This document shows, in pieces, positions 1 to 40,245 of a DNA stretch of 40,245 bases. Position numbers and translations under genes: made by a program. The notes beneath the pieces are model-generated. The model searched no databases. It was not told where the DNA came from and saw nothing but the letters and a program-made list of their open reading frames with translations. Positions within the stretch are counted from its first letter, which is position 1, and each line of letters begins with the position of its first letter. Origin of the DNA: Candidatus Parcubacteria bacterium (GTDB lineage: Bacteria > Patescibacteriota > Minisyncoccia > Phycocordibacterales > Phycocordibacteraceae); contig JAKFXG010000030.1 of assembly GCA_021731495.1 (NCBI GenBank), positions 1-40,245 of the forward strand. Reading direction: 5' to 3'.

Positions 1-108
1 ATTGATTTGATGGAGTGTCAGGATTGCAATGGTACTGGCATTGAATCGGAATCCCACCCGAAGCTTGTGGCCGGTGAACCCTACGTCGGCGGAAGCCCAC
101 ACTCTTGA
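1..108 (+). CDS. C-terminal fragment of an unknown protein (…ECQDCNGTGIESESHPKLVAGEPYVGGSPHS*), truncated by window edge
   Basis: Frame 1 open from base 1 to TGA at 106-108; CxxCxGTG zinc-knuckle-like motif; followed by GC hairpin. Confidence 0.4.
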   Translation: MDLMECQDCNGTGIESESHPKLVAGEPYVGGSPHS

Positions 109-113
109 ACAAC

Positions 114-142
114 CCCGCGCGTGCGCTTGGGCGCCGCGCGGG
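114..142 (+). terminator. GC-rich hairpin followed by short T run
   Basis: CCCGCGCG ... CGCGCGGG then ATTTGTTTTT. Confidence 0.5.
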
Positions 143-182
143 ATTTGTTTTTCACACCATTGTGCGTCAAGATGGGCCATAT

Positions 183-255
183 TGGGGAGTGGTGTAACTG
201 GTAACACGCCTGCCTTTGGAGCAGGAGACTCTAGGATCGTCCCCTAGCTCCCCAG
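183..255 (+). tRNA. tRNA-Gln(TTG)
   Basis: TGGGGAG/CTCCCCA acceptor, anticodon arm CCTGC-CTTTGGA-GCAGG, T arm CTAGG-ATCGTCC-CCTAG. Confidence 0.9.
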
Positions 256-256
256 C

Positions 257-310
257 CGAATTGAAGTTTTTTACAAGTAGAGCGTTCCATTAGAAAAAAG
301 CTTCAATTCG
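257..310. repeat. Long hairpin immediately 3' of tRNA-Gln
   Basis: CGAATTGAAGTTTTTT (257-272) pairs with AAAAAAGCTTCAATTCG (294-310), one bulge. Confidence 0.75.
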
Positions 311-423
311 CTTCGCGGGCGCCGCTAGGCGCCAAGAAGAGTATTTGAAGTATAAAAATCGCGTCGAAATCAGCAGACTTTCGACGATGGTTTTGAGATA
401 GGTTCGGACTCCGAGGAGCATCC

Positions 424-1038
424 TCAAATGAACATTTGAGCTAGAAGTGCAATGCCCGTAAAAAATAAAAGTCCTAAAACTATAAAGGTATGTTTGCCTA
501 GCACATTTGCCAAAGTCGGTGTTTTACAAAATTCCCTGTCCGCTTGTCTGTCCCGATAATCCAAGAGCAATTCATATGAGTACACCAAACTCGCAACAGC
601 TATATACACAAGAAGATTTTGAGTAAATGGTTGGACAAAAAGAATCGCTATCGCTGACGACCAGACCAGTGTTGCGAGAATAGGTATGTTGGGCTTGAGG
701 AAGAAAGAATAGAATATCGAAAAAAGATATACCACCGCGAACATAAGTAGATACTCTCCTAGAAAAAGCGTAGACCACCCGACTCCTACTATCAGAAGTC
801 CGATTGAGATATAGAAAGCCTGTTGACGAGTGATTTTACCGCTCGGTATGGCGCGGTTTATATGACCAAGACTATCTTTGGGAGCATCAACCCAGTCATT
901 GAAAGCAAAAGAGAACAAAAGAAACAGCAATGCGCCTATGCCGTAATAAATGGAGCTTGAGAAAAAAGAGAGAAGCAGCCCCACCCCAAGAGACTTAATA
1001 AAACGCGTTGTCTGTATAAACCCAAAAATCATCTTCAC
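424..1038 (-). CDS. UbiA-family prenyltransferase-like membrane protein
   Basis: FNDWVDAPKDSLGHINRAIPSGKI resembles the NDxxDxxxD...NRPxxxG motif; multiple TM segments; second DYRDRQAD motif. Confidence 0.7.
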   Translation of the reverse strand: MKMIFGFIQTTRFIKSLGVGLLLSFFSSSIYYGIGALLFLLFSFAFNDWVDAPKDSLGHINRAIPSGKITRQQAFYISIGLLIVGVGWSTLFLGEYLLMFAVVYLFSIFYSFFLKPNIPILATLVWSSAIAILFVQPFTQNLLVYIAVASLVYSYELLLDYRDRQADREFCKTPTLANVLGKHTFIVLGLLFFTGIALLAQMFI

Positions 1039-1329
1039 GTCTAAATTATACCTGTCCGAGGGGGGTCAATGGATTATTGCTGCAGCTGAAGATCGATGGT
1101 TACTTTCGAAAGGTGAAAAACAAAAGTGGGGAACTCAATTTACGCATGATGGCGGACAAGCACCAATGCTGTCAGACAAAGAGTCGGGCATTACTGACGC
1201 AATGAGGAAAGAGCGAGGCATTCCTGCGAGGGCGGAGCAATTATCTGTGCATTTAGGGAGTCTGAACTCTCGAGAGTGAGGTCCCCACGTCGTGCCAAAT
1301 GACCAGCTCACAAGATATAATGAACACGT

Positions 1330-1776
1330 ATGCCCAGGGTCTCACCAGAAATCTTTGCCATTTATTTTTCACCGTACACAGCCCATGCGATTGAGATAGA
1401 CGGTGTTGTTTATCCAACGGTAGAACACGCCTATCAGTGTTCGCGATACGCTGAGGATAAAATAAAAGAAGAAATTAGAGCTCAACGAAGTCCAATTGTA
1501 GCTTGGGAAGTATCTTCGAAATATAAGCATGCACAAATCCCACTCTTTAAAAGTCCTGAGTACAAGAGAGCTGTTATGAAAGATCTCATGCGTGCGAAAG
1601 CTCTGCAGCACCAAGACGTACGCAAAGCGTTGTTAGGAACCGAAGACGCACAAGTCGTGAAGCACATAACGACATATCCGCCAGGTGATGGGTTCTGGGA
1701 CGATGGAGAACATGGTGAAGGGAAGAACGAAATCGGCAAAATTTGGATGGAAATTCGAGAGGAGTTAAAAGATTAG
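1330..1776 (+). CDS. NADAR domain (YbiA/DUF1768-like) protein
   Basis: EHAYQCSRY, AKALQHQDVRKALLGT, DGFWDDGEHGEGKNEIGKIWMEIRE pattern of the NADAR family. Confidence 0.75.
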   Translation: MPRVSPEIFAIYFSPYTAHAIEIDGVVYPTVEHAYQCSRYAEDKIKEEIRAQRSPIVAWEVSSKYKHAQIPLFKSPEYKRAVMKDLMRAKALQHQDVRKALLGTEDAQVVKHITTYPPGDGFWDDGEHGEGKNEIGKIWMEIREELKD

Positions 1777-1869
1777 AAGCGTTCGAATACCGTACCGGAC
1801 GGCCAGTCAATTTGAAATACTAAGGGCCCCCGATTTTTCGGGAGCCCTTTTTGGTTGGCAATCGTGTTG

Positions 1870-2460
1870 TTAGGAACGAAAGTATCGGTCGATGGTGAAG
1901 GTGAGACCATCATGCGTCGGGCTAAGCTCATAGCCGCCCTCATCATATCCGCTCACGGCGAGCAATGGTCGCGCGCCTGGCACAGCCGCTCTAATCCAGA
2001 GTCCGTGTTTCTTGCTCAGAATCTCGAGTTCATCAGCGAAGGCCGATACTCGTGCAGTAAAGCTTTTTTGCCAGGGCAATTCTGGCCATAGAATTTCAGC
2101 CGTCCTACGCGCGCGTCGAACAGCATTTAGACGAACCTCTTCGGGCTCTTCATCTCTACGAAGGTTATCCATAGAGATTGCACGCAGTGTGTATGGGGGA
2201 GCGAAGCCGAACGGACTCCCAAACTGTTCCTCCGATATGAAGCCGCGAACATCGTGGAGTCTTCCGTCGGGACTTTGGACAGCCGCATGGCGAATCACTT
2301 CGCCGTTCATGAGACCGACTATCGGCCAACCAAGCCCTTGATGAAGTGCTGTCGCGAAGGCATAGCACGCACCATCGAGATACATTGTAAGGCACTCTTC
2401 GTGAAGTGCTTCCCAAGACTCTTCATCTTGTTCCAGCAGTTTATGAATGATCGTTGGCAT
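1870..2460 (-). CDS. Hypothetical protein, possible papain-like Cys-His-Asp fold
   Basis: Start refined to ATG 2460 with AAAGGAGG upstream; GACYAFATAL...IRHAAVQ..DGRLHDVRGF. Confidence 0.6.
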   Translation of the reverse strand: MPTIIHKLLEQDEESWEALHEECLTMYLDGACYAFATALHQGLGWPIVGLMNGEVIRHAAVQSPDGRLHDVRGFISEEQFGSPFGFAPPYTLRAISMDNLRRDEEPEEVRLNAVRRARRTAEILWPELPWQKSFTARVSAFADELEILSKKHGLWIRAAVPGARPLLAVSGYDEGGYELSPTHDGLTFTIDRYFRS

Positions 2461-2683
2461 GTGCCCCTCCTTTGTCGAATTGAGAGCCGTGATACTCAAA
2501 GGTCTGGTGTAGAGAATGCCATAAAATATATAAAAGACAAATACCTAAATTACTTTCGCATAGGTCGAGTCTTCTCTATGTGGAAGTGGAGAAGTTTCTA
2601 TTGTCCTTTTGGGGAAAATTCTCTATAGTCGCTTTCAGAAGTTATTTCGTTTCTCTGAAATCTAGAAAGAGGGGATAGAACAG

Positions 2684-3034
2684 ATGAAACACTATGCCGA
2701 GCGCAGACCGTCTCGCGTCCCTAAAACGATAGTCCCAGTGACATACCCGCCGTTTGTTCAGGCTCTCATCGAGTCTATTTCTGACTTGATCGATGGGGCC
2801 GAGAACATTGTGGGGAGAAGGGAATCCAGTCAGCGGGGGACTAACAGTGTTCGCTTCAATTCAATCGCAAACGTCAGTTTGGAAATCTTCATCAATGCCC
2901 GGGACGCAAGGTATATCCTCTTCATCCTGACGGAACATGTGAAGGTGTCTGGTGGTGAAAAGGCATCCGAACTCATATTCAATCGCTTAAAGGCAAAAGG
3001 CTACTCCGTGGAGTACAGCCGTACTTGCCGATAG
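2684..3034 (+). CDS. Hypothetical protein (116 aa)
   Basis: ORF with AAAGAGGGG upstream and a strong terminator hairpin just downstream. Confidence 0.6.
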   Translation: MKHYAERRPSRVPKTIVPVTYPPFVQALIESISDLIDGAENIVGRRESSQRGTNSVRFNSIANVSLEIFINARDARYILFILTEHVKVSGGEKASELIFNRLKAKGYSVEYSRTCR

Positions 3035-3038
3035 TTTT

Positions 3039-3066
3039 ATGCCCGGACCGTGTGAGGTCCGGGCAT
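3039..3066 (+). terminator. Intrinsic terminator
   Basis: ATGCCCGGACC ... GGTCCGGGCAT followed by TTTTCG. Confidence 0.75.
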
Positions 3067-3147
3067 TTTCGTTCTCTGAGGTTCTTCCGAGTAAAAATAA
3101 CCCGCGCCGAAGCGCGGGTAGGGAAGACGAAGACTACCGGAAGATTC

Positions 3148-3345
3148 TTATTTCTTAGGGTTCCTAATAAATGCCGGCAGACTGCTCGAGCGTTCGTGTG
3201 GGGTAGGTAACCGCTGCTGGACGGCAGACTTCTGTGTTCTGGGGCGTTCGGCCACTTTGTCCCAGGCCTGTTGCTGTTCCCGCGCTCGTTTTCTGGCCCG
3301 CTCTCTTCGTTGGTAGAGATGGTCGTATCTCTTCGAATGGTTCAC
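3148..3345 (-). CDS. Small basic hypothetical protein (65 aa, GTG start)
   Basis: Reverse strand AAAGGAG-7nt-GTG AAC CAT; highly basic N-terminal half; flanked by hairpins. Confidence 0.55.
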   Translation of the reverse strand: MNHSKRYDHLYQRRERARKRAREQQQAWDKVAERPRTQKSAVQQRLPTPHERSSSLPAFIRNPKK

Positions 3346-4123
3346 ACACGTCTCCTTTCTATTCTGAATGCGCATCTCTTCGAGCAGTTTTGCCGAAGGT
3401 CGACAAAAGCATACATTAAATCGTATACAAGCGTCAATAAAACAAAACCCTCGCGGCAAGGCCGCGAGAGCTTCTAGAGATCCTAGTGACGCATGCTTCT
3501 GCGAGCATTGTCACGGACCCGGGACGATAGGACGCCCATATTTGGGCCCGACCCCAACGGCGGCGTCGAATGCGGGGTGCCCACAGGCACTCCTTTAATC
3601 ACCATAAGTGTCGATGCTCGGTCACGACGACCTTCATCGTGCTCTCGCTCAAGTGCGAGAAGCAATTCCCTACGTGCCCACCTCTTCCAAGGCGGTATCG
3701 GGCACGCGGAGATGAAGTGTCTCAGAACTGAAGAACTAAGTTCTTCTTGGCACACGCACAGGTGATTGCCGAAGGCATCCCAGACGTCATCATCTTCGAG
3801 TCTGGCGACGAGCTTCAACATCTTGTGACGCCCATTATTCCGGACCAACTGCCCGCTGCGAATACGTTCCCTATTTTTTGGCGACCCCGCCAGGGAATGT
3901 TCTGGATTGCTGTTACCCGGCATAAGGCATTTCAAGATTCGTCTAAACACTAGCAAGCTCCTTACTTTGTTGGTGAACCCCTAAAGGACAAAATCGGTAC
4001 TGGCCGAAACCAGTCCGATACATGCACCATACACGAAGATTTTATTTTCTCCAAAAAATCGCTCTACTTTTCTGGTGATAACTTAGATACTCCTAACCTT
4101 TCTTCAATGATTAAATAGAGGCA

Positions 4124-4279
4124 ATGAGAAATCTAAAATTCGGCACCAATTTCACCATCTTTATCCTGTTCTTTGGGGTAGCTGTTCTGGAGGCAATTCA
4201 AACCCAAAATTGGGCACGAATCGCATTTTGGGGAGCGATTGCAGTTGTATTTCTCTTGGCCGATGCAAAGAAAGAGTAA
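4124..4279 (+). CDS. Small membrane protein (51 aa): MRNLKFGTNFTIFILFFGVAVLEAIQTQNWARIAFWGAIAVVFLLADAKKE
   Basis: Short ORF below the supplied track cutoff; two hydrophobic segments; overlaps the start of the GIY-YIG ORF. Confidence 0.5.
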   Translation: MRNLKFGTNFTIFILFFGVAVLEAIQTQNWARIAFWGAIAVVFLLADAKKE

Positions 4280-4526
4280 GCCGGTACCGCACGTTGTGTA
4301 CATTCTCGAGTGTGCGGACACATCACTCTACGTCGGGTGCACCAATAACCTCGAGAAGCGGCTGAAAGAGCATAATCACTCAAAACAGGGGGCACACTAT
4401 ACTAAAATTCGTCGCCCAGTCTCTCTCAGGTACTCGGAAGCGTTTTCGAATTTAAAAGAGGCTCGGGCGCGGGAGGCCGCGTTGAAGCGACTCCCGCGCA
4501 AGAAAAAGCTCACTCTGTTACAATAG
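4263..4526 (+). CDS. GIY-YIG nuclease family protein (UPF0213-like)
   Basis: VVYILECADTSLYVGCTNNLEKRLKEHN...GAHYTKIRRPVSLRYSEAFSN.KEARAREAALKRLPRKKKLTLL. Confidence 0.9.
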   Translation: MQRKSKPVPHVVYILECADTSLYVGCTNNLEKRLKEHNHSKQGAHYTKIRRPVSLRYSEAFSNLKEARAREAALKRLPRKKKLTLLQ

Positions 4527-4533
4527 TCCCAAC

Positions 4534-5580
4534 ATGTCTATAAAAAAGCACGGAGCATTTGTGAGCGTTGCGACGCTCGCTCTTGTTTATACCCTCGGCT
4601 ACTCCGGCCTTGTTTCGTCCGAGTATCGCTCCGCAGCCGCCGATATGGTGGAGCGGTTCATTCCACTGCCGGTCCTTGATAAGGCAGACTATGATGCGCG
4701 ACTCCTTGCGCTCGCGCACCTGGATACTGCGGCCCCCTCTACCGCTTCTTCTACACAGCGGCTCTGGCCGGTTAAAACGGTCTACCCAAATGCGGGAGCC
4801 CTGCTACCTTTCAACCGTATCGTGGCCTATTATGGAAATTTCTATTCAAAAGGAATGGGCGTTCTGGGAGAATATCCGACGGACCAACTGCTCGCGATGC
4901 TCGATGCGGAAGTACAGAAATGGGAAGCGGCAGATCCAACCACGCCCGTGATACCAGCTATTCATTACATCGTGGTTGTGGCGCAGGCCGGTGCGGGTAA
5001 AGAAGGGAAGTATATTCTCCGCATGCCGGATGATCAGATCGACCATGCACTCGCTCTAGCGAAACAGGCGCACGGAATTGTGTTCCTGGACGTACAGGTG
5101 GCGTTAAGTACTTTGCAGTATGAGCTGCCTATGCTCGAAAAGTATTTAAAGATGCCTCAGGTTCATCTTGCCATCGATCCCGAGTTCTCAATGAAAAATG
5201 GCAATCGGCCGGGAACAGTGATCGGTACCTTCGACGCGACCGACATAAATTACGCCGCGGAGTATCTCGCAGGGCTCGTGCGTGAGAATCATCTGCCGCC
5301 GAAAATTCTCGTCGTACACCGCTTTACATATGCTATGGTCACCAACTATAAAAATATACGGCCGCTGCCCGAGGTGCAGATCGTGATGGATATGGACGGC
5401 TTCGGTTCCAAAGCGAAGAAGTACGGTACGTACAGCAGGGTCATAGCACCTGAACCGGTCCAGTTCACCGGCATCAAGCTTTTTTATAAAAATGATGCAC
5501 GGCCGCCCGCTGATGGCCTCCTCACTCCCGCCGAAGTGTTGAATCTCACTCCTGCGCCGATCTATATTCAGTATCAGTAA
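4534..5580 (+). CDS. Secreted/membrane-anchored hypothetical protein (348 aa), possible TIM-barrel-like fold
   Basis: N-terminal hydrophobic anchor; long ORF; alternating strand/helix pattern (VHLAIDPEFS...PKILVVHRFT...VQIVMDMDGFG). Confidence 0.7.
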   Translation: MSIKKHGAFVSVATLALVYTLGYSGLVSSEYRSAAADMVERFIPLPVLDKADYDARLLALAHLDTAAPSTASSTQRLWPVKTVYPNAGALLPFNRIVAYYGNFYSKGMGVLGEYPTDQLLAMLDAEVQKWEAADPTTPVIPAIHYIVVVAQAGAGKEGKYILRMPDDQIDHALALAKQAHGIVFLDVQVALSTLQYELPMLEKYLKMPQVHLAIDPEFSMKNGNRPGTVIGTFDATDINYAAEYLAGLVRENHLPPKILVVHRFTYAMVTNYKNIRPLPEVQIVMDMDGFGSKAKKYGTYSRVIAPEPVQFTGIKLFYKNDARPPADGLLTPAEVLNLTPAPIYIQYQ

Positions 5581-5588
5581 GAAAGAGA

Positions 5589-5617
5589 GAATCCCCGGCC
5601 ATGAGGTCGGGGATTCC
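5589..5617. terminator. Hairpin between convergent genes
   Basis: GAATCCCCGGCC atga GGTCGGGGATTC. Confidence 0.6.
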
Positions 5618-5650
5618 AGTAAGAGGTAAGAACCGAGAAGGAGCAGAAAA

Positions 5651-6412
5651 TCAGAACGCGACGACGGCGAACAAACCAATCATGCTCTTTGGCTTGTCGC
5701 TGGAGTCGGCCACGCTTCCCCATGTCCGCATTACCTGCGGGCCCACGGTGATGCTCTCGGTTATTTCGTACCCGAGGGTGATGTTCGCCGCCCACACGGG
5801 CCCATCACTTGGGGCCCAGTTGGCGGTGTACTTCCAGCCGCTGACGTCGACGGTCAGATTAGGCTTTCCCCACAGTCCGCTCAGTTTCGAGCTGACCACC
5901 GCTCCACCCGCGAGGGCGAAAGCATCGTCATGGAGGGTGAAGCTGTGTTTGTAGTCGGCGATGCCGTACGGCCGGATGCTGGTGTTGTCGCCGAGATCGA
6001 ACAGACGCGAGACTTTGACGCGAGCATCGCCGGTGTTATAGAGGTTCCCCGGCCCGGGGCCAACGCCGAAGTAGTAGTCGGCCACGGACATGTCGACATC
6101 AAGTCCGGAAACCTTGAAGCGTTTCCCCAGCCGGATGTCGATTTCTTTGCCGGTGTCGAAGTCTTGAAGTGGGGCCACAAGAAATAGGTTTCCATAGAAA
6201 CCGGTCTCTTTGTCGACGCATTCTGGCATTGCCAGAAACGCCGGACCATTCGTGGCATAGGTGCCAGTGTTGGAGAATAGCGCACGCGACGCCACCGATG
6301 TCCAGAGCGAACAACTGAATCGGTCCGACTTTTCGGCCGCATTCACGAAATTCGTCGCGGATGCGAGCAGAGCGATGACGGCGGCACCAGACATTTTCAT
6401 TGAACGGAGCAT
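5651..6412 (-). CDS. Exported putative beta-barrel (porin-like) protein
   Basis: AAGGAG-ATG start; signal peptide ending FVNAA|EKSD; alternating amphipathic strands; terminal ...SMIGLFAVVAF with C-terminal Phe. Confidence 0.65.
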   Translation of the reverse strand: MLRSMKMSGAAVIALLASATNFVNAAEKSDRFSCSLWTSVASRALFSNTGTYATNGPAFLAMPECVDKETGFYGNLFLVAPLQDFDTGKEIDIRLGKRFKVSGLDVDMSVADYYFGVGPGPGNLYNTGDARVKVSRLFDLGDNTSIRPYGIADYKHSFTLHDDAFALAGGAVVSSKLSGLWGKPNLTVDVSGWKYTANWAPSDGPVWAANITLGYEITESITVGPQVMRTWGSVADSSDKPKSMIGLFAVVAF

Positions 6413-6549
6413 GAACTTCTCCTTTTTCTGTCTTGTTTATGGACCCTGCAACGAGGCGGGGGGCTGAAAGAACTCAAATTCGTGATAGCATATTGAAACT
6501 AGCCTGTCAAGTATAAAAAGTCGGCCACGCATGGGGAATGCGCGGCCAG

Positions 6550-7068
6550 TTAATCTGCGAACGGAAGAAATTCGATATGACTGAAATCTTTTGCGCGCCC
6601 ATGGTAGTGGACGTTTGCATGGAATTTCTCACCGTGTGCAGCCTTTGAGAACCAGTGGCGATCGGCTTCGTACATTCGTTCGAGAGGGAGGTCGCTGAGC
6701 GGATACCACGCAGGAATCATGTCGGCGGTCTCCACGAGCCGACCTGAGAGGATGCGGGCCCGATACACAAATACTCCGAAATCGGGTTCGTTGCCCAACC
6801 TAAAAATGTTCAAGACTTTGTTGAGAGAAGTGAAGCGCGTGCGGCCCTTGTGGAAGACAATATAGGCGACCAACTCAAGTGACGCAGGGTCAAGCTCAAT
6901 AGCAAGCTCTTCACGCGTCTCACGGATCAAGCATCCCTCAAGCGTTTCTCCTGGTTCAAGCTTGCCGCCGGGGCCGGAGAGCACCCCGGTACCAATTTCT
7001 CCCTTCTTCTTCTCACCCAAGAGAACAGCCCCATCTTGAAGCACGATACCGAGAGTTGCGATTTTCAT
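6550..7068 (-). CDS. NUDIX hydrolase (MutT/8-oxo-dGTP diphosphatase-like)
   Basis: NUDIX box GGKLEPGETLEGCLIRETREELAI. Confidence 0.9.
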   Translation of the reverse strand: MKIATLGIVLQDGAVLLGEKKKGEIGTGVLSGPGGKLEPGETLEGCLIRETREELAIELDPASLELVAYIVFHKGRTRFTSLNKVLNIFRLGNEPDFGVFVYRARILSGRLVETADMIPAWYPLSDLPLERMYEADRHWFSKAAHGEKFHANVHYHGRAKDFSHIEFLPFAD

Positions 7069-7121
7069 GAGTTTGTATCCTCTAGTTGTGTACTCTGGCC
7101 ATATGGTATCATCCCCTGCAT

Positions 7122-7817
7122 ATGGATACCAATAACGAAACGAGCAACAAGTTTTTCTTACCAGTGGCCGTCATACTCGCCGGGCTCTTTATCGGGGGTG
7201 CGGTCATTTGGAATGGGTCTCGTCCCGCCCAAGTCGGAACAGCTCCGACAGGAGAACCTGCAGTGAACATTAAAAATGTGGATACTGCTGGCGATCCATT
7301 TATTGGTAAGGCAAATGCTCCACTAACTATCGCTGTCTGGAGCGACTTCCAGTGCCCATTCTGCAAACGGTTTGAGACCGAGACCTTGCCACTTATAGTG
7401 AAGGATTATGTTGAGAGTGGGAAAGCAAAAGTCGTCTTCCTTGATTTTGCGTTCCTAGGTCCCGATTCAACGACTGCTGCGGAATATAATCGCGCGATTT
7501 GGAAGCTATACCCCGATAAGTACTACGCGTGGCGTGCTGCGATGTATGAAGCCCAAGATGAAGAACATGGAGGATTTGGCAATGCGGCATCCATCGACAA
7601 GCTCAACGCAACAATTCCTGGCATTGATGCTGTGAAAGTAGCCGCAGACGTAAAGGCGAACGGAAGCGCTTATCAAGTGGCCGCAGACGCTGATAAGGCG
7701 GAAGCACAGAAGGTTGGGATAAATGCAACGCCATCGTTCGTCATTGGTACGCAAGTTATCCGCGGCGCATATCCGTATGCGACCTTTAAGGAAGCAATAG
7801 ACGCAGTTCTTAAATAA
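7122..7817 (+). CDS. DsbA-family thioredoxin-like protein
   Basis: N-terminal TM anchor, FQCPFCKRFETETLP active site, GINATPSFVIG cis-Pro loop. Confidence 0.9.
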   Translation: MDTNNETSNKFFLPVAVILAGLFIGGAVIWNGSRPAQVGTAPTGEPAVNIKNVDTAGDPFIGKANAPLTIAVWSDFQCPFCKRFETETLPLIVKDYVESGKAKVVFLDFAFLGPDSTTAAEYNRAIWKLYPDKYYAWRAAMYEAQDEEHGGFGNAASIDKLNATIPGIDAVKVAADVKANGSAYQVAADADKAEAQKVGINATPSFVIGTQVIRGAYPYATFKEAIDAVLK

Positions 7818-7833
7818 GTTTGTTCGACAGGCA

Positions 7834-7866
7834 CCAACGCGCGGCCGCTTTGCGGCCGCGCGTTGG
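7834..7866. terminator. Perfect 15-bp hairpin
   Basis: CCAACGCGCGGCCGC TTT GCGGCCGCGCGTTGG. Confidence 0.65.
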
Positions 7867-7880
7867 TGTATCATATCGAG

Positions 7881-8594
7881 ATGACCGTCCTACTCATCGC
7901 TTTTGCAGCATCAGTCGCTACCTTTATCGGGGGCTATTTTGCGCTCCGATTTCGCGATAAATTGCATCTGATACTTGGTTTCTCGGCGGGGGCAGTCGCG
8001 GGTGTTGCGCTCTTCGACCTCTTGCCCGAAGCTATCGAACTTGGCAGTGCGTACCATGATTCCTCGACCATCGCGCTCTTTGTTGCACTTGGTTTCTTTG
8101 GTTACCTGGTTCTCGACCGGCTCATCCTTCTGCATACCCACGAGGAAGATGATGAAGTGAACGCCCCTCGGGGTTCCTTTGGCGCGCTCACGCTCTCGGC
8201 GCACAGCTTCCTCGATGGTATGGCAATCGGCGTCAGTTTCCAGGTGTCTATTGCCGTGGGTATCGTCGTCACGGCGGCGGTGCTTACCCATGACTTCTCC
8301 GACGGTATCAATACGGTAAATCTGATATTGAAAAATGGCGGAAATTGGAAACAGGCGTTCCGCTGGTTACTCGTGGACGCGGCGGCGCCGCTTGCCGGCG
8401 CCGCATCGACGCTCTTTTTCAGCATTCCCGAATCAGCCATCGGAATCGTGCTTGCGGTCTTTGTCGGGACCTTTCTCTACCTCTCGGCGAGTGACCTCAT
8501 ACCCGAGAGCCATCACCGGCACCCGCGCGCGCTTACGACCGTCATGACGCTCTTAGGTGCACTTCTTCTCTATACAGTTGTGCATTTGGTATAA
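7881..8594 (+). CDS. ZIP family metal transporter
   Basis: HSFLDGMAIGVSFQ and LTHDFSDGINTV metal-binding TM motifs. Confidence 0.85.
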   Translation: MTVLLIAFAASVATFIGGYFALRFRDKLHLILGFSAGAVAGVALFDLLPEAIELGSAYHDSSTIALFVALGFFGYLVLDRLILLHTHEEDDEVNAPRGSFGALTLSAHSFLDGMAIGVSFQVSIAVGIVVTAAVLTHDFSDGINTVNLILKNGGNWKQAFRWLLVDAAAPLAGAASTLFFSIPESAIGIVLAVFVGTFLYLSASDLIPESHHRHPRALTTVMTLLGALLLYTVVHLV

Positions 8595-8601
8595 TTCTTA
8601 C

Positions 8602-8937
8602 ATGAAACTATTTCTTCATTGGCTCATTGCCACTCTTGCGATCCTCATTGCGGCTTACATCGTTCCGGGTGTTACGGTCACACTTGTCGGCGCGATCATT
8701 GCCGCGGTCATCCTCGGTGCGCTCAATCTCTTCATTCGCCCGGTTCTGCTCCTTCTCACTCTCCCAATAACTATCCTTACGCTCGGTCTTTTCTCCCTCG
8801 TCATCAATGCTCTTCTGGTGATGCTCGCGTCGTATCTCGTGCCTGGGTTCTCTGTGGCCGGATTCTGGGCAGCCTTCTTCTTCGCACTCGCGATCGCGAT
8901 TGTGAACTGGGTCTTCAATCTCTGGAACCGCGATTAG
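8602..8937 (+). CDS. Phage holin family (Phage_holin_4_2) membrane protein
   Basis: NLFIRPVLLLLTLPITILTLGLFSLVINALLVMLASYLVPGFSV. Confidence 0.85.
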   Translation: MKLFLHWLIATLAILIAAYIVPGVTVTLVGAIIAAVILGALNLFIRPVLLLLTLPITILTLGLFSLVINALLVMLASYLVPGFSVAGFWAAFFFALAIAIVNWVFNLWNRD

Positions 8938-8940
8938 AGC

Positions 8941-9150
8941 ATGATCGATCCGGAACTTGCCGCAAAGCTCGAAGAAATAGGCGCAAAAGCAGATCGCGCG
9001 TATCACGCGGCTGAAACGGTACGCAAATACCTTTTCTGGACAGGCGTCGTCACGGTCGCGCTCGTTGTAATCCCGCTTATCGGCCTTGCGTTCGCCATCC
9101 CGCAATTCATCAGTACCTATACGACAACCTTGAATGGACTCGGTATTTAG
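8941..9150 (+). CDS. Small single-TM hypothetical protein
   Basis: Tightly follows the upstream CDS; MIDPELAAKLEEIGAKADRAYHAAETVRKYLFWTGVVTVALVV. Confidence 0.7.
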   Translation: MIDPELAAKLEEIGAKADRAYHAAETVRKYLFWTGVVTVALVVIPLIGLAFAIPQFISTYTTTLNGLGI

Positions 9151-9153
9151 GAA

Positions 9154-9177
9154 GGGCCACCCTTGCGGGGTGGCCCT
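9154..9177 (+). terminator. Hairpin between convergent genes
   Basis: GGGCCACCC TTGCG GGGTGGCCC. Confidence 0.65.
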
Positions 9178-9182
9178 AAGTA

Positions 9183-9653
9183 TCAACGCGGAAGCCTGAT
9201 TGGTTCTTCTGGATGCTTTAACGCTCCTGACCAGTGGAGCAGCATCTCCCCGCTGTTCATCTGTACAAGCTTGGGCTCTTGGAAAAGAGAATATGGGTTA
9301 TCCCAATGCGCAAGGAGGCAGAAAGTCCCCGCCAGCGTCAAACGCCTTTTCTTTGCAGTCACCTGAGCAAAACAAAGGACTTGAAAGGCACCATGCTGAT
9401 AGGGTCCCGTGTTGATGCCATACTCCTCTACTTCATACGGAAGGAGGTGGTGCCACGGCAAGAGAAGTCCTCTCGTGACATTCACCACGTCCCCGACACT
9501 GAAACCAGAATGGGGCTCAGTCTTCATTTCCGGCAGAAGCACCGCACCCGGCTCGTCAAAACGTATTTCTTTGAGTCGATGGGAAAGACGGACGCCCTTC
9601 TCCATGCTAAGCCTGAGGGCATCATAGCGAAGCTCCAAGAGAGTTTTGGTCAT
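9183..9653 (-). CDS. Hypothetical protein
   Basis: Uninterrupted ORF in intergenic space, start refined to MTKTLLELRYDALRL. Confidence 0.5.
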   Translation of the reverse strand: MTKTLLELRYDALRLSMEKGVRLSHRLKEIRFDEPGAVLLPEMKTEPHSGFSVGDVVNVTRGLLLPWHHLLPYEVEEYGINTGPYQHGAFQVLCFAQVTAKKRRLTLAGTFCLLAHWDNPYSLFQEPKLVQMNSGEMLLHWSGALKHPEEPIRLPR

Positions 9654-9738
9654 TATTACGTTTCCCTTCTCACTGAAGGAACTCTGGCCCACTGCCAGCG
9701 TTTTCCTCTCAGGTTTTACCACCTATGTATTTAAATGA

Positions 9739-10404
9739 CTAGACCGCGCGCTTGCCACGGGCAAGGTTGATAAGAATGGGGAAGAAGGAGATTACAACAA
9801 TAACGAGCGAGAGGGGGACTACGTATTTCTCACTATTCGGGATAATGGAGCCGAGGAAGTACCCGAGTGAGATCATGCTCATGCCCCAGAGGAAACCGCC
9901 AATAATGTTATAGGAGATGAATTTCCTATAGGACATTTTTCCGGCGCCAGCGAGGATCGGAGCCATAGTGCGTACAATCGGTACAAAGCGTGCGAGTATA
10001 AGTGTACGCCCCCCATACTTCTCATAGAATCGTTGTGTGCGTTTCAAGTATTCTTGTTTGAAAAAGCGCGAGTCTTTACGCTGAAAGAGACGGTCGCCCA
10101 CTTCTGAGCCGAACCAGTATCCTACCGAATCACCAACTATTGCTGCGGTCACGACGATCATCATGAGGATACCCACTTCGAAGAACCCTCCTGCCGCGAG
10201 AAGGCCTGCCGCAAAGAGAAGCGAGTCGCCGGGAAGGAAGATGCCAAAAAGAAGCCCGCTCTCCGCGAAGACGAGGAAGGCAATGCCAAGGTAGCTTCCT
10301 GTTTTCAGAATAGCGATTGGATCGAGCTGTATGCACGCCATGAGAAAATTGAGCATGTGTTGCAGTATACCCCATAAGATATCCCATTTCATCGTGCTGT
10401 ACAC
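9739..10404 (-). CDS. DedA family (SNARE-associated/VTT) membrane protein
   Basis: FAESGLLFGIFLPGDSLLFAAG, RFVPIVRTMAPILAGAGKMSYRKFISYNIIGGFLWG; a downstream start is possible. Confidence 0.9.
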   Translation of the reverse strand: MYSTMKWDILWGILQHMLNFLMACIQLDPIAILKTGSYLGIAFLVFAESGLLFGIFLPGDSLLFAAGLLAAGGFFEVGILMMIVVTAAIVGDSVGYWFGSEVGDRLFQRKDSRFFKQEYLKRTQRFYEKYGGRTLILARFVPIVRTMAPILAGAGKMSYRKFISYNIIGGFLWGMSMISLGYFLGSIIPNSEKYVVPLSLVIVVISFFPILINLARGKRAV

Positions 10405-10440
10405 GAAGTCTCTCCTATCTCACGAGGTATACTGGAACGA

Positions 10441-13191
10441 ATGGAATCAGCTCCGAAGTTATCTACACCGGAAGAAGAGCTCGCGTATTTGCGCGCACAA
10501 GTAGCGGAGAAGGAACGGCAGATGAGTTCCATGCCGCGAGCGGAGATCATCTCAGAAAGGATCATCGCTCATAAGGCTGCACCGGCCGAAGTGTTTGCAC
10601 CCGAGTACCGCATGAGCGAGGCGACGCAAAATAGCGAGGCGGACGCGATACTTGCCGAGCTCAATCTCGGGGGAAGCGAACAGGCGGTCAAAAGTCTCCA
10701 GCAGACAATGGAGACGAAGGGAATTAAGAACGCGCTCGAAGTAGCGGAGAAGCTCCATGACCCGCATATCTCGGACGACTTCCATCGGTATCTTGTGCAG
10801 TATGTCGCGGCGGGACTCCCGACACCTGGCATAGACGAAAAAGCTCCGCGTTTTCAGGCGCTCAAAATGACGCTGTATGAGATTGCGCTTCCCGGACCGA
10901 AAAGCCACGAGTCTGGAGCGCGTGAGAAATCGCTCAAAGAGCTCATCTCCGGTATGGAACAATTTTATGCAGGCCTCCTCTCAGTTGAAGAGGCGGCGAG
11001 CGGCGAGCCCCACTACTATGCGCTTGAGCTTGCGGTACCGGCAGACAGTCCTGAACTCCAGTTCTATGCGGCCGTCCCGAACGGAAAGCGGAATCTTTTC
11101 GAGAAACAGCTTCTTGCGATATTTCCTGACGCGCATCTGGTGCCGCAACCGCATGACTACAATATTTTCGCCTCGGGCGGCGTTTCGCTCGCTTCGACCG
11201 CGAGACTCGCGGAGAATCCGGTCCTGCCGCTCACGGATTACACCGACTTCGACTACGACCCGATAAACGCCATCACGAACGCATTCGCCAAGATAGAACA
11301 TATGGGAGAAGGCGCTGCGATCCAGATCATCATCGAGCCGCGGAAAGAGCGGCACGTGAAGCATTATCGGAAAATCCTCCAGGCTCTCCGCAAGGGAGAA
11401 AAACGTTCCGCGGCATTCAGTACGCCCGAGACGGCCCTCGGCGAGATTGCTCAGAGCTTCGGCAAAACTTTATTCTCAAACAAGCCAAAAGACGAACAGA
11501 AAGCGAAAGAGGCAGAGACTCGTCAGGTCGAAGAAAATAAAGTGTACATCGAACAGGTGGAGAAGAAGGTTGCTATGCCTATCGTCGGCGCGACGATACG
11601 GCTCCTGGCTTCTTCGAAGGACGAACATCTTGCAAGCCAAATACTGGGAGAGCTCGAAGCGGCGTTCAATCAGTTCGCAAATACGCAAGGGAATCGATTT
11701 GAATTCACGCGCGCCGCGGAGCGGCGCGCGCAGGCAGAATTCGATAAGTTCTCCTTCCGCCTGCCTGATTCCTCGGCGCTGCCTTTGTCGCTTCGTGAAC
11801 TCACGACGATCTATCACTTCCCGCCGTCGGGCATCGAGAGCTCGCCGCACTTGAAACAGGCGCGCTTTACGCACGCGCCAGCGCCAGTGGGGCTCCCGGA
11901 AAAGGGAGTATTGCTCGGCATCAATACGTATCGCGGGCAGATGACGAACATTTTCCTCGATCCGGAGGACCGTCTTCGCCACCTCTATATTATCGGCCAG
12001 ACCGGAACCGGAAAAACGGGGCTTATGAAATCGATGATCATGCAGGATATTAAGAACGGCGAAGGCTGCTGCTTCATTGACCCGCACGGCTCCGATATCC
12101 TGGATATTCTCGCCGCTGTGCCGCCCGAGCGATATAAAGACGTTATCTACTTTGATCCCGCGGACACATCGCGGCCGTTCAGTCTCAACTTCCTCGAATA
12201 CGATCTGTCGCGCCCCGAGCAGAAGACCTTCATCGTGAACGAACTTTTGATGATATTTCGCCGGCTCTACGGCGACATCCCCGAGAGCATGGGCCCTGCC
12301 TTTGAGCAGTATTTCCGCAACGCAACGCTCCTCGTGATGGAGGACCCAAGTACCGGATCGACCATCCTTGATATTGCCCGGGTCCTCTCTAACAAAGAAT
12401 TCCGTGAACAGAAGCTCGCAAAGAGTATGAATCCCATCGTGAATCAATTCTGGACGGAGATCGCAACGAAGGCCGGCGGTGACGCTGCGCTTGAGAATAT
12501 CGTCCCGTACATCACCAACAAGTTCGACGACTTCACCGCAAACGACTTCATCCGCCCCATCGTCGGCCAGCAGGAGTCCTCGTTCAAGTTCCGCGAGGTG
12601 ATGGATACGAAAAAAATACTGCTCATCAATCTTTCCAAGGGACGGCTCGGCGAGAAGAACGCAAACCTGCTCGGTCTCATCATTGTAGGCAAGCTCTTTA
12701 TGGCAGCACTCTCGCGCGCTGATAACCCGCGCGCGCCGTATCCGCCGTTCTATCTTTATATCGACGAGTTCCAGAACGTAACGACCGACTCCATTCCCGG
12801 TATCCTCTCTGAGGCGCGCAAGTACAAGCTTGCACTCGCGGTCGCACATCAATTCCTGAATCAGATCGAGGAGCAGACGCGCGATGCGGTCTTCGGCAAC
12901 GTGGGTAACATGGCGGTTTTCCGTGTGGGCGAGGAGGATGCGGAGTTCTTCGCGAAGCAGTTTGCGCCGGTCTTTAAGGCGCTTGACTTCGTCGGCATAG
13001 AAAATCGAAATGCCTACATGAAGATACTTTCGGGCGGCGTGCCGCAGAAACCGTTTGATATGAAGACGCCCGACCTTCCGAACGGGAATCCTGTCCAAGT
13101 GGATGATCTTATTCACCTTTCTTCGCTCACCTACGGGCGCGACCGTGCTACAGTTGAAAATATGATTCGAGAGCGATATCTCTCTCACTAG
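10441..13191 (+). CDS. Type IV secretion/conjugation ATPase (TraG/VirD4-like)
   Basis: Walker A IGQTGTGKTGLMKSMIMQDI, IDPHGSDILDIL, Walker B LYIDEFQNVTTDSIPGILSEARKYKLALAVAHQ. Confidence 0.9.
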   Translation: MESAPKLSTPEEELAYLRAQVAEKERQMSSMPRAEIISERIIAHKAAPAEVFAPEYRMSEATQNSEADAILAELNLGGSEQAVKSLQQTMETKGIKNALEVAEKLHDPHISDDFHRYLVQYVAAGLPTPGIDEKAPRFQALKMTLYEIALPGPKSHESGAREKSLKELISGMEQFYAGLLSVEEAASGEPHYYALELAVPADSPELQFYAAVPNGKRNLFEKQLLAIFPDAHLVPQPHDYNIFASGGVSLASTARLAENPVLPLTDYTDFDYDPINAITNAFAKIEHMGEGAAIQIIIEPRKERHVKHYRKILQALRKGEKRSAAFSTPETALGEIAQSFGKTLFSNKPKDEQKAKEAETRQVEENKVYIEQVEKKVAMPIVGATIRLLASSKDEHLASQILGELEAAFNQFANTQGNRFEFTRAAERRAQAEFDKFSFRLPDSSALPLSLRELTTIYHFPPSGIESSPHLKQARFTHAPAPVGLPEKGVLLGINTYRGQMTNIFLDPEDRLRHLYIIGQTGTGKTGLMKSMIMQDIKNGEGCCFIDPHGSDILDILAAVPPERYKDVIYFDPADTSRPFSLNFLEYDLSRPEQKTFIVNELLMIFRRLYGDIPESMGPAFEQYFRNATLLVMEDPSTGSTILDIARVLSNKEFREQKLAKSMNPIVNQFWTEIATKAGGDAALENIVPYITNKFDDFTANDFIRPIVGQQESSFKFREVMDTKKILLINLSKGRLGEKNANLLGLIIVGKLFMAALSRADNPRAPYPPFYLYIDEFQNVTTDSIPGILSEARKYKLALAVAHQFLNQIEEQTRDAVFGNVGNMAVFRVGEEDAEFFAKQFAPVFKALDFVGIENRNAYMKILSGGVPQKPFDMKTPDLPNGNPVQVDDLIHLSSLTYGRDRATVENMIRERYLSH

Positions 13192-13195
13192 ATGT

Positions 13196-16144
13196 ATGTC
13201 TGAACGATTACCAGGACCGTCAGACGAGGCTCCGCTAAAAGGCGAGACGAGCATGAGTTTTGCTTTCAAGAATGCGAAGCCGCTCGAAAATAAAAAGGAG
13301 AAGAAACCCAGGAGCCTCTCATCCGCAGCTGTGGGAGAAAATGGCGGCGAGTCAGTACCGCCAGAATCAAGAAACGAGCCAGAGAAGCCTCCCTCATTTG
13401 ACCCAGATGATGTACTCAGAAAGTTTGACGCCGCATATTCCGGTCTTGAGACCGAGATTCGTAATACAGGTACGAAACCTCGTGATATCGGTGAGTGGAA
13501 GATGGCCATTGCCGCCCGCAATGATGTGCGTCGATGGGCGCGGGAGTACGAGACGGCCGACCCCCGGCGAAAAACCGAGCTTGAGCGGGGCATGAGAGCG
13601 GTTAGTGCAGAGTTTGCGAAGCAAATACACAAAAAAGCCGTTGTTGCCGCCCGGAAACTCTCCGAAGAACGTGCCGCAAACAAGGGTGCCGAAGTATCGC
13701 AAAGTAAGGTGGCGGAAGAAGTTCAGCCAGCCTCTGCGCTCGCGGAGGATTCTGCGATTGTTCCTCAGGACAGAAAGGTTGAAATTGAACAGCTGAACAT
13801 CGTTTTAGAGGACATGAACCAACGTCTGTCGGACTCTACCAACTTAGAGAACAAGGAAGACCTTTCACGGCAGGCAGATACTGTTCGTGCTTCAATCGCC
13901 AAACTGACACAACAAACAAGAACGCACGAATCGCCACGACAGGAGGGAACACTCAAAGCTGAATCCATCACTTCTCCATCAGAATCCAGTCCGCCAAAGA
14001 AAAAATCGACTCATACGAAAGAAGAAAGAAGTCAGCGCGCCAAAATCAATCGCTTGAAAAGAGAGATCAGAGCCCTTGAATCGAGAGTAGCGCACCCTGA
14101 CCCAACAGTATTTAGAGAAGACCTTGAGCCGGGAATTCTTTCACGCGAGGCAAAAATACGAGAGCTTGAGTTAGGTATCGAAAAAGCCGAGAAGGCTAAA
14201 GAGGCCCCAGTCAAAACAAAAGAAAAACCGTTTTTACTGACTCCAGAAATGGAGGTACGGTCCCCAGAATCGACGCCAGAGCCGCTCTTATTAACGCCTG
14301 AGATGGAAGTAAAGCCTGAGACTCAATCGACCACCCCAAATCCTGATGATGCGTCTGATCCTGAGCGTGCTCGTGCTATACGCGAACGCGGACTCGCGCG
14401 AGCTGCCGCCGCTACGAGCGAAGGTACTCGCCTGGAATGGAAGGAGAGATTGCGCGGACTTATTTTAGGTGCAAAGGAGCGCTTAGGAATGAGTGAGCGG
14501 GGGGAAAGTTTACAGACCTATCAAATGGAACGCTCTAAAGAATTGGATGCAGAAGCGGGGAAATACGGGCCAAAAGCAGAAAAGCTGATTCGTTCCATTG
14601 GGGAGAAATACAATAAGATTGGCTGGAAGTCTAAGTTGGCAGTTGGTGTCGGACTTGGCGTTGGAGCGGCCGCTTTTTCTGGAGTATCTGCCCCGCTTGC
14701 ACTTCTCTTTGGAGCAGGACTCGGTGCGCAACGTGCGGCAGGTATGGCGGGCATGTTTCTCAAGTTTGAAAAGCATCTGCAGGATACCGCAGAAGGGAAA
14801 TCGAAAAACTTTTTTGCGCGGCAGGAATGGTACAAAAAACTAGCAGAGAAGCCGGAACAACAACGTAAGTTGTATGCCGCAATTATGTCAGCTGGGTACA
14901 CTGCTGGTGTGAGTGCCGCGATTGGCGGAGCGGTGCATCTTGCGAGCGAATCTTCATGGGGCGAAGCAGTGAAGGAGTGGCTCAAAGTTGCACTTGGGCA
15001 CGAACCCGTACCTGCTTACGTGACTGGAACACCTGCCGCAACGATAGAACTCCCTCCGTATCCGACCGGAGAAGCGGGCAGTTACGACTTGCCTAAGGCG
15101 CTCACTCAGCCGCATCACGAGGCAATTATGAGAGGGTGGAACGAATTGCATCCAGACGAACCTTTTCCTGGAGATGCAGCGGCAGCTGCTGCAATTGATT
15201 TACATGCGCTGCAGCAGGAAACTGCGCAGTCCGCGGCCGCTGCGGCCGAGGGTGAGGCGGTCGTTGAGATACCAAATATTTCGGTCGAGGCGACACAGGG
15301 TCGCGGTTACGAATACATGGCGAAGAGGCTTTGGGAGCAGTTAGATCAATTAAAGGACAAAGGCCTTGATCCTACTAAATATGCCGAGGGTAGCGATATT
15401 CGTAAATTACTTGAAGCTAGTCCGGAATCAATTGATAAAGTCGTACACCAGATCGCGGCCGATCCTTCGCACGGATTTTTCAATCCCGATGGCACAAGCG
15501 TCCGCATCGATGTGGGCTCACGTATGATGATCGGCCCGGATGGAAACCTTCATTTAGGCGAAGCGGTCCACGCACCTATGGGCGCGCCAGTGACGCCCGC
15601 ATATCATCCCGAGTCCGCGTCCCTTCCGCCGCTCGACGCTGCGCGAGAGACCAGTACGCTCCCCACTCCTCGCGACGTGACTGAAGGCGCTATCCCCTCA
15701 GCGCCAGAGCCTTCACCCGAAGTCCCGCCACCGGGGCAGAACTTTGTGCGCGACCGTTATGGCGGCATCGTGCGCACAGAGGGAGGATCGCCGGTCCTCT
15801 CCGGAACACCAACGCCGGAAATAATACAGCCAGGCATGAATCAGTTCGGCCTTATGGTGTCCGCAGAGGAGCCACACATTTATGCTGATGAAGGGGCTAA
15901 AAATTTGTTCGCGTTTGGGGGATCACCAGCAGAAAGAGAAGATATGATTAAAGAATATCTCACCAAAAATCCTGAGAGTGTTGTGTTCAGTGCGGATGAT
16001 TCAGGGAACCATCGTGTTCCTTGGTATCTTGACGAAGGAAAGGTAACTCCAGGTGTTCCAGTGCGTACTAGCGGGTTCTTTGGCTTTTTCTCCACATGGA
16101 TGAAACCTCCTGGACCGGAAGAATTCCAGAAAATTATTAAATAA
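13196..16144 (+). CDS. Large coiled-coil/glycine-rich TM hypothetical protein (982 aa)
   Basis: 5 bp downstream of the ATPase; charged coiled-coil region; hydrophobic Gly/Ala-rich segments near residues 480-510. Confidence 0.85.
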   Translation: MSERLPGPSDEAPLKGETSMSFAFKNAKPLENKKEKKPRSLSSAAVGENGGESVPPESRNEPEKPPSFDPDDVLRKFDAAYSGLETEIRNTGTKPRDIGEWKMAIAARNDVRRWAREYETADPRRKTELERGMRAVSAEFAKQIHKKAVVAARKLSEERAANKGAEVSQSKVAEEVQPASALAEDSAIVPQDRKVEIEQLNIVLEDMNQRLSDSTNLENKEDLSRQADTVRASIAKLTQQTRTHESPRQEGTLKAESITSPSESSPPKKKSTHTKEERSQRAKINRLKREIRALESRVAHPDPTVFREDLEPGILSREAKIRELELGIEKAEKAKEAPVKTKEKPFLLTPEMEVRSPESTPEPLLLTPEMEVKPETQSTTPNPDDASDPERARAIRERGLARAAAATSEGTRLEWKERLRGLILGAKERLGMSERGESLQTYQMERSKELDAEAGKYGPKAEKLIRSIGEKYNKIGWKSKLAVGVGLGVGAAAFSGVSAPLALLFGAGLGAQRAAGMAGMFLKFEKHLQDTAEGKSKNFFARQEWYKKLAEKPEQQRKLYAAIMSAGYTAGVSAAIGGAVHLASESSWGEAVKEWLKVALGHEPVPAYVTGTPAATIELPPYPTGEAGSYDLPKALTQPHHEAIMRGWNELHPDEPFPGDAAAAAAIDLHALQQETAQSAAAAAEGEAVVEIPNISVEATQGRGYEYMAKRLWEQLDQLKDKGLDPTKYAEGSDIRKLLEASPESIDKVVHQIAADPSHGFFNPDGTSVRIDVGSRMMIGPDGNLHLGEAVHAPMGAPVTPAYHPESASLPPLDAARETSTLPTPRDVTEGAIPSAPEPSPEVPPPGQNFVRDRYGGIVRTEGGSPVLSGTPTPEIIQPGMNQFGLMVSAEEPHIYADEGAKNLFAFGGSPAEREDMIKEYLTKNPESVVFSADDSGNHRVPWYLDEGKVTPGVPVRTSGFFGFFSTWMKPPGPEEFQKIIK

Positions 16145-16166
16145 TGCATGATATGATGCCACCTAT

Positions 16167-16463
16167 ATGCAAGATGAACTGACCGCCCTTATTGCTGCCG
16201 ATCTCGGTATTAAGGACCTTCCGATTGAAGATCAAAAAACGCTCATTGCCCAGTTCGGCGAAGTTGCGCTCAAAGCTGCGACGCTGTCGGTCATCGCAAA
16301 ACTTCCGGAAGATAAGCACGACGAACTGACGAAACTCACTGAGGCAGGCGATGCCACGGCGCTTAAAGCGTTCCTTGACCGCGAGGTCCCCGGGCACGAG
16401 GACATTGCGAAAGCCGCTGTCGCCGATGAGGTGAAACGATTTAAGGCTTTTCAAGCTCCGTAG
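16167..16463 (+). CDS. DUF5663-like small protein
   Basis: LGIKDLPIEDQKTLIAQFGEVALKAATLSVIAKLPEDKHDELTKL; family assignment from memory. Confidence 0.6.
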   Translation: MQDELTALIAADLGIKDLPIEDQKTLIAQFGEVALKAATLSVIAKLPEDKHDELTKLTEAGDATALKAFLDREVPGHEDIAKAAVADEVKRFKAFQAP

Positions 16464-16492
16464 TATAATCGCCTTATAATACTAAATATATT

Positions 16493-17005
16493 ATGCAACC
16501 AACCCAAACTGGTATCGCTGTCGCGCTTGCTCTTGCCGTCGTCATATTTTTCTTTGTATTCAATGGAATGTCGATCTTTTCAAGACCGGCCCCGCTGGAC
16601 GAGTCAATGACTGACATTACTACTCAAACATCAACCACTTCTATGCCTTCCGAAACCACCTCCGTTACAGAACTTCAGGTCACTGACGAAGTCATCGGCA
16701 CAGGTGCCGCCGCTGCCGCAGGCGACAGCGTAACCGTAAACTACGTCGGCTCACTCACGAGCGGCGCCATCTTTGATGCTTCCGCAAACCATGGCACGGC
16801 AGGATTTACATTTACTCTCGGGGCCGGACAAGTAATACCAGGATGGGATCAAGGCATCGTTGGCATGAAAGAAGGAGGAAAGCGCAAGCTCGTTATTCCT
16901 GCGTCGCTTGCCTACGGTGATCGGGCGGTAGGGAATGTCATTCCGGCGAACTCCACACTCATCTTTGAAGTTGAGCTTGTGAAGGTGCAGAAAGCAACTC
17001 GCTAA
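16493..17005 (+). CDS. FKBP-type peptidyl-prolyl cis-trans isomerase, membrane anchored
   Basis: VTVNYVGSLTSGAIFDAS...FTLGAGQVIPGWDQGIVGMKEGGKRKLVIPASLAYG. Confidence 0.95.
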   Translation: MQPTQTGIAVALALAVVIFFFVFNGMSIFSRPAPLDESMTDITTQTSTTSMPSETTSVTELQVTDEVIGTGAAAAAGDSVTVNYVGSLTSGAIFDASANHGTAGFTFTLGAGQVIPGWDQGIVGMKEGGKRKLVIPASLAYGDRAVGNVIPANSTLIFEVELVKVQKATR

Positions 17006-17026
17006 GTATAGAGAACAAAAAGTAAT

Positions 17027-17055
17027 GGGCGCGGAACCGAAAGGTTTCCGCGCCC
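17027..17055. terminator. Hairpin between convergent genes
   Basis: GGGCGCGGAA ccgaaagg TTTCCGCGCCC. Confidence 0.7.
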
Positions 17056-17069
17056 ATGTCGTAGCTGCG

Positions 17070-17591
17070 CTAACGTTTTTGGATGATCCGTACCCCATAC
17101 TCGGGGAACAGGGCAATTACCTCACGCCCACAGTTTTCGAACGTGTATATCCTGTTGCCAAGGGAGACGGTGCTTCTCGCCGCACCGGCAGAACCGGTTA
17201 TGGCGGCGCCCCCAATTGCACCTTCGACAGCCTTAGCGCCGGCGATTACTTGCGACGCAATGCCAAAGCCGAGGAATCCATAGGTGGCATATAAGATACC
17301 GTCGGAGACGACCGCAACCAAATTCCCGGGGTGTACGACCCCTGTGTAGATGCGGCAGGCTCGTTCAGTTTCCGCAACGGCCAAGATTTGCTTCTCATTT
17401 ATATGGCCAAGGACCACATAGTTGAGCGCCATTTGGTCGCGGTCAATCCAGGAGTCTGGCGCCCATTGATTGTGAGCAATAATCGTTGCCCGTTTCCCCT
17501 CTATGGTCACCGGTATTGTGGTGACCGCACCGGGACCGACGCAAGCCGTGTGAAAGATGGCCGCCAAAACGGCCCAAACATTTTTTCTCAT
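17070..17591 (-). CDS. Exported hypothetical (possible lipoprotein)
   Basis: Start refined to MRKNVWAVLAAIFHTACVGPG; lipobox-like Cys; glycine-rich segment GAKAVEGAIGGAAITG. Confidence 0.55.
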   Translation of the reverse strand: MRKNVWAVLAAIFHTACVGPGAVTTIPVTIEGKRATIIAHNQWAPDSWIDRDQMALNYVVLGHINEKQILAVAETERACRIYTGVVHPGNLVAVVSDGILYATYGFLGFGIASQVIAGAKAVEGAIGGAAITGSAGAARSTVSLGNRIYTFENCGREVIALFPEYGVRIIQKR

Positions 17592-17701
17592 AGTAAGGAA
17601 CTCCGTTTTGGTCAACCCTGATAGACTAAAACTGCTAAAGTGAAGGTACTTTACTATTATCACATTGTCAATACTTATCGGATGAGATATGGTAGGAAAT
17701 A

Positions 17702-18937
17702 ATGAGTTCGATTTCTTTTACGATAGAAAAGCGCGCGCCCGGGAATCGGGCGCGCGCGGGTTTACTTACCACACCCCATGGCGTTATTCATACGCCCGCG
17801 TTTTCGCCTGTGGGCACCAAAGCAAACGTGAAAGGCGTTTTACCGGCGGCGCTTGCGGCACTCGGTACTGAAGTTGTTCTTGCCAATACATATCACCTCT
17901 ATCTGCAGCCAGGCGAGAAGGTCGTGCAGGACGCCGGCGGGCTCGGGAAGTTTATGGGCTGGCAGGGTCCGACCATTACGGACTCGGGCGGCTTCCAGGT
18001 CTTCTCGCTCGGTGCCGCATTTGGGAAAACCATATCAAAATTCGTGAAGGATGCGTCCGCAGAGGCGGACGCACGCCACAAACAACAGTCGGTTGCAATG
18101 TATGACACTGACGTTGCAAGCCAACACGGACAGCTTGCCATTATCGATGACGAAGGCGTTTCATTCACTTCACACCTCGATGGCTCGCTCCACCGCTTCA
18201 CACCCGAGCGTTCGGTTGAGATACAGCACGCGCTCGGCGCAGATATTTTCTTTGCCTTTGATGAATGCACGTCACCAACCGAACCGTATGACTACCAGCG
18301 GGAGGCGATGGAACGCACGCATCGCTGGGCGGAGCGTTCTATTAAAACGCATCGGCAAAATATTGATGCACATAAGAAGCAGGCGTTGTTTGGCATCGTG
18401 CAGGGAGGTCGACATGAGGATCTGCGCAGAGAATCCGCGCGCGAGATCGCTTCACTCGGTTTTGACGGCATCGGCATCGGCGGCTCTTTTTCAAAAGAAG
18501 ATATGCGCGGCGCGCTCCAGGCGGCAGTGGGAGAGTTGCCGGAAGAACTTCCGAAACATTTTCTCGGCATCGGCGAACCAGGCGATATCCTTGAGGGTAT
18601 CGCGGGAGGCATGGATCTCTTCGATTGTGTCGCCGCGACGCGCATTGGGCGACACGGCTCTATCTATACGAAGCGAGGCATCATCCATTTGCGTAATGGC
18701 GAATTCAAAAACGATTTCACCCCGCTTGATCCGGAGGGAATCATCCCGGGTACTGAGTCCTTTACACGCGCGTACGTATCGCATCTGGTGCGAAGCGGGG
18801 AAATGCTCGGGGCCATCATAGCCTCAATGCACAACGTCGGTTTTATCTTGAATCTCATGGAGGGAGCTCGCCAAGCAATCCTCGATGGACGGTTCGATGA
18901 GTATCGTGCAGCATTCGTTAGCGCATATTATTACTAA
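17702..18937 (+). CDS. tgt: Queuine/preQ1 tRNA-ribosyltransferase
   Basis: TPHGVIHTPAFSPVGTKANVKGV, ITDSGGFQVFSLG, GIVQGGRHEDLR, GIGEPGDI. Confidence 0.97.
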   Translation: MSSISFTIEKRAPGNRARAGLLTTPHGVIHTPAFSPVGTKANVKGVLPAALAALGTEVVLANTYHLYLQPGEKVVQDAGGLGKFMGWQGPTITDSGGFQVFSLGAAFGKTISKFVKDASAEADARHKQQSVAMYDTDVASQHGQLAIIDDEGVSFTSHLDGSLHRFTPERSVEIQHALGADIFFAFDECTSPTEPYDYQREAMERTHRWAERSIKTHRQNIDAHKKQALFGIVQGGRHEDLRRESAREIASLGFDGIGIGGSFSKEDMRGALQAAVGELPEELPKHFLGIGEPGDILEGIAGGMDLFDCVAATRIGRHGSIYTKRGIIHLRNGEFKNDFTPLDPEGIIPGTESFTRAYVSHLVRSGEMLGAIIASMHNVGFILNLMEGARQAILDGRFDEYRAAFVSAYYY

Positions 18938-18976
18938 AATAGGAACGGCCTGCGTGGGCAGGCCGTCCGTCATTAT

Positions 18977-19174
18977 TCAGCTAACGTTCATACGGAGCAA
19001 GACGCTCGCCTCCTCGAGAGAAATCCCTCTCAAAAGAGCGACTCCCGCCGCAGCAGCCCGGAGGAGTCCGCAGGCATAGACTTTCCCTTGCTGATCAAAT
19101 GATGTCCCAGGAGAGATCATCCCATGAATTCTCCGAGCAACTTCCAGATCAGGGTCTGGTTTTGGTGTCGGCAT
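18977..19174 (-). CDS. Small hypothetical protein (65 aa)
   Basis: Reverse strand AAAAGGAGGC-TTTT-ATG; compact ORF. Confidence 0.5.
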   Translation of the reverse strand: MPTPKPDPDLEVARRIHGMISPGTSFDQQGKVYACGLLRAAAAGVALLRGISLEEASVLLRMNVS

Positions 19175-19259
19175 AAAAGCCTCCTTTTCACCGACCTTCA
19201 GTGGCCAGTGTGCAATGTAACCATTTGCATAGTATAGTGAAGGGTCCTTATGTCAAGAT

Positions 19260-21437
19260 ATGGCTAATTTCAAACTCCACCTCCCATTCCAACCTGCAGG
19301 CGACCCCGGTGAGATAGCCGCAGACGGCATCTCACGGGGCGAGAATCATTTCAAAATGACCGCACCCAACAATATGAGTGTTTTCCGATTACATTCACCA
19401 TTTCCTCCTGCAGGCGATCAGCCGAAAGCTATCGAGGCACTCGAGCAAGGACTCAAAAAAGGTCTGCGACACCAGACGTTGTTTGGCGTGACCGGTAGCG
19501 GAAAGACGTTTACGGTGGCAAATGTCATCGCAAAAAATGACAAACCGACGCTCGTGCTCGCACACAACAAAACTCTTGCGGCTCAGCTTGCTCAAGAGTA
19601 TCGCGAATTTTTCCCCGAGAATGCCGTACATTATTTCGTTTCGTACTACGACTACTACCAGCCGGAGGCGTACATCGCACACTCAGATACCTATATTGAG
19701 AAGGAGGCGATGATTAACGCCGAGATAGACCGTTTGCGGCACGCAGCGACGCAGGCGCTTCTCACACGCAAGGACGTCATCATCGTTGCCTCTGTTTCCG
19801 CCATCTATGGTCTCGGTTCGCCCGAGGAATACGAGAAGGTACACGTTAAAATCCAGAAGCAGCAAGCAGTAGCAGGGGGCAGAGGAGGACTTATTCGTCA
19901 GCTGGTGGGTATTTATTTTGAACGGACAATTGCCGACCTGAATCCGGGGCAGTTGCGCGCCATCGGCAACTCGCTTGAGTTCATGCCGGTCAACGAGCGC
20001 GCTATTTACCGCATCGCATTCGATGGCGATAGTATCGCATCCATCGACCAGCTCGACCCGATCTCGCGCGCGAAAATCGCCGAACCAGACTCGGTCTTTG
20101 TCTTTCCAGCGAAACACTTTGTCACGAGCGAAGAGGAGCGTTTGCGGGCTATCGAGGACATCAAGCTCGAACTTGAGGAACAGCTTGCGAAGTTCAAGCG
20201 CGAAGAAAAGCCGCTTGAGGCCGAGCGGTTGAAGCGCCGCACGCTCCACGATCTCGCACTCATCCGCGAGCTCGGCTACACGAGCGGCATCGAGAATTAT
20301 TCCCGCCACTTTGATAAGCGTGCGCCGGGACAACCGCCGCACACGCTCCTTTCGTATTTCCCGCACGAAAAGGACGGTTCAGCTGATTTTCTTACCGTCA
20401 TCGATGAATCACACGTTACGGTGCCGCAGATAGGCGGTATGTATGCGGGCGATAAGTCGCGCAAGGATGTGCTCGTCGAATACGGTTTCCGCCTGCCAAG
20501 CGCACGCGATAACCGGCCGCTTCGGTTCGAAGAATTCGAAGAGCGCATCGGGCAAGTGTTGTACACAAGTGCGACGCCAGGCCCCTATGAAAAAGCACAC
20601 TCAGAGCAGGTTGTTGAGCAGATCATCCGCCCAACCGGTCTCATCGACCCCGAGCTCACCGTACGGCCAATAGTCGAGACAGGCAGTTACAAAGGACAGA
20701 TCGCTGATTTCATCAACGAAGCGGAAACAGTCATCAAGCGCGGCGGCCGTGCGCTTGCAACGACGCTCACCAAGCAGATGGCGGAAGACCTCTCTGCATT
20801 CCTGCGTGAGCGGGGCATCAAGGCCGAATACCTCCACTCGGACGTAAAGACGATAGACCGCATCGACATTCTCACCAATTTTCGTAAAGGCATATTCGAT
20901 ATTCTGGTTGGCGTGAACCTCTTGCGCGAGGGGCTTGATTTGCCGGAAGTGGAGCTTGTCGGCATTCTGGATGCCGACAAAGAAGGTTTCTTGCGCAGTG
21001 AGACGTCGCTCATCCAGACCATCGGCCGCGCGGCACGCAATGTCCTCGGCCGTGTCATCCTCTACGCGGACTCCATGACCGGTTCGCTCGAACGCGCCAT
21101 CAGCGAAACGAATCGCCGCCGCGCGCTTCAGATTGCCTATAACGAAAAGCACGGCATCACGCCGCTGACCATCAAGAAGGAGATCCGTGACATCGCGGAA
21201 AGCATGCGCACCGAGCACCAACGAACGATTGACGAGCTTTTGGTACTCGATACTATCGCGTACAAAGATGATCCAAAAGCGTTCATCAAGCGCAAGCGTG
21301 AGGAAATGGCCGAAGCAGTCGAACAGCTCGATTTCGAGACCGCAGCGATACTGCGCGATGAAATATACAGGCTCAAGGGCAAGGAGCCACCGAGCAAGGC
21401 GAAGCCTCAGCGCAGGAGGAAGCGTTTTGGTTCCTGA
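19260..21437 (+). CDS. uvrB: Excinuclease ABC subunit B (start may be 19356 or 19374)
   Basis: GVTGSGKTFTVANVI, YYDYYQPEAYI, DESHVTVPQ, GVNLLREGLDLPEV, C-terminal UVR domain. Confidence 0.97.
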   Translation: MANFKLHLPFQPAGDPGEIAADGISRGENHFKMTAPNNMSVFRLHSPFPPAGDQPKAIEALEQGLKKGLRHQTLFGVTGSGKTFTVANVIAKNDKPTLVLAHNKTLAAQLAQEYREFFPENAVHYFVSYYDYYQPEAYIAHSDTYIEKEAMINAEIDRLRHAATQALLTRKDVIIVASVSAIYGLGSPEEYEKVHVKIQKQQAVAGGRGGLIRQLVGIYFERTIADLNPGQLRAIGNSLEFMPVNERAIYRIAFDGDSIASIDQLDPISRAKIAEPDSVFVFPAKHFVTSEEERLRAIEDIKLELEEQLAKFKREEKPLEAERLKRRTLHDLALIRELGYTSGIENYSRHFDKRAPGQPPHTLLSYFPHEKDGSADFLTVIDESHVTVPQIGGMYAGDKSRKDVLVEYGFRLPSARDNRPLRFEEFEERIGQVLYTSATPGPYEKAHSEQVVEQIIRPTGLIDPELTVRPIVETGSYKGQIADFINEAETVIKRGGRALATTLTKQMAEDLSAFLRERGIKAEYLHSDVKTIDRIDILTNFRKGIFDILVGVNLLREGLDLPEVELVGILDADKEGFLRSETSLIQTIGRAARNVLGRVILYADSMTGSLERAISETNRRRALQIAYNEKHGITPLTIKKEIRDIAESMRTEHQRTIDELLVLDTIAYKDDPKAFIKRKREEMAEAVEQLDFETAAILRDEIYRLKGKEPPSKAKPQRRRKRFGS

Positions 21438-21549
21438 CATTCTGTGAATGACGAGGTGCAACGTCCTTGGCCCCAAGGGACTGCATAACTCCCTCGCGCA
21501 AAGGATGACAAGGTTATATACTCCTTATACCACTCATTATTGAATAGTC

Positions 21550-21969
21550 ATGGACACCCCAATACATTCTGATACGTTCGAAGGGCTTGCGGGCAAGAAA
21601 GTGCTTGTTGTCGAGGACGACACTCTGCTTCACGACCTGCTTGCGAATAAGCTCGCAGATCTGCGTTCCCACGGCCTTGAGGTGCACCCGACTTTCAATG
21701 CCCCGGACGCTCTAGAGGTTGCGAAAAAAGAGAAGCCCGATCTCATCATTCTCGACCTCATGCTCCCCGGCATGACGGGTTTCGAATTTTTGGAGGCCTT
21801 GCGGAAGGAAGAGGGTATAAAGAACACGGCGGTTATCGTCTTCTCGAATTTGAATCAGGAAAGCGATAAAGAAAAGGCTCGAGCACTCGGCGTGAAAGAA
21901 TTTCTCGTAAAAGCGGATACATCTCTCGACGATATTTCTGGGAAAATAGTAGAGCTTTTGAAGGGTTAG
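21550..21969 (+). CDS. Response regulator (receiver domain only)
   Basis: VLVVEDDTLL...DLIILDLMLPGMTGFEFL...VKADTSLDDI. Confidence 0.93.
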   Translation: MDTPIHSDTFEGLAGKKVLVVEDDTLLHDLLANKLADLRSHGLEVHPTFNAPDALEVAKKEKPDLIILDLMLPGMTGFEFLEALRKEEGIKNTAVIVFSNLNQESDKEKARALGVKEFLVKADTSLDDISGKIVELLKG

Positions 21970-21976
21970 CGCGTCC

Positions 21977-23539
21977 ATGAGTGAACTCCTCGTCGTCACG
22001 ATAGGCTACGCGATCTCCATCGTGCTTAACCTTGGATTTGGTTTCTTCGTTCTCTCAAAAGGCTGGAAAAACACGACACATCGCTTGTTCTTTCTCATGT
22101 GTCTCTCGCTCGCAGGGTTCCAGATCTCGTTTGCTCTTGGGGCGAACACTGCCGACCCCTCTCTCGCGTACTGGTTCTGGTTCGCGAATATTTCTGATAT
22201 CTTCCTCGCCGTATTCTATCTGCATTTTATTGTGCTTGCGCTTCATGCTTTTCCGCGTTTCAAGTGGATAGTCGTTAGTTCTTATGCGGTGGGCTTGACC
22301 ATACTTACCGCGTGCATTCTCTATCCCGCCGAATTCCTCCCCCGTGTTGTACCCAAACTATATTTTAAAACGTACCTTGACGGCGGACCTCTATACGCCA
22401 TCATGCTTGGATTTTTTCTCACTATCTTCATTCTCGCTTTCGCCATCATGTTTCTGGAGCGGCACGCGCAGAGCATAGAAGGAAAGCGTCGGACCGAATA
22501 TCATATCTTCGCGCTCTTCTACGGCTTTGCGACTGGGATTACCGCGTTTCCCCTTGTCTTCGACATCCCGCTCGATCCCATCGCTTCGATGCTCATAGGG
22601 ACCTTTGTCATCCCCATGGTGTACGGAATGATTAAGAAAGACCTCCTTGATATCCGGCTCGTTGCGCGCCGCACGGTCATATTCACGGCCATAATATTCC
22701 TCATTACCGCCGTTATGTCCGCGATCTCCCTCCTCTCGAACTATCTCTCAGTCCACGTTCCCGGGTTCTCCTATTGGATGGTCCCCGCTTTGACCGCACT
22801 TATTGCGACCATAGTCGGCTACCTCTACTGGCGGAAGAGCGGGGAAGCCGAATTTCTCAAGTACGAGTTCATAAATATTTCAACGCATAAGTTCCGCACG
22901 CCACTTACCCGCATCCGTTGGGCAACCGAGGCTTTGCTCGCGCGCACGGATTTGCCCACTGAGACGCGCACGGCCGTCGTACACATACGCGATTCGGCAA
23001 TGGAGCTCATACAGCTCTCAACTCTGCTTATGGACGCGGTCAGAATCGAGAAGGAACATTATGCATATACCTATACGGTCATGTCTTTGGGGGAGCTCGT
23101 GAAGGATGTACTTGCGTCCTTCACGACCGCGATTGCCGACAAGCACATCAATCTTACGGTAGACATCCCACCCGAGCTCCCGCTGGTTCGCGCCGACCGG
23201 GATCGCCTCGCTTCTGCCATACATGTTTTTATCGAGAACGCCATAAGCTACACGCCAAATGGTGGCAGTATTCGCGTTGTACTTACGGGCTACACTGATG
23301 CGGTACGTTTCGAGGTGACAGACTCGGGTATAGGCGTCGGTCCGGACGAAAGGGCGCGCCTCTTTGTTAGATTTTATCGCTCAGACCGTGCACGTCGAGC
23401 GGACACGGAGGGGGTTGGTATTGGACTTTCCATAGCAAAAAATATCATCGAACGGCATCGTGGGACCGTAGGAGCATCCTCGAAGGGTGTCGGGAAAGGA
23501 AGCACGTTCTGGTTCACGTTGCCCGTGCGGGTAGCTTAG
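21977..23539 (+). CDS. Membrane sensor histidine kinase
   Basis: N-terminal multi-TM; HisKA-like ISTHKFRTPLTRIRW; HATPase VFIENAISYTPNGGSI, DSGIGVGPDE, GVGIGLSIAKNIIERHRG. Confidence 0.93.
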   Translation: MSELLVVTIGYAISIVLNLGFGFFVLSKGWKNTTHRLFFLMCLSLAGFQISFALGANTADPSLAYWFWFANISDIFLAVFYLHFIVLALHAFPRFKWIVVSSYAVGLTILTACILYPAEFLPRVVPKLYFKTYLDGGPLYAIMLGFFLTIFILAFAIMFLERHAQSIEGKRRTEYHIFALFYGFATGITAFPLVFDIPLDPIASMLIGTFVIPMVYGMIKKDLLDIRLVARRTVIFTAIIFLITAVMSAISLLSNYLSVHVPGFSYWMVPALTALIATIVGYLYWRKSGEAEFLKYEFINISTHKFRTPLTRIRWATEALLARTDLPTETRTAVVHIRDSAMELIQLSTLLMDAVRIEKEHYAYTYTVMSLGELVKDVLASFTTAIADKHINLTVDIPPELPLVRADRDRLASAIHVFIENAISYTPNGGSIRVVLTGYTDAVRFEVTDSGIGVGPDERARLFVRFYRSDRARRADTEGVGIGLSIAKNIIERHRGTVGASSKGVGKGSTFWFTLPVRVA

Positions 23540-23580
23540 CGCTTTCAGGTTCCATACCGTAATGATATAGTCATACCGTA

Positions 23581-23667
23581 CCTGCCCCGCCACGGGCAGG
23601 CCCCGTCGTACACTTTGCCATCATCGGACTTGCGTCAGATGATGGCAAAGTGTCCGTACGGGGCAGG
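23581..23667. repeat. Composite hairpin in the uvrA 5' leader
   Basis: Perfect 16-bp stem ACACTTTGCCATCATC/GATGATGGCAAAGTGT (23610-23625/23638-23653), outer CCTGCCCCG/CGGGGCAGG, extra CCTGCCC/GGGCAGG. Confidence 0.85.
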
Positions 23668-23679
23668 AAATTTGCATAG

Positions 23680-26409
23680 ATGACAAAAAAACTAACTAAA
23701 CAAGAAGAACATAAGCCCGCCTCGCCGAAGACGTCGAGTCGAGGCGGGCATAAGCACGGAAGCGACTGGCTCCGCGTGAAGGGTGCGCGTACCCACAATC
23801 TGAAAAATATCTCGGTCGACATGCCGCGCGGTGCGATGACGGTTATTACCGGTCTCTCGGGGAGCGGAAAGTCTTCACTCGCTTTCGATACGATATTTGC
23901 CGAAGGGCAGCGGCGATATGTCGAGTCACTTTCCGCATATGCCCGACAATTTCTTAATCAAATGGCAAAGCCGGACGTAGATGAAATCGTCGGCCTCTCG
24001 CCAGCCATTTCAATAGATCAGAAGAGTCGCTCAAATAATCCACGCTCTACGGTAGCAACGGTCACCGAGATCTACGATTATTTACGCGTGCTCTATGCGC
24101 GCGCGGGGCAGCCCTACTGCATCCATCATGACGTGCCCATCGTACGACTCTCAAAAGAGGAGATGATAAAGATGGTCTTTGCGCGCGTTGAAGCGAAGCG
24201 AGCCGGAACAGGAACAAGTGTCCTAGGTGTCGCGGTTGATAAAAGTGCGGTAACTATTTATGCGCCGGTCGTCGTGGGCAGAAAGGGCGAATACTATCAG
24301 TTGCTCTATGACCTTCTCGGTAAGGGGTACGAAAAAGTCGTCATCGATGGAAAGCCGCAATCGTTGCGCGAGAAGATCGAACTTGACCGGAACAAGCGCC
24401 ACAGCATCGACGCGGTTGTCGATAGTATTTTTGTATCTGAGTTTACCCGTACGACGCAGGGTGCTCGGGAACGGCTTTCCGAAGCGCTTGAGCTCGCACT
24501 CAAACAGGCGGATGGCTTGGTGAAGATCCAGCATGCCGATGGCACGATTGAAACGCTTTCCTCAAAATTTATTTGCCCCGAGGACGGCGCATCTTTCCCG
24601 GAGGTGGAACCGCGCCTGTTCTCGTTCAATTCTCCGTACGGCGCGTGTCCGGCATGTCACGGCCTCGGGACTGAGTCGCTCTTTTCAGAGGAAGTCTGCC
24701 CGGTCTGTGAAGGGAAACGGCTTCGTCCCGAAGCGCTTCGCGTGTATCTGAAGAGCAAAAAAGACAAAACGCTTGGGCTAAAACCTCGAGGAACCGAGGT
24801 TCGCCCGAACATTTCCGAAGGAAATGTTTTAGGGAAAAGCATTGTGGATTTTACGAACATGTCGATCAAAGAGGCGAAAGACTTTGTCGACTCCATTGAG
24901 CTTTCGGAAATGAAGAAAGATATTGCGGCACCCATTCTGAAAGAAATAGACGCCCGTCTCTCTTTCATGTTAAACGTCGGGCTCGACTACCTGACGCTCA
25001 ACCGTTCGGCCGCGACGCTCTCGGGCGGGGAAGCACAGCGCATCCGGCTTGCGTCACAGCTCGGAAGCGGGCTTACAGGCGCACTCTATGTCCTCGATGA
25101 ACCGACTATCGGACTCCACCAGCGCGATAATGACCGCCTCATCAAGACACTTCTCATCCTCAAAGAACTCGGGAATACGATCATTGTCGTCGAGCATGAC
25201 GAGGACACTATTTACTCGTCTGACTATTTGGTCGACATTGGTCCGGGCGCAGGTATTCACGGTGGTACGGTTGTCGCATCCGGCTGGTTGGATGATCTTC
25301 TTACCGCAAAGGAGAACGAAAGCGGATCTCTGACACTTTCGTATTTGCGTCAAGAAAGAGAAATAGCGGTACCGGAGAAGCGGCGCACGAGCGAAAAAGG
25401 TTGGATCAAAGTACGCGGTGCGACGTTGCACAATCTCATCAATCAGAATATTGATGTACCGCTCGGGAAACTCGTGTGTATCACAGGTGTCTCGGGAAGC
25501 GGGAAGTCGACATTCCTCTATGATATCTTGCACCGCAATATCGCGGCTCGCTTCGCTCGCCGCGAAGCGAAACTTGAACACGTCACCTCGCTCACCGGTA
25601 CCGAGTACGTGAGCCGCGCAGTCCTCATCGATCAGTCGCCGATAGGTCGTACGCCACGCTCAAATCCTGCGACCTATACGGGCGCCTTCACGCACATTCG
25701 CGACCTCTTCGCTGCCACCGCTGAGGCGCGCGCTCGCGGATGGAAACCGGGCCGCTTCTCATTCAATGTCTCCGGCGGCCGTTGTGAGGCTTGCCAAGGG
25801 AACGGTTCCATCGCGGTTGAAATGCACTTTCTGCCGACGGTATATGTGACGTGCGATATCTGCATGGGCAAGCGCTTCATGAAGGAGACGCTCGAAGTTA
25901 CCTATCGAGGTAAGAATATTTACGAAGTGCTGCAGATGACGATCGAAGAAGCAGAGAAATTCTTCGGCGACATTCCTGCCATTAGTGACCGTTTGATAAG
26001 TTTGAACTCGACCGGCCTTCAATACCTCACGCTCGGACAGAGCGCGACAACGCTTTCGGGTGGGGAGGCACAGCGCGTGAAAATAGCCAGCGAGCTGTAC
26101 CGCTCAATGACAATGAAGACTATCTACCTGCTCGACGAGCCGACGGTCGGGCTGCATTATGAGGATGTAAAGAAACTCATCGAGATCCTTCAAGAGCTTG
26201 TGCGCCGCGGCAATACCGTAGTGGTCATTGAGCACAATCTCGACGTGATTAAGAGCTCCGACTACCTCATCGACTTCGGTCCTGAGGGTGGTGCGGGCGG
26301 CGGCAAGATAGTCGCAAAGGGTACGCCCGAAGAGGTCGCCGAGACCGAAGGCTCCTATACGGGCGAGTATTTGGCGAAAAATTTAAAACGTCATGCAAAA
26401 AACAAATAA
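23680..26409 (+). CDS. uvrA: Excinuclease ABC subunit A
   Basis: [35 protein letters not shown], two ABC signatures, [19 protein letters not shown], CxxC zinc motifs. Confidence 0.98.
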
Positions 26410-26413
26410 ATAT

Positions 26414-26439
26414 CGGCCGTCCCTAGTTAGGGACGGCCG
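26414..26439. terminator. Perfect 12-bp hairpin between convergent genes
   Basis: CGGCCGTCCCTA GT TAGGGACGGCCG. Confidence 0.7.
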
Positions 26440-26454
26440 AAGTTCTGTCAGACC

Positions 26455-26886
26455 TTACTTGTTGAGATAGAGCTTCATTCCTGTGGAGACATTGAGCCTG
26501 GTCATTTCGAGAAACAGGATTTGATCGAAGTAGACTGAGACTTTTCGAGCTTCCGGATTCGGGAAAATCAAAAGCTCGTCTCCAGGTTGGAACTCCTTCG
26601 CATACATGCCACCTTCTCCGTCTTTTAATGGTGACAAAGGAGTCTCGTCTTTCCATAGGAAGCATGCCGGACAAAACTGGCGCAGCTCTTTATACTCGGT
26701 TGGCTTGATGATTCCTTCGCGTATTATTTTCCCGTCTCTTTTAGCAATAATACGTTCCCCAGTTGCCTGCGACGGCGCATGAAAGTAACCTGTAAGCAAA
26801 GGTAGTGCGCCTGCGCTTGGCCGCCAGCTGAAGCAGTTTCCCTGCCTCGTCTCAACGACATCGATACTCATGCAAATCTTTGGCAT
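26455..26886 (-). CDS. Hypothetical protein
   Basis: Reverse strand GGAGGG-TTTGGTC-ATG; 143-aa ORF. Confidence 0.55.
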   Translation of the reverse strand: MPKICMSIDVVETRQGNCFSWRPSAGALPLLTGYFHAPSQATGERIIAKRDGKIIREGIIKPTEYKELRQFCPACFLWKDETPLSPLKDGEGGMYAKEFQPGDELLIFPNPEARKVSVYFDQILFLEMTRLNVSTGMKLYLNK

Positions 26887-26961
26887 GACCAAACCCTCCT
26901 AGCTGTTGCTTTAAACCCAAATCTATTTTATAACATAACAGTGAGATAGTCAATTATAGAT

Positions 26962-28260
26962 ATGGAGCGAACTCATTTAGAGAAGCGTAATCTGCCGGAT
27001 GTGCCGGGTGTGTACCTCTTTAAGCAAGGACGAAAGGTTTTATACGTTGGGAAGGCGACGAGCCTGCGCGACCGTGTGAAGTCGTATTTCGACGACGACC
27101 TGATCGCCACGCGCGGCCCGCGCGTGGTTGATATGGTGACGAAGTCGGACCGGGTCGTATATGAGACGACACCAACGGTGCTCGAGGCACTCGTGCGCGA
27201 GGCAGCGCTCATTAAGAAGTATCGGCCGAGCGCAAACGTCGACGGAAAGGACGACAAGACATTTCTCTATGCGGTTATCACGGAAGAGGACATACCGCGC
27301 GTGCTGATGGTACGCGGGAAAGATATTGATTTTAAAATACTACGCACTCGCACCGGTCAGAACCTGAAGGCCGTGTATGGACCGTTTCCATCTGGCGCGC
27401 AATTACGCGAGGGACTGAGGCTCATCCGACGCATCTTCGCGTTCTTTGATACGCCGAAGCCGGTCGGGACGAAGAGCCCCAGTGAGATAAAAATCAAATC
27501 TCACGGGGTAAATAAACACCAGAACGCGAGAGTTGAGTTTAATCAACAAATTGGCATATACCCGCGTACGTTTAATGAGAAAGAGTATCGCCGCACGATA
27601 CGTCACGTAATGCTTTTTCTCAGCGGGCGCGGAAAAGAATTGCGTACCATGCTTGAGAAAGAAATGCGAAAAGCGGCGAAGGAAGAGCGGTTCGAAGATG
27701 CAGCTGAAGCACGGCGGGAGCTCTTCGCCCTTGATCACATTCAGGATGTCTCGCTTATCAAGGACGAAAGTCTTGAGGAGTCACATCCTGTACAAGGTTC
27801 AACCTTGTACAGGACAACCTTGTACAGGATAGAAGCATACGATACTGCACACCTGTCGGGCACGAACGCCATTGGCGTCATGACGGTTATTGAGGGCGGT
27901 GTACCGACAAAGAGGGATTACCGAACGTTCAACATTCGGGGCGTAAAGAAAAACGATGACATCGCGTCCTTGAAGGAAGTGCTCTCGCGTCGGCTTAGTC
28001 ATCCGGAATGGGCACTACCGAAGGTCATCGTGGTGGATGGAGGAACCACCCATAAAAAGGCTGCAGAGAGCGTTCTCGCCGCGGCGGGTCTCATTGTTCC
28101 AGTTGTTGCTGTGGTAAAAGATGAACGACACCGTCCGCGCGAAGTCATTGGTGCTCGCCGTGCCGGTGTGAGCGAAGCAGACGCGGTGCTTGCCAATAGC
28201 GAAGCGCACCGCTTCTCGCTCGCGTGGCACCGCCGCGCCCGTTCATCGCAGATGCGATAA
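26962..28260 (+). CDS. uvrC: Short UvrC (GIY-YIG, UVR and RNase H-like domains, no C-terminal HhH)
   Basis: GVYLFKQGRKVLYVGKATSLRDRVKSYF; MRKAAKEERFEDAAEARRELFAL; VDGG, VVKDERHRP, EAHRFSLAWHR. Confidence 0.93.
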   Translation: MERTHLEKRNLPDVPGVYLFKQGRKVLYVGKATSLRDRVKSYFDDDLIATRGPRVVDMVTKSDRVVYETTPTVLEALVREAALIKKYRPSANVDGKDDKTFLYAVITEEDIPRVLMVRGKDIDFKILRTRTGQNLKAVYGPFPSGAQLREGLRLIRRIFAFFDTPKPVGTKSPSEIKIKSHGVNKHQNARVEFNQQIGIYPRTFNEKEYRRTIRHVMLFLSGRGKELRTMLEKEMRKAAKEERFEDAAEARRELFALDHIQDVSLIKDESLEESHPVQGSTLYRTTLYRIEAYDTAHLSGTNAIGVMTVIEGGVPTKRDYRTFNIRGVKKNDDIASLKEVLSRRLSHPEWALPKVIVVDGGTTHKKAAESVLAAAGLIVPVVAVVKDERHRPREVIGARRAGVSEADAVLANSEAHRFSLAWHRRARSSQMR

Positions 28261-28283
28261 TGGCGGCACGTTCGTGCCGCCAT

Positions 28284-28550
28284 TTAGCCCTCCTTTTTCC
28301 AGTTCAATATTTTTCCTGATCTGATCAGTTCCGAACGCTTTTCTTCTTCCCACCCGATAAATTCTGTAGAGCTAAGCGTCCAGCGCTCGCGCATTTCCAA
28401 CAGCGTGTTGTTTGCTTCTAATGCTCCGCGAATATTTCCTGACGCGAGGCATAACAGGTACTCGTGGGCATATCCCTTAAAAACCTTTTTTCTGTTCCTC
28501 CATCCAGGGTCTGGAAGAGGGTACCGTAAGACATCCATCGACTCCTCCAT
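28284..28550 (-). CDS. Hypothetical protein (up to 88 aa)
   Basis: Intact ORF between uvrC terminator hairpin and divergent ddl. Confidence 0.45.
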   Translation of the reverse strand: MEESMDVLRYPLPDPGWRNRKKVFKGYAHEYLLCLASGNIRGALEANNTLLEMRERWTLSSTEFIGWEEEKRSELIRSGKILNWKKEG

Positions 28551-28596
28551 AACTGTCCTGTCGCGGACTATAGCATAAGGGTGGTATATTTTTCAT

Positions 28597-29559
28597 ATGC
28601 AAACCATTGTCGGGGTATTGCGGGGTGGACCATCGCGCGAGCATGAAGTCTCGCTCAAGACCGGTGCCGCCATGCTCGCGAATCTTCCCGAGGAGCGATA
28701 CTCCGTGCGTGATATTTATATTGATAAGAATGGGCAGTGGCACAATCGTGGTCGGGTTACCACTCCCGAGCGCGTACTCCGCCAGATCGATGTTGCGCTC
28801 ATCGGTCTGCATGGCGAGTATGGCGAGGACGGGGAAGTGCAAAAGCTCCTGGAACGTTTCGGCGTCCCGTATACTGGTGCAGATTCGTTTGGTTCATATC
28901 TCGCGATGCACAAGCTTATGGCAAAAGTCCGTGCGAAAGAAGCCGGATTGCTCACGCCCGAGTCTCATTACATCGAGCGCGCCAAAGACAGTGAAGATGC
29001 GGCACACGACATCATCCGTAATTTTCATCAGCCGGTTGTGGTAAAGCCTGTTGGATGGGGCTCTTCGGTTGGAATCTCAATCGTAGGAGGGTACGCGCCT
29101 GTGCTCACCGCTATCGAGCGGCTCTTTGCTGATGGCGCCGCCGGCGTGCTCGTCGAGCAGCTTATTCGTGGCAAAGAGGCGACTGCCGGCGTTGTCGAAG
29201 GACTGCGAGGCGAAGCGCTGTATGCGCTCCCTCCCGTCGAAATTATTCCACCAGAGGACGATTTCTTTTCATATGATGCAAAGTATTCCGGCGAGACGCG
29301 CGAGATCTGTCCCGGTAACTTCTCTCGCGTGGTAAATGAAGAGTTACAGCACGCAGCAAAAGTGATTCATCGCGCACTCGGCTTACGCCACTATTCACGG
29401 AGCGATTTCATTGTGACGCCCAAAGGCATTTATTATCTAGAGACGAACACGTTACCCGGACTTACCGCAGAATCACTTCTGCCAAAATCGCTTGCAGCGG
29501 TCGGAATTCCATTTCAGGAGTTCCTCTCGCATCTCGTTAGTCTCGCTCTTGAGAGATAA
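28597..29559 (+). CDS. ddl: D-alanine--D-alanine ligase
   Basis: GGPSREHEVSLKTG, LHGEYGEDG, VVKPVGWGSSVGISIV, YYLETNTLPGLT. Confidence 0.95.
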   Translation: MQTIVGVLRGGPSREHEVSLKTGAAMLANLPEERYSVRDIYIDKNGQWHNRGRVTTPERVLRQIDVALIGLHGEYGEDGEVQKLLERFGVPYTGADSFGSYLAMHKLMAKVRAKEAGLLTPESHYIERAKDSEDAAHDIIRNFHQPVVVKPVGWGSSVGISIVGGYAPVLTAIERLFADGAAGVLVEQLIRGKEATAGVVEGLRGEALYALPPVEIIPPEDDFFSYDAKYSGETREICPGNFSRVVNEELQHAAKVIHRALGLRHYSRSDFIVTPKGIYYLETNTLPGLTAESLLPKSLAAVGIPFQEFLSHLVSLALER

Positions 29560-29591
29560 AAAAGAATCGCCCGACCAGGTCAGGCGATTCG

Positions 29592-30218
29592 TCAGGCAAA
29601 CAGTGACCACCTTGGTCGTAAGCTTTTAAAACTGAAAGGACTTTCATTTTTTACCGTCCGGAATATTCCGAAGTGTAAATGTTCACAATCAGTCCAGCCG
29701 GTCTTTCCAGTGGTTGCGATAATTTGACCTTTCCGCACGCGATCTCCTATCTTAATTCCGCGCGCTGATGCAGATCCTTTTTGAAGATGGCAATACTGAC
29801 TGAACTCGTTGTTATCGTGCCAAATACTAATGAAGTTCAGGTGATCTCGGAAATCCTCGGTCTCGCCCCACTTTTCATGTCGCTCTACAAGCTCGATGAT
29901 TTTCCCGTCTTTAGTGGCGCGTACCGGAGTCCCGTCTGGCACATGGAAATCGATGCAATGTAAGAAGGGGCCGATATGCGATTCCGGACTGTTGCCACAA
30001 ACGAAAGGGCCAAGCATGAATACCGTTTCGGGTATGTGGGCTTTGGTTATACGCTGCCCTGCAAGTCTGGCCGTGTGCCTAGCGATCTTAAGAGGGTAAA
30101 TATAGCGGCCCTTACTCTTCTCGTTGTCCCAGAGCGGGTTCTTTGCCCATTGCCGTAACTGTTCCATCTCGACACCCCTAAATCTGCCTCGTTCTTGTTG
30201 TAGTGAGCTGTCTGACAT
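29592..30218 (-). CDS. M23/LytM-like peptidase domain protein
   Basis: HCIDFHVPDGTPVRATKDGKII...GDRVRKGQIIATTGKTGWTDCEHLHFGI. Confidence 0.8.
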   Translation of the reverse strand: MSDSSLQQERGRFRGVEMEQLRQWAKNPLWDNEKSKGRYIYPLKIARHTARLAGQRITKAHIPETVFMLGPFVCGNSPESHIGPFLHCIDFHVPDGTPVRATKDGKIIELVERHEKWGETEDFRDHLNFISIWHDNNEFSQYCHLQKGSASARGIKIGDRVRKGQIIATTGKTGWTDCEHLHFGIFRTVKNESPFSFKSLRPRWSLFA

Positions 30219-30331
30219 CCTTCTTATTATACTTACTCCACGAAACTAAAGTTACATCACTGTAGTTAATTTGAAAATCAAGGTGGCGCATCCTTCGCGG
30301 GATGCGCCACACGTTTTTCCGAAACCAAGGC

Positions 30332-30595
30332 TCAGTCTTCGAGGTCGTCTTCGAACCGTTGGAAGAGCGCCACCGCTTCCTCGTTCGTCTGTACCCCAAG
30401 GTTAGCGCGTATTATTTCGAAGGTCCTTTGCATCGATCTAACTTTCGCCAAGGAGGAAATCTCGCTCAGCGGTTTCCCCTCGGCAAACCATCCTAAATAC
30501 ATGAGATGAGATGGCAATAAGGTCTTCAGTCTCTTCAACTTTTCCCCCGCTTCGGCGGCCCCTGGAGCCGTATCGAACGGTAGGGATTTACTCAT
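30332..30595 (-). CDS. Small LuxR/HTH-like protein (87 aa)
   Basis: GGAGGTG upstream of ATG 30595; LGWFAEGKPLSEISSLAKVRSMQRTFEIIRANLGVQTNEEAVAL resembles a GerE-type helix-turn-helix. Confidence 0.5.
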   Translation of the reverse strand: MSKSLPFDTAPGAAEAGEKLKRLKTLLPSHLMYLGWFAEGKPLSEISSLAKVRSMQRTFEIIRANLGVQTNEEAVALFQRFEDDLED

Positions 30596-30661
30596 GTACG
30601 TCACCTCCACGATTGTTTTGTCCAAAAACATGATACCGTACTTTAGCGAAATACAAATACT

Positions 30662-31270
30662 ATGAATTTGAAAGAAACGTACAATCGCATAGCCGAGGAT
30701 TGGCACCGCGACCACTCGCATGATGACTGGTGGATAGAGGGTACCGACACGTTTATAAAAAAGCTTTTACCGAGCGCACATGTTCTTGATGTCGGTTGTG
30801 GTAGCGGCGTGAAGTCGAAATATCTTATCGCGCACGGGCTCAAGGTCACGGGTATCGACATCTCGGATAAACTGCTCGAGATAGCAAGACGCGAGGTGCC
30901 GGCGGGCGAGTTTAAAGTGTTCTCGATGACTAATCTTGACTCGATGCCAGAGACTTTTGATGGGGTTTTTGCACAAGCGTCGCTGCTTCATATTCCGAGA
31001 AAAGATGCGGGTAAGGTGGTAGGCAAAATGGCCGAGCGGGTTGTCCCGGGAGGGCTTCTCTATATCGCGGTAAAAGAAGTACGCACCGATAAGCCGGAGG
31101 AAGGGACTCTTAAGGAAGATGACTATGGGTATACATACGAACGATTCTTCAGTTATTTCACGCAACCGGAGCTGGAGAAATACATGACTGGTGCGGGGAT
31201 GGAAATCGTTTATACAGATCGCCATCAGACGGGTAAAACCGTGTGGCTTCAAATTATCGGGAATAAATGA
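30662..31270 (+). CDS. Class I SAM-dependent methyltransferase
   Basis: VLDVGCGSGVKSKYLIAHGLKVTGIDISDKLLEIAR. Confidence 0.93.
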   Translation: MNLKETYNRIAEDWHRDHSHDDWWIEGTDTFIKKLLPSAHVLDVGCGSGVKSKYLIAHGLKVTGIDISDKLLEIARREVPAGEFKVFSMTNLDSMPETFDGVFAQASLLHIPRKDAGKVVGKMAERVVPGGLLYIAVKEVRTDKPEEGTLKEDDYGYTYERFFSYFTQPELEKYMTGAGMEIVYTDRHQTGKTVWLQIIGNK

Positions 31271-31285
31271 TACTCTGATCTGTAA

Positions 31286-31358
31286 GGGCCCTTAGCTCAT
31301 CTGGTAGAGCGCCTCATTTGCAATGAGGAGGTAAGCGGTTCAAGTCCGCTAGGGTCCA
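31286..31358 (+). tRNA. tRNA-Ala(TGC)
   Basis: GGGCCCT/AGGGTCC acceptor, CCTCA-TTTGCAA-TGAGG anticodon arm, TTCAAGT T loop. Confidence 0.92.
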
Positions 31359-31669
31359 CAAAAGACACAATTAACCTGCCTTGCGGCAGGTTTTGTGCTT
31401 TTGTGGAAGCCGCAGCGATGGTCGGCTAGCAAGCCGACCCGCGAGGCGGGGTCGAGAAATTTTGTTTGTGACGACAAACAAAATATTCGTGACCACAAAT
31501 AACGACAGAAAACCTCCACTGCTGGAGGTTTTCTGCGTTGTGGATGGCGGAGGCATATTTTGCCAGCAGGCAAAATGTCGAGCCGGGGTCGCGGAAATTC
31601 AATTGCATCGGCAATTGAATTATCTGTGACCACAAAACCTGCCTTGCGGCAGGTTTTCTTAATTTGTGG
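31356..31669. repeat. Modular hairpin array downstream of tRNA-Ala
   Basis: At least seven perfect short-loop stems with conserved linkers in about 310 bp (see findings). Confidence 0.85.
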
Positions 31670-31716
31670 ACATTGTGGTACTGTCAGCACGGAAACATAT
31701 CGTTTGGAGGATTGCC

Positions 31717-32004
31717 ATGACCGATTTAAACTCGGCTCCTGTGCCTGAGGAGACCTATACCTTCTACCATCAATGCTTTTGCAAATGGTGTCGCAAAATC
31801 ATAAGTACCCCAATACAGAAGAAGGCGAGCGATATTGCTAGCAATAAGCGAGAGAGCGTTCTCGCCCAAATCAAGCAGGGCGCGAAGTTGCTTTGGCCCT
31901 ACGATCCAACCGAAGAGGAGGCCGCGGAGATTGCCGCCTCTGCCACATGTCCCAACGACCCAGAGCATAAATTGGAATTCATATGGGCTATAGGTGCGGC
32001 GTAA
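31717..32004 (+). CDS. Hypothetical protein with Cys pairs
   Basis: TTTGGAGG RBS; MTDLNSAPVPEETYTFYHQCFCKWCRKI; followed by terminator-like hairpin. Confidence 0.6.
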   Translation: MTDLNSAPVPEETYTFYHQCFCKWCRKIISTPIQKKASDIASNKRESVLAQIKQGAKLLWPYDPTEEEAAEIAASATCPNDPEHKLEFIWAIGAA

Positions 32005-32205
32005 TACCTCGTTTCTCTCAATGCCCTTATGTTCAACTCGCACTTGCCGTCCGATTTTCCGGGCGGCATTTTTCTTTCCCAAACAGGTTCCCGCGCCGCA
32101 CCACAAACGTAGCGATGGTGCGGGCTCACAGAGCATTGGCTTTGCGCTTCCAATTTAAGGAGGTGATACGCGAGCTCGCGAATCTCGGAATCTAGAAGAC
32201 CTTAG

Positions 32206-32276
32206 TCGGGCCGCCGGGAATCGAACCCGGTCTGCACGAACCCGAATCGTGCGTACTACCGGCATACTCCGGCCCG
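32206..32276 (-). tRNA. tRNA-Pro(CGG)
   Basis: Reverse strand CGGGCCG/CGGCCCG acceptor, CACGA-TTCGGGT-TCGTG, CCGGG-TTCGATT-CCCGG. Confidence 0.88.
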
Positions 32277-32426
32277 GTGCGCTCTGCAGATTCTCTCCCT
32301 ACAGGAGCAGTACACCTTGCGGATTTTTTTGTTTATATTCGTTCCAAAAAATACTCGCAAGGTCTTCGAATCCTGCACGCACGCCTCCCAGGCGTGCTAG
32401 AGCGCACGCACATGGAGACATGCTTG

Positions 32427-32500
32427 TGCGCTCTGCAGGATTCGAACCTGCGACCTTTCGCGTGTGAGGCGAACGCTCTAACCAACTGAGCTAAGAGCGC
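32427..32500 (-). tRNA. tRNA-Val(CAC)
   Basis: Reverse strand GCGCTCT/AGAGCGC acceptor, TTCGC-CTCACAC-GCGAA, GCAGG-TTCGAAT-CCTGC. Confidence 0.93.
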
Positions 32501-32542
32501 GCTCAGAAACGATAGCAGATGACGGCTTGTTACGCACCACTT

Positions 32543-32613
32543 TCGGGCTACCGGGAATCGAACCCGGTCTACATGCACCCCATGCATGCGTACTGCCGGT
32601 ATACTATAGCCCG
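32543..32613 (-). tRNA. tRNA-Pro(GGG)
   Basis: Reverse strand CGGGCTA/TAGCCCG acceptor, CATGC-ATGGGGT-GCATG, CCGGG-TTCGATT-CCCGG. Confidence 0.88.
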
Positions 32614-32658
32614 TTGTTTTTCTACTATATCGTACTTATGTTAACATCGCCGATGTTC

Positions 32659-32695
32659 GGGCCCTTAGCTCAGTTGGTAGAGCGCGTCATGAGTA
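32659..32695 (+). pseudogene. Orphan 5' half of a tRNA
   Basis: GGGCCCTTAGCTCAGTTGGTAGAGCGCGTCAT: acceptor 5' strand, D arm and anticodon 5' strand with no matching 3' half. Confidence 0.7.
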
Positions 32696-32707
32696 CCGGT
32701 AGAAATT

Positions 32708-32778
32708 GGGCCTATAGTAAAGTGGTATTACGCGTCATTCGCATTGACGAGGCTCGGGTTCGATTCCCGATAGGTCCA
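32708..32778 (+). tRNA. tRNA-Ala(CGC)
   Basis: GGGCCTA/TAGGTCC acceptor, CGTCA-TTCGCAT-TGACG, TCGGG-TTCGATT-CCCGA. Confidence 0.85.
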
Positions 32779-32816
32779 CAAAATTAAAGAGCCGTAATCG
32801 GCGACTATAATTTTGT
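32778..32816. repeat. Covarying stem element, copy 1 (AAGA/GACTA core)
   Basis: ACAAAATTA-AAGA-GCCG-TAAT-CGGC-GACTA-TAATTTTGT. Confidence 0.75.
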
Positions 32817-32842
32817 AGGATGTCGTAATTCTTATTACGGCC

Positions 32843-32896
32843 CCACCAGGCCAGAAAAAGCCGGATTAGTCCCCGGCTTTTTCTGTGCCTTGGTGG
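32843..32896. repeat. Long imperfect hairpin after tRNA-Ala(CGC)
   Basis: CCACCAGGCCAGAAAAAGCCGG ... CCGGCTTTTTCTGTGCCTTGGTGG. Confidence 0.8.
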
Positions 32897-32994
32897 ACGT
32901 CGCAGGAGGAGTCGAACCGCGGTGGGGGATAACGCACTTTTCATTAAAACTTTCCTGATAGAGTCATCTCAGAAGATCACTATAGGGGGTTACC

Positions 32995-33315
32995 ATGGGC
33001 AAAAGGAAAGCGGGGGAAAACATTTTGCGCGGTACTATATCCGTAACGGTGTGTTTAGGGGAAGGCACCGATCTTACTAATGGCAGACCAGGTCGTTATG
33101 AAGTAAGTGGTATCTTTTGTAATCTGAAAACGTACGGGGAAGGGGCCCTCGTCTTTGATTTTGGGAGCGCCAGATTTACCGTCAGTTCCGTGGAGGAACC
33201 TCTCCCGGAACTAAAATCTGGGAAGAAGTACCGCCTCATACTCAAGACTCTTGGGAAGCACTCGCTCTTTCGAGACAAAAGACCTCGAGACGTACATCTG
33301 GTGGGCATCTATTGA
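32995..33315 (+). CDS. Hypothetical protein (106 aa)
   Basis: Purine-rich upstream site, intact ORF, terminator AAAAGCCGATG..CATCGGCTTTTT downstream. Confidence 0.6.
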   Translation: MGKRKAGENILRGTISVTVCLGEGTDLTNGRPGRYEVSGIFCNLKTYGEGALVFDFGSARFTVSSVEEPLPELKSGKKYRLILKTLGKHSLFRDKRPRDVHLVGIY

Positions 33316-33495
33316 TGCCTATCATCCACCAGAAAAGCCGATGCTCCGCGCATCGGCTTTTTGACCTCTGTGCGTCCCAAAGAGCCATATAACCTGCCAT
33401 TTTATAGGGTATTGACAGTTCGACATAAAGGGCGTATACTTTACTGCGGAGGTTTGGAGAGATCTCCGAATCAATTTGACCATTGGGGACAAAAA

Positions 33496-33741
33496 ATGAA
33501 AGTTGCAATTGGACTCGGTCTTGCCTTCGTCGGCCTTTTTATTCTTGCCGGCGCCAGCGGCACTGCCGACATCGCTGCATTGCAGGCCGCCTCGGGCGGC
33601 ACTCGGGAGGCCGCTCACGAAGGGTCCTTCCTGAGTTTCTTCCTCATGATGATGCTTGGTCTGGCAGTCTTCCTCTTCGGGATCTTCTGCCTCCTGAGCC
33701 CGAGCAGTGAGCCGCCGTACCGCCGTTTTCAAAGGAGATAA
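33496..33741 (+). CDS. Small two-TM membrane protein (81 aa)
   Basis: MKVAIGLGLAFVGLFILAGASGT...FLMMMLGLAVFLFGIFCLLSP; hairpin downstream. Confidence 0.55.
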   Translation: MKVAIGLGLAFVGLFILAGASGTADIAALQAASGGTREAAHEGSFLSFFLMMMLGLAVFLFGIFCLLSPSSEPPYRRFQRR

Positions 33742-33874
33742 CAGACCTAGGGACGTAACCCCGGACTCATGAAGAGTCCGGGGTTCCACTTTTCCATAGA
33801 AATTTTTGTAGAAACAACATTTTTGTGTATAGTAAAAACAGATAGTGCAACAAACGAAATGAGAGGAGGGTCGC

Positions 33875-34018
33875 GTGAACCACACGCAAAGCCAGGACGA
33901 TAGTGCTCCGGCACAACGGATGTGTCCACGGCGGAAAAGAAACTGCTACTGGATTCTTGGCATTATGGCCATGAACGCTGTGGCGATAATAATACTCGCC
34001 AAAATTTTCTTCCATTAA
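33875..34018 (+). CDS. Small single-TM protein (47 aa, GTG start)
   Basis: GAGAGGAGGG-TCGC-GTG; VNHTQSQDDSAPAQRMCPRRKRNCYWILGIMAMNAVAIIILAKIFFH; below track cutoff. Confidence 0.5.
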   Translation: MNHTQSQDDSAPAQRMCPRRKRNCYWILGIMAMNAVAIIILAKIFFH

Positions 34019-34040
34019 TGTCTTAATGATCTTTAAAGTA

Positions 34041-34069
34041 GAGCCCCGGCTAATGGCCGGGGCTTACTC
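34041..34069 (+). terminator. Intrinsic terminator-like hairpin
   Basis: AGCCCCGGC taatg GCCGGGGCT. Confidence 0.65.
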
Positions 34070-34075
34070 TTTATT

Positions 34076-34110
34076 GAAGGCAGGTTCCGCCTCTGGCGGG
34101 ACCTGCCTTC
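34076..34110. repeat. Intergenic palindrome (GGCAGG...CCTGCC type)
   Basis: GAAGGCAGGTTCCGCC tct GGCGGGACCTGCCTTC, 16 bp with one wobble. Confidence 0.8.
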
Positions 34111-34137
34111 AACTCACTGTTACGGTTACGCGTCGGA

Positions 34138-34389
34138 CTACTTCAAATGCGCTGAGACGAGCTTTGTCATCTCGAACATTGTGACTTCTCCTTTACCGCC
34201 GAAGATGGCCTTCAATTTGTCATCCGCGAGGATATTTCTCTTGTTCTGAGGATTCTGAAGGTTGTTCTTCTTGATGTACACCCAAAGCTGTTTGACTACT
34301 TCGGTCCTCGGCATCGGGCCTGCGCCAACGACCGCCTCCAGTTCAGGAGAAAGCGTGAGAGGTTTCGATAGAGCTGAATTTATTGCCAT
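34138..34389 (-). CDS. SWIB/MDM2 domain protein
   Basis: PMPRTEVVKQLWVYIKKNNLQNPQNKRNILADDKLKAIFGGKGEVTMFEMTKLVSAHL. Confidence 0.92.
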   Translation of the reverse strand: MAINSALSKPLTLSPELEAVVGAGPMPRTEVVKQLWVYIKKNNLQNPQNKRNILADDKLKAIFGGKGEVTMFEMTKLVSAHLK

Positions 34390-34561
34390 AATGAATGTGA
34401 TTGTATTAATACTAACCTGACGTATCCAGTATATAGCACAGGCAAGCCAGATAGCGAGCCCCCTTCAGGGGATTGCGCTTTTGTGGATATATCTCATACT
34501 GGTTTCAGACACAGTCAGTGCGTTGCAATTCCGCAACGCACCTTTCCATGGGGAGGACGGA

Positions 34562-35017
34562 ATGTCGGTCGTTCACACAGCACTTCCTGAATCCGATTCT
34601 CCTCTTTGGAGAATCGGGCTCTACCATTGCAAGCGGGTTGCTCGGCTTCAAGTTGGCAATCGTCTTGCTGCCAAAGACACCGCAGAGCGTTTGGACAATC
34701 TTCTTCTGCTTGCCGGTTTTTCCGTTATTCGTTCCGCTATTCGTAGGAGAGCCCCCTCCGCTCAAGGGGACTTCGATACGTATTCGAAGGAGAGCGAGCA
34801 CGGCTATACCCACAAGGTCTCGATTGGTCAATCCTCAATCGTCTTTCACACCTACCCGGAGTGGGGGACGGTAACTATCAGCATCGAAACCTGCGGCGAT
34901 CTCGCCTACTGTCGAAACGCGATGCATAAACTCGTTGATTCCTCGAAATTGTTTTTCGGGGCGGTGGAGTTTATCGTGGTGGAGGCACCAGCCCTTCCGC
35001 TGGTATACCGAAAATAA
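34562..35017 (+). CDS. S-adenosylmethionine decarboxylase (SpeD/SpeH)-family homologue, possibly neofunctionalised
   Basis: GGGGAGG-ACGGA-ATG; SSIVFHTYPEWGTVTISIETCGD aligns with SpeH ESHISIHTWPExxYAAVDxxTCGD. Confidence 0.75.
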   Translation: MSVVHTALPESDSPLWRIGLYHCKRVARLQVGNRLAAKDTAERLDNLLLLAGFSVIRSAIRRRAPSAQGDFDTYSKESEHGYTHKVSIGQSSIVFHTYPEWGTVTISIETCGDLAYCRNAMHKLVDSSKLFFGAVEFIVVEAPALPLVYRK

Positions 35018-35051
35018 TACCCATGCACGGTCACGGTCTACAGCAAAGAAA

Positions 35052-35075
35052 GGGACGCAAGCAATTGCGTCCCTT
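35052..35075 (+). terminator. Intrinsic terminator
   Basis: GGGACGCAA gcaa TTGCGTCCC followed by TTATTGTTTT. Confidence 0.75.
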
Positions 35076-35116
35076 ATTGTTTTACTGGCACTGACTTGTT
35101 TGTTATTGTGGAAAAT

Positions 35117-35863
35117 ATGCACGAAGGCATCTCAGTCGTCCTCAAGGCGGAGCAGCTAGGCTCCGTTTTCGGTTTTCCCATCACCAACTCGCTCATCATG
35201 GCATGGGTCGTGATGGCGCTTCTCATCGGCCTTGCCTTTTTCTTCGGCCGCTCGCTCGCGCTCGTCCCTGGGAAGCTTCAGGCTGGCGTTGAATGGGCTT
35301 TCGAGGGCGTGCTCGCGTACATGACTGAGGTATTGGGGAGTGAGGCGCTCGCTCACCGTTTCTTTCCTCTTGTCGTTTCAGTCTTTCTCTTCATCGCCTT
35401 CATTAACGAACTTGAGTTTTTCCCCGGCATTGGCTCAATTGGCATCATGCACGGCTCAGAGTTCCTGCCTATTCTGCGCGCGCCGACCACGGATCTCAAC
35501 TTCACGCTCGCGCTCGCTTTGATAGCCTTCTTTGTTATCGAGATCACCGGCATCGCGACTCTCGGTTTTTTCAAATATGCCAAAAAATATGTTAATCTGA
35601 CTTCGCCGATCGGATTTGTCGTTGGGCTCATTGAGCTCATAAGCAATCTTGGTCGGCTCATCTCATTCTCATTTCGTCTTTTCGGAAATATTTTCGCGGG
35701 TGAAGTGTTGGTCCTTGTCGCCACATTTTTTCTGCCCTATATTCTCCCGGCGCCTCTGATGGGATTTGAAATGTTCATCGGCCTCGTGCAGGCACTCGTT
35801 TTCTCGATGCTGATATTGTTCTTTGTAAAGTTGGCAATTATGGACCCACACGAGGCACACTAG
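35117..35863 (+). CDS. atpB: ATP synthase F0 subunit a
   Basis: Operon context; LISFSFRLFGNIFAGEVLVLVATFF with conserved Arg; multi-TM. Confidence 0.95.
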   Translation: MHEGISVVLKAEQLGSVFGFPITNSLIMAWVVMALLIGLAFFFGRSLALVPGKLQAGVEWAFEGVLAYMTEVLGSEALAHRFFPLVVSVFLFIAFINELEFFPGIGSIGIMHGSEFLPILRAPTTDLNFTLALALIAFFVIEITGIATLGFFKYAKKYVNLTSPIGFVVGLIELISNLGRLISFSFRLFGNIFAGEVLVLVATFFLPYILPAPLMGFEMFIGLVQALVFSMLILFFVKLAIMDPHEAH

Positions 35864-36281
<418 letters not shown>

Positions 36282-36283
<2 letters not shown>

Positions 36284-36315
36284 AAAATCAAAGAGCACAG
36301 CGACTATGATTTTCT
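36282..36315 (+). repeat. Covarying stem element, copy 2 (AAGA/GACTA core)
   Basis: AGAAAATCA-AAGA-GC-ACA-GC-GACTA-TGATTTTCT. Confidence 0.7.
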
Positions 36316-36318
36316 TAA

Positions 36319-36466
36319 CCCCAGCCCCACTTTCGCGTGACGCTATGGAACTAAATCGAAATCATGGCGGATACGTGATTGATGTATCGGCGACGCTGCC
36401 CCGAATAGGGGCGGGCTATTCGCCCGCGCGTCGCCCCGACAATTCTCCTGCGAAAGTGGAGCGGGG
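36319..36466 (+). other. Multibranch stem structure in the atpE-atpF intergenic region
   Basis: CCCCAGCCCCACTTTCGC/GCGAAAGTGGAGCGGGG closes inner stems CGCTATG/CATGGCG, GATAC/GTATC, GGCGACGC/GCGTCGCC, CCCC/GGGG, GCGGGC/GCCCGC. Confidence 0.65.
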
Positions 36467-36510
36467 TGTAAGAGACTCTAACCTCATTTCATTCGTTAAC
36501 AGTCTCTAAC

Positions 36511-36957
36511 ATGCAAGAACTCTTTGCGGCATTCGGTATCGACTGGCACCTGCTCATCGCGCAGGCAGTGAACTTCGGCATCGTGCTGGTGGCACTCTGG
36601 TACTTTCTCTACAAGCCGGTACTCGCCATGCTCGCAAAGCGCCAGCAAGTTGTCGCAAAGGGCGTTGAGGATGCGAAACTTGCGGAGAAGATGTTGGCGA
36701 GCGCAGATGACGAAGCTCTCACGCGCATAACTTCAGCGGATGCCCAAGCAGAGTCAATTGTCTCTGCAGCACGGGAATCTGCTACCGCGGAAAAGGTCCG
36801 CCTTCTGAAAGAAGCCGAGACACGCGCTGCAGCTGTTGCAAAAGACGCCGAAGCACGCGCCATTGAAGTGGCCGCACGTGCGCGGCGTGAGAGCGAACAA
36901 GAGATCGCGCGGCTCGCCATCCTTGCCGCTGAAAAGGTAATGCGCACCAAAGTATGA
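36511..36957 (+). CDS. atpF: ATP synthase F0 subunit b
   Basis: N-terminal TM then long Ala/Glu/Arg-rich helix; operon position. Confidence 0.93.
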   Translation: MQELFAAFGIDWHLLIAQAVNFGIVLVALWYFLYKPVLAMLAKRQQVVAKGVEDAKLAEKMLASADDEALTRITSADAQAESIVSAARESATAEKVRLLKEAETRAAAVAKDAEARAIEVAARARRESEQEIARLAILAAEKVMRTKV

Positions 36958-37202
36958 TCTCAAACTACGGCGCATTCATCGCGCACTTGAAGCGTACCGG
37001 CCGAATGAAGCTCCTGCCGCAAGTGCTTCGGGAATTAAAGAGTGAGCGGGAGCGCGCCGGAAAGTTGACACTCAGGAAGGAGACCGCAGAAGAGAATCCG
37101 GCACTCATTTCCGGCTGGCGCACTCTTGAAGACGGGATTCTTACCGATCACACCGGCAAGAGCGCACTCATAGCTATTTATAAGAAGATCACTCATGTCT
37201 GA
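36954..37202 (+). CDS. atpH: Minimal ATP synthase delta subunit (82 aa)
   Basis: Overlaps atpF end and atpA start; C-terminal [32 protein letters not shown] resembles the delta C-terminal domain. Confidence 0.7.
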
Positions 37203-38772
37203 TATGGAATCCATAATTAAGAAAATTGAGGCAGAAATTGCCGCATGGAGTCCCGAGGGCGGTACGGTGGAAGTGGGTATCGTACGCGCGACTGGCGATG
37301 GCATTGCGGAGATCGACGGTCTCGGGAATGCCGTCATGTCCGAGATGGTACTTTTTGATCCGACGTTCGATCGCACGCTTGCTGAAGCGTTGAAGGATCC
37401 AAAACCACTGTACGGTCTCGTTCTCAACCTCGAAGAAGATGGTGTACGCGCGGTTATTCTCGGCGATGCCTCGAAGATCTATGAAGGAATGCTGGTGCGG
37501 CGACTCGGACGTCTCCTCTCCATCCCGGTCGGTGATTCGCTCGTCGGTCGTGTACTGAATCCGCTTGGCGAACCGGTTGACGGTAAGGGTCCGTCGGGAG
37601 CTAAGGACGTGCATCTTATCGAACGCGAAGCATACGGCGTTATTGACCGCGCGCCGGTGAACGTTCCTTTGCATACCGGTATTAAAGCGATTGATGCGAT
37701 GATCCCAATCGGCCGCGGCCAGCGCGAACTTATCATTGGAGACCGCGGTACCGGAAAAACTTCTATTGCGATCGACACCATCATCAACCAGAAGAGCGAA
37801 CCGGTAGCGACACGTCCGATCTGTATCTATGTCGCCATCGGTCAGAAGGAGTCAAAGACGGCAAAACTGGTCGCCGAACTCGAGAGTCGCGGTGCGATGG
37901 AGTACACCATCGTCGTGACGGCTCCTGCGTCTGCTCCGGCAGCACTCCAGTTCCTTGCGCCGTTCGTCGGCGCCGCCATCGGCGAATATTTTATGGAGAA
38001 AGGGAAAGATGCTCTCGTCGTCTATGATGACCTTTCGAAACAGGCGGTTGCCTATCGCCAGATGTCGCTTCTTTTGCGCCGTCCGCCGGGCCGCGAAGCA
38101 TATCCTGGCGATATTTTCTATTTGCATTCGCGCCTCCTCGAGCGCGCGGCAAAATTGTCGAAAGAGAAGGGCGGCGGTTCCTTAACGGCACTTCCAATTA
38201 TCGAAACGCAGGAAGGCGACGTCTCCGCCTACATCCCGACGAATGTTATTTCCATCACCGATGGACAGATTTATTTGGAGGCAGACCTCTTCAACAAGGG
38301 CCAACGCCCGGCCATCAACGTCGGCATCTCGGTCTCGCGCGTGGGTAGCTCAGCGCAAACGAAGGCGATGAAGAAGGTGTCAGGCAAGATCAAACTCGAA
38401 CTTGCTCAGTTTCGCGAGCTTGAGGCGTTCATGCAGTTTTCGTCCGACCTCGACGCCGAGACGAAAAATCGCATTGATGCCGGTCGGCGTATGACCGAAA
38501 TACTGAACCAGGGACGCGGTGTACCGCTCCCATTTGAGATGGAGGCGGCGGTCATATTTGCAGCCACAAACGGCTACTTGAACACATTCCCGCCGGAAGA
38601 GATCGGTGCCGCCGAGACGAAACTGCAGGACTACCTTTCTCGAGAAGCGGGCGGCGTGCTCATGGCCATCAAGGAATCAAAAGAGATCCGCGAGGAATCA
38701 GAACACACGCTTCGTGCGAAGCTTGCTGCATTCGTCGTGCGCCATGAAAAATTACAAGGTTCAACCTTGTAG
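37195..38772 (+). CDS. atpA: ATP synthase F1 subunit alpha
   Basis: [65 protein letters not shown]. Confidence 0.98.
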
Positions 38773-38799
38773 AAATCGGTGGCGTACCTATAGGACTAT

Positions 38800-39720
38800 A
38801 TGGCACTAAAAGATATTAAAACTAAGATTAAGGCTACCGCACGAACACATAAGGTGACGCGGGCGATGGAGGCTGTTTCGGCCGTGAAGATGCGCAAGAC
38901 GCAGGGTACCGCGATTGCGGGACGTTCGTATGCACGCGCAGCGCTTTCGATACTCGCCCGCCTCTCCGGAAGCGGCTCGCTCAAGGGTCACCCACTTATG
39001 CAAGTTAGGACATCCGATGTCCTAACTTCGAAAATTGCGCTAGTGATTATCACGAGCGATAAGGGGCTCGCGGGGGCACTCAACAGTAGTGTTATCAAAG
39101 CGGCGAGCGATGCTATTGCTTCGTACCCGGTTTCTGCGGTGACGGTGTATGCCTACGGCAAGAAAGGCCAGGAATATTTTGCGCGCCGTGAGTACCGGAT
39201 CGCCCGTGCATTTGAGAATAAAAAAGACGCCATCGAGCTTTCCGTCATGGAAGAACTTTCCTCGGAACTTTCGCATGACTTCGCGGCGGGAGCATATGAC
39301 GAAGTCCTCGTGGCGTATAGCAACTTCAAATCAACCTTCGAGCAGGTGCCGGCCGTTCGTCGCCTGCTTCCACTCGCGCTATCGGACATGGAACAACTTG
39401 TGAAAGACATTGTGCCGGTAAAAGGGAAGTGGAGCGAACTCAAACCCATCACTTCTCCCGCGGCGTATTCAGTCGAGCCGGCCGGCAGTGAAGTATTGAA
39501 TTATCTGGTGCCGCGCCTTGTTGCCGTCTCGCTCTACCACTTCCTGCTTGAGGCGAAAGCCTCTGAACATTCTGCACGCATGGTGGCGATGAAGAATGCC
39601 TCGGATAAGTCGAAAGAGGTCGCGCATGACCTCACACGGCTCTTCAACAAGATCCGTCAGGCCGGCATCACACGCGAAGTATCCGAGATCGTCAGCGGCC
39701 GTGAGGCACTCGCTGCATAA
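38800..39720 (+). CDS. atpG: ATP synthase F1 subunit gamma
   Basis: KDIKTKIKATARTHKVTRAMEAVSAVKM; IITSDKGLAGALNSS; C-terminal RMVAMKNASDKSKEVAHDLTRLFNKIRQAGITREVSEIVSG. Confidence 0.97.
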   Translation: MALKDIKTKIKATARTHKVTRAMEAVSAVKMRKTQGTAIAGRSYARAALSILARLSGSGSLKGHPLMQVRTSDVLTSKIALVIITSDKGLAGALNSSVIKAASDAIASYPVSAVTVYAYGKKGQEYFARREYRIARAFENKKDAIELSVMEELSSELSHDFAAGAYDEVLVAYSNFKSTFEQVPAVRRLLPLALSDMEQLVKDIVPVKGKWSELKPITSPAAYSVEPAGSEVLNYLVPRLVAVSLYHFLLEAKASEHSARMVAMKNASDKSKEVAHDLTRLFNKIRQAGITREVSEIVSGREALAA

Positions 39721-39723
39721 TCT

Positions 39724-40083
39724 ATGTACTCTGGTGTCATTATTAAAGAAAGTCTTCAGAACCCAAGTATTCTTGGGGCACTCGATACGTCAAATATTCG
39801 TGTGGTTGAGATTGATAATCCGGCGCCCGACCAATCTCCAACGTGGACGCTAATTGACTTCGAAATTCCTGAAGAAAAAGTGCAAGGCGCTGCCGAGCTG
39901 TTCGCTTCTGCGCTCAAGTCTGGGACGTGGTATATCGATATGAATAATGCCGAGGAAGTATATGTGATTTTCAAGGGCAAGATTCTCAAGTATAAAAAGG
40001 GAGATGAGGATGGGAAAAATAGGATTAAAGAATACGCTCGGTCGCTGGGCACCCCAGAAAGTCAGTTAGGGTGGGGAGAATAA
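39724..40083 (+). CDS. Hypothetical protein encoded between atpG and atpD
   Basis: 119-aa ORF in operon: MYSGVIIKESLQNPSILGAL...GTWYIDMNNAEEVYVIFKGKILKYKKGD. Confidence 0.8.
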   Translation: MYSGVIIKESLQNPSILGALDTSNIRVVEIDNPAPDQSPTWTLIDFEIPEEKVQGAAELFASALKSGTWYIDMNNAEEVYVIFKGKILKYKKGDEDGKNRIKEYARSLGTPESQLGWGE

Positions 40084-40098
40084 CTTAATTTACTACTT

Positions 40099-40245
40099 AT
40101 GAAAGGAACAATTACAGAGATCATCGGGCCAGTCATAGATGTGCACTTCAAAGAGTCGCGTCCTGCGATTGCCGATGCGCTTGTCATTGAGAAGACTGAC
40201 GGACACGGTCGTATCGTGCTCGAAGTTGCCTCGCATCTCGGCCTC
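40099..40245 (+). CDS. atpD: ATP synthase F1 subunit beta, N-terminus (truncated by window)
   Basis: MKGTITEIIGPVIDVHFKESRPAIADALVIEKTDGHGRIVLEVASHLGL. Confidence 0.95.
   Translation, partial: MKGTITEIIGPVIDVHFKESRPAIADALVIEKTDGHGRIVLEVASHLGL

Follow-up and report, generated by a model that had tools for sequence, protein, structure and literature searches.

Tandem hairpin units behind a tRNA-Ala gene of a Candidatus Parcubacteria bacterium: putative copies of a mobile element with a target-matched arm

Integrative elements of tRNA genes use two positions, the T-loop and the tRNA 3' end; the incoming copy restores the gene end and the displaced copy comes to lie on the right. IS608 inserts 3' of the tetranucleotide TTAC and carries a 4-nt guide 5' of its hairpin base (PMC5934647), and palindromic repeats tagged with CGTC have no dedicated transposase (PMC3733652, PMC8266576).

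In this study, we analyzed a stretch of 40,245 nucleotides (the window), which is contig 6 of a Candidatus Parcubacteria genome of 665,720 bases in 30 contigs (98.7% complete). Behind a tRNA-Ala gene lies an array of hairpins (Table 1) that we take, with somewhat more confidence than doubt, to be two tandem copies of a non-autonomous, strand-specific, single-strand-type mobile hairpin element of Paceibacteria/Parcubacteria. All seven stems listed in the initial annotation were found where it had placed them, with perfect arms and 4-nt loops, and its scaffold of two repeats holds as well: the copies align end to end, the linkers are conserved, and the arms at equivalent positions are changed yet fully re-paired. 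The array is also far more structured than shuffled sequence: its 321 nt have a folding energy of -170.9 kcal/mol, whereas shuffles that keep the dinucleotide composition reach -96.3 +/- 5.4 (z -13.8), and none of 100 shuffles does as well. It holds no coding cassettes.

Table 1. Features of the hairpin array behind tRNA-Ala, in window coordinates
Feature	Position	Strand	Basis
tRNA-Ala(TGC), target gene	31286..31359	+	ARAGORN; Rfam tRNA 66.8 bits
GTCC (GNNC) target tetranucleotide	31354..31357	+	rule from 109 elements, read in sequence
Predicted insertion point	between 31357 and 31358, 2 nt ahead of annotated tRNA 3' end	+	same rule
Left segment 1	31358..31408	+	read in sequence, stem check, insertion rule
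Left segment 1: gene end/flank copy ACAAAAG	31358-31364	+	
Left segment 1: TTGC-loop hairpin	31373-31392	+	
Left segment 1: inverted copy CTTTTGT-GGA	31398-31407; linker base A at 31408	+	
Core 1, 86 nt	31409..31494	+	covariance model R1 104.2 bits; pair counts
Core 1: P1 arm, AGCA loop	hairpin 31420-31439	+	
Core 1: P2 arm, GACG loop, lower stem GGTC/GACC	hairpin 31459-31484	+	
Right copy ACAAA, then unit 2 left segment	31495..31545	+	read in sequence, stem check
Unit 2: left-segment hairpin CAGAAAACCTCCA-CTGC-TGGAGGTTTTCTG	31506-31535	+	
Unit 2: inverted copy GTTGT-GGA	31537-31544; linker base T at 31545	+	
Core 2, 86 nt	31546..31631	+	covariance model R1 99.5 bits
Core 2: P1, AGCA loop; P2, ATCG loop	31557-31576; 31596-31621	+	
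Third gene-end/fold-back segment, without third core	31632..31670	+	read in sequence, stem check
Third segment: ACAAAA; TTGC-loop hairpin; inverted copy TTTGT-GGA	hairpin 31634-31657; inverted copy 31663-31670	+	

The composition of the unit had to be redrawn. The hairpins with AGCA and xxCG loops do belong together, in an 86-nt core, but the three others listed with them are a separate component: they fold back, and their base is a copy of the tRNA end. There are three segments with such fold-back hairpins, each terminating in GGA, the complement of TCC, and two cores. We infer that the array represents two successive insertions stacked behind tRNA-Ala, with insertion repeated at one point as the simplest history. 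The tRNA-proximal unit is probably the younger one, since its inverted copy matches best (CTTTTGT versus ACAAAAG). Elsewhere in the window, tRNA-Ala(CGC) is preceded by a 32-nt fragment (32659-32690) that is 91% identical to the 5' portion of tRNA-Ala.

The core consists of two arms, P1 and P2, joined by the linker GG. P1 is made up of GNC/GNC, an internal loop GSAG/CGA, 2 bp, an AU bulge, 8 bp and a loop AGCA or AGTA, and P2 of GGTCGCGG/CCGTGACC with a nearly invariant G.U pair, a 1x2 internal loop, a stem of roughly 11 bp in which a GA/AG mismatch pair is frequent, and the loop GACG. A short variant of about 62 nt has its loops swapped, with GACG on P1 and AGCA on P2. In 30 homologous cores 92.3% of the pairs are standard and 27 of the 32 pairs are changed on both sides; the covariation score is 0.579 versus 0.180 in shuffles (0 of 500), and slid or shuffled versions are all far worse. 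The initial annotation had suggested either selection on pairing or a mechanism that replaces palindromes. These counts bear out the former, while exchange of palindromes in place is less likely than two insertions of a diverse family. Separate insertions of such a family are the most likely source of the arm differences between the two window repeats, although exchange at the hairpin level may also occur; the tRNA-Cys elements of two genomes (G008 and G019) have common flanks and different P1 arms. With the invariant G.U pair excluded, there are 16 G.T and 3 A.C combinations, which indicates that the tRNA-sense strand is the folding strand.

Several further observations concern the core and its surroundings. 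Short-variant cores lie within truncated tRNA-Glu genes at two loci (L021 and L253), the first of which has an intact tRNA-Glu just downstream. A REP-like hairpin, TACTCCAAGAGTCATTCTGCTGAATGA, is repeated at three loci (L009 166-277 (G000:C28), L023, L014) and is inserted in the P1 arm of one core, and a mini hairpin, GGCGTAATCGCC or AGCGTACTCGCG, stands between the core and the right gene-end copy at five, in several genomes (L026, L036, L047, L106, L126). A kissing interaction between the CTGC and AGCA loops was considered and rejected: three bases are complementary, but by eye there are exceptions without co-variation.

Strong covariation that includes the invariant G.U pair would also be expected of a functional structured RNA that is transcribed downstream of tRNA, topA and efp genes, for example as a trailer RNA, a regulator or a small ribozyme. 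Such an RNA would fold into a three-way junction made of P1, P2 and the outer stem, and pairing with the tRNA end would regulate processing or termination of the gene ahead of it. The element always lies on the sense strand of a transcribed gene, the outer stem is maintained with the right copy, and the large excess of G.T over A.C fits an RNA; the conserved G.U pair and the purine-rich internal loops, which would suit RNA as well, count against the transposon reading. We nevertheless consider this explanation unlikely. Presence is erratic, from 0 to 31 matches per genome with empty orthologous sites, the tRNAs involved differ among species, and there is no Rfam family. A terminator-like hairpin separates tRNA and core in 50 of 113 loci, which makes it less likely that the core has to be transcribed together with the tRNA to fulfil a role.

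The scaffold has homologues well beyond this array, so that the observation withstands the refuting test that the initial annotation had set for it. A first covariance model, built from five cores of the window's genome, matched 11 to 13 places in that genome and, at E <= 0.01, had matches in 31 of 39 relatives, the weak short matches in these per-genome counts possibly including chance hairpins. A model of 30 cores (E <= 1e-6) found the element in 17 of 287 genomes sampled across the phylum. A pattern scan across 84,980 species genomes yielded 65 loci, every one of them titled as Parcubacteria/Paceibacterota lineages, Patescibacteria or unnamed MAGs and including Kaiser-, Nomura-, Taylor-, Zambryski-, Yonath-, Adler-, Lloyd-, Vogel- and Moraniibacteria. 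Other classes of the phylum have genomes in which the layout of the element is unchanged. The viral contigs, phages and plasmids scanned contained no copy, which counts against a mobile element, and a search for a larger autonomous version led to one candidate contig (G022:C1), which has no such element. Rfam reported only tRNA-Ala for positions 31000-32200, the best other model being STnc370 with 33.4 bits (gathering score 54). The family is real and widespread, and it is undescribed as far as the Rfam scan of the array and searches of the open-access literature show.

We collected 168 distinct elements. For 137 of them a tRNA gene on the same strand ends 12-283 nt upstream (median 66), and the tRNA genes that carry elements represent all 20 amino-acid types. 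Among the remaining 31, four are at locus edges and several lie behind intron-containing or degenerate tRNAs. Protein genes serve as well, named here from their C-terminal translations: four elements are found behind topA (L082, L097, L109, L121) and two behind efp (L057, L233), and there are two more topA insertions (G033 and G029). At one locus (L012 about 260-510 (G000:C7)) the tRNA ahead of the element seems, by eye, to be interrupted by a group I-like intron.

Comparison of related sites argues for movement. Within one genus, the tRNA-Cys site is empty in four genomes (G003, G005, G009, G017), in which the tRNA is directly followed by the neighboring gene, and filled in three (G000, G013, G006), in which an element and a second tRNA 3' end precede the same gene. 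In 278 pairs of elements whose cores are similar but whose tRNA types differ, the core has an identity of 0.85, which drops to about 0.25-0.5 immediately beyond its edges and is 0.28 at greater distance, with the G at -4 (0.80) as the exception outside the core. Nearest relatives among the cores are over-represented in two settings, namely at another tRNA of the same genome (13 versus 1.5 expected) and in another genome at the same tRNA (14 versus 4.3 expected). As far as such sequence comparisons can tell, the element behaves as a mobile element. Its mobility and target specificity were missed in the interpretation given by the initial annotation.

The insertion sites follow a simple rule. 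The element stands immediately 3' of GNNC, with G at base -4 in 106 of 109 elements, C at -1 in 98 of 109 and the middle two positions free; once the T-loop TTC sites are set aside, base -4 is G in 44 of 46 sites. Insertion points fall either in the T-loop after GTTC, at a distance of 18 (or 20) nt from where the annotated tRNA ends, or 2 nt from that end. The layout comprises a segment repeating the 3' end of the gene together with a fold-back, an inverted target copy, the core and the displaced gene end, and the gene stays whole, its 3' end being repeated by the segment ahead of the core. The fold-back often has a CTGC loop at its apex (57 hairpins). In 109 of the 168 elements the inverted copy matches the target exactly over 8 nt or more (control 6.5%), and it crosses the insertion point by exactly 3 nt (T'-GNN), followed by one base, mostly a purine.

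The resulting 4-nt linker (GNNN) lies between outer stem and core in 80 of 82 clear cases. Among all elements its most frequent forms are GAAA (59), GAAG (14), GAAT (11) and GCGA (10). In 75 of 93 cases, versus 36 with shuffled targets, since many sites are TTC, nucleotides 1-3 of the linker form the reverse complement of NNC, and nucleotide 4, opposite G, is mostly A or G. Unusual T-loops are tracked by the linker: GTCC in a tRNA-His goes with GGAA, and GTGC in a tRNA-Cys (G006) with GCAG. Because the first 3 nt of the linker are the reverse complement of the 3 nt 5' of the point and are preceded by the inverted gene copy, the inverted copy stops exactly 3 nt past the point. Where the left and right gene-end copies differ, it pairs with the right copy only in 35 cases and with the left only in 13. 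P1 and P2 are thus enclosed in a three-way junction, which the inverted copy closes together with the right gene end. At one tRNA-Cys (L164, G029) the slot is taken by a structured insert of another kind, in the order inverted copy GGGAATCGAAG, insert, right copy GATTCCCGCC, which suggests that further core families obey the same target rule.

The protein-gene sites allow the two gene-end copies to be compared at codon level. At three sites in topA, 8-16 of 57 nt distinguish the left copy from the right, mainly at synonymous positions, with 1-2 nonsynonymous codons versus 6.0-10.6 expected from random change. So few amino-acid changes imply that both copies have been under selection and that the left copy did not derive from the right one. 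The left copy arrived either with an element carrying the gene end or with a filled donor allele by homologous recombination, and the data fit both. At the topA gene of G033 the two gene-end copies are nearly identical over about 60 nt, and this insertion is a recent event.

A foreign left topA copy, duplication of the gene 3' end and sites located at the T-loop or 3' end are also what a miniature integrative element would leave if a tyrosine recombinase (Xer or a plasmid or phage integrase) inserted it at the T-loop or gene 3' end and the element's own copy restored the gene end, as in genomic islands or folded attC/CTX attP sites. Most genomes do hold a single tyrosine recombinase. We regard this explanation as improbable, because a single recombinase using a fixed core site accounts neither for the use of 20 tRNA types and protein genes nor for the target-matched arms, the insert has no integrase gene, and the counts are unlinked: one genome (G024) has five integrases and no element, and by eye the number of tyrosine recombinases shows no relation to the number of elements. 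That the hairpins are independent terminators or ordinary palindromes without common origin or shared linkers can be dismissed with near certainty and is refuted for the core, since core, linkers, internal loops and loops are homologous across the phylum and the inverted target copy and the right gene-end copy would go unexplained; for single fold-back hairpins, which are terminator-like at the 50 loci mentioned above, a terminator function is possible.

Under our preferred reading, a mobile hairpin element of single-strand type, the unit would move as single-stranded DNA in the manner of IS200/IS605. P1 would serve as the left palindrome and P2 as the right one, the GNNR tetranucleotide at the P1 base would be the guide for GNNC, and the final four nucleotides of the element (GACC) would pair with GGTC at the P2 base. 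A HUH-type or other recombinase, acting in trans, would then join the unit to the 3' side of GNNC. The ends of IS200/IS605 elements have the same layout of a retained tetranucleotide, a complementary guide, a paired second palindrome and a single folded strand, from which we infer a single-strand HUH-like or equivalent trans reaction. The inverted target copy may be formed by fold-back copying during insertion, by which the family would re-adapt to each new tRNA. We put forward only tentatively that the element rebuilds its target-recognition arm at every insertion, writing an inverted copy of the new target, extended 3 nt past the cut, beside its core. Such a mechanism would act through single-stranded DNA or through RNA. 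To our knowledge, templated self-retargeting insertion of this kind is a mechanism of no known transposon, and we know of no inverted target copy in IS200/IS605 elements.

Several candidates for the enzyme were considered. Y1_Tnp is present in 22 of 31 element-bearing genomes and in 1 of 8 without elements (Fisher p 0.0045, relatedness not corrected). No core was found at the 12 loci of Y1 genes searched, a Y1 gene of G000 has its own, unrelated palindrome, and G032 (12 matches, 100% complete) has no Y1 candidate. Y1/RAYT was therefore rejected as dedicated transposase, with only a weak association in presence, no linkage and absence from copy-rich genomes. Reverse transcriptases (as in a retroelement, retron or group II intron derivative) were rejected too, occurring in 13 of 31 genomes with elements versus 4 of 8 without and not in G000, G020 or G032. 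Group I/II introns and known self-cleaving ribozymes were considered for the junction-spanning inverted copy by analogy with an internal guide, but none of their known core motifs turned up. In the window's genome, a palindrome, AATACAAGGTGGAACCTTGTATT, read as VQGSTLYQ, is found inside and around the RAYT-like Y1 gene (L275 1278-2040), and a similar peptide stretch lies inside a uvrC-like ORF of the window (26962-28260, fragment ESHPVQGSTLYRTTLYRIEAYD). These are members of an in-gene palindromic repeat family, which probably belongs to the Y1 transposase.

The mobile DNA of Patescibacteria is poorly known, and a large part of the phylum carries this unlisted family of mobile hairpins. One simple sequence rule accounts for where its members sit, in tRNA genes of 20 types and in two protein genes. 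If the inverted copy is indeed made at insertion, the element would re-programme its own target by copying, a principle relevant to genome engineering, and one 86-nt hairpin pair could colonize every tRNA gene without a fixed recognition sequence. Annotation changes as well: the family has left its footprints in many apparent palindromes or terminators behind tRNA genes of these bacteria, and in the duplicated ends of tRNA genes or topA.

Among the systems most like it are IS200/IS605 elements such as IS608 and their non-autonomous relatives, which share two imperfect palindromes near the ends, one folding strand, a tetranucleotide retained in the left flank with insertion 3' of it, and a complementary 4-nt guide at the hairpin base (PMC5934647, PMC8266576). 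Unlike them, our element has no tnpA in it or nearby, its target is GNNC with a matched guide instead of one fixed tetranucleotide, the guide extends into an inverted copy of the downstream target, and it carries a gene end and prefers tRNA genes. REP/REPIN sequences with RAYT and CGTC-tagged palindromes are likewise short, non-coding, imperfect palindromes, often paired, in subfamilies with alternative complementary stem residues, G.T pairs and a tetranucleotide at the hairpin base (PMC3733652, PMC8266576). The present element differs in lacking the GTAG tag, in not flanking Y1/RAYT genes and in its place behind tRNA genes with a duplicated gene end. Mitochondrial double-hairpin and repetitive hairpin elements are also small, consist of one or more hairpins and are thought to be mobile with no known enzyme; in those of sponges the helices are conserved and the loops vary, whereas in Patescibacteria the loops and internal loops are conserved and the arms vary (PMC2800124). 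The Patescibacteria element is, in addition, bacterial, targeted to gene ends and equipped with a target-matched arm. With the integrative elements of tRNA genes it shares both positions and the gene 3' end duplicated at the two ends of the insert, but it has an 86-nt non-coding core, no integrase in its short insert, all tRNA types as hosts and an inverted target copy. Unlike integron attC sites, successive cores, 10-386 nt apart, have no gene cassettes between them. The architecture is thus related to that of known palindromic mobile elements, while the target rule is new to us.
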